Shown here piece after piece: positions 1 through 64,000 of a DNA stretch of 64,000 nucleotides; position 1 is the first letter of the stretch, and every line of letters starts with the position of its first letter. The position numbers were made by a program, and so were the translations under genes. The notes beneath the pieces are model-generated. The model made no database searches. It was not told the DNA's origin and saw nothing but the letters and a program-made list of their open reading frames with translations. The DNA is from Vibrio artabrorum (GTDB lineage: Bacteria; Pseudomonadota; Gammaproteobacteria; Enterobacterales; Vibrionaceae). The stretch is from NCBI RefSeq assembly GCF_024347295.1, contig NZ_AP025458.1:2790001-2854000 (forward strand), in the 5' to 3' direction.

Positions 1-70
1 TTTCTAGACTATTATCCTCATGCGATCTGGATTACCATGAGAGCAGAATCATCAACTATTGAATTGTCTT

Positions 71-610
71 GTGGCTAAGAAAGATTATGTAACGCGTGGT
101 CGTGGCACAAAAAAAACGACTAAAAAACAAGCTCCTCGCCGTAAACCTTGGCGCAGTGGCCTTTTAGCGATCCTCCTTGTCGGTGGTTTTGTTTATGGGC
201 TTTACTTACTGAGTAATGATCCTGAGCCGCCAGCACCGGTTCCAGTCGTAAGTAAACCAACACCGAAGCCAAAACCAACGAAAGTGATCCCGCCCCCTCC
301 TGAAGAGAAGTGGGACTACGTTGAAACATTGCCAAGCCGTGAGATTAAAGTACAAGCCAAAGAACAAACGGTCTCCAAGATCCCTTACGTCATGCAGTGT
401 GGGGCTTACAAAACCTCAGCACAAGCCGAAGCTCGTAAATTGGATATTGCCTTCCAAGGCCTCTCGAGTGAAATCCGTAAAAAAGAAGGGAGCAGTTGGT
501 ATCGTGTGGTTCTAGGACCATACAAGTTTAAGCGCGACGCAGAGCGAGCTCGTCATAAGCTGCAACGAGCAAAAATCGAACCTTGTGCAATTTGGAAGGA
601 TACCGATTAG
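71..610 (+). CDS. ftsN: Cell division protein FtsN (SPOR domain)
   Basis: Essential late divisome protein that activates septal peptidoglycan synthesis. The start is taken as GTG at 71, giving MAKKDYVTRGRGTKK, the usual FtsN opening; an upstream TTG at 59 would add four untypical residues. A short basic cytoplasmic tail is followed by one membrane helix (about residues 30-48, rich in L, G, V), a Pro/Lys-rich periplasmic linker (about 50-80) and a C-terminal SPOR domain (about 100-175, with the repeated PYVMQCGAY and YRVVLGPY strands) that binds denuded septal glycan. At about 179 residues it is shorter than the E. coli protein, whose linker is longer. It lies just before hslVU, the enterobacterial ftsN-hslVU order. 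Confident. Confidence 0.92.
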   Translation: MAKKDYVTRGRGTKKTTKKQAPRRKPWRSGLLAILLVGGFVYGLYLLSNDPEPPAPVPVVSKPTPKPKPTKVIPPPPEEKWDYVETLPSREIKVQAKEQTVSKIPYVMQCGAYKTSAQAEARKLDIAFQGLSSEIRKKEGSSWYRVVLGPYKFKRDAERARHKLQRAKIEPCAIWKDTD

Positions 611-657
611 CGACGACGGCAATAACGCCGTTACATCTGCCATCGCCATACAACACC

Positions 658-690
658 AAAAACCTCCTATTGTGGAGGTTTTCTTTTGTT
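658..690 (+). terminator. Rho-independent terminator after ftsN
   Basis: AACCTCC pairs with GGAGGTT across a 5-nt loop and is followed by TTCTTTTG. It separates ftsN from hslVU, so hslVU needs its own promoter. Confidence 0.8.
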
Positions 691-756
691 CCCCCGCTTT
701 AAACCCAATATCTTGACGACTTCCGTCGATAAGTTGCGCGACATCACTCGTGGTTC

Positions 757-785
757 CTTGAATTATCCAACTATCATCCTCATAT
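757..785 (+). promoter_or_regulatory. Candidate sigma32 heat-shock promoter of hslVU
   Basis: CTTGAA (757-762), then 15 nt, then CCTCATAT (778-785). The known sigma32 consensus is CTTGAAA, 11-16 nt, CCCCATNT; the -10 part matches 7 of 8. The predicted start of transcription is about 35 nt before the hslV start codon. hslVU is a heat-shock operon in E. coli, so position and function agree. Confidence 0.65.
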
Positions 786-827
786 ACTTTTCATACCCAA
801 AGATAAGAATATTAAGAGGCCCTACTC

Positions 828-1376
828 GTGACTACCATAGTATCTGTACGTCGTAATAATAAAGTCGTCATCGCGGGTGATGGACAAGTATCTCTAGGCA
901 ATACTGTAATGAAGGGCAATGCCCGTAAAGTACGTCGCCTATACAACAACAAAGTACTGGCAGGTTTCGCTGGCGGTACGGCTGATGCTTTCACGCTATT
1001 CGAAAAATTTGAAAGCAAACTGCAAATGCACCAAGGCCACCTAACCAAAGCTGCCGTTGAGCTAGCGAAGGATTGGCGTAGCGATCGCGCGCTCCGTAAA
1101 TTAGAAGCCTTGCTGGCGGTTGCGGATGAAACTGCGTCACTGATCATTACAGGTAACGGCGATGTTGTTCAGCCTGAAAATGACCTGATTGCGATCGGTT
1201 CGGGCGGCAACTTCGCTCAAGCTGCAGCGACTGCACTATTAGAAAATACAGATTTAGATGCGCGTGAAATCGCAGAAAAATCGCTGAATATTGCTGGCGA
1301 TATCTGTGTGTTCACCAACCATCACCACACTGTTGAAGAACTAGAAAGCACCGTTGAGCTGCCAAAGCCAGAGTAA
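828..1376 (+). CDS. hslV: ATP-dependent protease proteolytic subunit HslV (ClpQ)
   Basis: Proteolytic subunit of the cytoplasmic HslVU two-component protease, which degrades misfolded and regulatory proteins (such as SulA in E. coli). The start is GTG at 828 with AAGAGG about 8 nt upstream. After Met removal the N-terminal nucleophile is Thr2 of [19 protein letters not shown], the hallmark of proteasome-beta-like hydrolases. GSGG near residue 125 and the 182-residue length also fit the family. It lies 58 nt before hslU, and the two very probably form one operon under the sigma32-like promoter upstream. Confidence 0.97.
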
Positions 1377-1434
1377 CGAACGCTTCCATCAACAACCTTG
1401 TATTCAACCGTGATTAAAGAATTAAGGAAAAACC

Positions 1435-2775
1435 ATGTCTGAGATGACTCCTCGCGAAATTGTTCACGAACTCAATCGCCACATTATCGGCCAAGACAAC
1501 GCTAAGCGTTCCGTGGCTATCGCTCTGCGTAACCGCTGGCGTCGTATGCAGCTTGAAGAAAGCTTGCGTGTTGAAGTATCACCAAAGAACATCCTAATGA
1601 TTGGTCCAACGGGTGTTGGTAAAACTGAAATTGCTCGCCGTCTAGCGAAACTAGCCAACGCGCCTTTCATCAAGGTAGAGGCGACTAAGTTCACCGAAGT
1701 GGGTTATGTTGGTAAAGAAGTGGAAACCATCATCCGTGATCTAACGGACGTTGCCATCAAGATGACGCACCAACAAGCGATGGAAAAAGTACAGTACCGC
1801 GCGGAAGAACAAGCTGAAGAACGTATTCTAGATGCCCTTCTACCGCCAGCACGTGATGCTTGGGGTCAGAACGAGCAATCAACTGAAGACACCACTTCTT
1901 CCAACACTCGCCAGATTTTCCGTAAGAAACTGCGTGAAGGTAACCTCGACGATAAAGAGATTGAAGTTGATGTCGCTGCACCGCAAATGGGCATTGAAAT
2001 CATGTCACCTCCTGGCATGGAAGAGATGACGAACCAACTGCAAGGCATGTTCCAAAACCTAGCTGGCGACACCAAGAAAAAGCGCAAGATGAAAATCAAA
2101 GACGCATTCAAGGCACTGACAGAAGAAGAAGCTTCAAAGCTTGTCAATCAAGAAGAGTTAAAAGAGAGCGCAATCTTCAACGCTGAAAATAACGGCATCG
2201 TATTCATCGATGAGATCGACAAAATCTGTAAGCGTGGCGATAGCTCAGGCCCAGATGTCTCTCGTGAAGGCGTTCAACGTGACCTACTGCCTCTTATTGA
2301 AGGCAGTACAGTATCCACAAAGCACGGTATGGTGAAAACGGACCACATCTTGTTCATCACATCAGGCGCATTTCAAGTGGCTAAACCCTCTGATCTGATC
2401 CCTGAACTACAAGGTCGTCTGCCTATTCGTGTAGAACTTGAAGCCCTGTCAGCGAATGACTTTAAACGCATTCTGACTGAACCCAAAGCCTCTCTAACAG
2501 AGCAATACATTGCCCTAATGAAAACAGAAGATGTCAACATCGAGTTCACTGAAGATGGCATCAACCAAATTGCTGACGCAGCATGGCGCGTAAACGAAAC
2601 CACTGAAAACATTGGTGCTCGTCGTCTACACACAGTAATGGAGCGTCTGATGGATGAGATTTCATTCAACGCAACAGACAAAGCTGGCAGCAAACTCGTG
2701 ATTGATGAAGCTTACGTAACATCGAAACTTGGCGAATTCGTAGAAGACGAAGACCTAAGCCGCTTCATTCTGTAG
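1435..2775 (+). CDS. hslU: ATP-dependent protease ATPase subunit HslU (ClpY)
   Basis: AAA+ unfoldase that feeds substrates to HslV. Walker A is GPTGVGKT at residues 57-64 and Walker B is IVFIDEID at about 255-262. The insertion (I) domain, about 110-245, is charged and contains the long acidic/basic stretch typical of HslU, followed by the sensor regions and C-terminal helical domain. The C-terminus ends in LSRFIL, matching the conserved tail that docks into HslV. At 446 residues it has normal length. It is translated behind AAGGAAA at about 1424-1430. Confidence 0.98.
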
Positions 2776-2837
2776 CACACGAAATACCAACTTAATTGCT
2801 CTATCTCAAAGAAAGAGCAGCTAATCGGTGAATTCAA

Positions 2838-2863
2838 GGCCCACTTTCGAGTGGGCTTTTTAT
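2838..2863 (+). terminator. Terminator after hslU
   Basis: GCCCAC pairs with GTGGGC across a 6-nt loop and is followed by TTTTTATT. It ends the hslVU transcript. Confidence 0.85.
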
Positions 2864-2931
2864 TACTCGAAAAATGGGCGTATACTCCAATCACAGCATG
2901 AAATGAATACTTACAAAGAAATTGACCTAAG

Positions 2932-3849
2932 ATGAAACAATCTCTACTGATTTGGCTTGATGCCGCACGACCGAAAACACTGCCTCTCGCACTTGTCTCT
3001 ATTCTTACAGGAAGTAGTTTAGCGTTCGCCAGCGATCAGTTTTCTTTATCAATAGCACTACTGGCCTTGTTAACCGCGACGCTATTACAGATATTATCGA
3101 ACCTAGCCAATGATTATGGTGATGCGGTTAAGGGGACAGACAACGACAAGCGCCTTGGGCCGACACGTGCGATGCAATCTGGCGTGGTGACCGCAAAAAC
3201 CATGAAGCAAGCAATCGTGATCAACATCGCCTTGACCATAATTGTAGGCCTAATCCTGATTTTCTATGCGTTAAACTCCATTGAAAGTATCTTATCTTTC
3301 ATCGCATTAGGCGTATTAGCGATCGTTGCCGCTATCGCTTACACCGTCGGCAATAGGCCTTATGGGTATATTGGACTTGGCGATCTATCTGTCTTTATTT
3401 TCTTTGGCTTATTAGGGGTTTCCGGCACGTATTTTTTATATACAGGCCATGTTGAACCCAGTCTGTTTTTACCCGCGCTCGGTTGTGGATTGATGGCCGT
3501 TGCAGTGCTCAATATCAACAACATGCGTGACATCGAAAACGACAGCGAGTGTGGTAAGCGTACGATGGCAGTTCGATTAGGCCAGCGCAAAGCCAAACAC
3601 TACCATTTCGCACTGCTTGGTTTTGCCCTTGTGTCTTTTGCTCTTTACCTACTGATTCAAGAAAAACCGATCTGGATTAGCCTACCGTTTTTACTCAGTG
3701 CGGTTATTGTCTACAAGCATGGTAAGGCTGTTTGGAAAACAGAGGAACCCGCACAGATCGCGCCAATGATGCCTGCTATTGTCAAATGCTCACTGGCCAC
3801 TAACCTATTGTTTGCAGGGGTTGTTGTAGCTCAAACTCTATTGAGTTAG
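2932..3849 (+). CDS. menA: 1,4-dihydroxy-2-naphthoate octaprenyltransferase MenA
   Basis: UbiA-superfamily membrane prenyltransferase that attaches the polyprenyl tail to dihydroxynaphthoate, making demethylmenaquinone for anaerobic respiration. The first Asp-rich active-site motif is NDYGDAVKGTDND at about residues 60-72 and the second is DIENDSECGKRT at about 200-211; together they coordinate Mg-pyrophosphate. ARPKTLPLA near the N-terminus is typical of MenA. About nine hydrophobic segments; 305 residues is the family length. It follows hslU as in enterobacteria but behind a terminator. Confidence 0.95.
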   Translation: MKQSLLIWLDAARPKTLPLALVSILTGSSLAFASDQFSLSIALLALLTATLLQILSNLANDYGDAVKGTDNDKRLGPTRAMQSGVVTAKTMKQAIVINIALTIIVGLILIFYALNSIESILSFIALGVLAIVAAIAYTVGNRPYGYIGLGDLSVFIFFGLLGVSGTYFLYTGHVEPSLFLPALGCGLMAVAVLNINNMRDIENDSECGKRTMAVRLGQRKAKHYHFALLGFALVSFALYLLIQEKPIWISLPFLLSAVIVYKHGKAVWKTEEPAQIAPMMPAIVKCSLATNLLFAGVVVAQTLLS

Positions 3850-3922
3850 TGGCGACTAATCATTGCAAAGGGATCCAACGCCGATATACTCAAAGTAAGC
3901 TCATTGTTCAAAAGGTACGCTA

Positions 3923-4438
3923 ATGGAATACAACACTTCAGCACTGTGCGACATCTATTTAGATCAAGTCGATGTCGTGGAGCCAATGTTCAGCAACTTC
4001 GGTGGACGAGCATCTTTCGCCGGGCAGATAACGACATTAAAGTGTTTTGAAGATAACGCTTTGATTCGCTCCGTATTAGAACAAGATGGCTTGGGACGAG
4101 TGCTGTTAATTGATGGCGGCGGCTCATTACGTAAAGCGCTGATCGATGCTGAGATTGCCCTACTTGCCGAAGACAATGAGTGGGAAGGTATTGTGGTTTA
4201 CGGCTGCGTTCGTGAAGTCGATGAGCTTGAAGACATGAACCTAGGTATCCAAGCCTTGGCTTCTATCCCTGTCGGTGCTGGACAAGAAAATATTGGCGAG
4301 GTTGACGTACCAGTCAACTTTGGCAGCGTAACCTTCTTACCTGAAGATTACCTCTACGCCGACAACACCGGCATCATTCTTTCGGCAGAGCCTTTAGATG
4401 TAGAACTTGATCTGGATGTTGAAGAAGAGATCGAGTAA
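3923..4438 (+). CDS. rraA: Ribonuclease E activity regulator RraA
   Basis: Small trimeric protein that binds the C-terminal scaffold of RNase E and restrains mRNA decay; the fold resembles a methyltransferase/aldolase-like scaffold without that activity. The sequence opens [19 protein letters not shown] and has the family core [25 protein letters not shown] and VVYGCVRE. At 171 residues it is slightly longer than the E. coli protein because of an acidic tail ([11 protein letters not shown]). An AAAGG site precedes the ATG. It follows menA closely, as in E. coli. Confidence 0.95.
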
Positions 4439-4478
4439 CTCACTCAATCAATCAATCACCAAGGACAAGAACACAAAC

Positions 4479-4513
4479 AAAAACGCCCGCTACTCAGTAG
4501 CGGGCGTTTTTGT
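4479..4513. terminator. Bidirectional terminator between rraA and zapB
   Basis: AAACGCCCGCTA pairs with TAGCGGGCGTTT, with an A-run on the left and a T-run on the right. The perfect 12-bp stem can end both the rightward rraA and leftward zapB transcripts. Confidence 0.9.
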
Positions 4514-4530
4514 TAAATCCGAAGAGCCAA

Positions 4531-4773
4531 TTACTCTACGTCATCCATTTTACCAAGAAGGTTACGGATACGATCTTGCCATGCCGAGTGCTCTTCCTGC
4601 ATTTGCTGAGTTTTTTGCTCTAGCTCGTAACGGCTTGCTTTAAGCTCACCGGCTTCTGTTGCTAGTGCTTGTTTCTCTTCTTTAAGCTCTTCGACTTCCA
4701 TTTGAAGAAGTGCAATAGTATCTACTGCTGTTTGAATTTTTGCTTCTAGCTGCTCTAGTACTTCAAAAGACAT
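4531..4773 (-). CDS. zapB: Cell division protein ZapB
   Basis: Small coiled-coil Z-ring-associated protein that links FtsZ/ZapA to the nucleoid terminus protein MatP. The 80-residue protein is almost entirely heptad-patterned helix: MSFEVLEQLEAKIQTAVDTI followed by a run rich in E, K, L and Q, as expected for a ZapB antiparallel coiled coil. It lies convergent to rraA and divergent from glpX. Two division genes (ftsN, zapB) flank this first 5 kb. Confidence 0.93.
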   Translation of the reverse strand: MSFEVLEQLEAKIQTAVDTIALLQMEVEELKEEKQALATEAGELKASRYELEQKTQQMQEEHSAWQDRIRNLLGKMDDVE

Positions 4774-5101
4774 TCTGGCCTACCTTTAAGTTATCCGTTT
4801 GATGGTGGAAGTTCACTCCACTTATTCCCCATTCTACTCAGCAGCGCAAGGATAAACACTTAATATATTCGATATTTTGCACTATTCGATGAAAAAAACA
4901 GCGTATTTTACCGAATATTGACGTGGGCTATCACCGACACAACGACAGGCTGAGTATTTTGAAGCTAATTCACGGTTTTCCAATACAAATTGATCAAGAG
5001 CAATCCTCAAAAAACAAAAAGGCAAACGTTTACTTTTGGATATGGTAAAATTCGCCGCGAGATTTCTATCCCCCCCTCTTTTTTTTAATTTTGGAGCCCG
5101 C
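4774..5101. promoter_or_regulatory. zapB/glpX divergent intergenic region
   Basis: A 328-nt divergent spacer. It holds the PurR-like box described separately (5020-5035), a C-run and T-run at about 5070-5087, and GGAG at 5093-5096, the glpX ribosome binding site. No convincing sigma70 promoter could be fixed by eye. Confidence 0.5.
5020..5035 (+). promoter_or_regulatory. PurR-like operator upstream of glpX
   Basis: AGGCAAACGTTTACTT matches every fixed position of the consensus ANGCAANCGNTTNCNT and 13 of 16 of the ideal ACGCAAACGTTTGCGT. It lies about 67-82 nt before the glpX start codon. LacI-family sites look alike, so Cra/FruR remains an alternative, although its TGAAWC half-site fits less well. 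Confidence 0.6.
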
Positions 5102-6109
5102 ATGAAACGCGATTTAGCAATGTCATTCTCTCGTGTCACAGAAGGTGCCGCATTAGCTGGTTATAAGTGGCTTGGCCGTGGTGATAAAAACGCTGCCGAT
5201 GGCGCTGCTGTAGAAGTCATGCGTAGCCTACTTAACAAAACCGAAATCAGCGGTGAGATTGTTATTGGCGAAGGTGAAATCGATGACGCCCCTATGCTGT
5301 ACATCGGCGAGAATGTCGGTATTGGTGGTGATGCAGTCGATATCGCCGTTGACCCAATTGAAGGAACACGCATGACAGCAATGGGCCAATCGAATGCATT
5401 GGCTGTATTAGCGGCTGGTGAAAAAGGTAGCTTCCTTAAAGCGCCTGACATGTACATGGAAAAACTGGTGGTTGGCCCTGGCGCAAAAGGGGCGATTGAC
5501 CTAGAACTGCCACTCACAAAAAACCTAGAAAACATCGCCAAAGCTTTGGGGAAAACACTTGATACACTGGTTGTAACAACACTTGCTAAGCCACGTCATG
5601 CTCAAGTGATTGCTGACATGCAAGCGATGGGCGTACGTGTATTCGCAGTGCCAGACGGTGATGTTGCCGCTTCAATCCTAACCTGCATGCCAGACAGCGA
5701 AGTGGATGTCATGTACTGCATCGGCGGCGCACCTGAAGGGGTAGTTTCTGCGGCTGTGATTCGCGCACTCGACGGCGACATGCACGCCCGCCTTCTTCCT
5801 CGCCATGAAGTAAAAGGCGATACAGAAGATAACCGTAAACACGGTGAGCTTGAACTCGAGCGTTGTGCTGAAATGGGCGTAACGGCGGGTATTGTGTTGA
5901 AGATGGAAGACATGGCTCGTAGCGATAACGTTGTATTCTCGGCAACAGGCATCACCAAAGGTGACTTGCTAGAAGGCATTACTCGTCAAGGCAATATTGC
6001 AACGACTGAAACGCTACTTATCCGTGGTCGCTGTCGTACCATTCGTCGCATCAAGTCTATCCACTACCTAGAGCGTAAAGATCCTGAAGTTGTAGGCCAC
6101 ATCCTGTAA
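5102..6109 (+). CDS. glpX: Class II fructose-1,6-bisphosphatase GlpX
   Basis: Hydrolyses fructose 1,6-bisphosphate in gluconeogenesis (cytoplasmic, Mn/Mg-dependent). The start is ATG at 5102 (MKRDLAMSFSRVTEGAAL) behind GGAG, not the in-frame ATG at 5036, which would add 22 residues absent from the family. Metal and phosphate motifs are GEGEIDDAPM at 56-65 and DPIEGTR at 84-90; GGAPEGVV lies near the middle. At 335 residues it matches E. coli GlpX length. Unlike E. coli, it is not in a glpFK operon here but alone, divergent from zapB and with its own terminator. Confidence 0.96.
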   Translation: MKRDLAMSFSRVTEGAALAGYKWLGRGDKNAADGAAVEVMRSLLNKTEISGEIVIGEGEIDDAPMLYIGENVGIGGDAVDIAVDPIEGTRMTAMGQSNALAVLAAGEKGSFLKAPDMYMEKLVVGPGAKGAIDLELPLTKNLENIAKALGKTLDTLVVTTLAKPRHAQVIADMQAMGVRVFAVPDGDVAASILTCMPDSEVDVMYCIGGAPEGVVSAAVIRALDGDMHARLLPRHEVKGDTEDNRKHGELELERCAEMGVTAGIVLKMEDMARSDNVVFSATGITKGDLLEGITRQGNIATTETLLIRGRCRTIRRIKSIHYLERKDPEVVGHIL

Positions 6110-6136
6110 ACCTATACTAGATTCAACAGAATACGC

Positions 6137-6169
6137 AAAGGCTGATACTTGGTATCAGCCTTTTGTTTT
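6137..6169 (+). terminator. Terminator after glpX
   Basis: AAAGGCTGATAC pairs with GTATCAGCCTTT across a 3-nt loop and is followed by TTTTGTTTT. Confidence 0.88.
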
Positions 6170-6234
6170 ATGACCCTAAAAGCATCGCACCATTCACTGT
6201 CGATGCCGTAAGCGGAGTTAACATAGTAAATAGT

Positions 6235-6270
6235 TTGCTTTATAAACACCTTACCCCATAATAGTAAGGT
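6235..6270 (+). promoter_or_regulatory. Promoter with overlapping dyad upstream of the SufR-like gene
   Basis: TTGCTT (6235-6240), 16 nt, CATAAT (6257-6262) forms a plausible sigma70 promoter. The inverted repeat ACCTTAC (6248-6254) and GTAAGGT (6264-6270) brackets the -10. A related AAGGTAGGG lies just downstream. The layout fits autorepression by the adjacent regulator, but that is inference. Confidence 0.45.
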
Positions 6271-6288
6271 TCATAAGGTAGGGATAAT

Positions 6289-6909
6289 ATGAAAACAAGC
6301 GACAAAATCTTACAAACCATTAAACGTAAAGGCGCGGTAACCGCAAAGCAACTGTCAGAAGAATTTGGCATAACTACAATGGGAGCTAGGCAGCACCTAC
6401 AAAGTTTGGAAGATGACGGTATTCTTGCGTTTCATGACGTCAAAGTAAAAGTAGGTCGCCCAACTCGCCATTGGTCACTGACTCAGCAAGGTAATAGCCT
6501 GTTTTCAGACCGACATGGCGTCCTCACCATTCAAGTGATTGATGCTGTAGAAAGCCTATTCGGTAAAGAAGGCTTGGCTAAAGTGACCGCTGAGCGTGAA
6601 CAACATACGTTCAAGCAGTATCAAACCGCCCTATCTGGCTGTAATAATCTGTACAGTAAGCTTGAAAAACTCACTCAGCTTCGCGAAGAAGAAGGTTACA
6701 TGGCAGAGCTTCAAGCACATGACGATCATTACATCTTGATTGAAAACCACTGCCCTATCTGTAAAGCGGCAACTCGTTGTCCTAGCTTATGCCAGTCAGA
6801 ACTCAATGTTTTTCAAAAATTGCTCGTAGGCGAGTGTCATGTAAGTCGCACTGAACATATTATTGCTGGAGAGAGACGCTGTACCTATACTTTAACGCCA
6901 GTCCTCTAA
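6289..6909 (+). CDS. Winged-helix regulator with Cys cluster, SufR-like (COG2345)
   Basis: Predicted DNA-binding regulator of 206 residues. Residues about 1-75 form a DeoR/ArsR-type winged helix (ILQTIKRKGAVTAKQLSEEF, then a recognition helix around GARQHLQSLEDDG). The C-terminal part carries NHCPICKAATRCPSLCQSEL and, 30-odd residues on, ERRCTYTL, a Cys arrangement like that of the Fe-S-sensing SufR repressors of this family. Cluster binding is therefore plausible but unproven. No suf genes lie nearby, so its targets are unknown. A dyad over its promoter suggests self-regulation. The following DUF3135 gene could be co-transcribed. Confidence 0.7.
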   Translation: MKTSDKILQTIKRKGAVTAKQLSEEFGITTMGARQHLQSLEDDGILAFHDVKVKVGRPTRHWSLTQQGNSLFSDRHGVLTIQVIDAVESLFGKEGLAKVTAEREQHTFKQYQTALSGCNNLYSKLEKLTQLREEEGYMAELQAHDDHYILIENHCPICKAATRCPSLCQSELNVFQKLLVGECHVSRTEHIIAGERRCTYTLTPVL

Positions 6910-7021
6910 CCGTACATTATTCAACGTGTCTCAAAATTAAGAAAACGCAAAGCGTTCAACATTCACACCACTTTCTCTCTTAAGCTTAAACAATACAACA
7001 CAGATTTAAGCGAAGGGAAGA

Positions 7022-7372
7022 ATGATGCGACCTCCCCACCCAGATCAAAAACTGCCTCCTTTTGATGAACTCGTCCAACTCGCAAAAAGCAACCCGACTG
7101 CGTTCAATCAATTCAAACACAAGATGTGTGAACAAATGATTTGCTCAGCATCAGAGACCATGCAAGACAGGCTTCGCGCTCAACAAAGTCATATCGATTT
7201 AGTGGTTAGCCGTTGTAAAAACCCACACCACACCAATGTCGTGCTCATGCAAGAGTTGCGCTGTCAGGTCTGTAAATTCCAAGCGGCTCTCAAAGGTCAT
7301 TGCGGTTTTAAAGAACCTGAACCTAAAAATGTGGTGCCTTTTAAGCCGAATACCGAACCCAAAATGTACTAA
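7022..7372 (+). CDS. DUF3135-family small protein
   Basis: Hypothetical cytoplasmic protein of 116 residues with no signal peptide or membrane segment. It opens MMRPPHPDQKLPPFDELVQL and contains conserved-looking Cys positions (MCEQMIC, SRCKNPHH, RCQVCKF) that could bind a metal. The length and motif order resemble DUF3135 proteins of Vibrionaceae and Shewanella; this is recognition from memory. ATG at 7022 is preceded by GAAGGGAAG. It lies 112 nt after the SufR-like regulator on the same strand, so the two may be functionally linked, but nothing shows how. Confidence 0.6.
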   Translation: MMRPPHPDQKLPPFDELVQLAKSNPTAFNQFKHKMCEQMICSASETMQDRLRAQQSHIDLVVSRCKNPHHTNVVLMQELRCQVCKFQAALKGHCGFKEPEPKNVVPFKPNTEPKMY

Positions 7373-7400
7373 AAGTCGAAATAAGTTAAAAACAAAAACG

Positions 7401-7435
7401 CCTTAAAAGAAAAGGGAGACAATGCTCCCTTTTCA
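7401..7435 (-). terminator. Terminator of the DUF805 gene
   Basis: On the minus strand AAAAGGGAG pairs with CTCCCTTTT and is followed by CTTTT. It lies between two convergent genes and is stronger in the minus direction. Confidence 0.65.
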
Positions 7436-7454
7436 CTTATCTACCATTCCGCTT

Positions 7455-7877
7455 TTAAACGGGAGCCTCACCGTAATTATTGCGGCCCTCTGTGCCTTTC
7501 AACAAGCCACACTCAATCAAAATCCATAAGCCACACACGAGTGCCGCAACCGTCGCTACCATATTCATTGGCGATACCGAGTCGGTTGTGGTCGCAGCCA
7601 TTGGCGAAGCTAAACGACCCAGTACTAGAGGCACATTCAACAGCAACCAGTAGTTTGACTTATTGCGATCATGCCAACGCTTAGCGGTCACGGCAAGGTC
7701 TGGGACCGCAAGCAAGATTAAGAAGGTTGGTAGTAGGATATAAGAATAAGCTGGGAACAAAACAGAAATACCGGAAGCAAAGCCAGTGATCGCTATGTAA
7801 TAGAAAATATTCCAAATCCAATAAGTCTTACGACCAATTCTCCCTCTGAAAGAGAGCAGTAAATCTTTCATCGACAT
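7455..7877 (-). CDS. DUF805-family inner-membrane protein
   Basis: 140-residue integral membrane protein. It opens MSMKDLLLSFRGRIGRKTYW, the characteristic DUF805 entry, and has the family signature AVTAKRWHDRNKSNYW at about residues 63-78 between hydrophobic segments (about 22-60, 78-95 and 105-128). DUF805 proteins include E. coli YhaH and YhaI; their role is unknown. The second ATG (7871) is an equally possible start. It lies downstream of the CHMI-type gene on the same strand. Confidence 0.78.
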   Translation of the reverse strand: MSMKDLLLSFRGRIGRKTYWIWNIFYYIAITGFASGISVLFPAYSYILLPTFLILLAVPDLAVTAKRWHDRNKSNYWLLLNVPLVLGRLASPMAATTTDSVSPMNMVATVAALVCGLWILIECGLLKGTEGRNNYGEAPV

Positions 7878-7922
7878 CTTAAATACTCAAATTTGTACGC
7901 CGCTAAAAGTCAGCAGCAATGG

Positions 7923-8270
7923 TTAGTTGATTACTTTTTGAAAGCACGCTTTGTCCATATCACGAATGTTCACCGTTAAACTTCTCACATGGCTAGCTTG
8001 CTCTTGTAAGGTTATCATCAATGCACGTGACAATTCTCGCTTTTGCTCTTCCGTTCGTCCCGAAAGTAGCTCAAAGCTGATATGAATAAAGTCTACACTA
8101 TCTTCCTCCTCACCGACCAACCAATTATGACAACGCAATGAACGCGACTTAATCGATGGGATATCAAACAAGCCACAAGTGAGTGCAACTTGATGGAGGT
8201 CTTCCAGTAAACCTTGAATATTCACTCGCTCATCCACTGAGTTGGAGTACTCCAGAACTAAATTCGGCAT
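7923..8270 (-). CDS. 5-carboxymethyl-2-hydroxymuconate delta-isomerase family protein
   Basis: 115-residue tautomerase-superfamily protein. After Met removal it starts with Pro (MPNLVLEYSNSVDE); Pro1 is the catalytic base in this superfamily. The CHMI signature is visible in LRCHNWLVGEE and in HISFELLSGRTEEQKRELS at about residues 62-80. In E. coli C the enzyme (HpaF) acts in homoprotocatechuate breakdown, but no hpa genes lie nearby, so the substrate here is uncertain. The preceding 5' region is shared with tpiA on the other strand. Confidence 0.82.
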   Translation of the reverse strand: MPNLVLEYSNSVDERVNIQGLLEDLHQVALTCGLFDIPSIKSRSLRCHNWLVGEEEDSVDFIHISFELLSGRTEEQKRELSRALMITLQEQASHVRSLTVNIRDMDKACFQKVIN

Positions 8271-8519
8271 GGTTACTTCCTGTTATTAATGCAATCGTTT
8301 GTCCCTTAATAGCAACTAACGATGAAAAATCCGAGAAGTTCGCTATTATTCTGTCTGTCGGATCACTGATATATGCTCAAAATCTACTCTGACCAATGAG
8401 TAAGATCCAAGAAAGTCATGACCACAGTCATGATCTGTTGGTATTAATCTGTTATATTATTTCGTAATAAAGTTTACTTTTTTACATTCGATTTATTTAA
8501 ATACTTTGGAGATATCCTT

Positions 8520-9290
8520 ATGCGTCATCCTGTAGTTATGGGTAACTGGAAACTAAACGGCAGCAAAGAAATGGTTGTTGAACTACTAAACGGTCTTAAC
8601 GCTGAACTTGAAGGCGTAACAGGCGTAGACGTAGCAGTTGCTCCACCAGCACTTTTTGTTGATCTTGCGGAACGCACACTGACTGAAGCGGGCAGCGCGA
8701 TCATTCTAGGTGCTCAAAACTCTGACCTAAACAACAGCGGTGCTTTCACTGGCGACATGTCTCCAGCTATGCTTAAAGAGTTCGGCGCTTCTCACATCAT
8801 CATCGGTCACTCTGAGCGTCGTGAATACCACAACGAATCAGACGAGTTCGTCGCTAAGAAATTCGCTTTCCTAAAAGAAAACGGTCTTACTCCTGTTCTT
8901 TGTATCGGTGAATCTGAAGCTCAAAACGAAGCAGGCGAAACGGTTGCAGTATGTGCTCGTCAACTTGACGCAGTTATCAACACTCAAGGTGTTGAAGCTC
9001 TTGAAGGCGCTATCATCGCTTATGAACCAATCTGGGCTATCGGTACTGGTAAAGCAGCGACAGCTGAAGATGCACAACGCATCCACGCTCAAATCCGTGC
9101 ACACATCGCAGAGAAATCTGAAGAAGTTGCTAAGAAAGTTGTTATCCAATACGGCGGTTCTGTTAAGCCAGAAAACGCAGCAGCTTACTTCGCACAACCA
9201 GACATCGACGGTGCTCTAGTTGGCGGCGCAGCTCTAGACGCGAAAAGCTTCGCAGCTATCGCTAAAGCAGCGGCTGAAGCAAAAGCTTAA
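8520..9290 (+). CDS. tpiA: Triosephosphate isomerase
   Basis: Interconverts dihydroxyacetone phosphate and glyceraldehyde 3-phosphate in glycolysis and gluconeogenesis. Catalytic residues are visible: Lys11 in GNWKLNGS, His in IIGHSERR at about residue 96, Glu in [12 protein letters not shown] at about 168, and the phosphate loop [10 protein letters not shown] and [10 protein letters not shown]. At 256 residues it has normal length; GGAG precedes the ATG. Codon choice is strongly biased, as expected for a highly expressed gene. It lies convergent to pfkA, as in other vibrios. Confidence 0.98.
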
Positions 9291-9317
9291 TGTAAACGTC
9301 ACCGTTTAGATTAGATG

Positions 9318-9347
9318 AAAGGTCAACTTAGGTTGGCCTTTTTTATT
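9318..9347 (+). terminator. Terminator after tpiA
   Basis: AGGTCAAC pairs with GTTGGCCT (one T-G pair) across a short loop and is followed by TTTTTATT. Confidence 0.85.
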
Positions 9348-9382
9348 ACCTGTCATTCCTGAAACCTCAGACGACAGGCACA

Positions 9383-9415
9383 AAAAAACCGCTGAACAAT
9401 CAGCGGTTTTTAAAT
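9383..9415 (-). terminator. Terminator of pfkA
   Basis: AACCGCTGA pairs with TCAGCGGTT across ACAA, with an A7 run on the left that reads as a T7 run on the minus strand. It sits just downstream of the pfkA stop codon. Confidence 0.85.
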
Positions 9416-9441
9416 ACTTTTAAGCAAATGCTAAGCGTGGC

Positions 9442-10404
9442 TTAGAACAACTCTTCTGCAACGCGGAACAGCTCAGAACGGTCTGGGTTCTGCATGTTCT
9501 CGATACAATCGATGATGTCGTGGTGAACCAGTTCTTCTTTCTCGATACCAACACAACGACCACCGTGACCTTCTTGAAGAAGGTGAACAGCGTAGTTACC
9601 CATGCGAGAAGCCAGTACACGGTCAAATGCAGTAGGACGACCACCACGTTGGATGTGACCAAGAACCGTTGCACGCGTTTCACGACCCGTTGCAGATTCG
9701 ATCTCTTTAGCCAGTTCGTTAGCATCCATCATTAGCTCAGTTAGAGCAATGATTGCGTGCTTCTTACCTTTCGCAATACCATCTTGGATATTGTTGATAA
9801 GCTGTTCTTTATCTAGGCCAGTCTCTGGAGTAATGATGTACTCACAACCACCCGCGATTGCTGACATAAGCGTAAGGTCACCACAGTGACGACCCATGAT
9901 TTCAACAATCGAAATACGTTGGTGAGAAGAAGACGTGTCACGTAGACGGTCGATTGAATCAATAACAGTATTAAGCGCTGTTAGGTAACCGATTGTGTAG
10001 TCAGTGCCCGCGATATCGTTATCGATTGTGCCTGGAAGACCGATACATGGGTAACCCATCTCAGTCAGCTTCTTAGCCCCCATGTAAGAACCGTCACCAC
10101 CGATAACAACCAGTGCTTCGATACCGTGCTTCTTAAGGTTCTCGATGCCTTTCTCACGAACGGCAACATCTTTGAACTCAGGGAAACGTGCCGAACCTAA
10201 GAAAGTACCGCCACGGTTGATCACGTCAGATACGCTTGAACGGTCAAGCTTTTCGATACGATCTTCAACAAGGCCTTGGTAGCCATCGTAAATGCCGTAA
10301 ACTTCAATGCCAACGGATAGTGCTGTACGAACTACACCGCGAACTGCTGCGTTCATGCCTGGAGCGTCACCACCACTGGTCAAAACACCGATCTTCTTAA
10401 TCAT
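9442..10404 (-). CDS. pfkA: ATP-dependent 6-phosphofructokinase
   Basis: Commits fructose 6-phosphate to glycolysis; allosteric tetramer in the cytoplasm. The start is ATG at 10404 ([20 protein letters not shown]) with GAGGG about 7 nt upstream; a GTG two codons earlier is less likely. ATP-binding GGDGS lies at 102-106 and TIDND at 126-130, with the catalytic Asp at 128. IMGRHCGDL lies near 168. The 320-residue length equals E. coli PfkA. Confidence 0.97.
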
Positions 10405-10716
10405 GCTCACCCTCGATTTTTGGGAATCTATTATTCAATTCTTATTATTGCTGATTGTATATCAACAAGATTTTAAATCTATATTTGTGCGTTATGTTAC
10501 ATTTCCTCAACAGGAATAGCACTCAAATCGCGTAAAATTATGTAACATTTCTACTTCTGTAAGAGTATTACAGTTTTACTCAATAACTTTGTTGATTCAT
10601 ATCAGAATCAACATTAATTGTTATATGGTGTTTTTCTCACCAACGAATGGGGTTTCGTTACTCACTCTAGTTGAAAAGCACCCGACTTGCCATTTACGAA
10701 CACCTTTTGAAAATCA
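10405..10716. promoter_or_regulatory. pfkA upstream region with repeated dyads
   Basis: A 312-nt A/T-rich spacer between two minus-strand genes, so it should hold the pfkA promoter and any end signal of fieF. Visible elements are a near-identical pair TTATGTTACATTT (10492-10504) and TTATGTAACATTT (10538-10550), each centred on an ATGTNACAT dyad, and the inverted repeat CTGTAA-N5-TTACAG (10557-10573). No clear T-tract terminator for fieF was found. Confidence 0.45.
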
Positions 10717-11625
10717 TTACCATGAATGCAATTTCTGCTGTTTCTCTGGTCCAAATACAACCGAATACGGATCTTGATGAATTAATACATCAGCATCCGG
10801 AAAAACTGAAATAAGCTTAGCTTCTACTTCGTCAGAAATACGGTGTGCTTCAATCAAAGGGATATGGTCCTCAAGCTCTAGATGCAATTGAATGAATCGA
10901 ATCGGCCCCGAACGGCGCGTCCGTAATTGATGGACACCCAACACGCCTTCCACCCTCAACGCCGTCTCCTTGATCTGTTTAAGCTCTTCATCAGGTAGTT
11001 TTCTATCTAACAGTGATTGGATCGCTTCCATCGCCATTTGGTAAGCGCTGTAAAGAATGTAGATACCGATACCAATCGCAAACACCGAGTCCGCTTGACC
11101 AATGCCAAACCAGCTCAGTGCTAACGCAAGCATAATCGCCGCATTCATATAAAGGTCTGATTGATAATGAAGTGAGTCGGCTGCGATCGCTTGGCTGCCC
11201 GTTTTTTTCACGACATACTTTTGAAACCGAACCAGACCAAAAGTCATTACAATTGCGAAGACGCTGACGTAGATACCAATTTCAGGAGAATTCAACTCGT
11301 GGGGTCTAAAGAAGCGTTCAATACCATTAAGAATAAGAAAACAAGCGGAGCCAGAAATAAACATGGCTTGTGCTAATGCGGCGAGAGACTCCGCCTTACC
11401 ATGGCCAAAGGTATGTTCTTTATCGGCCGGCTGTAGAGAGTAACGAACGACCACAAGATTAACCACTGAAGCGGCAATATCCAACAATGAGTCAACCACA
11501 GAAGCGAGTAAGCTGACGGAACCGGTCACCCACCAAGCTGCAACCTTCACAACCAATAATATAGAGGCGATGATGGTGGCAGCCCAAGCGGCGAGCGTAA
11601 CTAAACGTGCGTATTCTTGTTTCAT
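10717..11625 (-). CDS. fieF: Cation diffusion facilitator, ferrous-iron efflux pump FieF
   Basis: CDF-family proton antiporter in the inner membrane that exports Fe(II) and Zn(II). Six hydrophobic segments fill about residues 10-200, followed by a cytoplasmic metal-binding domain. The transport-site aspartates are Asp45 and Asp49 in [11 protein letters not shown]; the partner motif HYQSD lies in TM5. [15 protein letters not shown] at about 73-87 is the CDF signature. At 302 residues it matches E. coli FieF. It is followed leftward by pfkA, as in E. coli (fieF-pfkA). Confidence 0.93.
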
Positions 11626-11721
11626 AAACTGACTATAAAGTGACTGATATTACGAAGTATAACTTGCAAATACCCAATTGAATATGACGGCCATGATGTA
11701 ATACATTCATTTTTCAGGATC

Positions 11722-11751
11722 AAAAAAAGCAGCACACGGCCGCTTATTTTT
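11722..11751 (-). terminator. Possible terminator of the CpxP/Spy-type gene
   Basis: On the minus strand AGCGGC pairs with GCTGCT across a short loop and is followed by TTTTTTG. The stem is only six pairs with one G-T. Confidence 0.45.
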
Positions 11752-11786
11752 GAGACTGTCATTCAGTCAGTTTTGTATCGCATGAA

Positions 11787-12305
11787 TTATTTCTTTTTGT
11801 TCATGCGCTTTTCCATTTTATCAGTACACTGAGTCATGCGTTCTTGTTGGATTTCTTTCAGTTGCGTTTTTTGCTCAGCGGTTAGTACGCTCATCATTTG
11901 ATGTTGCTTCTTAAGCATGGCGACGCGACGCTCAGTTTGCTTTTTAACCATTTGGCTTGCAAGGTCGTTTGCTGCAGCCTCATCAAAGTTGTCGGCCAAA
12001 ACCAATGCTTGAACTTTTTCATGGTGAGCTTTCATTTGCGCCATTTTTCCAGCTCTGTTTTCACCGCGCTGTGCTTTCATCTCGGCACGATTAGCCTCAC
12101 GCATCTCTTTTAACTGGTCTTTTTGAGCATCAGTCAAGTCTAGTTGGCGCATCATTTTCTTATCGAAATCACCACACTTACTGTGCATACCATGCATACC
12201 TTTATGGTCACCTTTATCGCCACCGCCGTATGCATACGCACTTGCTGTGCCTAACATCAGTGGAAGTGCCGCAGCGACTAGTACAAGTTTCTTCGTCATT
12301 TTCAT
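11787..12305 (-). CDS. cpxP: CpxP/Spy-family periplasmic stress protein
   Basis: Predicted periplasmic chaperone and adaptor of 172 residues. An N-terminal signal peptide (about residues 1-25, ending near TASAYA) is followed by a His/Gly/Asp-rich stretch and a helical domain with two LTxxQ-type repeats, LDLTDAQKDQLKEM at about 55-68 and VLTAEQKTQLKEI at about 140-152, the signature of CpxP and Spy. The C-terminus is very basic (MEKRMNKKK). It is divergent from cpxRA and has CpxR boxes upstream, the E. coli cpxP-cpxRA layout, which favours CpxP over Spy. ATG at 12299 is an alternative start. Confidence 0.8.
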   Translation of the reverse strand: MKMTKKLVLVAAALPLMLGTASAYAYGGGDKGDHKGMHGMHSKCGDFDKKMMRQLDLTDAQKDQLKEMREANRAEMKAQRGENRAGKMAQMKAHHEKVQALVLADNFDEAAANDLASQMVKKQTERRVAMLKKQHQMMSVLTAEQKTQLKEIQQERMTQCTDKMEKRMNKKK

Positions 12306-12383
12306 AATCTTTGCCTCAATTCAGTATAATCATTCATGTGTTGCGTTTTTCTCAGCGCGTAGATATAGATTAGTCTTTCTCTC

Positions 12384-12419
12384 GTAAAGTGACGTTTAGA
12401 AAGCGTAAAGAATCGTAAA
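12384..12419. promoter_or_regulatory. Tandem CpxR boxes between cpxP and cpxRA
   Basis: GTAAA-N5-GTTTA at 12384-12398 and GTAAA-N5-GTAAA at 12405-12419. The second is a perfect match to the known CpxR consensus GTAAA-N5-GTAAA. They lie 65-100 nt before cpxR and 80-120 nt before the divergent cpxP gene, placed to activate both. Confidence 0.8.
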
Positions 12420-12483
12420 GAGTACAAGCTGACGAATAATTAGCAGTATTATTAACACGTAAATAACCGATTAAGGCTTCCCT

Positions 12484-13173
12484 ATGGCAAACATTCTTCT
12501 GATTGATGACGACACAGAATTAACCAGCTTACTTAACGATATTCTGAGCTTTGAGGGCTTCACTGTTTTTGAAGCTAATGACGGCTATGCCGGACTCGAA
12601 GCCATTAATAATAAGATTGATCTGATTCTGTTGGATGTGATGATGCCGCGCCTCAATGGCATGGAGACACTAAAGAAACTGAGAGAAAACTGGGAAACGC
12701 CAGTGCTGATGCTGACCGCAAAAGGCGAAGAGATCGACCGTGTCATAGGGCTTGAGTTAGGTGCAGATGATTACTTACCAAAACCGTTCAGCGACCGTGA
12801 ACTGCTCGCGCGCATTCGAGCTATCTTGCGCAGAACGCAGAACAACGCGACACCTAAATCGAACAACGACACCATCCAATACCAAGACATCGAGGTCTTT
12901 CCGGGGAAACAAGAGGCTTACTGTAACGGTCAAATCATTGATCTCACCACGACTGAATTTGCCTTGCTGAGCCACCTAATCCAAAACCCGGGGCAAGTGA
13001 TCACGAAAGAGGTATTAAGCTTAGATGTGTTAGGTAAACGACTGGCGGCATTTGACCGCGCGATTGATATGCATATCTCTAATCTGAGAAAAAAAATTCC
13101 AGCACGAAGTGACGGTAAATCTCGTATCAAAACCTTACGTGGCCGCGGCTATTTATTGGTGGAGGAGGATTAA
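12484..13173 (+). CDS. cpxR: Envelope-stress response regulator CpxR
   Basis: OmpR/PhoB-type response regulator of 229 residues. The receiver domain has the acidic pair in LIDDDTEL, phospho-acceptor Asp51 in LLDVMMPRLNG and Lys in LPKPF near residue 102. The C-terminal winged helix (about 135-228) ends with LRKKI and TLRGRGYLL, typical of the family. It controls periplasmic folding and envelope genes with CpxA. Its stop overlaps the cpxA start (TAATG), implying translational coupling. Autoregulation is suggested by the CpxR boxes upstream. Confidence 0.96.
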   Translation: MANILLIDDDTELTSLLNDILSFEGFTVFEANDGYAGLEAINNKIDLILLDVMMPRLNGMETLKKLRENWETPVLMLTAKGEEIDRVIGLELGADDYLPKPFSDRELLARIRAILRRTQNNATPKSNNDTIQYQDIEVFPGKQEAYCNGQIIDLTTTEFALLSHLIQNPGQVITKEVLSLDVLGKRLAAFDRAIDMHISNLRKKIPARSDGKSRIKTLRGRGYLLVEED

Positions 13174-14552
13174 TGCGTATCCCCAAAATCACCAGCTTAT
13201 ATGGACGTATCTTTGCCATCTTTTGGTTCACCATGTTACTGGTGCTTATATCGGTACTGTCATTGCCACATTTAGACCCAAGAGTCGCTCGCAGTGTCCC
13301 TACCGATCATCTCAATAAATTAGAACGCATCGCTAAGGGTGCAGAAAATCGCTACGCAAGGGAGCCAAACTTGGGCAAGATTATCTTCCAGCTCGAAATG
13401 CATCAGAACCACAAAGACTCTCGCCCACGTATCTACTTAACGGACCGAGAAGGTAATGTTCTGACCTCGAAAAGACAGTCTGACTACAAGCAAAAAGCGA
13501 TTCGTAACTTTGTTACCTTGATAGATAATCCAGAGGAACCAAAACAAAAGCTGTACGGACACTACATGATCGCGGGGCCTGTTCCAATCACACTCGCCGG
13601 TGAAGAGCTACTAATGTATGCTGGAATAAAGTGGAATCAGCCCCCACCGTTTTTACTGAGGCTGTTTGATAAACCGTTACAACTATTACTTGCCGTGATG
13701 CTGGCGAGCACCCCACTATTACTTTGGTTAGCTTGGGCACTAAGCCAACCCGCACGACGGTTAGAACTCGCAGCACAACGCGTTGCGAAAGGTCAGTTTG
13801 AAGTCGATCCTCTACTGGAAAAAGGCACTTCAGAGTTCAGACAAGCCGGTGAGAGTTTTAACCAAATGGTCGAAGCCGTGAATCAGATGATGTCAGGGCA
13901 GCAACGTTTACTGTCTGATATATCCCATGAATTACGCTCTCCATTAACTCGACTACGCATGGCCAATGCACTAGCAATACGTAAGCAAGGCGACAGTCAA
14001 GAACTCGAACGTATCGATACTGAAGCACAACGTTTAGAGCAGATGATCAGTGAGCTTTTAACTTTATCTCGTATGCAAGTCGATAGTCATATCACTCGAG
14101 AAGTGCAACCCTTGTCGAGCTTATGGGAAGAGATCTTAAAAGACGCAGAGTTTGAAGCAGAACAAATGGGTAAGCAGCTAGTCTTCTCAGACATCCCAGA
14201 TCGCTCTATTTCAGGCAACCCAAAGTTGTTAATGAGTGCGCTAGACAATATTACTCGCAATGCCATCTACTACGGTAAAGACCACGTGGATGTGCAATTC
14301 AGTGTTCAACAAGACCAGTTGACGATTTGTGTCAATGATAATGGGGATGGTGTGTCAGAGGATGAACTGGACTCTATCTTTAGACCTTTCTACCGTGTAT
14401 CTACCGCTCGTGATCGTAACTCAGGCGGCACTGGGCTTGGCCTAACCATTACAGAAAGTGCGATTCGCCAACACAGCGGAACCATCGCGGCAAGCCATAG
14501 CCAGCTCGGTGGGTTACAGCTAAAGATCTGTCTACCGATCTTACCCGTGTAA
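13173..14552 (+). CDS. cpxA: Envelope-stress sensor histidine kinase CpxA
   Basis: Inner-membrane sensor kinase/phosphatase for CpxR, 459 residues. TM1 (about 10-29) and TM2 (about 167-188) bracket a periplasmic sensor domain that is restrained by CpxP in E. coli. A HAMP linker follows. The phospho-acceptor is His252 in SDISHELRSPLTRLRMA; ATP-binding boxes include NAIYYG, NDNGDGV and GGTGLGLTI. The start codon overlaps the cpxR stop by one base. Confidence 0.96.
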   Translation: MRIPKITSLYGRIFAIFWFTMLLVLISVLSLPHLDPRVARSVPTDHLNKLERIAKGAENRYAREPNLGKIIFQLEMHQNHKDSRPRIYLTDREGNVLTSKRQSDYKQKAIRNFVTLIDNPEEPKQKLYGHYMIAGPVPITLAGEELLMYAGIKWNQPPPFLLRLFDKPLQLLLAVMLASTPLLLWLAWALSQPARRLELAAQRVAKGQFEVDPLLEKGTSEFRQAGESFNQMVEAVNQMMSGQQRLLSDISHELRSPLTRLRMANALAIRKQGDSQELERIDTEAQRLEQMISELLTLSRMQVDSHITREVQPLSSLWEEILKDAEFEAEQMGKQLVFSDIPDRSISGNPKLLMSALDNITRNAIYYGKDHVDVQFSVQQDQLTICVNDNGDGVSEDELDSIFRPFYRVSTARDRNSGGTGLGLTITESAIRQHSGTIAASHSQLGGLQLKICLPILPV

Positions 14553-14722
14553 TAACCCGATATGACTTCCCAAAATAGAGAGTGTGGTCATTGTCCAAGT
14601 TAAGGCCAGTCATCAATGGTCAATGAAGACCTCATTCTCACTGAACCGCGAGGTGGTAAACTGTACTCACTCAGCTTGCCACCGTATACTCAGACTATCT
14701 TTGATTATTCTTGTGAAACAAC

Positions 14723-15202
14723 ATGTTTGATATCGCTCTATACGAACCAGAAATTGCGCCCAATACGGGTAACATCATCCGCCTATCGGCTAATTGTGGC
14801 GCGAACCTACACCTAATTGAGCCACTTGGTTTTGATTTTGAAGAGAAGAAAGTACGTCGTGCTGGTTTGGATTACCATGACCTTGCGCGAGTGCAACGCC
14901 ACAAGAATCTAGACGCCTTCCTTGAGTACCTAGAGAATGAGCGTGAAGGTGACTTCCGCATCTTTGCTTGCACCACGAAAACGACAGGCCACCACGTTGA
15001 TGCGACATTCCAGCCCGGCGATGTACTGATGTTTGGCCCTGAAACACGCGGCTTGCCTGCAGAGTTCATCGAAAGTATGCCAATGGAACAACGCATTCGT
15101 ATTCCAATGATGCCAGATGCGCGTAGCCTAAATCTGTCTAACGCCGTTGCCATCATCGCGTTCGAAGCGTGGCGACAAATGGGCTTTGAAGGCGCGGTAT
15201 AA
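14723..15202 (+). CDS. trmL: tRNA (cytidine(34)-2'-O)-methyltransferase TrmL
   Basis: SPOUT-class enzyme that 2'-O-methylates the wobble base of tRNA-Leu (CAA and UAA anticodons) using SAM. The trefoil-knot motifs are visible: [16 protein letters not shown] near the N-terminus, FGPETRGLP at about residue 103 and [18 protein letters not shown] at about 123-140. At 159 residues it matches E. coli TrmL (YibK). It follows cpxA after 170 nt with no visible terminator between them. Confidence 0.95.
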
Positions 15203-15277
15203 CCGAAAGCTCACTCGCTTCCATATCGGCACCCGCTGGCCATATCCAGCAAACGCAATAAATGGTCAGCAAACGCA

Positions 15278-15345
15278 ATCAAAAAAGACGCTTCCCCTTA
15301 TCACAATCTGGCGAAGGATAAAGGTAAGCGCCTTTTCTGTTTTTC
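15278..15345. terminator. Possible extended hairpin terminator between trmL and fxsA
   Basis: AAAAGACGCTT and AAGCGCCTTTT form an imperfect stem with a long loop, and a T-rich tail follows on the plus strand. It lies between two convergent genes. The loop is long, so confidence is low. Confidence 0.4.
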
Positions 15346-15367
15346 TCTATATTAAAGAGAGATGCAA

Positions 15368-15892
15368 TTAATTTAAGCGGTTGCGATCATTGTCGTCGTC
15401 TTTCTTCTCAAACTCACCCTCAAAGGTGTTGCCATTGTTTGATTGGTCAGATGGGTCGCGATTAAATGGGTCTTGTCCAAATGGACTTTGACCAAATCCA
15501 CCTTGACCTCCGGTATGGAAGCCGCCAGACATATTTTTAACCACCATTTTTTCCATCATTTTCTTCGCGAGCATCGCTCTTGGTGCTGGTAGTAATACCA
15601 ACATCCCCATAGCGTCCGTCATAAACCCCGGAGTCAGCAGCAATACACCGGCAACCGCAAGCATCACACCTTCAATAATCTGCTGCGCTGGCATTTCACC
15701 TTGTTGTAGTCGACCTTGCACAGACATTAGTGTCTGAATACCTTGGCTACGCACAAGCGACGCACCCACAAAAGCCGTCACCAATACTAACGCAATCGTT
15801 GGCCACAATCCTAAGAAGCCACCAACTTGAATAAATAGCCCAATCTCAATGATGGGTACGAAGATAAAGAGTAATAATAAGATAGGAAACAC
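15368..15892 (-). CDS. fxsA: FxsA-family membrane protein
   Basis: Cytoplasmic-membrane protein whose E. coli homologue, when overproduced, relieves exclusion of phage T7 by F plasmid; the normal role is unknown. It opens MFPILLLLFIFVPIIEIGLF and has further hydrophobic segments at about 25-45 and 75-100, with the conserved LLLTPGFMTDAMG. The C-terminal 50 residues are cytoplasmic, Gly/Asn/Asp-rich and low complexity. It lies next to aspA, as in E. coli (fxsA-aspA). Confidence 0.92.
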   Translation of the reverse strand: MFPILLLLFIFVPIIEIGLFIQVGGFLGLWPTIALVLVTAFVGASLVRSQGIQTLMSVQGRLQQGEMPAQQIIEGVMLAVAGVLLLTPGFMTDAMGMLVLLPAPRAMLAKKMMEKMVVKNMSGGFHTGGQGGFGQSPFGQDPFNRDPSDQSNNGNTFEGEFEKKDDDNDRNRLN

Positions 15893-16176
15893 ACGCCCTC
15901 CTTTGTTGCATCCAGTGTACGCTTAAAGCCCTCATAATCTCAAATTTATCCTGTAAATAGACGTATTTATTGACCCGGAATAAGTTTGTTAAATATTGAC
16001 GAAACAAAAACCAAAAAGGTGATCAAGTTACTTTTTTTATACGCTAAGTACAGTATTATGTGCCACATAAGTCAGGACGGATTTATCAGCCCAATATTCT
16101 AGCGAACGGAGTATTTGCACACAGAATAGGCTAATAACTTACTAAATACTCAGAATAATTCTCTAAGGATCCTGTT

Positions 16177-17628
16177 ATGGCTACTCTATCAGAAGCTCAC
16201 ATTGATGCTCCACAAGCCACTCGTCTCGAAGAAGATCTTTTAGGTCAACGTCATGTTCCCGCTGATGCTTATTACGGCATCCACACTCTACGCGCAGTTG
16301 AAAACTTCAATATCTCAAATGTAACGATTTCAGACGTGCCTGAATTCGTTCGCGGCATGGTGATGACTAAGAAAGCGGCGGCTTTAGCAAACAAAGAGTT
16401 AGGTGTCATTCCAAGCGACGTGGCTAAATACATCATCGAAGCTTGTGACCTCATTCTAGACACAGGTAAGTGCATGGATCAGTTCCCATCGGACGTATTC
16501 CAAGGTGGTGCAGGTACTTCTGTAAACATGAACGCGAACGAAGTTGTTGCGAACGTGGCACTTGAACTTATGGGCAAAGAAAAAGGCCAATACGAGTTCA
16601 TCAACCCGAACGACCACGTAAACCGCAGCCAATCTACAAACTGTGCTTACCCAACGGGTTTCCGTATCTCGGTTTACAACAGTGTTCGTAAACTGATTGA
16701 CTCTATCGAATATCTAAAAGGAGCATTCGAACTTAAGAGCCAAGAATTCAACACGATTTTGAAGATGGGTCGTACTCAACTTCAAGACGCAGTTCCAATG
16801 ACGGTAGGCCAAGAGTTCCACGCTTGGGCGGTAACCATCAATGAAGAAATCAAAAACCTAGAATATACGTCAAAACTACTGCTTGAAGTAAACCTAGGCG
16901 CAACAGCTATCGGTACCGGTCTGAACGCAGCTCCGGGTTACCAAGGCCTAGCCGTTAAACACCTCGCAGAAGTAACCGGCCTAGAGTGTGTTGCAGCTGA
17001 AGATTTAATCGAAGCAACCTCTGACTGTGGCGCATACGTAATGACGCACGGTGCACTTAAACGTCTAGCGGTTAAACTGTCTAAAATCTGTAACGACTTA
17101 CGCCTGCTTTCTTCTGGCCCACGCGCCGGCCTGAACGAGCTAAACCTACCGGAACTGCAAGCGGGTTCTTCAATCATGCCTGCTAAAGTAAACCCAGTAG
17201 TGCCAGAAGTCGTAAACCAAGTTTGCTTCAAAGTTCTAGGCAACGACAACACGGTTTCTTTCGCTGCAGAAGGCGGTCAACTGCAACTGAACGTAATGGA
17301 ACCCGTTATTGCACAAAGCATGTTTGAGTCTCTAGACATCCTGACCAACGCTTGTGTGAACTTGCGCGACAAGTGTGTAGACGGCATTACGGTGAACAAA
17401 GAAGTATGTGAAGCACACGTATTTAACTCTATCGGAATCGTCACTTACCTCAATCCATACATTGGTCATCACGAAGGTGACATTGTTGGTAAGATCTGTG
17501 CAGAAACAGGTAAGAGTGTACGTGATGTGGTTCTAGAACGCGGTTTATTAACCGAAGAAGAGCTTGATGACATTTTCTCTGTTGAAAACTTGATGCACCC
17601 TCAATATAAAGCAAAACGCTACGAGTAA
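16177..17628 (+). CDS. aspA: Aspartate ammonia-lyase
   Basis: Converts L-aspartate to fumarate and ammonia, supplying fumarate for anaerobic respiration. It is a fumarase/aspartase superfamily protein of 483 residues. The signature flexible loop [15 protein letters not shown] lies at about 328-342 and holds the catalytic Ser; other superfamily segments are [17 protein letters not shown] at about 107-123, [11 protein letters not shown] and [16 protein letters not shown] precedes the ATG. It pairs with dcuA downstream, as in E. coli, allowing aspartate import with fumarate/succinate exchange. Confidence 0.97.
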
Positions 17629-17638
17629 GTCTGTCGAC

Positions 17639-17664
17639 AGGGCTCCAAACGGAGCCCTTTTTTA
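17639..17664 (+). terminator. Terminator after aspA
   Basis: GGGCTCC pairs with GGAGCCC across AAAC and is followed by TTTTTTAG. Confidence 0.9.
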
Positions 17665-17807
17665 GACAACGACACAATTAACACCATTGTCCTTATGCGC
17701 TTCACTTAGCCGCCCTTTTGCTCCATTCAATCTGAACAATCGAACTATTATGTCAATATTCCATCGACGAATCTTCACATAATAAAATCTAAAATGAGGT
17801 ATTACTT

Positions 17808-19115
17808 ATGATTGCAGTAGAACTGTTTGTCGTCCTGCTCTTTATCTTTTTGGGGGCCAGAATTGGCGGTATCGGTATCGGTTTTGCCGGCGGTGCTGGC
17901 GTCATTGCCCTATCTCTTGTTTTGGGAGTTCCAACCAGCCAATCTTTCATTCCGGTTGATGTCATCTTGATCATCATGTCGGTCATTACTGCGATTGCGG
18001 CCATGCAAGTGGCTGGGGGTATGGATTGGTTAGTACAAATTGCGGAAAATTTTTTACGAAAACATCCTGAACGTATCACCTTTTATGCGCCAATGGTGAC
18101 CTTTGTCATGACACTCATGGCAGGCACGGGTCACACCGCATTCTCAACACTTCCTGTCATCGCTGAAGTAGCAAAAGGCCAAGGCATTCGTCCTTCTCGT
18201 CCCCTTTCTATCGCAGTTGTTGCCTCTCAAATCGCTATCACAGCCTCACCGATTTCAGCCGCAGTTGTCGCTTTCGCAACGATGCTTGCCCCTTTTGGTG
18301 TCGATTACCTAACCCTGTTAATGATTTGCATCCCGACGACTTTCGTCGCTTGTATGGTTGGTGCGATTGTCGCGAACTACATGGGCAGTGAACTCAAAGA
18401 CGATCCTATTTACCAAGAACGTCTAGAGAAAGGTTTGATCAAGCTTGCAACTGAAGAGAAGCGTGAAATTCTACCAACAGCGAAGAAGGCGACCTACATC
18501 TTCCTAGCAGCGATCGGTTTTGTTGTCTGCTACGCGGCGGCCATCTCGAATTCTGTTGGCTTGATTGAAAACCCTGCGCTCGGTCGCAACGAAGCGATCA
18601 TGTCGGTGATGCTGGCAGCGGCAGCGGCAATCGTTCTATTCACTAAAATTGATGCCGCGAAGATTTCTTCGGCACCAACCTTCCGCTCGGGTATGACGGC
18701 GTGTGTATGCGTATTGGGTGTGGCTTGGCTTGGCTCTACGTTTGTCAACGCGCATGTGGCTGAAATCAAAGATGTTGCTGGTGCTCTGCTGGCTGACTAC
18801 CCATGGATGCTCGCTCTCGTTCTGTTCTTCGCCTCTATGCTGCTTTACTCTCAAGGTGCAACAACCGTAGCACTGATGCCAGCCGCGCTAGCGATTGGCG
18901 TGGCCCCACTAACAGCAGTCGCTTCTTTTGCTGCGGTCAGTGCGCTGTTCGTATTACCAACCTACCCAACGTTGCTTGCTGCAGTAGAAATGGATGATAC
19001 GGGATCAACACGCATTGGTAAGTACGTATTTAATCACCCATTCTTCATTCCAGGTGTGGCGACAATCAGTACGGCCGTTGCATTGGGCTTTGCATTCGGC
19101 GGCTTATTTATCTAA
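17808..19115 (+). CDS. dcuA: Anaerobic C4-dicarboxylate transporter, DcuA type
   Basis: Inner-membrane carrier of 435 residues exchanging aspartate, fumarate, malate and succinate. Around ten hydrophobic segments are visible. The N-terminal region (LGARIGGIGIGFAGG, then AAMQVAGGMDWLV) and TLPVIAEVAKGQGIRPSRPL, QIAITASPISAAVV are closer to E. coli DcuA than DcuB. It follows aspA behind a strong terminator, so it probably has its own promoter as well as read-through, as known for E. coli aspA-dcuA. Confidence 0.9.
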   Translation: MIAVELFVVLLFIFLGARIGGIGIGFAGGAGVIALSLVLGVPTSQSFIPVDVILIIMSVITAIAAMQVAGGMDWLVQIAENFLRKHPERITFYAPMVTFVMTLMAGTGHTAFSTLPVIAEVAKGQGIRPSRPLSIAVVASQIAITASPISAAVVAFATMLAPFGVDYLTLLMICIPTTFVACMVGAIVANYMGSELKDDPIYQERLEKGLIKLATEEKREILPTAKKATYIFLAAIGFVVCYAAAISNSVGLIENPALGRNEAIMSVMLAAAAAIVLFTKIDAAKISSAPTFRSGMTACVCVLGVAWLGSTFVNAHVAEIKDVAGALLADYPWMLALVLFFASMLLYSQGATTVALMPAALAIGVAPLTAVASFAAVSALFVLPTYPTLLAAVEMDDTGSTRIGKYVFNHPFFIPGVATISTAVALGFAFGGLFI

Positions 19116-19138
19116 TACTCATTACAACTTAAAACTCA

Positions 19139-19163
19139 AAAAGGAAGCTTCGGCTTCCTTTTT
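19139..19163 (+). terminator. Terminator after dcuA
   Basis: AAAGGAAGC pairs with GCTTCCTTT around a TTCG tetraloop and is followed by TTTC. Confidence 0.9.
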
Positions 19164-19614
19164 CATTTTGAGCAATGCGTTTATTTGATGCGCATCAAAT
19201 AAACATTATAAAATTTAAAAACCTAACAAAAGTAATGTTTGAATAAAATTCCAAGATTATTCAAACAGACACTCCAAAAGGCCTAACAAACCAATCTCTC
19301 CACGCATTCAAACATCCCAACTCGAATATTAATCCAAGCTAACTAACCAAAAAACCTTGCCGTTTTTTTTCAATGTTCTCACCCATTTATGGACCGCTAT
19401 TTTTGTGAACAGACCCAAACTTAAATAACATCATAAAGAATAAAATAGCTGCAGATAAATTAATACATCTTCATTCGGGTTACTAAATATAAAACAGCTT
19501 AAATTTAAATCTAACAACGTTAGGTTATTTATAAGTTTAACTATATTTACGATCTATAAATCATTATTCGCTAATTCACATCAATCCTATTTTAGATGAT
19601 GTAAGGAGATAGCC
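19164..19614. promoter_or_regulatory. arcD upstream control region
   Basis: 451 nt of A/T-rich non-coding DNA. It holds the 26-bp FNR-type palindrome (19179-19204), an inverted repeat GTTTGAATAA/TTATTCAAAC (19237-19246 and 19257-19266), a minor dyad CTAAC-AAC-GTTAG (about 19512-19524) and AAGGAG about 8 nt before the arcD-like start. No open reading frame of note. If transcription starts near the FNR site, the leader would be about 380 nt long. Confidence 0.55.
19179..19204. promoter_or_regulatory. Perfect 26-bp palindrome containing an FNR box
   Basis: The core TTGATGCGCATCAA (19185-19198) matches the FNR/ANR consensus TTGAT-N4-ATCAA exactly, and the symmetry continues outward through AAATAAA/TTTATTT plus a G-C pair to 26 bp. 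It is the only perfect FNR site I saw. It stands between the dcuA terminator and the arginine deiminase genes. Confidence 0.75.
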
Positions 19615-21063
19615 ATGACGACTCAGACGATACCAAGCGAGAAAAAAAAGGGCGGCTTCTTTGCCAACTTTAAATTCCCTTCTGCCTACACCATCTTATT
19701 CATTCTTATTGCACTCGTAGCCCTACTTACCTGGATTGTTCCAGCAGGCCAATACGACCGAACCATGAATGAAGAATTAGGCCGAGAAGTCCCGGTTACC
19801 GGAACCTATCAAGCGGTAGAAGGCAACCCTCAAGGTGTGATTGACGTACTGCTCGCACCGATTGACGGTTTCTACGACCACAATAGCTATGAAGCCGCAG
19901 CTATTGACGTCTCTCTGTTCATCTTGATCATTGGTGGCTTCTTAGGCCTCGTGACTAAAACCGGCGCCATTGATGCCGGTATTGAACGCGTCACCGCCCG
20001 ACTCGAAGGGCGAGAGGAGTTGATGATACCGATTCTGATGGCACTGTTTGCTGCTGGCGGTACCGTCTACGGCATGGCGGAAGAATCACTGCCCTTCTAT
20101 ACATTGCTAGTGCCTGTAATGATGGCAGCACGTTTTGACCCTCTAGTAGCGGCTGCGACCGTGTTACTTGGTGCAGGGATTGGGGTGCTAGGCTCAACCA
20201 TTAACCCATTTGCAACCGTTATTGCCGCCAACGCCTCTGGTATTCCATTTACTGACGGTATTGTTTTACGTATTGTCATGCTCATTATTGGTTGGGGCAT
20301 CTGTGTCGCCTATGTTATGCGTTATGCAAGAATGGTCCAAGCAGACCCTTCTAAATCCATTGTGTATGACAAATACGAAGAGAATAAAGCCCACTTTCTT
20401 GGCAACACCGGCGGAGAAAAACTGGAATTCACCACAACGCGTAAGTTGATTCTCACTATCTTCGGTGGCTCTTTCGCCGTGATGATTTACGGTGTATCGG
20501 TTGCTGGATGGTGGATGGCTGAGATCTCAGCGATGTTCTTAGCTGCAACCATTATTGTCGGTATTGTGTCTCGAATGAGCGAGGAAGAGTTTACTTCTAG
20601 CTTTATTGATGGTGCGCGAGACCTACTGGGTGTTGCACTTATCATTGGTATCGCACGTGGTATTGTGGTCGTAATGGACCGCGGTATGATCACTGACACC
20701 ATTCTCTTCTCTGCAGAACAAATGGTCACCGGACTTTCTTCCGTTATCTTTATTAACGTGATGTTCTTATTAGAGATTTTACTTTCATTCTTAGTGCCGT
20801 CAACGTCTGGTTTAGCCGTGCTCACCATGCCAATCATGGCACCACTGGCCGACTTTGCGGGTGTAGGTCGTGAACTTGTTATCACCGCTTACCAATCGGC
20901 ATCTGGCTTGGTGAATTTGATTACTCCAACCTCTGCGGTCGTCATGGGTGGCTTGGCGATTGCTCGCGTGCCTTATGTACGATGGGTTAAATGGGTGATG
21001 CCATTAATCGGTATTTTAATGGTGTTCTGTATTATTGCCCTCAGTATTGGTGCGCTAATCTAA
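19615..21063 (+). CDS. arcD: YfcC/ArcD-family basic amino acid antiporter
   Basis: Polytopic inner-membrane protein of 482 residues with about twelve hydrophobic segments. The N-terminus (FPSAYTILFILIALVALLTW, then IVPAGQYDR) and the block VPSTSGLAVLTMPIMAPLAD are typical of the YfcC/C4-dicarboxylate anaerobic carrier family (COG1288). Because arcA, arcC and arcB follow, it very likely exchanges arginine for ornithine, the role of ArcD; this is inferred from context. The sequence family differs from the APC-type ArcD of Pseudomonas. A strong terminator lies between it and arcA, so it is a separate unit. Confidence 0.78.
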   Translation: MTTQTIPSEKKKGGFFANFKFPSAYTILFILIALVALLTWIVPAGQYDRTMNEELGREVPVTGTYQAVEGNPQGVIDVLLAPIDGFYDHNSYEAAAIDVSLFILIIGGFLGLVTKTGAIDAGIERVTARLEGREELMIPILMALFAAGGTVYGMAEESLPFYTLLVPVMMAARFDPLVAAATVLLGAGIGVLGSTINPFATVIAANASGIPFTDGIVLRIVMLIIGWGICVAYVMRYARMVQADPSKSIVYDKYEENKAHFLGNTGGEKLEFTTTRKLILTIFGGSFAVMIYGVSVAGWWMAEISAMFLAATIIVGIVSRMSEEEFTSSFIDGARDLLGVALIIGIARGIVVVMDRGMITDTILFSAEQMVTGLSSVIFINVMFLLEILLSFLVPSTSGLAVLTMPIMAPLADFAGVGRELVITAYQSASGLVNLITPTSAVVMGGLAIARVPYVRWVKWVMPLIGILMVFCIIALSIGALI

Positions 21064-21093
21064 GCCAGCCCCATCTAATTTACCTTCTTACTC

Positions 21094-21123
21094 AAAGCCG
21101 CTGTCTCAGCGGCTTTTTTATTG
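21094..21123 (+). terminator. Terminator after the arcD-like gene
   Basis: AAAGCCGCTG pairs with CAGCGGCTTT across a 3-nt loop and is followed by TTTTATTG. Confidence 0.9.
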
Positions 21124-21528
21124 CTATCAAATCCAACACCAATCACCGAAACAGTCTCACAGGCGTCACACACTTCATTTAAAGCCTCTCTACTCTCCAC
21201 CTCAGTCGCATACATTGAAACGGTTCTAACACCTGCAGCAGAGAATAAATCAGCACTTAATCATCAACATTGATGTCCCCAAAATACCGACTATTCTTTG
21301 CCATTATATTTAGGGGGATATTTATTCACTTATTATCTCTAATTATATTTAGCACAAAAAAAACATAGGTAATAGACAGGAACTTTTATAGTTAAACAGC
21401 TTAAAACACTCATTTATAAAGTGTGATCACAATAACTTAATTAACATTTAAATTGTTAACGAATAATTAATTCAGCTTTGAAAATTAAATATATAAATAC
21501 TAACATTGCATACTTCCACTCTAATCCA

Positions 21529-21560
21529 GACCTTATCAATAAGGTCATCTTGCATATAAT
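21529..21560 (+). promoter_or_regulatory. Palindrome overlapping a candidate arcA promoter
   Basis: An 18-nt palindrome with 8-bp arms and a CA centre covers the -35 area of a TATAAT hexamer at 21555-21560. The arrangement looks like an operator-controlled promoter. The binding protein is not identified from sequence. Confidence 0.4.
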
Positions 21561-21773
21561 CCCTAACAAATTACATTCTAGCGAGTTTAGCGAACAATAC
21601 ATGCATAATATTCCCCCTCATTTAACTATTTAGAGTCAGCACACAATAAACCAAAGTGAATAAAGTTTGTTAAAACCCTTATTCTTAAAGGGCTGCGGGA
21701 TAAAAAACGATTTGTGATAGATCTCTAAGAATACCTGACCAACAGGCGTAATATTAATTCCAGACAAGAGATA

Positions 21774-21788
21774 TGAATAAATAATTCA
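21774..21788. promoter_or_regulatory. ArgR-box-like motif upstream of arcA
   Basis: TGAAT and ATTCA arms are separated by AAATA. The known ARG box has a 4-nt centre (TGAATWWWWATTCA), so this is one base too long. A second TGAAAATAAATAATTA-like stretch follows at about 21801. An argR paralogue lies 5.5 kb downstream. Confidence 0.35.
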
Positions 21789-21860
21789 TTATTCTCAACT
21801 GAAAATAAATAATTACTCTTAGCGATAAAAGTAATTCAAATATATAAGAGAGAGACGATC

Positions 21861-23084
21861 ATGAGTAAGTTCTATGTTGGTTCTGAAATAGGTCAATTAC
21901 GCCGCGTTCTAGTTCACCGCCCGAGACGTGCACTGACTCACCTAACACCCTCTAACTGTCACGATTTGCTATTTGATGACGTACTGGCTGTTGAGCGTGC
22001 AGGTCAAGAGCATGACGTATTTACTCAAACGTTACGTGATCAAGGTGTCGAAGTTCTTCTTCTTACTGACCTGCTCGCTGATACACTAGCAGTGCCAGAA
22101 GCGAAAGATTGGCTATTAAACTGCCAGGTATCTGATTACCGTTTGGGTAAAACCTTCGCCAATGATGTGCGCTGCTACCTAGGCGATCTGCCAAATTTGG
22201 AATTAGCCAAAATTCTAACCGGTGGCCTGTCTTACGCTGAAATGCCAATGACGTCTTCTTCGATGATGCAAGGCATGCACGCACCAACAGACTTCATTAT
22301 CGAACCTCTACCAAATCACCTATTTACACGCGACACCTCTTGCTGGGTATACGGTGGTGTCTCTATCAACCCGATGGCGAAACCTGCTCGTCAACGTGAA
22401 ACAAACCATGTTCGCGCAATTTACCGCTGGCACCCAACATTCGCCGGCCAAGACTTCATCAAATACTTTGGCGATGACGAAAACATCCACTACGACAACT
22501 CAACCATCGAAGGCGGTGACGTATTGGTTATCGGTCGCGGCACAGTACTTATCGGTATGTCTGAACGTACCACCGCACAAGGTGTTGAGCACTTAGCATC
22601 AGGCCTATTCAAACATGGCCAGGCGAAGCAGATCATTGCGATGGAGCTTCCGAAACACCGTTCTTGCATGCACCTAGATACCGTAATGACGCACATGAAC
22701 GAAGACACCTTCTCTGTCTACCCAGAAGTGGTACGTAAAGATGTGAAGTGCTGGAGCCTAACTGGCGATGAGTCGGGCGCAGTTAACGTCAAAGAAGAAG
22801 GCTACTTCGTAACGGCTATCGAGAAAGCACTTGGCGTAGACAAGCTAAACCTTATCACAACCGGTGGTGACAACTTCCACGCAGAACGTGAGCAGTGGAA
22901 TGACGCGAACAATGTTCTTACAGTGAAACCAGGCGTAGTTATCGGCTACGAAGGCAACACTTACACCAACGAGAAATACGACAAAGCAGGCATCACCGTT
23001 CTTCCTATTCCAGGAGATGAACTGGGCCGCGGTCGCGGTGGCGCACGCTGCATGAGCTGCCCAATTGAGCGTGATGGTATCTAA
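21861..23084 (+). CDS. arcA: Arginine deiminase
   Basis: Hydrolyses arginine to citrulline and ammonia, the first step of the ATP-yielding arginine deiminase pathway. 407 residues of the amidinotransferase fold: [13 protein letters not shown] at the N-terminus, LFTRDTSCW at about 154-162, EGGDV at about 214, HLDTVMTH at about 272, and the nucleophile Cys397 in [16 protein letters not shown]. The arcA-arcC-arcB order puts carbamate kinase before the transcarbamoylase, unlike Pseudomonas arcDABC. A stem-loop follows in the arcA-arcC spacer. Confidence 0.96.
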
Positions 23085-23099
23085 TCACTAAGACGAAAC

Positions 23100-23137
23100 G
23101 GTCAAGTTGAACGATCTTAAATCGTTTCAACTTGGCC
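23100..23137 (+). repeat. Stem-loop in the arcA-arcC spacer
   Basis: A 15- to 16-bp stem (GGTCAAGTTGA on the left, TCAACTTGGCC on the right, continued inward by ACGAT/ATCGT) with one bulged T and a CTTAA loop. No T-tract follows, so it is not a classical terminator. It ends 19 nt before the arcC start codon. Confidence 0.75.
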
Positions 23138-23156
23138 AAAATGAGAGAACACAATT

Positions 23157-24068
23157 ATGACTAAGCAAACAGTTGTTGTTGCACTCGGCGGTAATGCCCT
23201 ACTTCGTCGCGGTGAACCGTTAGAAGCCGATGTTCAACGCCGTAATATTGAAACCGCTGTTAAAACCATCTCTGAAATCGCGAAAGTGTACAACGTGGTT
23301 CTAGTACACGGTAATGGCCCGCAGGTTGGCCTACTTGCTCTGCAAGGTTTGGAATACAAAAAAGTAAACCCGTATCCGCTGGATGTCTTGGGCAGTGAAA
23401 CACAAGGCATGATCGGCTATATGCTGATGCAAGAGTTCAAGAATTACCTGCCTGACCGCAACATCTCGTGCATGTTGACGCAAATGACCGTTGATCCAAA
23501 CGATCCTGCATTCGCTGATCCAACCAAGCCGATTGGCCCGATCTACGAAGAAGCGGAAGCGCGTGAATTAGCTGAGAAATTCCACTGGATCGTAAAACCC
23601 GACGGCCAACACTTCCGTCGCGTGGTACCAAGCCCACGTCCTACTGGCATTGTTGAGCACGAAGCGATCACCCAACTTATCGATGCGGGCCATCTTGTGA
23701 TTTGTACTGGCGGTGGTGGCATCCCAGTGAAGAAAGAAAACGGCAAATTAGTCGGTGTCGAAGCGGTTATCGATAAAGACATGTCTGCGGCTTTCTTGGC
23801 AAAACAACTGGATGCGGATGCGCTGCTTATCTTGACTGATGCGGACGCGGTTTACCTTGATTGGGGCAAACCAACTCAACACGCACTGCGTAGCACCACA
23901 CCAAGTGAACTGGCGCAATTCGAATTTGATGCCGGCTCCATGGGGCCAAAAATTGAAGCATCGTGCGAATTCATTCAGCAAGGCGGCAAGGTGGTCGGTA
24001 TCGGCGCACTCGAAGATGGTTTGCAAATCCTGCAAGGCCTAGCGGGTACCAATATCACTAAAGATTAA
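23157..24068 (+). CDS. arcC: Carbamate kinase
   Basis: Transfers phosphate from carbamoyl phosphate to ADP, giving ATP, CO2 and ammonia, the energy-yielding last step of the pathway. 303 residues of the amino-acid-kinase fold: VVALGGNALLRRGE at the N-terminus, VLVHGNGPQVGLL at about 47-59, ICTGGGGIPV at about 182-191, and ALLILTDADAVYLDWG near 223-238. Lies 72 nt after arcA on the same strand. Confidence 0.96.
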   Translation: MTKQTVVVALGGNALLRRGEPLEADVQRRNIETAVKTISEIAKVYNVVLVHGNGPQVGLLALQGLEYKKVNPYPLDVLGSETQGMIGYMLMQEFKNYLPDRNISCMLTQMTVDPNDPAFADPTKPIGPIYEEAEARELAEKFHWIVKPDGQHFRRVVPSPRPTGIVEHEAITQLIDAGHLVICTGGGGIPVKKENGKLVGVEAVIDKDMSAAFLAKQLDADALLILTDADAVYLDWGKPTQHALRSTTPSELAQFEFDAGSMGPKIEASCEFIQQGGKVVGIGALEDGLQILQGLAGTNITKD

Positions 24069-24145
24069 TGTGCTAACAAGTTTCTATAACCTTGTAAAAA
24101 AATAGAACCAATCGAACAAAATAAATTTAACTTAAAAATTGAATC

Positions 24146-24185
24146 GCGCTTTCTTGACTTTTCTTTCCCTGTAACAAGAAAGCGC
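24146..24185 (+). repeat. Stem-loop in the arcC-arcB spacer
   Basis: GCGCTTTCTTG (24146-24156) pairs perfectly with CAAGAAAGCGC (24175-24185) across an 18-nt loop. No T-tract follows; the arcB ribosome binding site (AAGGA) begins about 11 nt later. Confidence 0.8.
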
Positions 24186-24208
24186 CTAAATCTAAGAAGG
24201 AATACATC

Positions 24209-25219
24209 ATGGCTTTTAACCTACGCAATCGTAACTTCCTAAAATTACTAGATTTCACTCCACGCGAAATTCAACACTTGTTGGATCTTTCAATGGAACT
24301 CAAAAAAGCGAAGTACAACGGTTACGAACAGCCAACACTGACTGGCAAGAACATTGCGCTTATCTTTGAGAAAACATCAACTCGTACTCGCTGCGCATTT
24401 GAAGTAGCGGCATTCGACCAAGGCGCTCGCGTTTCTTACTTAGGCCCATCAGGCTCTCAAATTGGCCACAAAGAATCAATGAAAGACACTGCTCGCGTTC
24501 TTGGCCGTATGTACGATGGCATTGAATACCGTGGCTTCGGTCAAGAAATCGTTGAAGAGCTAGGCGCTTACGCTGGTGTGCCAGTATGGAATGGCCTGAC
24601 TGATGAATTCCACCCAACACAAATCCTGGCTGACTTCCTCACTATGACGGAATACGGTCGTGGTAAACAACTGCATGAAATCAGCTTTGCTTACCTAGGT
24701 GATGCTCGCAACAACATGGGTAACTCTCTGATGGTAGGCGCGGCGAAAATGGGCATGGACATTCGCCTTGTTGCTCCAAAACAATTCTGGCCACAAGAAG
24801 AGCTATTGGCTCAATGTCGTGAAATCGCAGAACACACGGGCGGCAAAATCACGCTAACAGAAGATGTTCAAGAAGGCGTGCAGGGTTGTGACTTCCTATA
24901 CACCGATGTTTGGGTATCGATGGGCGAAGCAAAAGAAGCATGGGCTGAGCGTATCAACCTAATGATGCCTTACCAAGTCAACATGGATATGATCAAGGCA
25001 ACAGGCAACCCGCATGTGAAATTCATGCACTGCCTACCGGCGTTCCACGGCGAAGATACTACGGTTGGTAAACAGCTTGCTGCTGAATATCCGCAACTAA
25101 AAGATGGCGTTGAAGTGACCGATGAAGTGGTTGAATCTGAATACTCAATCGTCTTCGATGAAGCAGAAAACCGCATGCACACTATCAAAGCAGTCATGGT
25201 AGCGACATTAGGTAGTTAA
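24209..25219 (+). CDS. arcB: Ornithine carbamoyltransferase, catabolic
   Basis: Interconverts citrulline plus phosphate and ornithine plus carbamoyl phosphate; in this context it works in the catabolic direction. 336 residues. Carbamoyl-phosphate-binding STRTR at 57-61, HPTQ near 133, ornithine-binding region around SMG, and HCLPAFHG at about 272-279 with the catalytic Cys. Sequence alone cannot separate anabolic ArgF from catabolic ArcB; operon membership decides. PyrB, its paralogue for aspartate, is encoded 460 nt downstream. Confidence 0.93.
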
Positions 25220-25227
25220 GAAATGAA

Positions 25228-25265
25228 GCACGCACTTGTTCACAAGACATTGACAAGTGAAGTGC
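25228..25265 (+). repeat. Stem-loop after arcB
   Basis: GCAC-G-CACTTGT (25228-25239) pairs with ACAAGTG-AA-GTGC (25253-25265), 11 pairs with a small internal loop. It lies 9 nt after the arcB stop and before the operon terminator. Confidence 0.65.
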
Positions 25266-25275
25266 CTTAGCAGGG

Positions 25276-25331
25276 AAATGCGGGTGGCGTTCTTGGGATT
25301 TTGACCTTGGATAAAACCCGCATTTTTTTTC
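25276..25331 (+). terminator. Terminator of the arcACB operon
   Basis: AAATGCGGGT (25276-25285) pairs with ACCCGCATTT (25316-25325), continuing into a run of eight T. The loop is long (30 nt), but stem and T-tract are strong. Confidence 0.8.
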
Positions 25332-25458
25332 ACACACCCGAAGATGTTACGACCCGATAAACCTAGAGATTTTTAGTCCTAACAAAGACTTAAACAGCCT
25401 CAACAAATAGACACTATCTCGCATAAAAATCTATTAAATGAATACTTTACAGAAAGTA

Positions 25459-25486
25459 TTGCATGGTATTTTTATCTCAGTATAAT
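25459..25486 (+). promoter_or_regulatory. pyrBI sigma70 promoter
   Basis: TTGCAT (25459-25464), 16 nt, TATAAT (25481-25486, perfect -10). Predicted transcription start is near 25492, about 25 nt before the leader-peptide ATG. Confidence 0.75.
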
Positions 25487-25516
25487 CCTCCGCAATTTGT
25501 CTTAAGAGAGCAAAAA

Positions 25517-25624
25517 ATGAACCGCAATTCTGTCGCACATAATTGTCAAACGACACGTCAAAGAATGGCGTTGGTATCATTTTTATTTTGCTCTATTGAT
25601 CGTTTCGAAGCCTCCTATTTTTAG
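25517..25624 (+). CDS. pyrL: pyrBI leader peptide (PyrL-like)
   Basis: A 35-codon reading frame that starts MNRNSVAHN and ends with SYF and TAG. It runs between the pyrBI promoter and pyrB, and its stop codon (25622-25624) lies in the 3' arm of the attenuator stem. A U-rich stretch (TTTTTATTTT, about 25580-25589) precedes the hairpin. This is the logic of E. coli pyrL: low UTP stalls RNA polymerase at the U-tract, the ribosome catches up and blocks the terminator. The peptide sequence differs from E. coli PyrL, as expected. The start codon follows AGAGAG at 25505-25510. Confidence 0.75.
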   Translation: MNRNSVAHNCQTTRQRMALVSFLFCSIDRFEASYF

Positions 25625-25637
25625 GGGGCTTTTTTTT
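25608..25637 (+). terminator. pyrBI attenuator
   Basis: AAGCCTCC (25608-25615) pairs with GGGGGCTT (25624-25631) across an 8-nt loop and runs into eight T. It overlaps the end of the leader-peptide frame and precedes pyrB by about 40 nt. Confidence 0.85.
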
Positions 25638-25678
25638 GTCCGCAATTTGACTGTATGCATAAAAAAGGAAGACCCGTT

Positions 25679-26608
25679 ATGGCGCATTCGTTATTTAACA
25701 AGCACATCATCTCCATTCCAGAGCTCTCTCGCGATGAACTGGAGCTTATCGTCGATACTGCAGCAAGACTCAAAGCCGAGCCAAATCCAGAGCTGTTGAA
25801 AAATAAGGTGGTGGCAAGCTGCTTCTTTGAGCCTTCAACTCGAACTCGCCTTTCATTTGAAACCGCTGTTCAACGCCTAGGCGGTACCGTCATCGGTTTT
25901 GATAATGGCGGTAACACGTCATTGGCGAAAAAAGGCGAAACCCTGGCCGATTCGGTGCAGGTTATCTCTTCTTACGTCGATGCCTTTGTGATGCGTCACC
26001 CACAAGAAGGCGCTGCACGCTTAGCCTCTGAATTTTCTAACGGTGTTCCGGTTGTCAATGGCGGCGATGGTGCAAACCAGCACCCGACTCAAACCTTGTT
26101 GGATCTGTTCTCGATTTACGAAACGCAAGGCACACTCGACAACCTCAATGTGGCATTCGTTGGTGACCTAAAATATGGCCGCACCGTGCACTCGTTGACA
26201 CAAGCACTGTCAAAATTCAACAACGTACGTTTTTTCTTTATCGCACCAGAAGTGTTAGCCATGCCGGATTACATCTGTGAAGAACTGGAAGAGATGGGCA
26301 TTCAATACAGCATGCACAGCAGCATTGAAGATGTGGTGCCAGAGCTGGATGTTCTGTACATGACACGCGTACAGAAAGAGCGCTTTGATGCGTCAGAATA
26401 CGCTCATATGAAATCCGCTTACATTCTAACGGCTGATACGCTGAAAGACGCTCGCCAAAACATGAAGGTGCTGCATCCACTACCACGTGTCGATGAAATC
26501 ACAACCGACGTCGATAAAACACCACACGCTTACTATTTCGAACAAGCTGAAAACGGTGTGTATGCACGTGAAGCTTTACTAGCCCTAGTTCTTAACGACA
26601 CTTTATAA
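25679..26608 (+). CDS. pyrB: Aspartate carbamoyltransferase catalytic subunit
   Basis: Condenses carbamoyl phosphate and aspartate, the first committed step of pyrimidine synthesis. The start is ATG at 25679 ([13 protein letters not shown]) behind AAGGAAG; an in-frame ATG at 25655 would add eight residues. Carbamoyl-phosphate loop STRTR at 53-57, [14 protein letters not shown] at about 78-91 with the catalytic Lys, [10 protein letters not shown] and HPLPRVDEI. 309 residues, like E. coli PyrB. It forms the c6r6 holoenzyme with PyrI. Regulated by the attenuator upstream. Confidence 0.97.
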
Positions 26609-26623
26609 GCAGGAGAAACAGTC

Positions 26624-27088
26624 ATGGTTAAACAAACTCAGCTACAAGTAGAAGCCATTCGTAACGGCAGTGTCATTGACCACATCCCTGCTCACCTTGG
26701 GATCAAGATCCTCAAACTGTTTAAATTACACAAAACCGAGCAACGCATCACGATAGGGCTAAATTTGCCTTCATCCGCACTGGGCCATAAAGATCTGATC
26801 AAGATTGAGAACATCTTTCTGACTAAGGAACAAGCCAATCAATTGGCTCTGTATGCTCCGCAAGCGACCGTGAATCAAATTGAAGAGTACAAAGTCGTCA
26901 ATAAGCTAACCCTGGTGCTGCCAGATCAAATCAACAGTGTGTTCGCTTGCCCAAATAGCAACTGTATTTCACACGGTGAGCCTGTCGAAAGTCACTTTAA
27001 AGTGCAGCTAAAACAGGAAAATGTGCAGCTAAAATGCCATTACTGTGAAAAAGTATTCTCTCGCGAGATCATGAGTGAAATTCGCTAA
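26624..27088 (+). CDS. pyrI: Aspartate carbamoyltransferase regulatory subunit
   Basis: Binds ATP, CTP and UTP to set the activity of PyrB. 154 residues with the N-terminal allosteric domain ([18 protein letters not shown] at about 9-26, a nucleotide-binding segment) and a C-terminal zinc domain with Cys109, Cys114, Cys138 and Cys141 (CPNSNC, CHYC). It follows pyrB by 15 nt behind AGGAGA, a single operon as in enterobacteria. Confidence 0.97.
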
Positions 27089-27407
27089 CCCTTAGCACTA
27101 TTATCACGCACACCACAGTCCCCTAATATCAATGGATATTTATGCCAAGTTCCTCGGAATAAATATCCATTCCACCGAAGAGTAAAAATCCAACTTAAAC
27201 CGAATCAAATAGAATTTTATTTGGTGATCGCCCTCAAAAAGATAACTATCCTTTAGTGGTAGACTGCATATGCAGGAGATAACACATCATACATACCTTC
27301 TGCCATTTACTTGGGAATTCATCTTTAGAATCGCACTCTATGGCTTTAAGAGTGTGTTTAACACTATGGATGAGCAATATCCACACCGTAACTTTAAGGG
27401 GTTGTTC
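27089..27407. other. pyrI-argR paralogue spacer
   Basis: 319 nt. It contains a 13-bp perfect inverted repeat (27131-27171) and, at 27396-27401, AAGGGG that serves the argR-type gene. An ATG at 27270 is in frame with that gene, but the 46 extra residues do not resemble the ArgR family, so the stretch is treated as untranslated. No convincing promoter hexamers fixed by eye. Confidence 0.5.
27131..27171. repeat. 13-bp perfect inverted repeat after pyrI
   Basis: AATGGATATTTAT (27131-27143) and ATAAATATCCATT (27159-27171) with a 15-nt spacer. No T-tract follows, so it is either an unusual 3' stem-loop of the pyrBI mRNA or a two-part operator for the next gene. Confidence 0.6.
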
Positions 27408-27896
27408 ATGAACCAAATCACTGAGCACGGTTGTTTGTATTCAGCGGAAGATAAAACACTGACGGCTGCGTGTAAGCGCTTACTGCAACAACAAAGCTTC
27501 TCGACCCAAAATCAACTTCGAGAGAAGCTCGTCGACATTGGCTATAATGGTATAAGCCAATCAACCGTCTCGCGCATTTTGTCACAGTTAGGTGTCGTAA
27601 AAATTCAAAACGCCTGTGGGAAAAAGGTGTACTGTATCACCGTGGAAAGCGCACCGGTCCGTGTTGATGCGTCAATCTCATCGCAAATCGAACTGATTAC
27701 TCACAATCAAGCCATGGTGATCGTCAAGACAAATCCAGGTTGCGCGCAACTGGTGGCAAGGTTAGTTGATATCGATCCACATACCGAAATAATCGGAACG
27801 GTTGGTGGTAACGATACGGTATTAATTATTCCGAAAGACACGAGTAATATTGAAGCTTGCGAACAAGTCGTAAGGGCACGCTTGGGCGTTGCCTAA
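27408..27896 (+). CDS. ArgR-family arginine-responsive regulator (paralogue)
   Basis: 162-residue member of the arginine repressor family, start at ATG 27408 behind AAGGGG. The N-terminal winged helix has the recognition segment ISQSTVSRILSQLG at 49-62; the C-terminal trimerisation and arginine-binding domain holds GCAQLVARLVDID (111-123) and IIGTVGGNDTVLI. The arginine-binding pair, Asp-Asp in E. coli ArgR (GDDT), reads Asn135-Asp136 here. It diverges from the canonical vibrio ArgR and sits by the arc operon, so control of arginine catabolism is the likely job; ArgR-type activators of ADI genes are known in other bacteria. Confidence 0.82.
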   Translation: MNQITEHGCLYSAEDKTLTAACKRLLQQQSFSTQNQLREKLVDIGYNGISQSTVSRILSQLGVVKIQNACGKKVYCITVESAPVRVDASISSQIELITHNQAMVIVKTNPGCAQLVARLVDIDPHTEIIGTVGGNDTVLIIPKDTSNIEACEQVVRARLGVA

Positions 27897-28054
27897 ACGT
27901 TGTATTGACAAGGACTAAAGGCGCATGTCGGACTCCAAGTCCTGTCTCGAATCCCCAAGAAAATAACCCCGTCACCTTAAAGGGTTGTTCGTCGATGAAA
28001 CTAATCGCAAACTATTACGGTCTGATGAGTTAAGATATCTCTAACCCCACTTTT

Positions 28055-29914
28055 ATGACTGATAGTATGCGACGACTTGCCACATTACTTTTTGTTTGTG
28101 TTTCCCTATTCACTCAACCAGTCTTGGCTGCTTTTGGGAACAATAACGCCCAGCCAAGCTTTGGCGCCAATAACAATGGCTTTGTCCCTGTCGACCAAGC
28201 TTTTCCTTTCAATTACTACCAAAAAGATGGCAAGGTCCTTCTCGACTGGCAAGTAAAGGAGGGCTACTACCTCTACCAACACAGCCTCTCTTTTAGTGGC
28301 AAAAACCTCGCGATCGGCCCTGTTGAAATGGAAGATGGCCAACCACACCAAGATGAATTCTTTGGTGAGGTGAACATCTACACTCAACCATTATTCGTAC
28401 AAGTTCCATTACAGAATTACCAAGATGGCTCTCAGCTGATCGTTCAATATCAAGGTTGTGCAGATGCGGGTTTCTGTTATCCACCAGAAACCCGCATCAT
28501 TAATATTCAGCCATTTACAGCAACGGGTTCTCCTAATTCGCAAGGTAGTGACTCACAAGCTTCATTTTCTGCTAGCCACGAGACCGATGTTTCTACGCAA
28601 CCAACGTCTCCAAAAGCAGACGTTGTAAGTAACACGACTCAACCGCCAAGCGCCCCTGTTTCAAAGGAAGTAAGCTTAGCCGATAAGCTCGGTGACAGTT
28701 GGTGGACCCCCCTCTTATTCTTAGCGCTCGGTGTTGGTTTAGCCTTTACGCCGTGTGTACTGCCTATGTATCCGATTCTGACGGGTATCGTTTTAGGTGG
28801 TGGCAAGCTCAGCCAAGGTCGTGCGCTGATGCTGTCCTTTATTTATGTGCAAGGCATGGCGTTAACCTACACCTTATTAGGTTTAGTCGTTGCTTCAGCA
28901 GGCATGCAGTTCCAAGCCGCCATGCAGCACCCATATGTGTTAATCACACTGAGTGTTCTGTTCGTGGCGTTAGCCATGTCGATGTTTGGCGTTTATAACC
29001 TGCAACTGCCGAGCAGCATCCAAACTTGGCTTAACAATCAAAGCAACAAGCAGCAAGGTGGTAATACCTTGGGCGTATTCGCAATGGGCGCGATCTCTGG
29101 CTTAGTCTGCTCGCCTTGCACCACGGCACCATTGTCAGGCGCGCTGCTGTATGTGGCTCAAAGTGGCGACCTATTGACTGGAGCGATTGCTCTGTATGCC
29201 TTAGCGATAGGTATGGGTATCCCGCTGATCTTGGTTGCCGTCTTTGGGAACAAGCTACTGCCGAAAGCGGGAAGCTGGATGGAGAAAGTGAAGGTCGTAT
29301 TTGGTTTTGTCTTGCTTGCGGCACCGATCTTCTTACTAGAACGCATCATTCCTGAATTATGGGCGACGGTGCTTTGGTCTGGCCTTGGCTTCATCGCATT
29401 TGGTTGGCTTTACCACACTAAAAATGCACTGCCTTTCGGTGGCTGGAAACAGAGTTTCGTTGGTATCCTCGCGATGCTCGGCCTATTCGCATCAGCTCAA
29501 CCTGCGTTGAATTACTGGTTCGCAGAAAAGAACAGCGTGGCAGAGCAACAGGTACAGTTTTCTCGTATTCACACCGTTGAAGAATTAGAGATGCAACTAA
29601 GCGAAGCAAGAAAACTGGGGAAACCGGTGATGCTCGATTTCTACGCGGATTGGTGTGTGGCGTGTAAAGAGTTTGAGAAGTACACCTTCCATCAAGCGGA
29701 TGTTGAGAACAAGCTTTCTGACTTTGTACTACTTCAGGCCGATGTCACCAAGAATACACCTCAAGACATTAAGCTACTGAAGCAGCTACAGGTACTCGGT
29801 TTGCCAACGATAGAGTTTTGGGATAGCGAAGGCACCCCTATTCCCAGCGCTCGAGTGACGGGGTTTATGCCTGCTGATGAGTTCTTAAAACACCTGCAAC
29901 ACCACCAGCTATAA
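28055..29914 (+). CDS. dsbD: Thiol:disulfide interchange protein DsbD
   Basis: Carries electrons from cytoplasmic thioredoxin to periplasmic DsbC, DsbG and cytochrome-c maturation. 619 residues: signal peptide (about 1-26), periplasmic alpha domain with Cys135 and Cys141 ([11 protein letters not shown]), a Ser/Pro/Thr-rich linker, eight membrane segments (about 215-495) with Cys in [10 protein letters not shown] (about 233) and [10 protein letters not shown] (about 350), and a C-terminal thioredoxin-like gamma domain with DWCVAC at about 533-538. ATG at 28067 (MRRLATLL) is an alternative start; neither has a strong ribosome site. Confidence 0.95.
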
Positions 29915-29946
29915 CGTCGTAATTCGTCCGAATATAAGCATTGACG

Positions 29947-29993
29947 AAAGCCACACCGCTGCTCAGTAACGAGATAGCTGTGTGGCTTTTTTG
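29947..29993 (+). terminator. Terminator after dsbD
   Basis: AAAGCCACAC pairs with GTGTGGCTTT across a long loop and is followed by TTTGCG. Confidence 0.75.
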
Positions 29994-30117
29994 CGATTAA
30001 GAGTAACCGCGTCTTATTCTGAGGATAAAACTCGATATGGTTCAGACTTTTAATGGATAAATATTGTCCACCCACTCAATCAAGATGATAATAAATATTA
30101 ACTAAATTGTTAAAAGT

Positions 30118-30762
30118 ATGAATGTCATGGACTCGACCTATACCATCATTATTGCTGATGACCACCCACTCTTTCGCAACGCCCTGTTTCAGTCAGTTCA
30201 TATGGCGATCAGTGGCGCGAACCTGCTTGAGGCTGATTCTCTTGATGGCCTATTGGCGCTATTAAAAAAAGAAGATGAACCAGACCTACTGCTTCTTGAT
30301 CTAAAAATGCCGGGCGCAAATGGGATGTCAGGCTTGATTCAACTGCGTGCTGAATACCCAGAGTTACCGATTGTGGTGATTTCTGCCAGCGAAGATTCCA
30401 GCGTTGTCAGCCAAGTTAAAAGTCATGGTGCTTTTGGCTTCATTCCTAAATCAAGCGATATGTGTGAGTTAGTGAACGCACTCAATCAAGTGCTGAATGG
30501 CGACCCGTTCTTCCCTGAAGGGCTGATCACCAATAATGCAGCGTGTAGCGACCTTGCGGAAAAGATTTCCACATTGACGCCTCAGCAGTACAAGGTATTA
30601 GGGATGCTTTCTGACGGTTTGCTGAATAAGCAAATCGCGTATGAATTGAATGTTTCAGAGGCAACGATCAAAGCGCATATGACGGCCATCTTCCGTAAAC
30701 TGAATGTCAAAAACCGAACTCAAGCGGTTATCTTGCTGCAACAGATGGAAACCCAAGGTTAG
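30118..30762 (+). CDS. crbR: NarL/LuxR-type response regulator, CrbR
   Basis: 214-residue response regulator: receiver domain with the acidic pair in IIADDHPLFR, phospho-acceptor Asp61 in LLLLDLKMPGANG and Lys in FIPKSS, then a LuxR-type helix-turn-helix (about 150-208; LTPQQYKVLGMLSDGLLNKQ opens it). It resembles V. cholerae CrbR, which together with the transporter-fused kinase CrbS activates acs and the acetate switch; the crbS-type gene and acs are in this window. Identity rests on family resemblance plus neighbours. ATG at 30127 is an alternative start. Confidence 0.8.
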   Translation: MNVMDSTYTIIIADDHPLFRNALFQSVHMAISGANLLEADSLDGLLALLKKEDEPDLLLLDLKMPGANGMSGLIQLRAEYPELPIVVISASEDSSVVSQVKSHGAFGFIPKSSDMCELVNALNQVLNGDPFFPEGLITNNAACSDLAEKISTLTPQQYKVLGMLSDGLLNKQIAYELNVSEATIKAHMTAIFRKLNVKNRTQAVILLQQMETQG

Positions 30763-30951
30763 CCACTCAAGATAAAAGCAATTAAAATTCATGAAAAGTA
30801 GCGAACTACCAATAAAATGGCGCCATTAACGTTAAATTAGCATGAACCTCTCACACAAAAATGACTTAAAGAGAATAATAAACACTATAATGGATTCGGT
30901 GGCTATCTAGACACCTTTTGTCCCTCTGTCACTAACTCTGGGAGATTTTCC

Positions 30952-31578
30952 TTGCTTACTAGCCTTATTGTTACTCAATTTGTTGTTTTATGGGCCGTTA
31001 TCGACCCAATCGGTTCTGTTCCCGTCTACTTATCTCAAACTCAACGCCTCACTCCAAAACAAAGACGCATTGTTGCACTCAAAGCTGTCGCTATCGCAAC
31101 AGGGGTTCTCTTGTTTTTCTTGATTGCTGGTCAACTGTTACTAGAAGCAATGCAAATCCCACTTCCAGCCTTTCAGGCGGCGGGAGGATTAGTCCTGTTA
31201 TTGTTCGCATTGACGATGATTTTTGGTGAAAGCAAACCAGAGCAAGAACAAAAAATATCAGAAGAAATCTGTCATTCTGAGTTGGCGGATTTAGCCGTCT
31301 ACCCTTTAGCGATACCATCGATTGCATCTCCAGGGGCGATGATGGCCATTGTGATGCTTACCGACAACAACCGCTACTCTCTGATCGACCAGAGCATCAC
31401 GGCCGGTGTCATGGTCGCTGTTTTAGTCATTACCCTATTGCTTTTATTTGGTGCCACTAAGATCCAGAAAGTGATTGGTAATGTAGGCGCTGCGATCATA
31501 AGTCGAGTGATGGGGCTGATCCTTGCTGCCGTCGCGGTCAATAACCTCCTAATGGGCATTAAAAACTTTTATCTTTAG
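30952..31578 (+). CDS. MarC-family integral membrane protein (YhgN-like)
   Basis: 208-residue inner-membrane protein with about six hydrophobic segments and the family motif WAVIDPIGSVPVYLSQT near the N-terminus; also YPLAIPSIASPGAMMAIVML. It has a TTG start at 30952 with GGGAG 7 nt upstream; no better start is visible. MarC/UPF0056 proteins have no settled function despite the old multiple-antibiotic-resistance name. A strong inverted repeat follows. Confidence 0.85.
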   Translation: MLTSLIVTQFVVLWAVIDPIGSVPVYLSQTQRLTPKQRRIVALKAVAIATGVLLFFLIAGQLLLEAMQIPLPAFQAAGGLVLLLFALTMIFGESKPEQEQKISEEICHSELADLAVYPLAIPSIASPGAMMAIVMLTDNNRYSLIDQSITAGVMVAVLVITLLLLFGATKIQKVIGNVGAAIISRVMGLILAAVAVNNLLMGIKNFYL

Positions 31579-31933
31579 TCCTTCATCCTAGCAATTGGAA
31601 GCGCCCAAGACGGTCATGCGCCTTTAGAGCTTCCAATTGCTCCAGTGCATCAAGCCGTCAATAGTACCAATTTAGACTCTTTTCTATTCGCCTCACTGCA
31701 AATCCATCCGAAACTTAGACTTTTGGCTAATTTAACAAGATTGCAACATCACACTTTTGTGCAGTTCTGTCTCCTATGTCCCATATTTCAGTCAATGAGT
31801 GCTAATGCACTCCCTACTAAAGTTGCACAGATCCCTTGACTTATTCTTGCTACATTCTAAATCGTAACATTACGTTAACACGGTAATATTCGACAGAAAC
31901 GATTTCTACGAAAACGGAATAAAGGAGAAGGCA
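31579..31933. other. marC-symporter spacer
   Basis: 355 nt. It contains a 13-bp inverted repeat (31590-31641), a dyad GAGTGC-TAAT-GCACTC (31797-31812), a TTGACT at 31836-31841 with no well-spaced -10, an AT-rich dyad CGTAA-CA-TTACG (about 31863-31874), and AAAGGAGAAGG before the next gene. These could be control sites for the symporter pair. Confidence 0.45.
31590..31641. repeat. 13-bp perfect inverted repeat after marC
   Basis: AGCAATTGGAAGC (31590-31602) pairs with GCTTCCAATTGCT (31629-31641) across 26 nt. It starts 12 nt after the marC stop codon. No T-tract follows, so it may be a 3' stabilising stem-loop rather than a terminator. Confidence 0.65.
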
Positions 31934-32200
31934 ATGGCGTTCGAATCGACAGAACATGCTCAAGCCTACTGGAAGGAAAACTTGGGAATTATGGGAACAC
32001 TGCTCGCGGTTTGGTTTGCAGTGTCTTACGGCGCTGGCATCTTATTTGTGGATGCCCTCAATGCCGTTCAATTTGGCGGGTTCAAGCTCGGCTTTTGGTT
32101 CGCTCAACAAGGTTCGATATACACCTTCGTGGCGCTGATATTTATATACGTTGTTCGCATGAATGCGCTCGACAAAAAATACAACGTACAGGAAGACTAG
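31934..32200 (+). CDS. DUF4212 small subunit of a two-part sodium:solute symporter
   Basis: 88-residue membrane protein with two hydrophobic segments (about 18-38 and 60-78). It opens MAFESTEHAQAYWKENLGIM and carries YGAGILFVDALNAVQFGGFKL, typical of DUF4212 proteins that always precede a large sodium:solute symporter subunit. It starts 10 nt before the partner's gene, so the pair is a transport complex by context. AAAGGAGAAGG gives it a strong ribosome site. Confidence 0.85.
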   Translation: MAFESTEHAQAYWKENLGIMGTLLAVWFAVSYGAGILFVDALNAVQFGGFKLGFWFAQQGSIYTFVALIFIYVVRMNALDKKYNVQED

Positions 32201-32210
32201 AGGCTAGAAT

Positions 32211-33914
32211 ATGGATATTCAAACTTGGACGTTTATTCTCGTCGGTATTACTTTCGCGGTATATATCGGCATCGCAATCTGGGCTCGTGCAGGGTCAACC
32301 AGTGAGTTCTACGTTGCTGGCGGCGGCGTACACCCAGTAGCAAACGGCATGGCGACCGCCGCTGACTGGATGTCAGCAGCATCATTCATTTCAATGGCAG
32401 GTATCATCTCATTCGTAGGTTACGACGGTGCGGTTTACCTAATGGGTTGGACCGGTGGTTATGTACTGCTTGCGCTATGTTTGGCCCCTTACTTACGTAA
32501 GTTCGGTCAGTTTACGGTTCCTGATTTTATCGGCGAGCGTTACTACTCGAAAACAGCACGCATGGTCGCGGTCTTCTGTGCGATCTTTATATCGTTCACA
32601 TACGTGGCCGGCCAGATGCGTGGTGTGGGTGTTGTATTCTCCCGCTTCCTAGAAGTCGATATTAATCTGGGCATCATCATTGGTATGGGTATTGTGTTCT
32701 TCTACGCTGTACTGGGTGGTATGAAAGGCATCACTTACACGCAGGTAGCGCAATTCTGTGTCCTCATTTTCGCCTTTCTGGTTCCTGCAATCTTTACCTC
32801 AATCATGATGACAGGTAACCCGCTTCCACAAGTTGGTATGGGTTCAACGCTGTCAGGCACGGATGTTTACTTACTTGATAAACTGGATGGACTCACCGAA
32901 GAACTCGGATTTACCGCCTATACCGAAGGTAACAAGAGTATGGTAGATGTCTTCTTCATCTGTGCCGCTCTCATGGTCGGTACTGCGGGTCTTCCACACG
33001 TAATCATTCGTTTCTTCACGGTACCAAAAGTACGTGATGCTCGTATCTCTGCGGGTTGGGCTCTACTGTTCATCTCATTGCTATACACCACCGCACCCGG
33101 CGTTGCAGCATTCGCTCGTGTCAACATGATCGAAACAATCAACGGCCCTGACATGCAAGGTGTCACAGCAGCAGATGCACCAAGCTGGTATAAAAACTGG
33201 GAAAGCACTGGCCTAGTCGGTTGGGAAGATAAGAACGGCGATGGCAAAATGTTCTACTCGGGCGATGAACGCAATGAGATGAAGATTAACCGTGACATCA
33301 TCGTACTGGCATCTCCAGAGCTAGCGAAACTACCAAACTGGGTGGTCGCACTACTGGCTGCAGGTGGCCTAGCAGCTGCACTATCAACAGCCGCAGGTCT
33401 ACTATTGGTCATCTCAACATCTATCTCTCATGACTTGTTGAAGAAAGGCTTCAGACCCAACATGACCGACAAGCAGGAGCTGTTAGCCGCTCGTCTAGCA
33501 GCCATCATCGCGATTGTCGGTGCTGGTTACTTAGGTATTAATCCACCAGGCTTTGTAGCACAGGTTGTCGCGTTTGCCTTCGGCTTAGCCGCCGCATCCT
33601 TCTTCCCTGCGATTATCCTAGGTATCTTCTACAAGAAGATGAACAAGGAAGGCGCAATTGCAGGTATGCTGTCAGGTATAGCCTTCACAGCAAGCTACAT
33701 CATCTACTTCAAGTTCATAAACCCAGCCGCAAGCACACCTGAAAACTGGTGGTTTGGTATCAGTCCAGAAGGCATCGGTACGCTAGGTATGTGTCTAAAC
33801 TTCGTCGTATCGATTGTGGTAAACAAAGTAACCGCTGAAGTACCACAAGATGTACAAGATATGGTTGAGAATATCCGTTACCCGAAAGGTGCAGGTGAAG
33901 CTCACGACCACTAA
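32211..33914 (+). CDS. Sodium:solute symporter large subunit (VC_2705-like, acetate-type)
   Basis: 567-residue SLC5/SSF-family carrier with about thirteen hydrophobic segments. SSF landmarks: GGGVHPVANGMATAADWMSAASF at about 36-58 (read in parts), GYDGAVYLMGWTGGY, and AALSTAAGLLLVISTSISHD near 380-399, a sodium-site helix. It resembles the VC_2705 subfamily and ActP-like carriers; acetate or another short monocarboxylate is the likely substrate given crbR, crbS and acs around it, but the substrate is not proven by sequence. Confidence 0.82.
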   Translation: MDIQTWTFILVGITFAVYIGIAIWARAGSTSEFYVAGGGVHPVANGMATAADWMSAASFISMAGIISFVGYDGAVYLMGWTGGYVLLALCLAPYLRKFGQFTVPDFIGERYYSKTARMVAVFCAIFISFTYVAGQMRGVGVVFSRFLEVDINLGIIIGMGIVFFYAVLGGMKGITYTQVAQFCVLIFAFLVPAIFTSIMMTGNPLPQVGMGSTLSGTDVYLLDKLDGLTEELGFTAYTEGNKSMVDVFFICAALMVGTAGLPHVIIRFFTVPKVRDARISAGWALLFISLLYTTAPGVAAFARVNMIETINGPDMQGVTAADAPSWYKNWESTGLVGWEDKNGDGKMFYSGDERNEMKINRDIIVLASPELAKLPNWVVALLAAGGLAAALSTAAGLLLVISTSISHDLLKKGFRPNMTDKQELLAARLAAIIAIVGAGYLGINPPGFVAQVVAFAFGLAAASFFPAIILGIFYKKMNKEGAIAGMLSGIAFTASYIIYFKFINPAASTPENWWFGISPEGIGTLGMCLNFVVSIVVNKVTAEVPQDVQDMVENIRYPKGAGEAHDH

Positions 33915-33975
33915 GTAGAGATATTTAGCAAATAATGAATCAGTACTGACATGTAGGGATTAGGTACTGACTCCA

Positions 33976-34012
33976 GAAAGCCGATGCATGATTCATGTGT
34001 CGGCTTTTTTAT
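33976..34012 (+). terminator. Terminator after the symporter
   Basis: AAAGCCGA pairs with TCGGCTTT, with extra pairing of GCATGA and TCATGT in the loop, and is followed by TTTTAT. Confidence 0.8.
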
Positions 34013-34097
34013 GAGGATCTTTTCATGCCCCCGCAACCGTCGAACACGCCTTATTTAAAGGCTAGCTGAGATCTTATCGATCCCATATGATCTTTAT

Positions 34098-37000
34098 CTA
34101 CATCACTCGATTTAAGACTGCCCTTAGTTTGAGTGGCTTCACAGGCTTAGCGATAAAGCTAAAGCCATTGGCCTTTATCACGGCCAACATCTCATCGGTT
34201 CTATCCGCGCTAATAATAACGCCTTCGAAAGCACCGCCAAGACGTAAACGACACTGTTGTAAAACTTCCAGTCCGGTTCTACCATTATCCAAACGATAAT
34301 CCGAGAAAATGACATCTGGCTGCCACCCCTCATCTAAACACTTCAAACTTTCAACCAGATCAACCGCCGTCTTAACCTCACAGCCCCAACGACCAATCAA
34401 GTTTTCCATGCCGACTAAAATCTCTCGCTCATTGTCGACGCACAATATCTTCAGGTGTTCGATGTCACTGGTCGCCATTGGCATCGAAGCTTGCACAACC
34501 GGAGCCACTTTTTCCGCTCGAGCTAAGGTAATGGAAAAGACACTGCCTTGACCTGGCCATGAACGCATCGATATTTGATGACCCAGTACATGGGCAATAC
34601 CTTTAGAGATGGCTAACCCTAAACCTAGACCTTGATCAGCACGTACTTGACTGCCTCGCGTAAACTCTTCAAAGATCTCTTGCTGTTTATCTTCATCGAT
34701 GCCGGTTCCGTTATCCCACACATCAATTCGTACCTGTCCGTCGACGCGTCTCGCACCAAGTACCACTTTTCCTTCAGGGTTATAGCGGAAAGCATTGGTC
34801 AAAAAGTTCTGAATCACACGTCTTAACAACTTAGGATCTGAATGAATAAACAGTGATGATGGGATCATCTTAAATTGAATCTTTTGTTGTGTAGCAAGAG
34901 CGCTGAATTCCGCATTCAAATGAGTGAGAACATCGTGTACTGCAATCGCGTGAACATTGGTTTCTAATTTGCCGGATTCCAATCGAGAAATATCCAACAA
35001 GTCACCAATCAGATCTTCAGCGGCACCTAGCGCGCTTTCAATATGAGACGAAAGTTGTTTCACCTCTTGTTCTTTAGCCACCTCCGAAAGCGACGAAGCA
35101 AACAGACGAGCAGCATTCAGAGGTTGCATCAAATCGTGACTCACCGCGGCAAGAAAGCGACTCTTCGATTGTGATTCTTGATCCGATATTTGTGTCGCCT
35201 TCACCAAACGGTGATTCAACTTTTCCAACTCCTGAGTTCGCTCGTGCACTCTTGATTCTAAGCTCTCGTTGGCCTCTTTTAGTGCTTGCTCTGCTTGCCG
35301 GAATACCGTGATGTCGGTAAAGCTCATCACGAAGCCACCACTGGGCATTGGATTACCTTGCACTTCTATGACTCGGCCATCTGGGCGAATGCGGGAAGAG
35401 GTATGTCGAGTGCCTTGTTCAAGGTGAGAAATGCGGCGGCGAACGTGATCTTCCGGGTCACCCGGGCCACACAAACCTTGCTCCGCATTGTGACGGATAA
35501 CATCTGAGATGGGGCGGCCAACTTGAATCAAACCGACCGGGAATTCAAACAATTCTAAATAACGTTGGTTCCATGCAACCAAACGCATCCGTTTATCGAC
35601 CACCGCAATACCTTGACTAATGTGTTCGATCGCACCTTGCAGTAAGCCACGGCTGAAGTCATACAGTTCTGAAGCTTCATCAACGATGGTCGCCACTTCT
35701 TCAAGTTGCATATTTCTGCCCTGCAAAGCAGAAGTAAGTACTAACTTAGCAGACGAAGCACCAAACACCCCTGCAAGTACACGTTCGGCATGTCGAATCA
35801 AACTCGCAGGGGCTTGTTGATTAGGGAGTAGCGGCTGACCATGCTGTTGCCAATAACTGTTTAAGGCACTTTTGGCTCGCTTGCGCCCCACAAAACGTGA
35901 TGCCAGCATCTCCAATTCAGCAACAGTGACACGGCTCTGATAGAGGCTCATGTTTTCATTCTCAGGCCATGGTGTACCAACGAATGCTGCTGATTGTAAG
36001 CGCTCACTTAAGCTTGGTCTGGTTGTCATCGAAACCACGGCATAACACAAAGTATTGAGCACAATACTCAATACCATGCCCCAATTTGAGCGGCTGATAT
36101 CCCAACGACTGAATAACTCTGGCGGCGTAATAATCCACAACAATAGGTTAGTTTCACTATCACCCGCCAACATACTGGTTTGGCTCATCAAGGTAATCAA
36201 CCAAATCAACGAGCCAACCATTAAGCCGACATACACGCCTTTTCGATTGCCCGGGCGCCAATACAAACCTCCGAGTAATGCAGGGGCAAATTGTGCAATC
36301 GCCGCGAAAGAAAGGAAGCCGATAGCAGATAAGGAATGAATCGTATCCAATACCTGATAAAAACCCCAGGCACCAAGCAAAAGCAGCAAGATTAACCCAC
36401 GGCGAATCACCAATAACAAACCTGAAAAATGCTTATGTGTTCTTTGAGTCAGACGTACGCGACGCAACAGCAGTGGCATCACTAAGTCGTTCGACACCAT
36501 GATGGCTAATGCAATCGTTGAAACAATCACCATACCACTCGCCGCGGATGTACCGCCAAGGAAGGCCAACAAAGCAATATGATTCGCCCCTTCAGCCATT
36601 GGCACACTGATAACATAACTGTCTGCTGGCAGGTGAGAGATCAATCCCTGACCAGCCCAAGCGATGGGTAACACAAACAATCCCATCAAGATTAGGTAAA
36701 CGGGAAACACCCAACGTGCCGTGTGTAAATCTTGTGGGCGTTCGTTCTCAACCACCATGGTATGAAACTGACGTGGTAAACAAACAATCGCCAACATGGT
36801 TAACATCGTATGGATGATTAAGGTGGGGATATTGGGCGATTGATAAGTGGAGGTCGCCACATCAAGCAGGTCTATTTTATCGCTGCTCATCGCCAGATAA
36901 AGGATAAACAAACCGACAATCAAGAATGCTACGAGCTTAACGATGGATTCAAATGCCACCGCCATCATCATGCCACGATGGTGCTCCGTGTTGTCAATGT

Positions 37001-37529
37001 GTCTTGTACCAAACAGCATCGTAAAAATAGCCAAGGCGCCGACCACAAACCAAGAGACATGAACATCCTGATAACCGAAATCCGCCGCCAGGTTAGGCGC
37101 GACGATATCTAACCCCATGGTAATACCACGCAGTTGCAGAGCGATATAAGGAAGAATACCGACCACCGCGATAACCGTCACCGCGACCGCTAAGCCCTGA
37201 GACTTTCCGTAACGAGCCGCGATAAAGTCGGCAATTGAAGTGATGTGTTCACGCTTAGCGATCAGAATCAGCCGAGCCAAGATCCGCCACCCCAGTGTAA
37301 AGACCAGAATCGGGGCGAGATAAATAGGTAAAAAGGACCAAGGGTTATTGCTCGCTTGCCCGACCGTGCCATAGAAGGTCCAAGAGGTACAATACACCGC
37401 AATCGAAAGACTATAGATCCACGGTCGCCAACGTGATAGCCAACGAACCTGTCTGTCTCCATACCAAGCGATCAGAAATAACACGCCCAAGTAGGCTAAA
37501 GAGACGGGAATGACTATCCATCCTTGCAT
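34098..37529 (-). CDS. crbS: Transporter-fused hybrid sensor histidine kinase CrbS
   Basis: 1143 residues. The N-terminal half (about 1-490) is an SSF/SLC5 sodium:solute symporter domain of about thirteen helices, as in CbrA. A PAS domain follows (about 630-750), a coiled coil, then HisKA with His798 in AAVSHDLMQPLNAARL, an ATPase domain (VWDNGTGID, GLGLGLAIS) and a C-terminal receiver with Asp about 1077 in FSDYRLDNG. Start chosen at ATG 37529 (MQGWIVIPVSLAYLG) behind AAAGGA; an in-frame ATG at 37583 lies inside the neighbouring gene's terminator. CrbS with CrbR controls acs in V. cholerae. Opposite strand to its presumed partner crbR. Confidence 0.87.
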   Translation of the reverse strand: MQGWIVIPVSLAYLGVLFLIAWYGDRQVRWLSRWRPWIYSLSIAVYCTSWTFYGTVGQASNNPWSFLPIYLAPILVFTLGWRILARLILIAKREHITSIADFIAARYGKSQGLAVAVTVIAVVGILPYIALQLRGITMGLDIVAPNLAADFGYQDVHVSWFVVGALAIFTMLFGTRHIDNTEHHRGMMMAVAFESIVKLVAFLIVGLFILYLAMSSDKIDLLDVATSTYQSPNIPTLIIHTMLTMLAIVCLPRQFHTMVVENERPQDLHTARWVFPVYLILMGLFVLPIAWAGQGLISHLPADSYVISVPMAEGANHIALLAFLGGTSAASGMVIVSTIALAIMVSNDLVMPLLLRRVRLTQRTHKHFSGLLLVIRRGLILLLLLGAWGFYQVLDTIHSLSAIGFLSFAAIAQFAPALLGGLYWRPGNRKGVYVGLMVGSLIWLITLMSQTSMLAGDSETNLLLWIITPPELFSRWDISRSNWGMVLSIVLNTLCYAVVSMTTRPSLSERLQSAAFVGTPWPENENMSLYQSRVTVAELEMLASRFVGRKRAKSALNSYWQQHGQPLLPNQQAPASLIRHAERVLAGVFGASSAKLVLTSALQGRNMQLEEVATIVDEASELYDFSRGLLQGAIEHISQGIAVVDKRMRLVAWNQRYLELFEFPVGLIQVGRPISDVIRHNAEQGLCGPGDPEDHVRRRISHLEQGTRHTSSRIRPDGRVIEVQGNPMPSGGFVMSFTDITVFRQAEQALKEANESLESRVHERTQELEKLNHRLVKATQISDQESQSKSRFLAAVSHDLMQPLNAARLFASSLSEVAKEQEVKQLSSHIESALGAAEDLIGDLLDISRLESGKLETNVHAIAVHDVLTHLNAEFSALATQQKIQFKMIPSSLFIHSDPKLLRRVIQNFLTNAFRYNPEGKVVLGARRVDGQVRIDVWDNGTGIDEDKQQEIFEEFTRGSQVRADQGLGLGLAISKGIAHVLGHQISMRSWPGQGSVFSITLARAEKVAPVVQASMPMATSDIEHLKILCVDNEREILVGMENLIGRWGCEVKTAVDLVESLKCLDEGWQPDVIFSDYRLDNGRTGLEVLQQCRLRLGGAFEGVIISADRTDEMLAVIKANGFSFIAKPVKPLKLRAVLNRVM

Positions 37530-37549
37530 TGAAAATCCTTTTTTCATCC

Positions 37550-37583
37550 ATAAAAAAACCTCTCCATAAGGGAGAGGTTTCAT
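37550..37583 (-). terminator. Terminator of the MFS transporter gene
   Basis: On the minus strand AAACCTCTCC pairs with GGAGAGGTTT across a 5-nt loop and runs into seven T. It ends just before the crbS ribosome binding site and argues against starting crbS at 37583. Confidence 0.85.
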
Positions 37584-37647
37584 TTAACTAAGGATGGGTG
37601 ATTAACTCAATCGCATCGCTTAAATTCTGTGCTTTAGACTCTAATTA

Positions 37648-38844
37648 TCAGCATTGGCTATGTGATTCTGACGATTCTAAATCGGATTGATTCATCTCAA
37701 CCACTGAACTTCTCTCATCCAACTTGATAAACAGAGCAAGTGCACCCATTGCAGCCATACCCCAGAAAATGTTCGCTCCCCATCGCTCATACCCCCAGCC
37801 ACTTAAGGTGGTCATGAGTGCGATAAAGGCCCCGAGAGGGATCGCGTTATACAGAGCTTGTAGTGCCACCATCTTGTTCTGTTCTTGAGATTGAATGTAT
37901 TGAATCGCGGCAATATGTGCCATAGCAAACGTCACGCCATGCAAAAGCTGAACGAGAACCAAAGCAACAATGGCGGTCGTCGAAGCCGTGATCCCCCAGC
38001 GAGTTATCACACCGAGTGCAGCAATGACAAACAGAGTACGCAATGTGAGGCCGGAAAAAAGTCGCTTACTTAGCGCAAACACCGCCACTTCCGCGACCAC
38101 GCCTAAACTCCACAAATAACCAATAATCGCTTCAGAGTGCCCAGCTTCTTTCCAATAAATCGCACTGAAGCTGTAATAAGCCGCGTGACTCCCTTGCAAC
38201 AATGCCACCAAGGCTAAAAATTTCACCACTGACGACTCACGCAGCAGTTCACCTAGTTTTGGTCGCGCCGCTTGTTGCTCAGATTGTGTGACTGGCATCA
38301 CGTTAGGATTTCGCATCGCCAGAACCAATGACAACAACACCCCGGCAAGCGCCGTATACAAAATCATATCAGTGCCAAATTGTGCCACCAAATAGCCGAC
38401 AACCGTTGAACCGGCGATAAAGGCAATCGACCCCCAAAGGCGAGTTCGACCGTAATCAAGCATCTTCAGACGACTGTAATGGTTCGCCATCGCATCCGAA
38501 AGTGGAACGATCGGTCCACAGCATAGGTTAAACAGTACCGTGGCAAGTAACATCAATAAAAAGCTGCCGCCGGTAAAGAAGTAGAACCCAACAAACAGTA
38601 ACGCAGCAAAACTGAGACAACGTAAGGCAGGCATTAAATGTTCCACTTTATGAATACGTGGCGTAATCACTAAGTTAGCCACACAACGAGTTGCAAAGCC
38701 GATACCAATCAATACGCCAATATCACCCGCAGACACGCCTTGGTTTTCAAACCACAGCGCCCAAAATGGCAAATAAACGCCATAGGCAAAAAAGAAACCA
38801 AGAAAATACTGAGAGATCCAGCCATAGGGAGAAGGACTAAACAT
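37648..38844 (-). CDS. MFS transporter, HcaT-like
   Basis: 398-residue major facilitator with twelve predicted helices, close in pattern to E. coli HcaT (3-phenylpropionate transporter family): FFFAYGVYLPFWALWFENQG at the N-terminus, IVPLSDAMANHYSR and DYGRTRLWGSIAFI around residues 110-150. No aromatic-acid catabolic genes lie nearby, so the substrate is unknown. Transcribed toward crbS and separated from it by a terminator. Confidence 0.8.
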   Translation of the reverse strand: MFSPSPYGWISQYFLGFFFAYGVYLPFWALWFENQGVSAGDIGVLIGIGFATRCVANLVITPRIHKVEHLMPALRCLSFAALLFVGFYFFTGGSFLLMLLATVLFNLCCGPIVPLSDAMANHYSRLKMLDYGRTRLWGSIAFIAGSTVVGYLVAQFGTDMILYTALAGVLLSLVLAMRNPNVMPVTQSEQQAARPKLGELLRESSVVKFLALVALLQGSHAAYYSFSAIYWKEAGHSEAIIGYLWSLGVVAEVAVFALSKRLFSGLTLRTLFVIAALGVITRWGITASTTAIVALVLVQLLHGVTFAMAHIAAIQYIQSQEQNKMVALQALYNAIPLGAFIALMTTLSGWGYERWGANIFWGMAAMGALALFIKLDERSSVVEMNQSDLESSESHSQC

Positions 38845-39081
38845 GCATAACCTATAAAGTGTGCGAAAAAAGCAGCACCAATTATGCCTATCTCACATGC
38901 GATGAAAAAGGGAATTATTACTGAGATAGTATTTCCGTATTCAATGGATTTGGATATCGCATTTCAATGAATCATTTCACACTCACCGATACCCACACTC
39001 GCATTTAGACTAAAGTCGTCTGGAGCTTCTCTGGTATTTTGTCAGACTGATTAAAGACGCCCATTTCTTGTTGTGATGCTT

Positions 39082-40908
39082 ATGCCTGACAAATTTAATA
39101 TGCAGCACCCACCCTTCAATAGCCTATCCGACGTGGAACAGTTGAAGCTTCGTGCTTCATTAGACGTAGTGTATTACCGCTCTCAGGAAGTGATACTGGA
39201 AGCTGATAGGCCAAGCCGACACCTGCACATTTTAATCAAAGGGGCTGTTGAAGAGCGCGCGAGCAGTGACGGTGAGATTTACGCTCACTATGCCAATGAA
39301 GATATTTTTGATGTCCGCAGTCAGTTTGAACCTCACACTAAACACCAATATATCGCGCTCGAAGATACATTAAGTTATCTGCTGCCCACCGATATTTTTC
39401 TCGAGCTTTACCACGCTAACGGCCAATTCGCCGCCTACTTTGATAGCAACCTATCGACACGTAAAGCACTAATTGAAGCAGCCCAGCAACAGCAAAATCT
39501 AGCCGAGTTTATCTTGACCAAAGTGGATGACTCTATCTATCACCCACCACTGATACTTGAACCAAACCAACCTATCAACCAAGTCACTCAAACCCTTAAA
39601 GAACAAGGGTTGGACTCGGCTCTCATTCATTTAGAACATGATGATCCAAAAGCTTTTGGATCATCATGTTCCTTACCATATGGAATCGTCACTCGAACCA
39701 ATTTATTGCATGCTGTGATGCTCGATAATTTCCCACTGGATGCGCCCGTTGGTGAGATCGCAACGTTTCCGGTGATGCACGTGAACCAAGGCGATTTCCT
39801 GTTTAACGCCATGATTACCATGACCAGAAATCGAGTAAAAAGGTTGATGGTTTGTGATGGTAAAAATGCGGTCGGCATGGTGGATATGACACAGATCCTC
39901 AGTGCATTCTCCACCCACTCCCACGTTCTCACTTTACGTATTGCACGCGCCACCAGCGTTGAAGAATTGGCAATGGCCTCTAACAAACAGCGTCAACTGG
40001 TCGAAAGCTTACTCCGTAATGGGATTCGAACACGCTTTATCATGGCGCTGATTTCTGCGGTTAATGAGCAGATCATAGAGAAGGCTTTTGAGTTGATTAT
40101 CCCGCCAGCACTGCATAATCACTGCTGCCTCATCGTGTTAGGTTCCGAAGGTCGCGGCGAACAAATTCTCAAAACCGATCAAGACAACGCACTAATCATT
40201 CAAGATGGTTTGCAGTGGCATCAATGCCAAAGTGCGATGAACGATCTCACTCATACCCTTCAACAATTGGGTTACCCACTGTGCCCGGGCAATGTGATGG
40301 TCAACAATCCGAAGTGGGTACACTCAGAACAAGAGTGGAAACAGACCCTCACCCGTTGGGTAAAAAAAGCCACGCCAGACACCGTAATGGATATTGCGAT
40401 CATGGCAGATGCACACGCAGTGGCGGGTAATAGAGAGTTATTAAAACCAGTCAAACAGCACCTCAGTGATTTAATGCTCGGACAGGAATTGATTTTGGCG
40501 GAATTCTGCCGCCCGGCGCTGAACTTCTCGGTTCCCCTCACCCTATTTGGCAACGTCAAACAATCCAAGTCAGGGCTCGATATCAAACAAGGTGGTATTT
40601 TCCCTATCGTGCATGGTGTGAGAGCGCTTTGTCTGGAGCATGGTGTCACCGTAAACAATACCTTCAAACGTCTTGAACAGTTGGTCAGCCAAAAAGTACT
40701 CGAGCAAAGTACCGCGGATAATCTCAGTGAAGCGCTCAAGCAATTCTTTAAGTGGCGCTTAGCCCAAAGGCTTTCTCAGCAGCACAGCAGCAACAAGATT
40801 AACATCAAACTGATGGAGCGGGCAGACAGAGATCTGCTTCGTCATAGCCTGCATGTGGTGAAGAAATTCAAGCAATGGCTCGGCTACCACTATCAGATAC
40901 GGGATTAG
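39082..40908 (+). CDS. cNMP-binding/CBS/DUF294 nucleotidyltransferase-like protein
   Basis: About 608 residues. Order: cyclic-nucleotide-binding-like domain (about 15-125), two CBS domains (about 150-270), DUF294 nucleotidyltransferase-like domain with the GSEGRGEQ and TDQDNALI motifs (about 350-370), and a C-terminal DUF294 substrate-binding-type domain. Such proteins are thought to be signal-transduction enzymes; the reaction is unknown. Start uncertain: GTG 39073, ATG 39076 and ATG 39082 are in frame and none has a clear ribosome site. The exonuclease gene begins 11 nt after its stop, so they form an operon, found likewise upstream of acs in other vibrios. A perfect 38-bp palindrome lies in the first CBS domain. 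Confidence 0.85.
   Translation: MPDKFNMQHPPFNSLSDVEQLKLRASLDVVYYRSQEVILEADRPSRHLHILIKGAVEERASSDGEIYAHYANEDIFDVRSQFEPHTKHQYIALEDTLSYLLPTDIFLELYHANGQFAAYFDSNLSTRKALIEAAQQQQNLAEFILTKVDDSIYHPPLILEPNQPINQVTQTLKEQGLDSALIHLEHDDPKAFGSSCSLPYGIVTRTNLLHAVMLDNFPLDAPVGEIATFPVMHVNQGDFLFNAMITMTRNRVKRLMVCDGKNAVGMVDMTQILSAFSTHSHVLTLRIARATSVEELAMASNKQRQLVESLLRNGIRTRFIMALISAVNEQIIEKAFELIIPPALHNHCCLIVLGSEGRGEQILKTDQDNALIIQDGLQWHQCQSAMNDLTHTLQQLGYPLCPGNVMVNNPKWVHSEQEWKQTLTRWVKKATPDTVMDIAIMADAHAVAGNRELLKPVKQHLSDLMLGQELILAEFCRPALNFSVPLTLFGNVKQSKSGLDIKQGGIFPIVHGVRALCLEHGVTVNNTFKRLEQLVSQKVLEQSTADNLSEALKQFFKWRLAQRLSQQHSSNKINIKLMERADRDLLRHSLHVVKKFKQWLGYHYQIRD
39634..39671. repeat. Perfect 38-bp palindrome inside the DUF294 gene
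   Basis: Each arm is 19 nt, with no spacer: left arm GAACATGATGATCCAAAAG (39634-39652), right arm its exact complement (39653-39671). The centre is AAAAGCTTTT. It is in frame and encodes EHDDPKAFGSSC in the loop of the first CBS domain. Both strands read the same peptide through it. Confidence 0.95.
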
Positions 40909-40919
40909 GCGATTGAACG

Positions 40920-41552
40920 ATGAATAGGTTAGTTCGCTATTACTGGCACCACAAGCTCAAAGGCTCTCTTTACCAGCCTCTGTTTACTGCGCCTATTGAT
41001 CATGAATATGTATCGCTCGATTGTGAAACCACCAGCCTAGACCCCAATCAGGCGGAGTTAGTCACCATCGCCGCAACAAAGATCATCGGTAACCGTATCA
41101 TAACCAGCCAGCCCTTTGAGGTTCGGCTGCAAGCACCTCAATCGCTCGATTGCAATTCAATCAAAATCCACCGCATTCGCCATCAAGATCTAAAGCACGG
41201 CATCGAAGAAAAACAAGCTTTAATCGAACTGCTCGAGTTTATCGGTAACCGCCCTTTAGTCGGCTACCACATCCGCTATGATAAAAAAATTCTCGACCGA
41301 GCCTGCTTAAAACAGCTCGGATTTCCACTGCCTAACCGATTGATCGAAGTGAGTCAGCTTTATCAAGATAAACTGGAAAGACAGCTGCCCAACGCCTATT
41401 TCGATCTCAGTATCGACGCCATCTGTCGCCAACTCGATTTGCCTATCCCGGTCAATAAACATGATGCATTACAAGACGCTATCTCTGCTGCACTGATTTT
41501 CGTTCGCCTGAAACATGGTGACCTGCCCCGTTTCAACTCTTCATATTCTTAA
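40920..41552 (+). CDS. DEDDh 3'-5' exonuclease (DnaQ-like)
   Basis: 210-residue RNase-T/DnaQ-type exonuclease. Exo I is VSLDCETTSLDP at about 31-42, Exo II is LVGYHIRYDKKILD at about 109-122, and Exo III is KHDALQDAISAA at about 180-191, giving the D-E-D-D residues plus His. It belongs with the DUF294 gene directly upstream (11-nt gap), a pairing conserved next to acs in other vibrios. Whether it acts on DNA or RNA cannot be told from sequence. Confidence 0.85.
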   Translation: MNRLVRYYWHHKLKGSLYQPLFTAPIDHEYVSLDCETTSLDPNQAELVTIAATKIIGNRIITSQPFEVRLQAPQSLDCNSIKIHRIRHQDLKHGIEEKQALIELLEFIGNRPLVGYHIRYDKKILDRACLKQLGFPLPNRLIEVSQLYQDKLERQLPNAYFDLSIDAICRQLDLPIPVNKHDALQDAISAALIFVRLKHGDLPRFNSSYS

Positions 41553-41770
41553 TTCAACCACAGCCTCTTCACATAGAGAGCAACCTCTCAAAAATGAACT
41601 TAACTCGCTATTTTGTAAGTGAAAAACAGCGTCTCATCCTAAAGTCTAATTGTGAAAATCGCCATCCTAGCCGAGAGTGATAGCACAAAGACAGTCCTGA
41701 AATTGACTTAAAAACTGAACACAAAGGAAGTTGCCAGTTCATTAGGAATGTAGGCACAAGGAGAGATGCA

Positions 41771-43720
41771 ATGAGTGAAGCCCACGTTTATCCGGTAAAA
41801 GACAATATTCAATCAACCACACACGCGGATAATGACACTTACCTAGCCATGTACCAGCAATCGGTTTCTGACCCTGAAGGCTTTTGGGGTGAACACGGAA
41901 AAATCGTGGATTGGATCAAGCCTTTCACACAGGTAAAAAACACCTCTTTCGATCCTGGCCACATTGATATTCGTTGGTTTGAAGACGGCACGCTTAACGT
42001 TTCGGCTAACTGTATCGACCGCCACCTTGCAGAGCGCGGTAATGAAATCGCTATCATCTGGGAAGGCGATGACCCGGCTGATGACAAAACGCTAACGTTT
42101 AATGAACTGCACAAAGAAGTGTGCCTATTTTCGAATGCTTTAAAAGAGCAAGGCGTACGCAAAGGGGATGTGGTTTGTTTATACATGCCAATGGTGCCAG
42201 AAGCGGCAGTAGCCATGCTGGCGTGTACCCGTATCGGGGCGGTTCACACAGTAGTATTTGGTGGTTTCTCACCAGAGGCACTGTCTGGTCGTATTATCGA
42301 CTCCAATTCTAAAGTCGTTATCACGGCTGATGAAGGCGTGCGTGGCGGCCGTGCGGTTCCACTGAAGAAGAATGTCGATGAAGCACTGACCAACCCTGAA
42401 GTGAAAAACATCGAGAAGGTTGTGGTATTCAAACGCACTGGCGGTGATGTGGCTTGGCACGAACACCGTGATGTGTGGTGGCACGATGCAATTGCTAATG
42501 TATCTGCAGATTGCCCACCAGAAGAGATGAACGCCGAAGATCCACTATTCATCCTTTATACGTCAGGCTCAACAGGTAAACCGAAAGGCGTTATGCACAC
42601 CACAGGTGGCTACCTTGTCTATGCAGCGATGACCTTCAAATACGTATTCGATTACCAAGAAGGCGAGACTTTCTGGTGTACAGCCGATGTGGGTTGGATT
42701 ACAGGTCACACATACCTTGTTTACGGGCCACTAGCTAATGGTGCAAAAACAATCCTATTCGAAGGCGTGCCTAATTACCCGAACACTAGCCGCATGAGTG
42801 AAGTGGTCGATAAGCATCAAGTTAATATTCTTTATACTGCACCAACCGCGATTCGCGCTTTGATGGCGAAAGGCAATGAAGCGGTTGAAGGTACTTCGCG
42901 TGACAGCCTGAGAATTATGGGCTCAGTGGGTGAGCCTATCAATCCTGAAGCGTGGGAGTGGTATTACAAAACAATTGGTAATGAGCAGTCTCCGATTGTC
43001 GATACATGGTGGCAAACAGAAACGGGCGGTATATTAATCTCACCACTGCCGGGGGCAACAGACCTAAAACCGGGGTCAGCGACTCGCCCATTCTTCGGCG
43101 TACAGCCCGCGCTGGTTGATAACATGGGTAACATCATTGAGGGTGCAACAGACGGCAACCTTGTGATTCTTGACTCTTGGCCAGGCCAAATGCGTACCGT
43201 ACATGGCGATCATGACCGCTTTGAACAGACTTACTTCTCAACCTTTAAAGGCATGTACTTTACCAGTGATGGTGCTCGTCGTGATGAAGACGGTTACTAC
43301 TGGATTACGGGCCGAGTCGATGACGTGCTGAACGTATCGGGTCACCGTATGGGGACGGCAGAGATAGAATCGGCTCTCGTCGCATTCGATAAAATTGCAG
43401 AAGCCGCGATTGTCGGTATCCCTCATGATATAAAGGGCCAAGCTATTTATGCATACATCACACTCAATGATGGTGAGTTCCCAACGGCTGAACTGCATAA
43501 AGAAGTAAAAGACTGGGTACGCAAAGAGATAGGCCCAATCGCAACGCCCGATGTGCTGCATTGGACAGATTCTCTGCCAAAAACACGTTCGGGTAAGATC
43601 ATGCGTCGTATTCTACGTAAAATTGCCACCGGCGATACCAGTAACCTCGGTGATACATCAACCCTCGCAGACCCAAGCGTGGTTGATAAACTGATTGCCG
43701 AAAAGGCAGAACTCGCCTAA
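41771..43720 (+). CDS. acs: Acetyl-coenzyme A synthetase
   Basis: AMP-forming acetate activation: acetate, ATP and CoA to acetyl-CoA. 649 residues of the adenylate-forming superfamily: P-loop-like [18 protein letters not shown] at about 262-279, WWQTETGG near 413, [20 protein letters not shown] at about 514-533, and [11 protein letters not shown] at 603-613 with Lys609, the lysine whose acetylation switches the enzyme off in Salmonella. AGGAGAG precedes the ATG. In V. cholerae it is the main CrbS/CrbR target. Confidence 0.97.
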
Positions 43721-43765
43721 GTAATAAAGCGCATCGGCGACTTACTGTTTAAACTATCCCGCCTT

Positions 43766-43792
43766 AAACCGTCACCTTTGTGGCGGTTTTTT
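43766..43792 (+). terminator. Terminator after acs
   Basis: AAACCGTCAC pairs with GTGGCGGTTT (one T-G) across CTTT and runs into TTTTAT. Confidence 0.85.
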
Positions 43793-44041
43793 ATGGTTGC
43801 TCTTGATCTCAAATCTCTTCGATAAAATTAAGGTCATTGCTTTTTTTTGTTAAGTTGATAACAATTGAATTCAACGCTCATAGGAGATTAGACCAGTAAA
43901 TTGCTGCGATTTGCGCTGAATTAGCTATAATCTGGTTCTAATTTTTAAATTTGGGTTTTTCTCACTGGAAATCAATCCCAAATTTTCAATAAAATGGCAA
44001 CATTCACGTTCGTAAACACGATAAAGGAAGATAGCCCCATA

Positions 44042-44491
44042 ATGTCTACAAAGTTTCGCATTCTAGTTTTAAATGGCCCAAACCTTAACTTGTTAGGCCT
44101 TAGAGAGCCCGCACACTATGGCTCTCAAACACTTGAACAGATTATTAGCTCATTGACCGAGCAAGCGAAAGCACACGATGTTGAGCTGTCTCACTTACAG
44201 TCAAATCGTGAGTATGAACTGATTGAAGCTATCCATAGTGCTTATCAAAATGTTGATTTTATTATTATCAACCCAGCGGCCTTTACACATACCAGTGTGG
44301 CACTGCGTGATGCATTACTTGGCGTTGCAATCCCATTTATTGAGGTTCATCTATCGAATGTTCACGCACGTGAACCATTCCGTCACCACTCTTACCTATC
44401 TGATAAAGCAGAAGGTGTGATTTGTGGCTTAGGTGCCCAAGGTTATCAATTTGCTTTGACCGCTGCACTCAGCAAGCTCAACGCAAAATAA
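44042..44491 (+). CDS. aroQ: 3-dehydroquinate dehydratase, type II
   Basis: Dehydrates 3-dehydroquinate in the shikimate pathway. The start is ATG at 44042 ([19 protein letters not shown]); an in-frame ATG at 43994 would add 16 untypical residues. The type II signature [18 protein letters not shown] contains the active-site Tyr; [14 protein letters not shown] and [18 protein letters not shown] follow with the catalytic His. 149 residues. It leads into accB and accC, as in many gammaproteobacteria. Confidence 0.95.
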
Positions 44492-44571
44492 ACATAAACA
44501 TAAACAACGAACTATTACTAACCTACTCCGTCATAGAGTAAGTTCAATTAACAGATAAAGAGAAAGAAACA

Positions 44572-45030
44572 ATGGATATTCGCAAAATCAAAAAGCTAAT
44601 CGAATTGGTTGAAGAGTCTGGTATTTCTGAGCTAGAAATCTCTGAAGGTGAAGAGTCAGTACGAATCAGTCGTAACAGCACAGCACCTGTCGCACCGGTT
44701 CAATATGCAGCGGCTCCAGCTCCAGCTCCAGCTCCAGCCGCCGCTCCAGCTCCTGTAGCAGCACCTGCTGTAGCGGAAACACCTGCGGCACCAACAGGCC
44801 ACCAAGTTCTTTCTCCAATGGTTGGTACTTTCTACGGCGCGCCAAGCCCTGATGCCAAACCATTCGTTAAGGTTGGTCAATCGGTGACTGCCGGCGAAAC
44901 ACTATGTATCGTTGAAGCAATGAAAATGATGAACCAAATCGAAGCTGACAAGTCTGGTGTTGTCACGGCAATTCTACTTGAAGATGGTCAACCAGTAGAA
45001 TTCGATCAAGCTCTAGTAATTATCGAATAA
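44572..45030 (+). CDS. accB: Biotin carboxyl carrier protein of acetyl-CoA carboxylase
   Basis: Carries biotin for malonyl-CoA formation in fatty acid synthesis. 152 residues: N-terminal [20 protein letters not shown], an Ala/Pro-rich flexible linker (about 45-75), and the C-terminal biotinyl domain with Lys118 in [21 protein letters not shown] precedes the ATG. It is followed after 15 nt by accC. Confidence 0.97.
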
Positions 45031-45045
45031 TAGAGAGCACTCATT

Positions 45046-46389
45046 ATGTTAGATAAATTAGTCATCGCGAACCGCGGTGAAATTGCACTGCGTATTTTGC
45101 GTGCATGTAAAGAACTGGGCATTAAAACGGTAGCGGTTCACTCAACCGCAGACCGCGACCTTAAGCACGTACTGCTTGCGGATGAAACCATTTGTATCGG
45201 TCCAGCGCGTGGTATTGATAGCTACCTGAACATCCCTCGCATCATCAGCGCCGCTGAAGTGACTGGTGCTGTCGCGATTCACCCTGGCTACGGCTTTCTA
45301 TCTGAAAATGCCGACTTTGCAGAACAAGTAGAGCGCAGCGGTTTTATCTTCGTTGGCCCTAAAGCAGAAACCATTCGCATGATGGGTGACAAAGTGTCAG
45401 CTATCACGTCAATGAAGAAAGCGGGCGTACCTTGTGTACCTGGTTCTGACGGCCCACTTGATGATGATGACGCAAAAAACAAAGCGCACGCTAAGCGCAT
45501 TGGTTTCCCTGTCATCATCAAGGCATCTGGTGGTGGTGGCGGTCGTGGTATGCGTGTTGTCCGTTCTGAAGCAGAACTAACAGAAGCTATCGCAATGACT
45601 CGTGCTGAAGCAAAAGCCTGTTTCAACAACGACATGGTTTACATGGAGAAATTCCTAGAAAACCCTCGTCACATTGAAGTACAAGTGCTTGCAGATGGTC
45701 AAGGTAATGCTATCCACCTAGGTGAGCGTGACTGTTCTATGCAGCGTCGTCACCAGAAAGTTGTCGAAGAAGCACCCGCTCCAGGTATCACTGAAGAGAT
45801 GCGCAAGTACATCGGCGAACGTTGTACTCGTGCGTGTATTGAGATTGGATATCGCGGTGCTGGTACATTTGAATTCCTATACGAGAACGGTGAGTTCTAC
45901 TTCATCGAAATGAACACTCGTATCCAGGTTGAGCACACGATTACTGAAATGGTAACGGGTATCGACCTAGTAAAAGAGCAGCTGCGTATTGCTGCCGGTC
46001 AGCCTCTATCATTCACTCAGGATGATATTAAGCTACGCGGCCACTCAATCGAATGTCGTATCAATGCTGAAGATCCTGTTCGTTTCCTACCTTCACCAGG
46101 TAAGATTGAACGTTTCCACGCACCAGGCGGCATGGGCGTACGTTGGGAATCTCACATCTACACGGGTTACACAGTGCCACCACACTACGATTCAATGATT
46201 GGTAAGCTGATCACTTACGGTGAGAACCGTGATGTGGCTATCGCTCGTATGAAGAACGCATTGGGTGAGATGATTGTTGAAGGTATCAATGTCAACACTG
46301 CACTACAACTCGCGATAATGAACGACGAAAACTTCCAACACGGTGGTGCAAACATCCACTACCTTGAGAAGAAGCTTGGTCTGCAATAG
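45046..46389 (+). CDS. accC: Biotin carboxylase of acetyl-CoA carboxylase
   Basis: ATP-dependent carboxylation of BCCP-biotin. 447 residues, ATP-grasp fold: [15 protein letters not shown] at the N-terminus, [14 protein letters not shown] at about 81-94, glycine-rich [11 protein letters not shown] at about 159-169, and [16 protein letters not shown] near 286-301, which supplies catalytic Glu, Asn and Arg. Operon with accB. Confidence 0.98.
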
Positions 46390-46429
46390 CAGCTAGCCAT
46401 CGGTAATACGTTCTCTGTAGGACGGTAAT

Positions 46430-46460
46430 AAATGCTCACTTAGGTGGGCATTTTTGTTTT
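46430..46460 (+). terminator. Terminator after accC
   Basis: AAATGCTCAC pairs with GTGGGCATTT (one T-G) across TTAG and is followed by TTGTTTTT. Confidence 0.87.
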
Positions 46461-46578
46461 TAAACACTCGTGAAAATCCCCCCTATAATCCCTCTTATTA
46501 TCCACGGTGTTTTGATGAATTTGCTCATATTTTCTGCTAGACTCCCCATCCAATTTTTCTCATATAGAAGATGCAGCC

Positions 46579-47466
46579 ATGCCTTGGATTCAAATCAAGC
46601 TTAATGCGACCAATGAAAATGCCGAACAAATCGGCGACATGTTAATGGAAGAGACAGGTGCTCTTTCCGTAACTTTCCTTGATGCACAAGATACCCCTGT
46701 ATTTGAGCCTCTGCCGGGTGAAACTCGCCTTTGGGGTAACACTGACATTCTCGCGCTTTACGACGCTGAGACTGATACAGGCGTCGTCCTAGCACAGATT
46801 AAAGCCAGCAACATGTTCCCTGCGGACTTTGCTCATAAAGTAGAGCAAATTGAAGACAAGGATTGGGAGCGTGAATGGATGGACAACTTCCACCCAATGA
46901 AGTTTGGTGAGCGTCTTTGGATCTGCCCTAGCTGGCGCGATATCCCAGAACCGGACGCTGTAAATGTAATGCTGGATCCCGGTCTTGCATTTGGTACCGG
47001 TACTCACCCAACCACCGCATTGTGTCTTGAGTGGCTTGAAGGTCTCGATCTAACAGGCAAAACGGTTATCGACTTCGGTTGTGGTTCTGGCATCCTAGCA
47101 ATTGCTGCGATCAAACTGGGCGCCGCAAGAGTTATCGGGATCGACATTGATCCTCAAGCTCTGCTGGCCTCAAAAGATAATGCACAGCGCAACGGCGTGG
47201 CTGATCAATTAGACGTGTTCTTACCACAAGATCAACCGGAAGGTTTGTTAGCGGACGTCGTCGTTGCCAATATTCTTGCCGGTCCATTACGCGACCTATC
47301 AAGCATCATCAAGGGCCTAGTTAAGCCAAATGGTGTGCTCGCCATGTCGGGCGTTTTAGATACCCAAGCGGAAGATGTCGCGACATATTATCGTGATGAG
47401 CTTCACATTGATCCAATTATCGAGCAACAAGAGTGGTGTCGAATCTCTGGTCGCAAACAAGGCTAG
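46579..47466 (+). CDS. prmA: Ribosomal protein L11 methyltransferase
   Basis: SAM-dependent trimethylation of ribosomal protein L11. 295 residues: N-terminal L11-recognition domain (opens [13 protein letters not shown]) and a Rossmann methyltransferase domain with [18 protein letters not shown] at about 134-151, [16 protein letters not shown] at about 161-176 and [10 protein letters not shown] near 229. It precedes dusB-fis, the usual gammaproteobacterial order. Confidence 0.96.
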
Positions 47467-47541
47467 ACAAGACTTTCAGCGCTAATTGATTGAATTTTAT
47501 GCCAATTACAAAAACAAATTGTAAATGCTCAAATATTAGTC

Positions 47542-47578
47542 TTTTCACGCAGCGAAAAAATGCGTAAAATGCGCGCCC
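47542..47578 (+). promoter_or_regulatory. dusB-fis promoter with GC-rich discriminator
   Basis: TTTTCA (47542-47547), 17 nt, TAAAAT (47565-47570), then GCGCGCCC (47571-47578). A G/C discriminator right after the -10 is a known mark of promoters under stringent (ppGpp/DksA) control, as for E. coli dusB-fis. Confidence 0.6.
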
Positions 47579-47605
47579 TTGCTGGTACAGAACTGTGATG
47601 ACGTT

Positions 47606-48574
47606 TTGAAAATCGGAAATTATCAACTTAAGAACAATCTAATCGTCGCTCCAATGGCTGGCGTAACGGATAGACCATTCCGTGAGTTGTGTCTTCGCTA
47701 TGGTGCGGGGATGGCCGTCAGTGAAATGATGTCCTCCAACCCGCAAGTTTGGAAAACGTCAAAGTCTCAGCAGCGTATGGTACATGAAGGCGAATCGGGC
47801 ATTCGTTCAGTACAAATCGCTGGTGCGGATCCACAGCTTATGGCCGAAGCTGCTCAATTCAATGTTGCTAACGGTGCGCAAATCATCGATATCAATATGG
47901 GTTGTCCAGCCAAAAAAGTGAATAAGAAGCTTGCGGGCTCAGCCCTACTGCAGCATCCAGAACTCATCGAAGATATTCTGAAAGCGGTGGTAAATGCTGT
48001 CGATGTTCCAGTAACGTTGAAAACGCGCACGGGCTGGGATACAGACAATCGAAACTGTGTCCAAATTGCTAAAATAGCCGAACACTGTGGCATACAAGCT
48101 CTTGCCCTTCACGGGAGAACTCGCGCTTGTATGTACAAAGGTAAGGCAGAATACAAACACATTAAAGCGGCAAAACAAGCCGTATCTATTCCGGTTATCG
48201 CTAACGGTGATATCGATAGCCCGGAAAAAGCGAAGTTTGTGCTGGAGTACACTGGCGCTGACGCTTTAATGATAGGTCGACCTGCCCAAGGACGTCCTTG
48301 GATTTTTAATGAAATCCAACACTATTTGGAAAACGGCACCACGATGGATCCGCTCCCGATTTCGGAAGTGAAAGACATCATGCTTGGTCATGTGAACGCT
48401 CTCCATGAGTTTTATGGTGAGTTTTTAGGCCCCCGAATTGCCCGCAAGCATGTGGGTTGGTACCTAAAAGAACATGAACAAGCGAGTGAGTTTCGCCGTA
48501 CCTTCAACGCATTCGAAGCAGGTGATCTGCAGCTTGAAGCGCTCGAAGGTTTTTTTGATAACGTTGCACCATAA
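47606..48574 (+). CDS. dusB: tRNA-dihydrouridine synthase B
   Basis: FMN-dependent reduction of uridine to dihydrouridine in tRNA. Family comparison puts the start at TTG 47606 ([19 protein letters not shown]); an earlier TTG at 47579 would add nine residues and lies right at the predicted transcription start. 322 residues: [36 protein letters not shown], active-site Cys in [25 protein letters not shown] and [18 protein letters not shown]. First gene of the dusB-fis operon, 23 nt before fis. Confidence 0.93.
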
Positions 48575-48597
48575 TTACGAGAAGAGCTAGACCGAAT

Positions 48598-48894
48598 ATG
48601 TTCGAACAAAATCTGACTTCAGAAGCATTGACAGTAACTACAGTTACATCACAAGACCAAATCACGCAGAAGCCACTACGTGACTCAGTTAAAGCATCAT
48701 TGAAAAATTACCTTGCTCAATTAAACGGTCAAGAAGTCAGCGAGTTATACGAATTAGTATTAGCTGAAGTTGAACAGCCACTACTAGACACTATCATGCA
48801 GTACACTCGCGGCAACCAAACTCGCGCAGCAACCATGATGGGTATTAACCGCGGTACTCTTCGCAAGAAACTTAAAAAATACGGCATGAACTAA
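48598..48894 (+). CDS. fis: DNA-binding protein Fis
   Basis: Nucleoid-associated protein that activates rRNA transcription and shapes chromosome topology. 98 residues: a mobile N-terminal beta-hairpin arm, dimerisation helices ([20 protein letters not shown]) and the C-terminal helix-turn-helix ([20 protein letters not shown]). Length and sequence are almost identical to enterobacterial Fis. Co-transcribed with dusB. Confidence 0.98.
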
Positions 48895-48920
48895 TCGTTC
48901 TTTCGTAATTTTTTGAATTG

Positions 48921-48956
48921 AAAGCCGAGCTCACTTTTTGAGCTTGGCTTTTTTTT
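48921..48956 (+). terminator. Terminator after fis
   Basis: AAAGCCGAGCTCA pairs with TGAGCTTGGCTTT (one mismatch-type G-T) and runs into seven or more T. Confidence 0.9.
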
Positions 48957-49023
48957 GCCCGGTCGATAGTATCGCAGAGAGCGGACTGTACGGGAGATGC
49001 CCCTCCTCTTGATACAACACCGG

Positions 49024-49455
49024 TTAGCGGCAACAGCGCCCTTTGTCGACGTTGGCTGAGTCTAAGGCTGCCAGAATCGAACAATGGCTTGCATCATCGT
49101 CTACATGGCCACAACACGCATCATTAATCTTTTTAAGTGCGGTACGAATCTTAGTTAACTCGGAAATCTTCTCATCGATCATCTCTAGTTTTGCTGAGGT
49201 AATCGACTTCACTTCGGCGCAACTGTGCTGTGTTGCTTCTAAGCGAATCTCAAGCAATTCTTTAATCTCATCCAAACTTAGCCCCAACGCTTTAGATTTG
49301 AGAATAAACGTCACCTGTTTCTGGTTATTTTCATCATATAGACGATAACCCGATTCACTGCGACCAGCTGGCGCGATCAGGTTATTCTTCTCATAAAATC
49401 GTAAGGTATCGGCTGTCACGCCACATCTTTTCGCTAATTCACCAATCTGAAACAT
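49024..49455 (-). CDS. zntR: MerR-family zinc-responsive regulator ZntR
   Basis: 143-residue MerR-family activator, start at ATG 49455 (MFQIGELAKRCGVTADTLRF) behind AGGA; an ATG eight codons upstream is less likely. After the winged helix and coiled coil, the zinc ligands appear: Cys79, Cys114, Cys115, His117, Cys125 (NDACCGH, HCSIL), with extra Cys-Cys-Arg at the very C-terminus. In E. coli ZntR activates the Zn exporter zntA; no zntA lies in this window. Confidence 0.88.
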   Translation of the reverse strand: MFQIGELAKRCGVTADTLRFYEKNNLIAPAGRSESGYRLYDENNQKQVTFILKSKALGLSLDEIKELLEIRLEATQHSCAEVKSITSAKLEMIDEKISELTKIRTALKKINDACCGHVDDDASHCSILAALDSANVDKGRCCR

Positions 49456-49779
49456 GTTCTGTCCTATTCTTTCGTCCATTCCACGATTAACCTTGTTGTT
49501 ACTTTTCAGGCTGAAATGACACTTTTCATAATTAATTTTGAGATGCCAAACGATTGCGCGAGCTTTTTTGTAATAAATTAGTTAGAATCTGCGCCATCAA
49601 ATTTGGTGTTGGTTATCTTATCGCTAAATCATAAGACGAACCCAAAAGGTCTTTACCAAAACTGACCAATATTTTATCTCTTACTGGTATCTAAGATACT
49701 CCACGCTGAGAAGATAGAAACAAGTTCTTTTTTGGCAAATATCTTTATTTTAACCCCATGAATTTGAGGAAATGGAAGC
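49456..49779. promoter_or_regulatory. zntR/purH divergent intergenic region
   Basis: 324 nt. It holds the PurR-like box (49544-49559), a TAGAAT-type -10 (about 49582-49587), then a leader of about 190 nt with a 13-nt palindrome GTATCTAAGATAC (49687-49699) and GAGGAAATGGAAG before purH. The zntR promoter must also lie here. Confidence 0.5.
49544..49559 (+). promoter_or_regulatory. PurR-like operator upstream of purHD
   Basis: TGCCAAACGATTGCGC keeps the core CAAACGATTGC of the PurR consensus ANGCAANCGNTTNCNT, with three mismatches at the edges. It overlaps the -35 area of the likely purH promoter. purHD is a known PurR target in E. coli. Confidence 0.65.
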
Positions 49780-51372
49780 ATGAATAACGCTCGTCCAATT
49801 CGCCGCGCTCTCATCAGCGTATCAGACAAAACTGGTATCGTTGAATTTGCACAAGCTCTTGCTCACCGTGGTGTAGATATCCTATCTACCGGTGGCACTG
49901 CTCGCCTGCTTGCTGAAAAAGGCATCTCTGTTACAGAAGTATCTGACTACACTGGTTTCCCAGAAATGATGGATGGCCGTGTTAAGACTCTGCACCCAAA
50001 AGTTCATGGTGGTGTTCTAGGCCGTCGTGGTCAAGATGATGACGTGATGGAAACTCACGGTATCAACCCTATCGATATGGTAGTTGTAAACCTATACCCA
50101 TTCGCAGAAACCGTGGCTAAAGAAGGTTGTACCCTTGCTGACGCGGTTGAGAACATCGACATCGGTGGCCCAACAATGGTTCGCTCTGCAGCGAAAAACC
50201 ACAAAGACGTGACTATCGTTGTTAACGCACACGACTACGAGCGTGTTGTGGCTGAAATGGACGCGAACGAGCAATCTCTAACGCTAGAGACTCGCTTTGA
50301 TCTCGCTATCGCAGCATTCGAGCACACCGCTGCTTACGACGGCATGATCGCTAACTACTTCGGCACTATGGTTCCTAGCTACGGTGAGAACAAGGAAGGA
50401 GACGAAGAGTCTAAATTCCCTCGCACGTTCAACCAGCAGTTCGAGAAAAAACAAGACATGCGCTACGGTGAGAACAGCCACCAGGCAGCCGCATTCTACG
50501 TTGAAGCAAACCCTGAAGAAGCATCTGTTTCTACTGCTCGCCAAATTCAAGGTAAAGCCCTTTCTTACAACAACATCGCTGACACGGACGCTGCACTGGA
50601 GTGTGTGAAAGAGTTCGACCAGCCAGCATGTGTCATCGTTAAGCACGCTAACCCATGTGGTGTTGCACTCGGTGAAGACATCCTAGAAGCTTACGACCGC
50701 GCATTCAAAACAGACCCAACGTCTGCATTTGGCGGCATCATTGCTTTCAACCGTGAGCTAGACGCGGCAACAGCAACCGCTATCACTGAGCGTCAATTCG
50801 TTGAAGTTATCATTGCACCATCAGTTTCTGCTGAAGCAGTAGCAATCGTAGCGGCTAAGAAAAACCTGCGCCTACTTGAATGTGGCGAGTGGACAACGAA
50901 GACGACTGGCTTTGACGTGAAACGCGTTAACGGTGGCTTACTCGTTCAAGACCGCGACCAAGGCATGGTGTCTGAAGATGACCTGAAAGTGGTGTCTAAA
51001 CGTCAACCAACCGCTGAAGAATTGAAAGATGCCCTATTCTGCTGGAAAGTCGCGAAATACGTGAAATCTAACGCGATTGTTTACTCGAAAGGCGATATGA
51101 CGATTGGGGTGGGTGCTGGCCAAATGAGCCGCGTTTACTCTGCGAAAATTGCAGGCATCAAAGCGGCAGACGAAGGTCTACAGGTTGAAGGTTGTGTGAT
51201 GGCATCTGACGCGTTCTTCCCATTCCGAGACGGTATCGATGCGGCAGCAGAAGCGGGCATCAAGTGTGTTATCCAACCGGGCGGCTCTATGCGTGATGAC
51301 GAAGTTATCGCTGCTGCAGATGAACACGGCATGGCGATGATCTTTACGGGCATGCGTCACTTCCGCCACTAA
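49780..51372 (+). CDS. purH: Bifunctional AICAR transformylase/IMP cyclohydrolase
   Basis: Last two steps of IMP synthesis. 530 residues: N-terminal IMP cyclohydrolase (MGS-like) domain with [15 protein letters not shown] and [10 protein letters not shown] (about 10-45), and C-terminal transformylase with [14 protein letters not shown] at about 227-240, [15 protein letters not shown] at about 286-300 (catalytic Lys-His) and [11 protein letters not shown]. Normal length. purD follows, but after an unusually long 328-nt spacer. Confidence 0.97.
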
Positions 51373-51388
51373 TTCTCTTGTCATCATT

Positions 51389-51483
51389 GGGGCGGTAACT
51401 GCGTTGACTACGCTCGCTTACCCTAATCACATAGCGGGCTATGCTCATAGGGATAAGCTCGCTTGTCGCCTTGTTAGCGCTCC
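51389..51483. repeat. Imperfect 95-nt palindrome, ERIC-like intergenic repeat
   Basis: The inner stem GCTTACCCTAATCACATAGC and GCTATGCTCATAGGGATAAGC meets around a GG centre at about 51436; outer arms GGGGCGGTAAC and GTTAGCGCTCC also pair with interruptions. It resembles dispersed palindromic elements between vibrio genes, recalled from memory rather than searched. Only one copy is in this window. Confidence 0.6.
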
Positions 51484-51619
51484 CACTGATTTAAAGAGAC
51501 CTCAAATAGTTGAATGACGTAAGCACCGACTACTTTGAGCAAGACTTATAATTTTGTTTTTTTTAAATATTCCAATATTTGAAATACGTAGAGCAAGTCA
51601 GAGACTTTAGTTCAAGGAA

Positions 51620-51654
51620 AACACGCGGAGCTTATGACCATAAGTGAGCATGTT
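51620..51654. repeat. Hairpin upstream of purD, ERIC-type motif
   Basis: AACACGC...CTTATG pairs with CATAAG...GCATGTT (one mismatch). GGAGCTTATG followed by CATAAGTGAG recalls the centre of the ERIC consensus. It is followed by a segment ending in the purD ribosome site. Confidence 0.5.
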
Positions 51655-51700
51655 TGACACAGAAATAAAGGCTCTGAAGCAGCTATAAGGATTTTAAAAC

Positions 51701-52990
51701 ATGAATGTACTAATTATTGGTGCCGGCGGTCGTGAGCACGCACTAGGTTGGAAAGCAGCACAAAACCCAAACGTTGAAACAGTCTTCATCGCGCCAGGTA
51801 ACGCAGGCACTGCCCTTGAGCCGAAACTTGAGAACGTAAACATCGGCGTTGAAGACATCGCTGGTTTAGTCGCGTTTGCTCAAGAGAAAAAAATCGAACT
51901 GACTATCGTGGGCCCAGAAGCACCATTAGTCATTGGCGTGGTTGACGCATTCCGAGAAGTGGGTCTGCCTATTTTTGGTCCAACTCAAGCGGCAGCACAG
52001 CTTGAAGGTTCGAAAGCCTTCACCAAAGATTTCCTAGCTCGTCATGACATCCCAACGGGTTACTACGCCAACTTCACTGAGATTGAGCCAGCTCTTGCTT
52101 ACGTACGTGAGCAAGGCGCTCCAATCGTAGTAAAAGCTGACGGTCTTGCGGCGGGTAAAGGCGTTATCGTTGCGATGACCCTTGAAGAAGCTGAAGACGC
52201 AATCAAAGACATGCTAGCGGGCAACGCCTTTGGCGAAGCGGGCAGCCGCGTGGTTATCGAAGAGTTCCTTGAAGGCGAAGAAGCAAGCTTCATCGTAATG
52301 GTTGACGGTTCTAGCGTTCTTCCTATGGCCACCAGCCAAGATCACAAACGTGTTGGCGACAAAGACACGGGGCCTAATACTGGCGGCATGGGTGCTTACT
52401 CTCCAGCTCCAGTTGTGACGCCTGAAATCCACAACCGTATCCTTGAGGAAGTTATCTACCCAACGGTACGTGGTATGGACGCAGAAGGCGCACCTTACAC
52501 GGGTTTCCTTTACGCAGGCCTAATGATCGATGCTGACGGCACCCCTAAGGTTATCGAATACAACTGCCGCTTCGGCGACCCTGAAACGCAACCTATCATG
52601 ATGCGTATGGAGTCAGACCTTGTTGAACTTTGCCTAATGGCTATCGACGAGAAACTCGACCAAGCCGAATCGAAGTGGGATCCGCGCGCGTCTATCGGTG
52701 TTGTTCTTGCGGCTGGCGGTTACCCGGCTGACTACGCAAAAGGTGACGTTATTTCACTCCCAACAAGCGAAGTTGAAGGCCAAAAGATTTTCCATGCAGG
52801 TACGACAAATAACGAAGCTGGCGATGTGGTGACAAACGGCGGTCGTGTACTGTGTGCTACCGCACTGGGTAACACGGTTTCTGAGGCTCAGGAGCGCGCC
52901 TACGCGTTAACTAAGCAGGTTAGCTGGAAAGGTATGTTCCACCGTAATGACATAGGTTACCGTGCGATTGCGCGCGAGCAAGAGCAGTAA
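51701..52990 (+). CDS. purD: Phosphoribosylamine-glycine ligase
   Basis: Joins glycine to phosphoribosylamine with ATP in purine synthesis. 429 residues, ATP-grasp fold: MNVLIIGAGGREHALGWKA at the N-terminus, IVVKADGLAAGKGVIVA at about 143-159, TGGMGAYSPAPVV at about 227-239, and YNCRFGDPETQP at about 287-298 with metal ligands. Normal length; second gene of purHD. Confidence 0.97.
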   Translation: MNVLIIGAGGREHALGWKAAQNPNVETVFIAPGNAGTALEPKLENVNIGVEDIAGLVAFAQEKKIELTIVGPEAPLVIGVVDAFREVGLPIFGPTQAAAQLEGSKAFTKDFLARHDIPTGYYANFTEIEPALAYVREQGAPIVVKADGLAAGKGVIVAMTLEEAEDAIKDMLAGNAFGEAGSRVVIEEFLEGEEASFIVMVDGSSVLPMATSQDHKRVGDKDTGPNTGGMGAYSPAPVVTPEIHNRILEEVIYPTVRGMDAEGAPYTGFLYAGLMIDADGTPKVIEYNCRFGDPETQPIMMRMESDLVELCLMAIDEKLDQAESKWDPRASIGVVLAAGGYPADYAKGDVISLPTSEVEGQKIFHAGTTNNEAGDVVTNGGRVLCATALGNTVSEAQERAYALTKQVSWKGMFHRNDIGYRAIAREQEQ

Positions 52991-53037
52991 TCCACTGCAT
53001 CACTCGTATAGTTCCGTATAAGCAGTACTAAATAACA

Positions 53038-53067
53038 AGAAAAGGCGCCTTAATCGGCGCCTTTTTA
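53038..53067. terminator. Terminator after purD
   Basis: AAAGGCGCC pairs with GGCGCCTTT across TTAATC and is followed by TTATT. The symmetric A- and T-runs mean it could also serve the convergent DUF1481 gene. Confidence 0.88.
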
Positions 53068-53086
53068 TTGCTTAGTCTTTTTAACT

Positions 53087-53785
53087 CTACTTTTTGAGCA
53101 ATGATGGTCTTGTCACACAATCATGGCTGCCATCACCTAACATCAATAACTCTTTAACCGTCACGTTACTCCGTGAATTGCTGCCAAGAAATGCGGCATA
53201 GCTTTTCACAGGTGCTAAGCTATCGGTCGCGAAACTTGGTAAGGGTTGATTGAACTCAAAGCGAACAAGCTTACCCTCTGAGCACACATCAAAAGAGTGA
53301 CCATTCCAGTAACCCTGAATCATTCTTAGCCCCTCATCATTTTGCTCCCTGACGGTTTCTAGAACTGACCGAGCTTCTGCCTGATAGTTTTCAAGCTGCT
53401 TTGTTTGAATGGGTAATACCTTACTACCGAGACGGTACTGTTGATACACAGCTTCGCCTGACTTATTAAAGCGTACGTGGACATGGTAAGGAACCCGCTC
53501 AATCGATGCATTTCGCTGTTCGCCTTCACGAACAAATTCGCGAAGTATACCGTTCGACCAGACATAATCGGTTTTGTACCAACCGTAATCGCCCATAATG
53601 ACGTAGTCAGCGGAGGTGTGAGGTTGTGTTGATTGGTTAGTAACCCAATAGAAACTTGTCGCGTCGCCCATAACTTGGCCGCCGGTGTAGGTTTCGAATT
53701 GCTCTAAACTTGTGTGAGGGCTTGTTGAAGAACAGCCAATAAGAAATGTAGATAACAGTGAAACGAGAATGAATGCTTTTTTCAT
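53087..53785 (-). CDS. DUF1481-family lipoprotein (YjaH-like)
   Basis: 232-residue predicted lipoprotein: signal peptide with lipobox LIGC (Cys18), then SSTSPHTSLEQFETYTGG. No function is known. Position next to hupA matches E. coli yjaH, and the length and motif style fit DUF1481. The start codon abuts the T-tract of the hupA terminator hairpin, with AGG 5 nt upstream inside the hairpin's flank. Residue after Cys18 is Ser, so sorting to the outer membrane is expected. Confidence 0.75.
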   Translation of the reverse strand: MKKAFILVSLLSTFLIGCSSTSPHTSLEQFETYTGGQVMGDATSFYWVTNQSTQPHTSADYVIMGDYGWYKTDYVWSNGILREFVREGEQRNASIERVPYHVHVRFNKSGEAVYQQYRLGSKVLPIQTKQLENYQAEARSVLETVREQNDEGLRMIQGYWNGHSFDVCSEGKLVRFEFNQPLPSFATDSLAPVKSYAAFLGSNSRSNVTVKELLMLGDGSHDCVTRPSLLKK

Positions 53786-53826
53786 AAAAACCTGTACCGA
53801 GGTGAAATACGACTACCTCGGTACAG
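53786..53826 (-). terminator. hupA terminator hairpin overlapping the next gene's ribosome site
   Basis: CTGTACCGAGGT (53792-53803) and ACCTCGGTACAG (53815-53826) form a perfect 12-bp stem with an 11-nt loop; on the minus strand it is followed by GTTTTT and then directly by the ATG of the DUF1481 gene at 53785. Confidence 0.85.
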
Positions 53827-53832
53827 TTTAGA

Positions 53833-54105
53833 TTATTTCACCGAATCTTTCAGTGCTTTACCTGCTACAAATGCAGGAACATTTGCCGCAGCGATTTGGA
53901 TCTCATCACCCGTTTTTGGGTTGCGACCCGTACGAGCTGCACGGTGGTTTACTTTAAAAGTACCAAAACCAATTAGCTGAACTTGATCGCCATCTTTAAG
54001 CGCATCTGTAACACCGCCAAGAGTCGCCTCTAGAGCCGCTTTCGCTTGCGCCTTTGAAAGGTCCGCTTTTTCAGCAATAAAGTCGATTAATTGAGTCTTG
54101 TTCAT
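53833..54105 (-). CDS. hupA: DNA-binding protein HU, alpha type
   Basis: Small histone-like nucleoid protein, 90 residues. [20 protein letters not shown] and the beta-arm [20 protein letters not shown] with the DNA-intercalating Asn-Pro are the HU signature. The neighbourhood purHD, DUF416, DUF1481 matches E. coli hupA, not hupB. Strong codon bias; AAGGG-type ribosome site. Confidence 0.96.
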
Positions 54106-54374
54106 TTAGGTTTCCCTTCTTTGTAATTTTGAATTCAATTCACTCTAAAACATAAATGCCCTATCTGGCAAAGGTTTGTCGTCGATCTTTAGCTCTAATG
54201 CCGTAGTTTTAGCCACAATATGAGTAATAACTCACAATTTGTTACTGATTTTCTACAGCGACCCCTTGTTTAAAAGGGCTTGAGAGTGAAATTAATGATG
54301 ACCTAACGAGTATTTATTCTCTATAATCCACGCTGAATCGCTGCTAAAGCGTACAATTTAATTTAAGGGCAAAC

Positions 54375-55559
54375 ATGCTGCTGCTAACTATTTACGTCTC
54401 CATTGCTATTGGAGTTTCTTTCATTTGTTCTGTTTTGGAAGCTGTACTTTTGAGTATTAGTCCGAGCTACATTGCTCAGCTAAAACAAAATGGGCACCCT
54501 GCAGCAAAGTCTTTAGACAAACTGAAAACAGATATTGACCGCCCACTTGCGTCAATTTTAACGCTCAACACCATTGCACATACTATCGGCGCGGCGACAG
54601 CAGGTGCACAAGCGGCGGTCGTTTTTGGTAGCCAATGGTTAGGCGTCTTCTCTGCCGTGCTAACACTGGGTATTTTAGTCTTATCTGAAATTGTTCCCAA
54701 AACCATTGGTGCAACCTACTGGCGTCAACTGGCTCCAACGTCAGCAAGTGTGCTTCGTTGGATGGTGTTCTTCCTGACACCGTTTGTATGGTTCTCTGAG
54801 CAAATCACGAAGCGCCTAGCTCGCGGTCACCAAGCACCAAAAATGCGAGAAGAGCTATCGGCGATGGCGATTTTGGCAAAAGAGAGTGGTGAGTTTGCAG
54901 AAGGCGAATCAAAAATTCTGAGTAACCTACTGGGTATTCAAGACGTCCCTGTGACTCAAGTCATGACGCCGCGCCCCGTGGTATTCCGTGTTGATGCAGA
55001 AATGAGTGTAAATACCTTCCTAGAGCAACATAAAGACACGCCATTCTCACGCCCACTGGTTTACAGCGAGCAGAGCGACAACATTATCGGTTTTGTTCAC
55101 CGCTTAGAGCTGTTTAGATTGCAGCAAGCAGGTTGTGGTGAGAAAGCGTTAGGTGAAGTCATGCGCCCTATCCATGTACTCCTGAACAACATGGGCTTAG
55201 CGAAAGCCTTTGACCAGATGATGGCAAACCGCCTGCAACTGTCTTTGGTTGTGGACGAGTACGGCACCATTCAGGGCATCATCACCCTAGAAGATATCTT
55301 TGAGCACCTAGTGGGCGAAGAGATTGTCGACGAGGCGGATAAGACGACTGACATGCAAGAACTGGCGTTCCAACGCTGGGAAAAATGGAAAGAAACACAC
55401 GGTGTTATCGAAAACCGCGATGACGACGAGGATGAGCAAGAGCAAGACACTCCAACTGACAACCACTCTTCAGACACAAGATCAGCGGATGACAACAACG
55501 AATCCAAAGATAAGGCATCAAAAGACAAAGTGCAGAACGAAGACAAAAAAGACGCTTAA
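54375..55559 (+). CDS. CNNM/CorB-like membrane protein with CBS domains
   Basis: 394 residues: DUF21/CNNM transmembrane domain with four hydrophobic segments (about 1-145; TIYVSIAIGVSFICSVLEAV opens it, and LVLSEIVPKTIGATYW is the family signature), then a CBS pair (about 190-310; VTQVMTPRPVVFRVD, LSLVVDEYGTIQGIITLEDI). The C-terminal 70 residues are very acidic and low complexity, replacing the usual CorC_HlyC domain. CNNM/CorB proteins are linked to Mg2+ and other divalent-cation transport; here only the family is certain. Confidence 0.87.
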   Translation: MLLLTIYVSIAIGVSFICSVLEAVLLSISPSYIAQLKQNGHPAAKSLDKLKTDIDRPLASILTLNTIAHTIGAATAGAQAAVVFGSQWLGVFSAVLTLGILVLSEIVPKTIGATYWRQLAPTSASVLRWMVFFLTPFVWFSEQITKRLARGHQAPKMREELSAMAILAKESGEFAEGESKILSNLLGIQDVPVTQVMTPRPVVFRVDAEMSVNTFLEQHKDTPFSRPLVYSEQSDNIIGFVHRLELFRLQQAGCGEKALGEVMRPIHVLLNNMGLAKAFDQMMANRLQLSLVVDEYGTIQGIITLEDIFEHLVGEEIVDEADKTTDMQELAFQRWEKWKETHGVIENRDDDEDEQEQDTPTDNHSSDTRSADDNNESKDKASKDKVQNEDKKDA

Positions 55560-55585
55560 TCTCAATGTGATACCGTCAAATGCAA

Positions 55586-55614
55586 CAAAGGCTCCCTAGG
55601 GAGCCTTTGTTTTT
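55586..55614. terminator. Convergent terminator
   Basis: CAAAGGCTCC pairs with GGAGCCTTTG across CTAG and is followed by TTTTT on the plus strand. Lies between the CNNM-type gene and the DUF416 gene. Confidence 0.85.
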
Positions 55615-55639
55615 ATTCATGTTTTGGTGCTATTGCGAA

Positions 55640-56233
55640 TTATAACGCAACACCAATGTTACTGACTGGATCTTCGCGCAGTTCGTGGCGTAGATCTTTG
55701 ATCAGCTCTAAGTCACGCTCCGTCGTTTCACGTAGAGGTCGGAAAATCGCCCACTGAACGTCCCACTCTTCGCACACCGCTTCGTTTTCTTTCTGGTTTT
55801 CGTTCGTCACTTCATCTGCGCCTTGAGCAAACTCAAGCTCAGCAACCGTCTTCACCGATTGTTGACTGACTTTAATAACCGCTTCAAGCATATGTTCACG
55901 GTCAAGCAGACCATGAATGAGCGTCGCCAAACCTTGGCAGGCGTCCATTGCTGGATAAACCCCATAAAAATCAAAATCATCACCGCTAGGGAAGAGCTCT
56001 TCTACTTTTTCAAGTTGACGCTCAAAGTTCACCTTTGCCGTTTTAACCGTTAAAATTTCCCAAACACTATCCAAAACATCACGATAAATTCGAGCTTCCG
56101 CAAATTCGGTATTCTCACAAAACATGGCATAGTTAGGGTACATACGCTCACATAGACACGCCATAAAGGTAATTTGTTGCCAAGGTTCTAACTTTTCAAG
56201 ACGAACCTGCAATGGATTCTGAAGCATAGTCAC
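55640..56233 (-). CDS. DUF416-family protein (YjaG-like)
   Basis: 197-residue cytoplasmic protein with no membrane segment. It opens MTMLQNPLQVRLEKLEPWQQ and contains FMACLCERMYPNYAMFCE and FPSGDDFDFYGVYPAMDACQ, typical of DUF416 (E. coli YjaG, encoded next to hupA). Function unknown. Divergent from the dehydrogenase gene. Confidence 0.88.
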   Translation of the reverse strand: MTMLQNPLQVRLEKLEPWQQITFMACLCERMYPNYAMFCENTEFAEARIYRDVLDSVWEILTVKTAKVNFERQLEKVEELFPSGDDFDFYGVYPAMDACQGLATLIHGLLDREHMLEAVIKVSQQSVKTVAELEFAQGADEVTNENQKENEAVCEEWDVQWAIFRPLRETTERDLELIKDLRHELREDPVSNIGVAL

Positions 56234-56298
56234 TCAATAATTGCAGAAAAAGACAGCGAAAGTGTACTTGATAAACCCTGAGGGGAAAAGATAAGCCG

Positions 56299-57225
56299 AT
56301 GAACAATTTTACGAATAAGCTCTATATTCTTACTGAGCATGACGATACCTATACGCAACTGATTCTAGACCAGGAGTTACCCGATCTAGAAATCACTCAA
56401 AACCCCGAATCAGCACAGATTGTATTAGCGTCACCGCCCCTAATCGCACAGCGCCTCAACGAGTTTAAAGAGCTAGACTGGGTACAGAGTACCTATGCTG
56501 GCATCAATAAACTCACTCAGCCGGACCTGCGTCAGGACTATACGTTAACCAACGTCAAAGGCATCTTTGGCCCAGCTATCGCAGAATACGTGCTAGGTTA
56601 CACAATCAGTCATTGTAGACACTTCCCTCATTACCACCAGCATCAACAACAACGCCACTGGCAGCCACAGCTTTATACTGGCCTAACTGACAAAACCATG
56701 GTGATTTTAGGAACCGGGTCAATTGGCAGTCATTTGGCGAAAACCGCGGCGGCTTTTGGTCTTCATACCATCGGTGTCAATCGTACCGGCATCCCATCCA
56801 AACAAGAAACCTTTAAAGAGACGTTCCACGTTAATGAGATAGAAGCAGCTTTTAAGCAAGCCGATATTGTGGTCAACACCTTACCATCAACAACCGAAAC
56901 CTATCAGCTGTTGAGTCAAACCACGTTAGGCTACTGCTCTAATGTGTTGCTGTTTAATGTCGGTCGCGGAGAAAGCCTAGACAACAAGGCCTTGTTGCTT
57001 GCCATAAAAAACAGATGGGTAGAGCATGCATTTTTAGATGTGTTTGAAAATGAGCCCCTCTCGCAGGATCACCCATTCTGGACATTGCCACAGGTCACCA
57101 TCACTCCACACATCGCTGCACTCAGTGAACCAAAACAAGTGGTCGAGATCTTCGCCGAGAATTACAAACAGTGGCGAGATGGCTTTACACTGAATCATGT
57201 CATCGATTTTGAAAAAGGTTACTGA
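56299..57225 (+). CDS. D-2-hydroxyacid dehydrogenase family protein
   Basis: 308-residue NAD(P)-dependent oxidoreductase of the D-isomer 2-hydroxyacid family (glyoxylate/hydroxypyruvate reductase-like). Substrate-side TYAGINKLTQPDLRQDY at about 73-89, nucleotide-binding ILGTGSIGSHLAK near 137-149, and the catalytic trio Arg in NVGRGESLD, Glu in DVFENEPL and His in ITPHIAAL. GGGGAAAAGATAAGCCG precedes the ATG. The exact substrate cannot be read from sequence. Confidence 0.88.
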   Translation: MNNFTNKLYILTEHDDTYTQLILDQELPDLEITQNPESAQIVLASPPLIAQRLNEFKELDWVQSTYAGINKLTQPDLRQDYTLTNVKGIFGPAIAEYVLGYTISHCRHFPHYHQHQQQRHWQPQLYTGLTDKTMVILGTGSIGSHLAKTAAAFGLHTIGVNRTGIPSKQETFKETFHVNEIEAAFKQADIVVNTLPSTTETYQLLSQTTLGYCSNVLLFNVGRGESLDNKALLLAIKNRWVEHAFLDVFENEPLSQDHPFWTLPQVTITPHIAALSEPKQVVEIFAENYKQWRDGFTLNHVIDFEKGY

Positions 57226-57256
57226 TGCGCTCTTCGTTACTGAAAGAGGTTCGTCA

Positions 57257-57292
57257 ATAAAAAAGCGCCGTTGGTTCCCCAACAGCGCTTTC
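57257..57292 (-). terminator. Terminator of hemE
   Basis: On the minus strand AAAGCGCTGTTGG pairs with CCAACGGCGCTTT (one mismatch) across GGAA and runs into a T-rich tail. Confidence 0.88.
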
Positions 57293-57309
57293 AATAAACT
57301 GACTCAGAA

Positions 57310-58377
57310 TTACTTGTGGTAAGGCTTAGACAATTCGTGAACAGCGTCAACGAATACGCCTGCGTTCTCTGGCGGCACATCTAAGTGGATACCGTGGCCA
57401 AGGTTAAATACATGACCTGTACCGCCGTCGCCAAAGCCTTCAAGAATGCTGCCCACTTCTTCACGAATACGTTCAGGTTGAGCGTAAAGCATCGAAGGGT
57501 CCATGTTACCTTGCAGTGCCACTTTGTCGCCGATGCGAGCTTTTGCGTCTGCGATGTTGATTGTCCAGTCTAGGCCAACCGCATCACAGCCCGTTGCTGC
57601 GATAGACTCAAGCCACATCCCGCCATTCTTAGTAAACAGAGTCACTGGCACACGACGACCTTCATTCTCACGGATTAGACCATCAACGATTTTGTGCATG
57701 TATTGCAGTGAAAATAGATTATAGTCACGAGGCGTCAGTACCCCACCCCAAGTATCAAAGACCATGACCGATTGAGCACCCGCTTTAATTTGCGCGTTCA
57801 GGTATTCAATAACACTGTCAGCCAACTTATCTAGCAACAGGTGTAGGGTTTGTGGCTCTGCGTACATCATCTTCTTGATCTTAGTGAACGCTTTAGAGCT
57901 TCCACCTTCAACCATGTATGTCGCCAGTGTCCATGGACTGCCCGAGAAACCGATCAGTGGCACTTCGCCTTTCAAATCTTTACGGATCTGACGAACCGCA
58001 TTCATTACGTATTGAAGCTCGCCTTCTGGATCCGGTAGGCCAATCTTCTCTACGTCCGCTTTACACGTGATAGGACGCTCAAATTTAGGACCTTCGCCCG
58101 TTTCAAAGTACAAGCCTAAGCCCATCGCATCAGGGATGGTTAGGATGTCAGAAAACAAGATTGCCGCATCAAGCGGGAAACGACGCAAAGGTTGAAGCGT
58201 GACTTCTGATGCCAGCTCCGCATTTTTGCATAAAGACATGAAATCGCCGGCTTCAGCGCGCGTTGCTTTGTACTCTGGAAGGTAGCGGCCAGCTTGGCGC
58301 ATCATCCATACCGGTGTGTAATCAACAGGCTGTTTCAAAAGTGCGCGTAAATAGCGATCGTTTTTTAATTCGGTCAT
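57310..58377 (-). CDS. hemE: Uroporphyrinogen decarboxylase
   Basis: Decarboxylates uroporphyrinogen III to coproporphyrinogen III in heme synthesis. Start ATG at 58377 ([16 protein letters not shown]), giving 355 residues like E. coli HemE; an ATG 18 codons upstream is unlikely. Signatures: [15 protein letters not shown] at about 21-35, [14 protein letters not shown] at about 74-87 with the catalytic Asp, [17 protein letters not shown] at about 142-158. In E. coli nudC and hemE are adjacent in the same relative order. Confidence 0.96.
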
Positions 58378-58562
58378 TCCGTTAAATTCCAATTCAATCT
58401 TGTCTAGTTTTAATGGCAAGTATTCTAACACTGATTAATAGGTAAAAGCTGTGTGCTTTGCAACCTAGATCAAGTTATTAACTTTTAAATCAATGCTTAA
58501 TTTGCACCCACTTAAGAGAGCATGTTAAAAATTTGTTTGCTAGCGAAAATTACAATTATAAC

Positions 58563-58637
58563 ATCTGAGTAGTCACTACTCAGCATCTCATAACGACATC
58601 TTACTTACCCCCTCCACTCGTGGAGGGTTTTTTTTAA
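58563..58637 (+). ncRNA. Candidate small RNA between hemE and nudC
   Basis: A plus-strand intrinsic terminator (CCCTCCAC/GTGGAGGG at 58610-58627 followed by eight T) stands in a 332-nt gap flanked only by minus-strand genes, so it has no plus-strand gene to serve. Upstream lie TTGTTT (58533-58538), 18 nt, TATAAC (58557-58562), an alternative TACAAT (58551-58556), and a hairpin CTGAGTAGTCACTACTCAG (58565-58583). Between the two hairpins is an unpaired C/U-rich stretch. Predicted RNA about 65-75 nt. No known family recognised. Confidence 0.5.
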
Positions 58638-58709
58638 CTTTTGGCTCCCATCAGCCAAGTACACTTGGGATCTCCCTGGGCTCAAGTTAATAGTCAATCT
58701 TCTTACCAG

Positions 58710-59495
58710 CTAAACTTTCAGCATCACATCATCAACCGTTTTTTCGATCAATTGCCTTGCAATGGTTCCGGCAGGGGCAACATCAGGTAAATTGGTGACA
58801 TCAAACCATTGAGCATCTGACAATTCACTGTAATCGGGCTTGAGCGTACCACCAGCATAATCGGCGAGAAAGCCCATCATCATACTCGACGGAAACGCCC
58901 ACGGCTGGCTGCCAAAGTAACGAATATTGTCCACATCGACCCCCGTCTCTTCTTTGACTTCTCTTGCCACACACTGATCTAAGGTCTCTCCAACCTCGAG
59001 GAAGCCTGCAATCACGGTGTACATCCCTGTTTTATGCCTTGGGTGCTGAGCAAGCAATATCTTGTTATCGTTTCGTACCGCGACAATAATGCATGGGAAA
59101 ATGCGAGGATAATGGAGCGTTCGACAATCTCCGCACTGCATCGCCACCTGATTGTGATTGAGATGATTACGACCACCACACTGAGGACAAAAACGTATGC
59201 TCTGCGTCATGTGGCCATACTGGATCGCTTTACTTGCCATCAGAAATTTCGATTCAGGCCAGTGCAGCAACTCTCTTAGACTGACCATACTCAGCTCATT
59301 CTCCACATCACCATCGTTGAGCCAATACACCTTACGACCCTGATACTGACCAATGCAAATGGCATGCTCGACACTCAACCCTAACTCTTCAGCTGAGCCA
59401 AAAGGAAATTGGTCATCATTGACCCAAATATCACTACCAGAAACGACGCACCAATAAGCTTGATCTATCATTTTATTATCACTTTTATTTAACAT
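58710..59495 (-). CDS. nudC: NADH pyrophosphatase / NAD-RNA decapping hydrolase NudC
   Basis: Nudix hydrolase that cleaves NADH and removes NAD caps from RNA. 261 residues: zinc ribbon with Cys103, Cys106, Cys121 and Cys124 (FCPQCGG, CGDC), Nudix box at 164-186 ([11 protein letters not shown], then [10 protein letters not shown]) and the NudC tag [11 protein letters not shown]. Encoded next to hemE, as in E. coli, on the same strand. Confidence 0.94.
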
Positions 59496-59628
59496 CCTTA
59501 TACCTCATTGCTTGCAGTTCGTTCATTTTACTGGCAATCTAATTTCATACTAGAGTGATAGCAGAGAATAATTCAAACTATTGCTTTTAGTCGCTACCAA
59601 TAAAACGGACCCTGCTTAGGCAATTACT

Positions 59629-59648
59629 TGATCACAAGGTTGTGATCA
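59629..59648. repeat. Inverted repeat upstream of rsd
   Basis: TGATCACAA-GG-TTGTGATCA, 9-bp arms with a 2-nt centre. It ends 18 nt before the rsd start codon, close to the ribosome site GAGG at about 59655. It could be an operator or part of the leader RNA. Confidence 0.6.
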
Positions 59649-59666
59649 GATCATGAGGACATGGTC

Positions 59667-60158
59667 ATGCTAAATAAATTCAAACAAGTACAACAACAAT
59701 GGGGTGGCTCCAATGAGGTCATCGATCATTGGCTCGAAACTCGACAGTCTCTAATCGTTGAGTATTGTAAGCTTGCTGCTCTAAAGCCTTCATCATCAAA
59801 AACACCCTCTATCACTGAACTTCCCACTCCAGAAGCGCTCCAAAAATTCAGCCAACATCTTGTGGATTACATCTCTGAAGGCCACTTTAAGATCTATGAC
59901 ATGGTGATGGATAGATGGCAGTCTACTGGCTTCAAAGCAACAGACGAAATCAACCAATCATATGGTCACATCGTTCTGACCACGGATCCACTGCTCAACT
60001 TCACCGATAAATACGCAGCCATTGAAGCGACCGATACATTAGAAAGCTTTGATAGCGAGCTATCACTCGTTGGTGAGATTCTTGAGGCGAGGTTTGCGGT
60101 TGAAGACCAGTTGATACAACAAATTGCCGACAGCCTAGCGGTTCCACCAGGGGCTTAA
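59667..60158 (+). CDS. rsd: Sigma70 regulator Rsd
   Basis: Anti-sigma70 factor that sequesters RpoD in stationary phase. Start ATG at 59667 (MLNKFKQVQQQWGGSNEVID) because GAGG has proper spacing to it; the ATG at 59661 is too close. 163 residues of the Rsd/AlgQ family: helical, with GSNEVIDHWLETRQSLIVEY and HLVDYISEGHFKIYDMV. Adjacent to nudC in divergent orientation, as in E. coli. Confidence 0.92.
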   Translation: MLNKFKQVQQQWGGSNEVIDHWLETRQSLIVEYCKLAALKPSSSKTPSITELPTPEALQKFSQHLVDYISEGHFKIYDMVMDRWQSTGFKATDEINQSYGHIVLTTDPLLNFTDKYAAIEATDTLESFDSELSLVGEILEARFAVEDQLIQQIADSLAVPPGA

Positions 60159-60174
60159 TGGCTTAGCACCTTCT

Positions 60175-60204
60175 AAGCTTGCCTCTGTGCAAGCTTTTTG
60201 TTTT
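60175..60204 (+). terminator. Terminator after rsd
   Basis: AAGCTTGC pairs with GCAAGCTT across a 6-nt loop and is followed by TTTGTTTT. Confidence 0.87.
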
Positions 60205-60372
60205 GCCTGTCCGTTAACCAAAACTCGCTCTTCACCACGAACCTTCTTGTCAGGTCCAAAGCCGCCCGAGATAAAACGCTCACCACTCCGCCTATCCCTT
60301 ATCCGCTATCCGCCAAGTAATCAAACATATCGATTAGATTCAAACCTATAAGCCTCTTTATACACCAGATAC

Positions 60373-60400
60373 AAAAAAGGCACCCGAAGGTGCCTTTTCT
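60373..60400 (-). terminator. Terminator of rpoC
   Basis: On the minus strand AAAGGCACC pairs with GGTGCCTTT around TTCG and runs into TTTG. It ends the rpoBC transcript. Confidence 0.9.
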
Positions 60401-60426
60401 TATCTCTTAGAGATGACTCGTAGAGC

Positions 60427-63400
60427 TTACTCTTCTGAAGAGAAACCAGCGTTTAGAAGTGCTGCTAGATTGTCAGTCGCTTGTTCAGCTGAAGGACCTT
60501 CTTGCTCTTCTTCACGTTGCTTTTGACGCTCTTGGTGGTATGCGAAACCAGTACCAGCTGGGATCAGACGACCAACAATTACGTTCTCTTTCAGGCCGCG
60601 AAGGTCATCACGTTTACCAGAAACCGCAGCTTCTGTTAGTACGCGAGTCGTTTCTTGGAACGATGCAGCTGAGATGAATGACTCAGTTGCAAGAGAGGCT
60701 TTAGTAATACCCAGTAGGTCACGTTCGAAACGTACTAGTTCTTTACCTTCAGCTTCTAGCTTACGGTTAGCAATCTTAACATTGTGGTACTCAACTTGTT
60801 CGCCAGGTAGGAACTGAGAGTCACCAGAATGAGTTATTGTACACTTACGTAGCATTTGACGAACGATAGTCTCAATGTGCTTATCGTTAATCTTAACGCC
60901 TTGTAAGCGGTAAACTTCTTGAACTTCGTTCGCGATGTACTGAGTTACTGCGTGGATACCACGTAGACGCAGGATATCGTGTGGAGTTTCTGGACCGTCG
61001 GCGATAACATCACCACGCTCAATCTTCTCACCTTCGAACACGTTCAATTGACGATGTTTAGGAATCATCTCTTCGTAAGTGTCACCACCTTCACGAGTGA
61101 TAACTAAACGACGCTTACCTTTCGTTTCTTTACCGAAAGACACAGTACCTGTGTGTTCAGCAAGGATCGCAGGCTCTTTAGGCTTACGAGCTTCGAATAG
61201 GTCGGCTACGCGTGGTAGACCACCGGTGATATCTTTGTTACCGCCAGATTTCTGAGGGATACGAGATAGTGTGTCACCGATGCCAACTTCAGCGCCATCT
61301 TCGATGTTTACAATCGCTTTACCTGGTAGGAAGTAGTGAGCTGGCATATCAGTACCAGGAATCATTACGTCGTTACCTTGCTCATCAACCAGTTTGATAG
61401 CTGGACGCATATCTTTACCGGCTGCTGGGCGAGCTGCTGCGTCTGTAACTTCACTTGAAGAAAGACCCGTTAGATCGTCAGTTTGACGAGAAACGGTAAT
61501 ACCATCGATCATATCTACGAATTGGATACGACCGGCCACTTCAGTGATGATTGGCATGGTATGCGCTTCCCAGTTAGCTACAACTTCACCAGCCGTAACG
61601 GCTGCGTTGTCGCCTTTGGTTAGCATCGAACCGTAAGGAAGTTTGTGCTTCTCTTTAGTACGGCCGAATTCATCAATAATCGTCATCTCAGATGCACGAG
61701 AAGTGATAACCAGTTTCTTATCTTTGTTCACGACGAACTTAGCATTGTGAAGTTTCACAGTACCCGTTGTCTTAGCTTGGATGCTGTTCTCTGCCGCAGC
61801 AGTAGATGCCGCACCACCGATGTGGAACGTACGCATCGTTAGCTGTGTACCCGGCTCACCGATAGATTGAGCAGCGATAACACCCACGGCTTCACCTTGG
61901 TTCACTAGGTGACCACGTGCTAGATCACGACCGTAACACTGTGCACAACAACCGAAGTCTGCATCACAGGTAACAACAGAACGCACTTTCATGCTATCTA
62001 CAGAGTTGTCTTCCATGATCTGACACCACTTCTCATCAATCAGAGTATTACGTGGAATCAGTACTTCTTCAGTACCTGGCTTAAGAACGTCTTCAGCGAC
62101 TACACGACCTAGGGCAAGCTCAGAAAGTGCAACTTTAACGTCACCACCTTCGATGTGAGGCATCATGTCGATACCTTCATGCGTTCCACAGTCATGTTCG
62201 TGTACTACAACGTCTTGAGCAACGTCTACTAGACGACGAGTTAGGTAACCCGAGTTTGCTGTTTTCAGTGCTGTATCCGCAAGACCCTTACGAGCACCGT
62301 GCGTTGAGATAAAGTACTGAAGAACGTTTAGACCTTCTTTAAAGTTCGCTGTGATCGGCGTTTCGATGATTGAACCATCTGGACGCGCCATCAGACCACG
62401 CATACCTGCTAGCTGACGAATCTGAGCTGCAGAACCACGAGCGCCCGAGTCGGCCATCATGTAGATGCTGTTGAACGATTCTTGCTGTTCTTCTTCGCCG
62501 TCACGGTTAATAACGGTTTCAGAAGATAGGTTATCCATCATTGCTTTCGCAACGCGGTCGTTAGTAGACGCCCAGATATCGATAACTTTGTTGTAACGCT
62601 CACCCGCAGTAACAAGACCAGATTGGAATTGTTCTTGGATTTCGCGAACTTCTTCTTCAGCCGACTCAATTTCATCGTATTTCGCTTGAGGTACAACCAT
62701 ATCGTCGATACCTACAGAAACACCAGAAAGTGCCGCGTATGCAAAACCTGCGTACATGATTTGGTCAGCAAATACTACTGTATCTTTTAGACCAAGCTTA
62801 CGGTAACACTCGTTAAGAAGGTTAGAAATTTGCTTCTTACCTAACTTTTGGTTAACGATGCTGTACGGTAGGCCAGCTGGAACAATCTGCCACAACATTG
62901 CACGACCGACAGTCGTATCAACTAGGCCAGTATTCGTTGTGCTATTACCGTCTTCGTCTACTACAGTTTCAGTGATACGTACCTTAACGCGAGCGTGCAG
63001 CTCAGCCGTCTTAGTACGGTATGCCTTTTCAGCCTCTTCAGGGCCAGCAAGGTACATACCTTCACCTTTCACGTTGATCTTGTCACGTGTCATGTAGTAA
63101 AGACCCAATACAACGTCCTGAGAAGGTACGATGATCGGATCACCTGATGCTGGCGACAGAATGTTATTCGTCGACATCATTAGGGTACGAGCTTCAAGCT
63201 GTGCTTCTAGAGTTAGAGGCACGTGTACCGCCATTTGGTCACCATCGAAGTCGGCGTTGTATGCCGCACACACAAGTGGGTGAAGCTGAATCGCTTTACC
63301 TTCGATTAGTACTGGTTCAAACGCTTGGATACCTAGACGGTGAAGTGTAGGTGCACGGTTAAGCAGTACTGGGTGTTCACGGATAACTTCGTCTAGGATA

Positions 63401-64000
63401 TCCCAAACAACCGCTTCTTCACGCTCTACCATTTTCTTAGCAGCTTTGATTGTCGTCGCCATGCCACGAGTTTCTAGCTTGCTGTAGATGAACGGCTTAA
63501 ATAGCTCAAGTGCCATCTTCTTAGGAAGACCACACTGATGCAGACGAAGGTATGGACCCACTGTAATTACAGAACGGCCAGAGTAGTCTACACGTTTACC
63601 TAGAAGGTTCTGACGGAAACGACCTTGCTTACCCTTGATCATATCAGCAAGAGATTTCAGAGGACGCTTGTTAGAACCCGTGATCGCACGACCGCGACGA
63701 CCGTTATCTAGAAGGGCATCAACAGACTCTTGCAACATACGCTTTTCGTTACGTACGATGATGTCTGGAGCCGCTAGCTCTAGAAGGCGCTTCAAACGGT
63801 TGTTACGGTTGATCACACGACGGTAAAGGTCGTTCAGATCAGAAGTCGCAAAGCGACCGCCATCTAGTGGTACTAGAGGACGTAGATCTGGCGGTAGCAC
63901 TGGAAGTACAGTTAGAATCATCCACTCAGGCTTGTTGCCTGATGAGATGAACGCTTCAACTAGCTTCAAGCGCTTAGTAACTTTCTTACGCTTAGTTTCA
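60427..64000 (-). CDS. rpoC: DNA-directed RNA polymerase subunit beta' (partial, N-terminus outside window)
   Basis: Largest subunit of RNA polymerase. The window holds about 1190 C-terminal residues; the reading frame continues through the edge (upstream residues [10 protein letters not shown] are read before 63970), so the gene is cut, not broken. Visible: [20 protein letters not shown], active-site [13 protein letters not shown] with three Mg-binding Asp, bridge/trigger-loop region, the zinc site [15 protein letters not shown], and [16 protein letters not shown]. Highly conserved with E. coli RpoC throughout. Confidence 0.98.

What the first reader, a model, noticed from the sequence alone, without database searches (positions are those of the whole stretch)
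39634..39671. Perfect 38-bp spacerless palindrome inside a coding sequence
The DUF294 gene contains a 19+19 palindrome with no mismatch and no spacer, in frame, encoding the loop between strands in the first CBS domain. Chance occurrence in one gene is very unlikely, and such sequences are prone to deletion. It may be a small palindromic insertion tolerated in a variable loop, a binding site, or an assembly fold-back artefact.
Basis: partly seen in the sequence, partly recalled or inferred. Interest (0 to 1): 0.75.

Follow-up and report, generated by a model that had tools for sequence, protein, structure and literature searches.

The report
Repeated palindrome lodged in a gene
A perfect 38-letter DNA palindrome inside a Vibrio gene belongs to a scattered family of palindromic sites that seems to have taken over a protein loop, and its DNA letters are conserved even where the protein code would let them change.

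Summary
The 38-bp spacerless palindrome at 39634-39671 is real (about 2.6e-7 expected by chance in 64 kb) and not an assembly artefact: 35 of 42 ingroup Vibrio species (31 Splendidus-clade, 4 Fortis-like) carry it or a derivative with a few changes in the same codons. It is not a net insertion: most more distant orthologues examined have a loop of the same length. Nor is it a one-off. Its 26-bp core, with up to 3 mismatches, also lies between genes in 18 other Vibrio genomes (near rdgB, pncB, dusA, a porin). So it is best read as a copy of a dispersed, roughly 46-bp palindromic repeat that overwrote the CBS1 beta2-beta3 loop. Its evolution is inverted: over 12 palindrome codons, third positions changed 3 times (49 expected from matched codons) but first and second positions 40 times (gene median 9). 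The freeze stops within one or two codons of the palindrome, and lineages that lost the palindrome show an ordinary third-position count. I read this as sequence-level constraint on the DNA, most likely a site read by a dyad-binding protein. That step is inferred; membership of the dispersed family is well supported. Outward growth of the arms fits template switching.

The parts
39634..39671 (.). Perfect spacerless palindrome (19+19), codons 185-197 of the DUF294 gene
39630..39675 (.). 46-bp stretch that aligns end to end with the dispersed Vibrio palindromic repeat (61.7 bits; the model was built partly from this sequence)
   Evidence: alignment A2, model R1, window scan
39643..39646 (.). Left GATC; its A (39644) pairs across the dyad with 39661 and is one of the two most changeable pairs
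   Evidence: sequence; change counts
39659..39662 (.). Right GATC, mirror of the left one
   Evidence: sequence; change counts
39647..39658 (.). Centre CAAAAGCTTTTG; its outermost pair 39647/39658 is the most changeable pair (8 + 4 changes in 35 taxa), the inner ten positions changed 3 times in all
39082..40908 (+). Host gene: cNMP-binding / CBS / DUF294 nucleotidyltransferase-like protein, 608 aa from the start shared by orthologues (the ORF list starts at an upstream GTG, 39073)

Best explanation
The palindrome belongs to a low-copy dispersed palindromic repeat of vibrios (about 46 bp, centre AAAAGCTTTT, two flanking GATCs). A copy overwrote the CBS1 beta2-beta3 loop of the DUF294 gene in an ancestor of the Splendidus and Fortis-like species, probably also of the 99-70-13A1 line, without changing the frame; the in-frame TAG that the family's usual right end would give is absent here. 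Since then the DNA letters themselves have been held under constraint, so the loop peptide is largely dictated by the repeat. Shown: sequence identity with the family, presence in 35 species, no net length change, frozen third positions with sharp edges, ordinary third-position counts in the lineages that lost it. Inferred: the direction and route of copying (repeat into gene), that the constraint is recognition by a symmetric DNA-binding protein, and that later outward lengthening of the arms came from template switching.
For: Same 26-bp core at other loci: 5 of the 32 genomes with an exact match to the degenerate core, and 20 of the 55 (of 227) with up to 3 mismatches, have it outside this gene; 18 of those 20 look like family members; reversed-pattern controls 0. 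Gene copies match an intergenic-only consensus at 28-33 of 38 positions, null mean about 9. Third positions: 3 changes against 49.3 expected from matched codons, none of 100,000 draws as low; L009 and L016 differ at 288 of 608 third positions but 0 of these 12. Edges: codons 184, 185 and 198 changed 9, 5 and 13 times at third positions. The seven palindrome-less taxa add 11 third-position changes here, gene median 10. In seven pncB leaders the palindrome is as conserved as the coding start (0.895 and 0.887) while the median window is 0.55. First/second-position rates of the two arms agree beyond 99.3% of pseudo-sites.
Against: No binding protein or regulon was identified; neighbouring genes share no obvious function. 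Only 3 of 43 changes are at third positions, fewer than a codon-blind constraint would give (P=7e-5), so tolerated pairs must happen to sit on first and second positions, or proteins are also under selection there. The agreement between variable positions in gene and intergenic copies is partly built in by the search pattern: rho 0.55 falls to 0.44 without the four free positions and to 0.37 (P=0.09) on the 22 fixed ones. The all-position arm correlation is reached by 15% of pseudo-sites. The 24 flanking codons are also somewhat conserved (7 of 24 third positions differ). First and second positions also changed fast in the palindrome-less taxa (19, gene median 2). No target duplication, mobiliser or empty site with precise ends was found. 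Part of the left arm (DDP codons, GATGATCC) is also normal coding sequence in distant orthologues, and L088 matches the consensus at 17 of 38.
Confidence: 0.6

Rival explanations
1. Local origin by template switching: an imperfect inverted repeat in the loop codons was corrected to a perfect palindrome during replication, and arm-to-arm correction maintains it. The likeness to intergenic palindromes would be secondary.
For: Perfect length runs 30 (L016), 34 (L058), 38-40 bp in different species, with both arms differing at the outer ends. Across gene and intergenic copies, cells changed on both sides number 47 against 27.2 in shuffles, 0 of 500 as high, and slid structures do worse. Template switching is known to homogenise arms, also in coding DNA (PMC8604942, abstract seen; PMC8794818, abstract and opening seen).
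Against: The same 26-bp core at unrelated loci of other genomes. Correction keeps the arms alike but not the letters, so it predicts paired third-position changes; only 3 third-position changes occur in 35 taxa. The count of pairs changed on both sides is not above shuffles (8 against 7.0, 162 of 500).
Confidence: 0.15
2. The palindrome DNA mutates or is repaired differently (for example one arm serves as a repair template for the other), so third positions look frozen without selection.
For: The freeze coincides with the palindrome and is gone in lineages that lost it.
Against: First and second positions inside it change faster than anywhere else in the gene (40, second highest window, the highest overlapping it), so mutations do arise and persist.
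Confidence: 0.12
3. It acts as an RNA hairpin in the mRNA.
For: Strong predicted hairpin, z -6.2, none of 200 shuffles as stable.
Against: The commonest tolerated changes in the gene copies (U.U, A.A, C.A and A.G combinations) break pairs; no Rfam match at the gathering score in three intergenic copy loci.
Confidence: 0.08
4. Chance, assembly artefact, or ordinary protein-level selection on the loop.
For: Loop residues change fastest in the gene, as diversifying selection would give.
Against: Chance 2.6e-7; present in 35 genomes; protein selection does not freeze synonymous sites with an edge at the palindrome.
Confidence: 0.03

Closest known systems
Rickettsia palindromic elements (RPE) in protein-coding genes
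   Same: A dispersed palindromic repeat found inside a gene and translated as a peptide that the protein tolerates
   Different: Here the loop was overwritten without net length change, only one genic locus is convincing, and the palindrome letters are kept or extended, whereas RPEs are reported to lose repeat identity with time (PMC6649704, passage seen)
REP elements (repetitive extragenic palindromes)
   Same: Short palindromes mostly between genes, sometimes within genes (PMC3733652, passages seen)
   Different: 1 to 4 detectable copies per genome here, not high copy; no shared GTAG or CGTC tag at the ends of the alignment; no transposase link looked for
MITE-like intragenic repeats of enterobacteria (RU-1 to RU-3)
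   Same: Small repeats present between genes and translated within some genes (PMC2759123, abstract and outline seen)
   Different: Those are 103-168 bp; this one is about 46 bp and wholly palindromic
Coding palindromes in Nematomorpha mitochondria
   Same: Perfect inverted repeats kept inside functional genes, with arms that stay matched
   Different: Those are numerous, up to 284 bp, and described as scattered through mitochondrial genes, not as copies of an intergenic family (PMC6649704, abstract and passages seen)
Template-switch (quasipalindrome-correction) mutations
   Same: Longer perfect arms in some species; symmetric changes of the outer arms
   Different: The core letters are shared with other loci, which local switching does not explain

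Membership tests
Dispersed Vibrio palindromic repeat (defined here) | Core matching the family at other loci of other genomes | tested here: met
   reversed-pattern controls 0
Dispersed Vibrio palindromic repeat (defined here) | More than one copy in the genome concerned | tested here: met
   One decayed second copy in the own genome, 34.4 bits, E 4.3e-5, between genes; no second copy at 3 or fewer mismatches
REP elements | High copy number | tested here: not met
   One place per genome at up to 3 mismatches; 1 to 4 places per genome in 21 of 25 genomes for the half unit
REP elements | GTAG or CGTC tag at one end | tested here: not met
   No shared tag at the ends of 20 aligned copies
REP elements | Linked RAYT transposase | not tested
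   No search made
Rickettsia palindromic elements | In-frame net insertion into the gene | tested here: not met
   Same loop length in most more distant orthologues
Rickettsia palindromic elements | Translated copy of a dispersed palindrome within an intact gene | tested here: met
MITE | Terminal repeats with target duplication at filled against empty sites | tested here: inconclusive
   DUF4426-rdgB spacer filled in 6 and empty in 24 of 30 chosen genomes, but flanks too diverged to define ends
Template-switch palindrome | Local origin, letters not shared with other loci | tested here: not met
Template-switch palindrome | Changes that make the arms match better | tested here: inconclusive
   Cells changed on both sides exceed shuffles, number of such pairs does not
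Protein-binding dyad site | Bound by a specific protein | not testable with these tools
   Needs pull-down, EMSA or DAP-seq
Known structured RNA | Match to a curated Rfam family | tested here: not met
   0 matches at gathering score in L177, L173 and L189; the DUF294 locus itself was not scanned

The most novel reading that the evidence does not exclude
A previously undescribed Vibrio DNA site family whose sequence is under stronger selection than the protein it sits in, so that a DNA signal dictates the amino acids of a CBS-domain loop: an inverted codon clock in which synonymous positions are frozen while amino acids drift at the site's tolerated positions.
Probability: 0.45. Interest if true: 0.8.

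Novelty: new variant of a known kind. Interest (0 to 1): 0.62.

Why it matters
It gives a natural case, with 42 ingroup species of which 7 have lost the palindrome, in which a DNA-level signal rather than the protein seems to set the evolution of a coding stretch. It warns that a dN/dS scan would call this loop positively selected although the low synonymous rate has another cause. And it points to a Vibrio palindromic site family that can be tested directly for a binding protein.

Tried and rejected
Assembly artefact: rejected, palindrome or derivative in 35 genomes. Net insertion: rejected, same loop length in most more distant orthologues. Purely local template switching: set aside because the same core lies elsewhere. 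RNA hairpin as sole reason: folds well but common changes break pairs; Rfam gave nothing for three intergenic copy loci. Inversion of a mismatched palindrome as source of mirror-image states (note): not tested further. Mobile carriers: no exact match of a slightly wider degenerate pattern in viral contigs and no blastn match of the pncB copy in plasmids; the phage collection was not searched. Literature; six literal core strings occur in no paper of the held open-licence library, which says nothing about other journals.

Full report
Observation. The palindrome is exactly where stated and has an expectation of 2.6e-7 in this window. The next longest spacerless palindromes are 28 bp (between ORFs, followed by T's) and 26 bp (not examined). 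In 122 deduplicated orthologous sequences the longest spacerless palindrome elsewhere in the gene is 16 bp, in 1 of 122. The gene encodes a 608-aa protein with cNMP-binding, CBS, DUF294 and DUF294_C matches; the palindrome codes for a coil between two strands in a moderate-confidence model.

Orthologues. A protein search of 61 genomes and a DNA search of 227 genus genomes gave the set; a scan of named genomes shows Splendidus-clade species among the nearest. After dropping duplicates 122 sequences remained (which printed only those at 73% identity or more). The tree uses the 47 with at least 76% identity, palindrome codons removed; one row, L151, is 44% filled. Forty-two are ingroup: 38 that I call the Splendidus clade and 4 that I call Fortis-like, from the names of identical loci. 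Thirty-five of the 42 keep the palindrome or a derivative; seven have lost it (five of the V. tasmaniensis group, and L054 and L015), six of the seven with a one-codon deletion. Perfect lengths are 30 bp (L016), 34 (L058) and 38-40 in several; many other species have a mismatch nearer the centre. The loop has the same length in most more distant orthologues.

Inverted codon pattern. By minimum-change counts on the tree, the 12 palindrome codons (186-197) have the fewest third-position changes of 597 windows (14; median 65) and the most first-plus-second-position changes (59; median 11) in 42 taxa. In the 35 palindrome-bearing taxa the figures are 3 (median 55; 49.3 expected from matched codons, none of 100,000 draws as low) and 40 (median 9; second highest, the highest window overlaps it). 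Third positions of codons 184, 185 and 198 changed 9, 5 and 13 times, those of codons 186-197 3 times in all. L009 and L016 differ at 288 of 608 third positions, at 7 of the 24 flanking codons, and at 0 of these 12; four other pairs tried also gave 0 of 12. The seven palindrome-less taxa add 11 third-position changes to this window (gene median 10, 5-95% range 4-18), and 19 first-plus-second-position changes (median 2): third positions are ordinary there, while amino acids still change fast. Changes in the 35 taxa concentrate in mirror pairs, above all 39647/39658 (8 and 4) and 39644/39661 (6 and 3). Residue D188 is invariant in 24 diverse orthologues, yet its codon is one of the most changeable here. 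Against a plain codon-blind constraint, only 3 of 43 changes are at third positions (P=7e-5); I take this to mean that the tolerated pairs lie on first and second positions.

A dispersed family. A degenerate core matched exactly in 32 of 227 genomes, in 5 of them outside this gene. With up to 3 mismatches 55 of 227 genomes match, each at one place: 35 in this gene, 20 elsewhere, reversed-pattern control 0 throughout. Of the 20, eight lie just after a DUF4426 gene before rdgB, seven between dapD and pncB, two between zur and dusA, and one before a porin with further copies in tandem; two (L178 inside ndk, L186) are probably chance. These gene names are my reading of the translations, recalled and not from a database call. 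A covariance model built from 20 copies (4 from this gene, 16 of the 18 intergenic ones) found a second, decayed copy in the own genome between convergent genes (E 4.3e-5), seen in 7 Splendidus-clade genomes that I looked at. An outer-arm pattern matched 32 of 227 genomes, 21 of them with that kind of site and some with unrelated sequence; its control matched in 5 genomes. A half-unit search matched in 21 of 25 chosen genomes, controls 0; some of those places are inside genes and may be chance. In 24 genomes of other genera the model's best E was 0.07. The DUF4426-rdgB spacer is filled in 6 and empty in 24 of 30 chosen genomes. In seven pncB leaders the palindrome is as conserved as the coding start while most of the leader is not.

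When it arrived. Against a consensus from the 16 intergenic copies, the palindrome-bearing genes without gaps match at 28-33 of 38 positions; the L081 and L154 loops match at 24 and 23, above every other window of their genes (17 and 18). L083, L082 and L158 match at 11-13, like their other windows; L088 reaches 17 and L099 15, somewhat high. The model scored L154 at E 0.017 and L081 at 0.16, so this is suggestive. Arrival probably predates the split of the L081/L154 line, with decay there. In this frame the family's usual right end would give TAG, which the gene does not have.

Mechanism. Best supported: a dispersed palindromic site overwrote the loop and its letters are still constrained, most likely because a symmetric DNA-binding protein reads them. 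Positions that vary among intergenic copies also vary in the gene (rho 0.55, 38 positions), but four of them were left free in the search pattern; without them rho is 0.44 (34 positions, P=0.009), and 0.37 on the 22 fixed positions (P=0.09). First/second-position rates of the two arms agree more than in 99.3% of 453 pseudo-sites, while the all-position correlation is reached by 15% of 570. On 45 sequences (29 of the 35 gene copies and 16 intergenic), cells changed on both sides exceed shuffles (47 against 27.2) and slid controls, but the number of pairs so changed does not (8 against 7.0). That fits selection for dyad symmetry or template-switch correction.

Known ground. REP, RPE, MITE and template-switch palindromes are the nearest kinds. 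Papers seen: PMC6649704 (abstract, passages), PMC8604942 (abstract), PMC8794818 (abstract, opening), PMC3733652 (passages), PMC2759123 (abstract, outline), PMC2267715 (passages). Six literal core strings occur in no paper of the held library.

Noticed in passing
L189 (G013), about 1967-2056: Two adjacent palindromic copies, with further similar half units beside them, upstream of a porin-like gene; a tandem arrangement like that of operator sites.
   Followed up: partly
L151 / L160 (G189): The DUF294 orthologue has a frame break in this draft assembly, downstream of the palindrome.
   Followed up: no
L235, L236, L237, L241: A half unit of the repeat (up to 3 mismatches) lies in frame in a HAD-like gene and reads FGYDDPKA, close to the DUF294 loop peptide; chance or a second genic copy.
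   Followed up: no
L228, L229, L230, L231, L234, L239: Several diverged intergenic half units are followed after a similar distance by a GCTGC(A/T)CACT-like motif (AACTGCACAC in two), hinting at a larger repeat.
   Followed up: no
window 4476-4514 and 55584-55611: Two other strong inverted repeats, both outside the listed ORFs of 100 aa or more and followed by T's; they look like ordinary terminators.
   Followed up: partly
L074, L047, L049, L050, L053, L015, L054: Lineages that lost the palindrome show clustered changes in the loop, six of the seven with a one-codon deletion, suggesting a fragile or shuffling site.
   Followed up: partly
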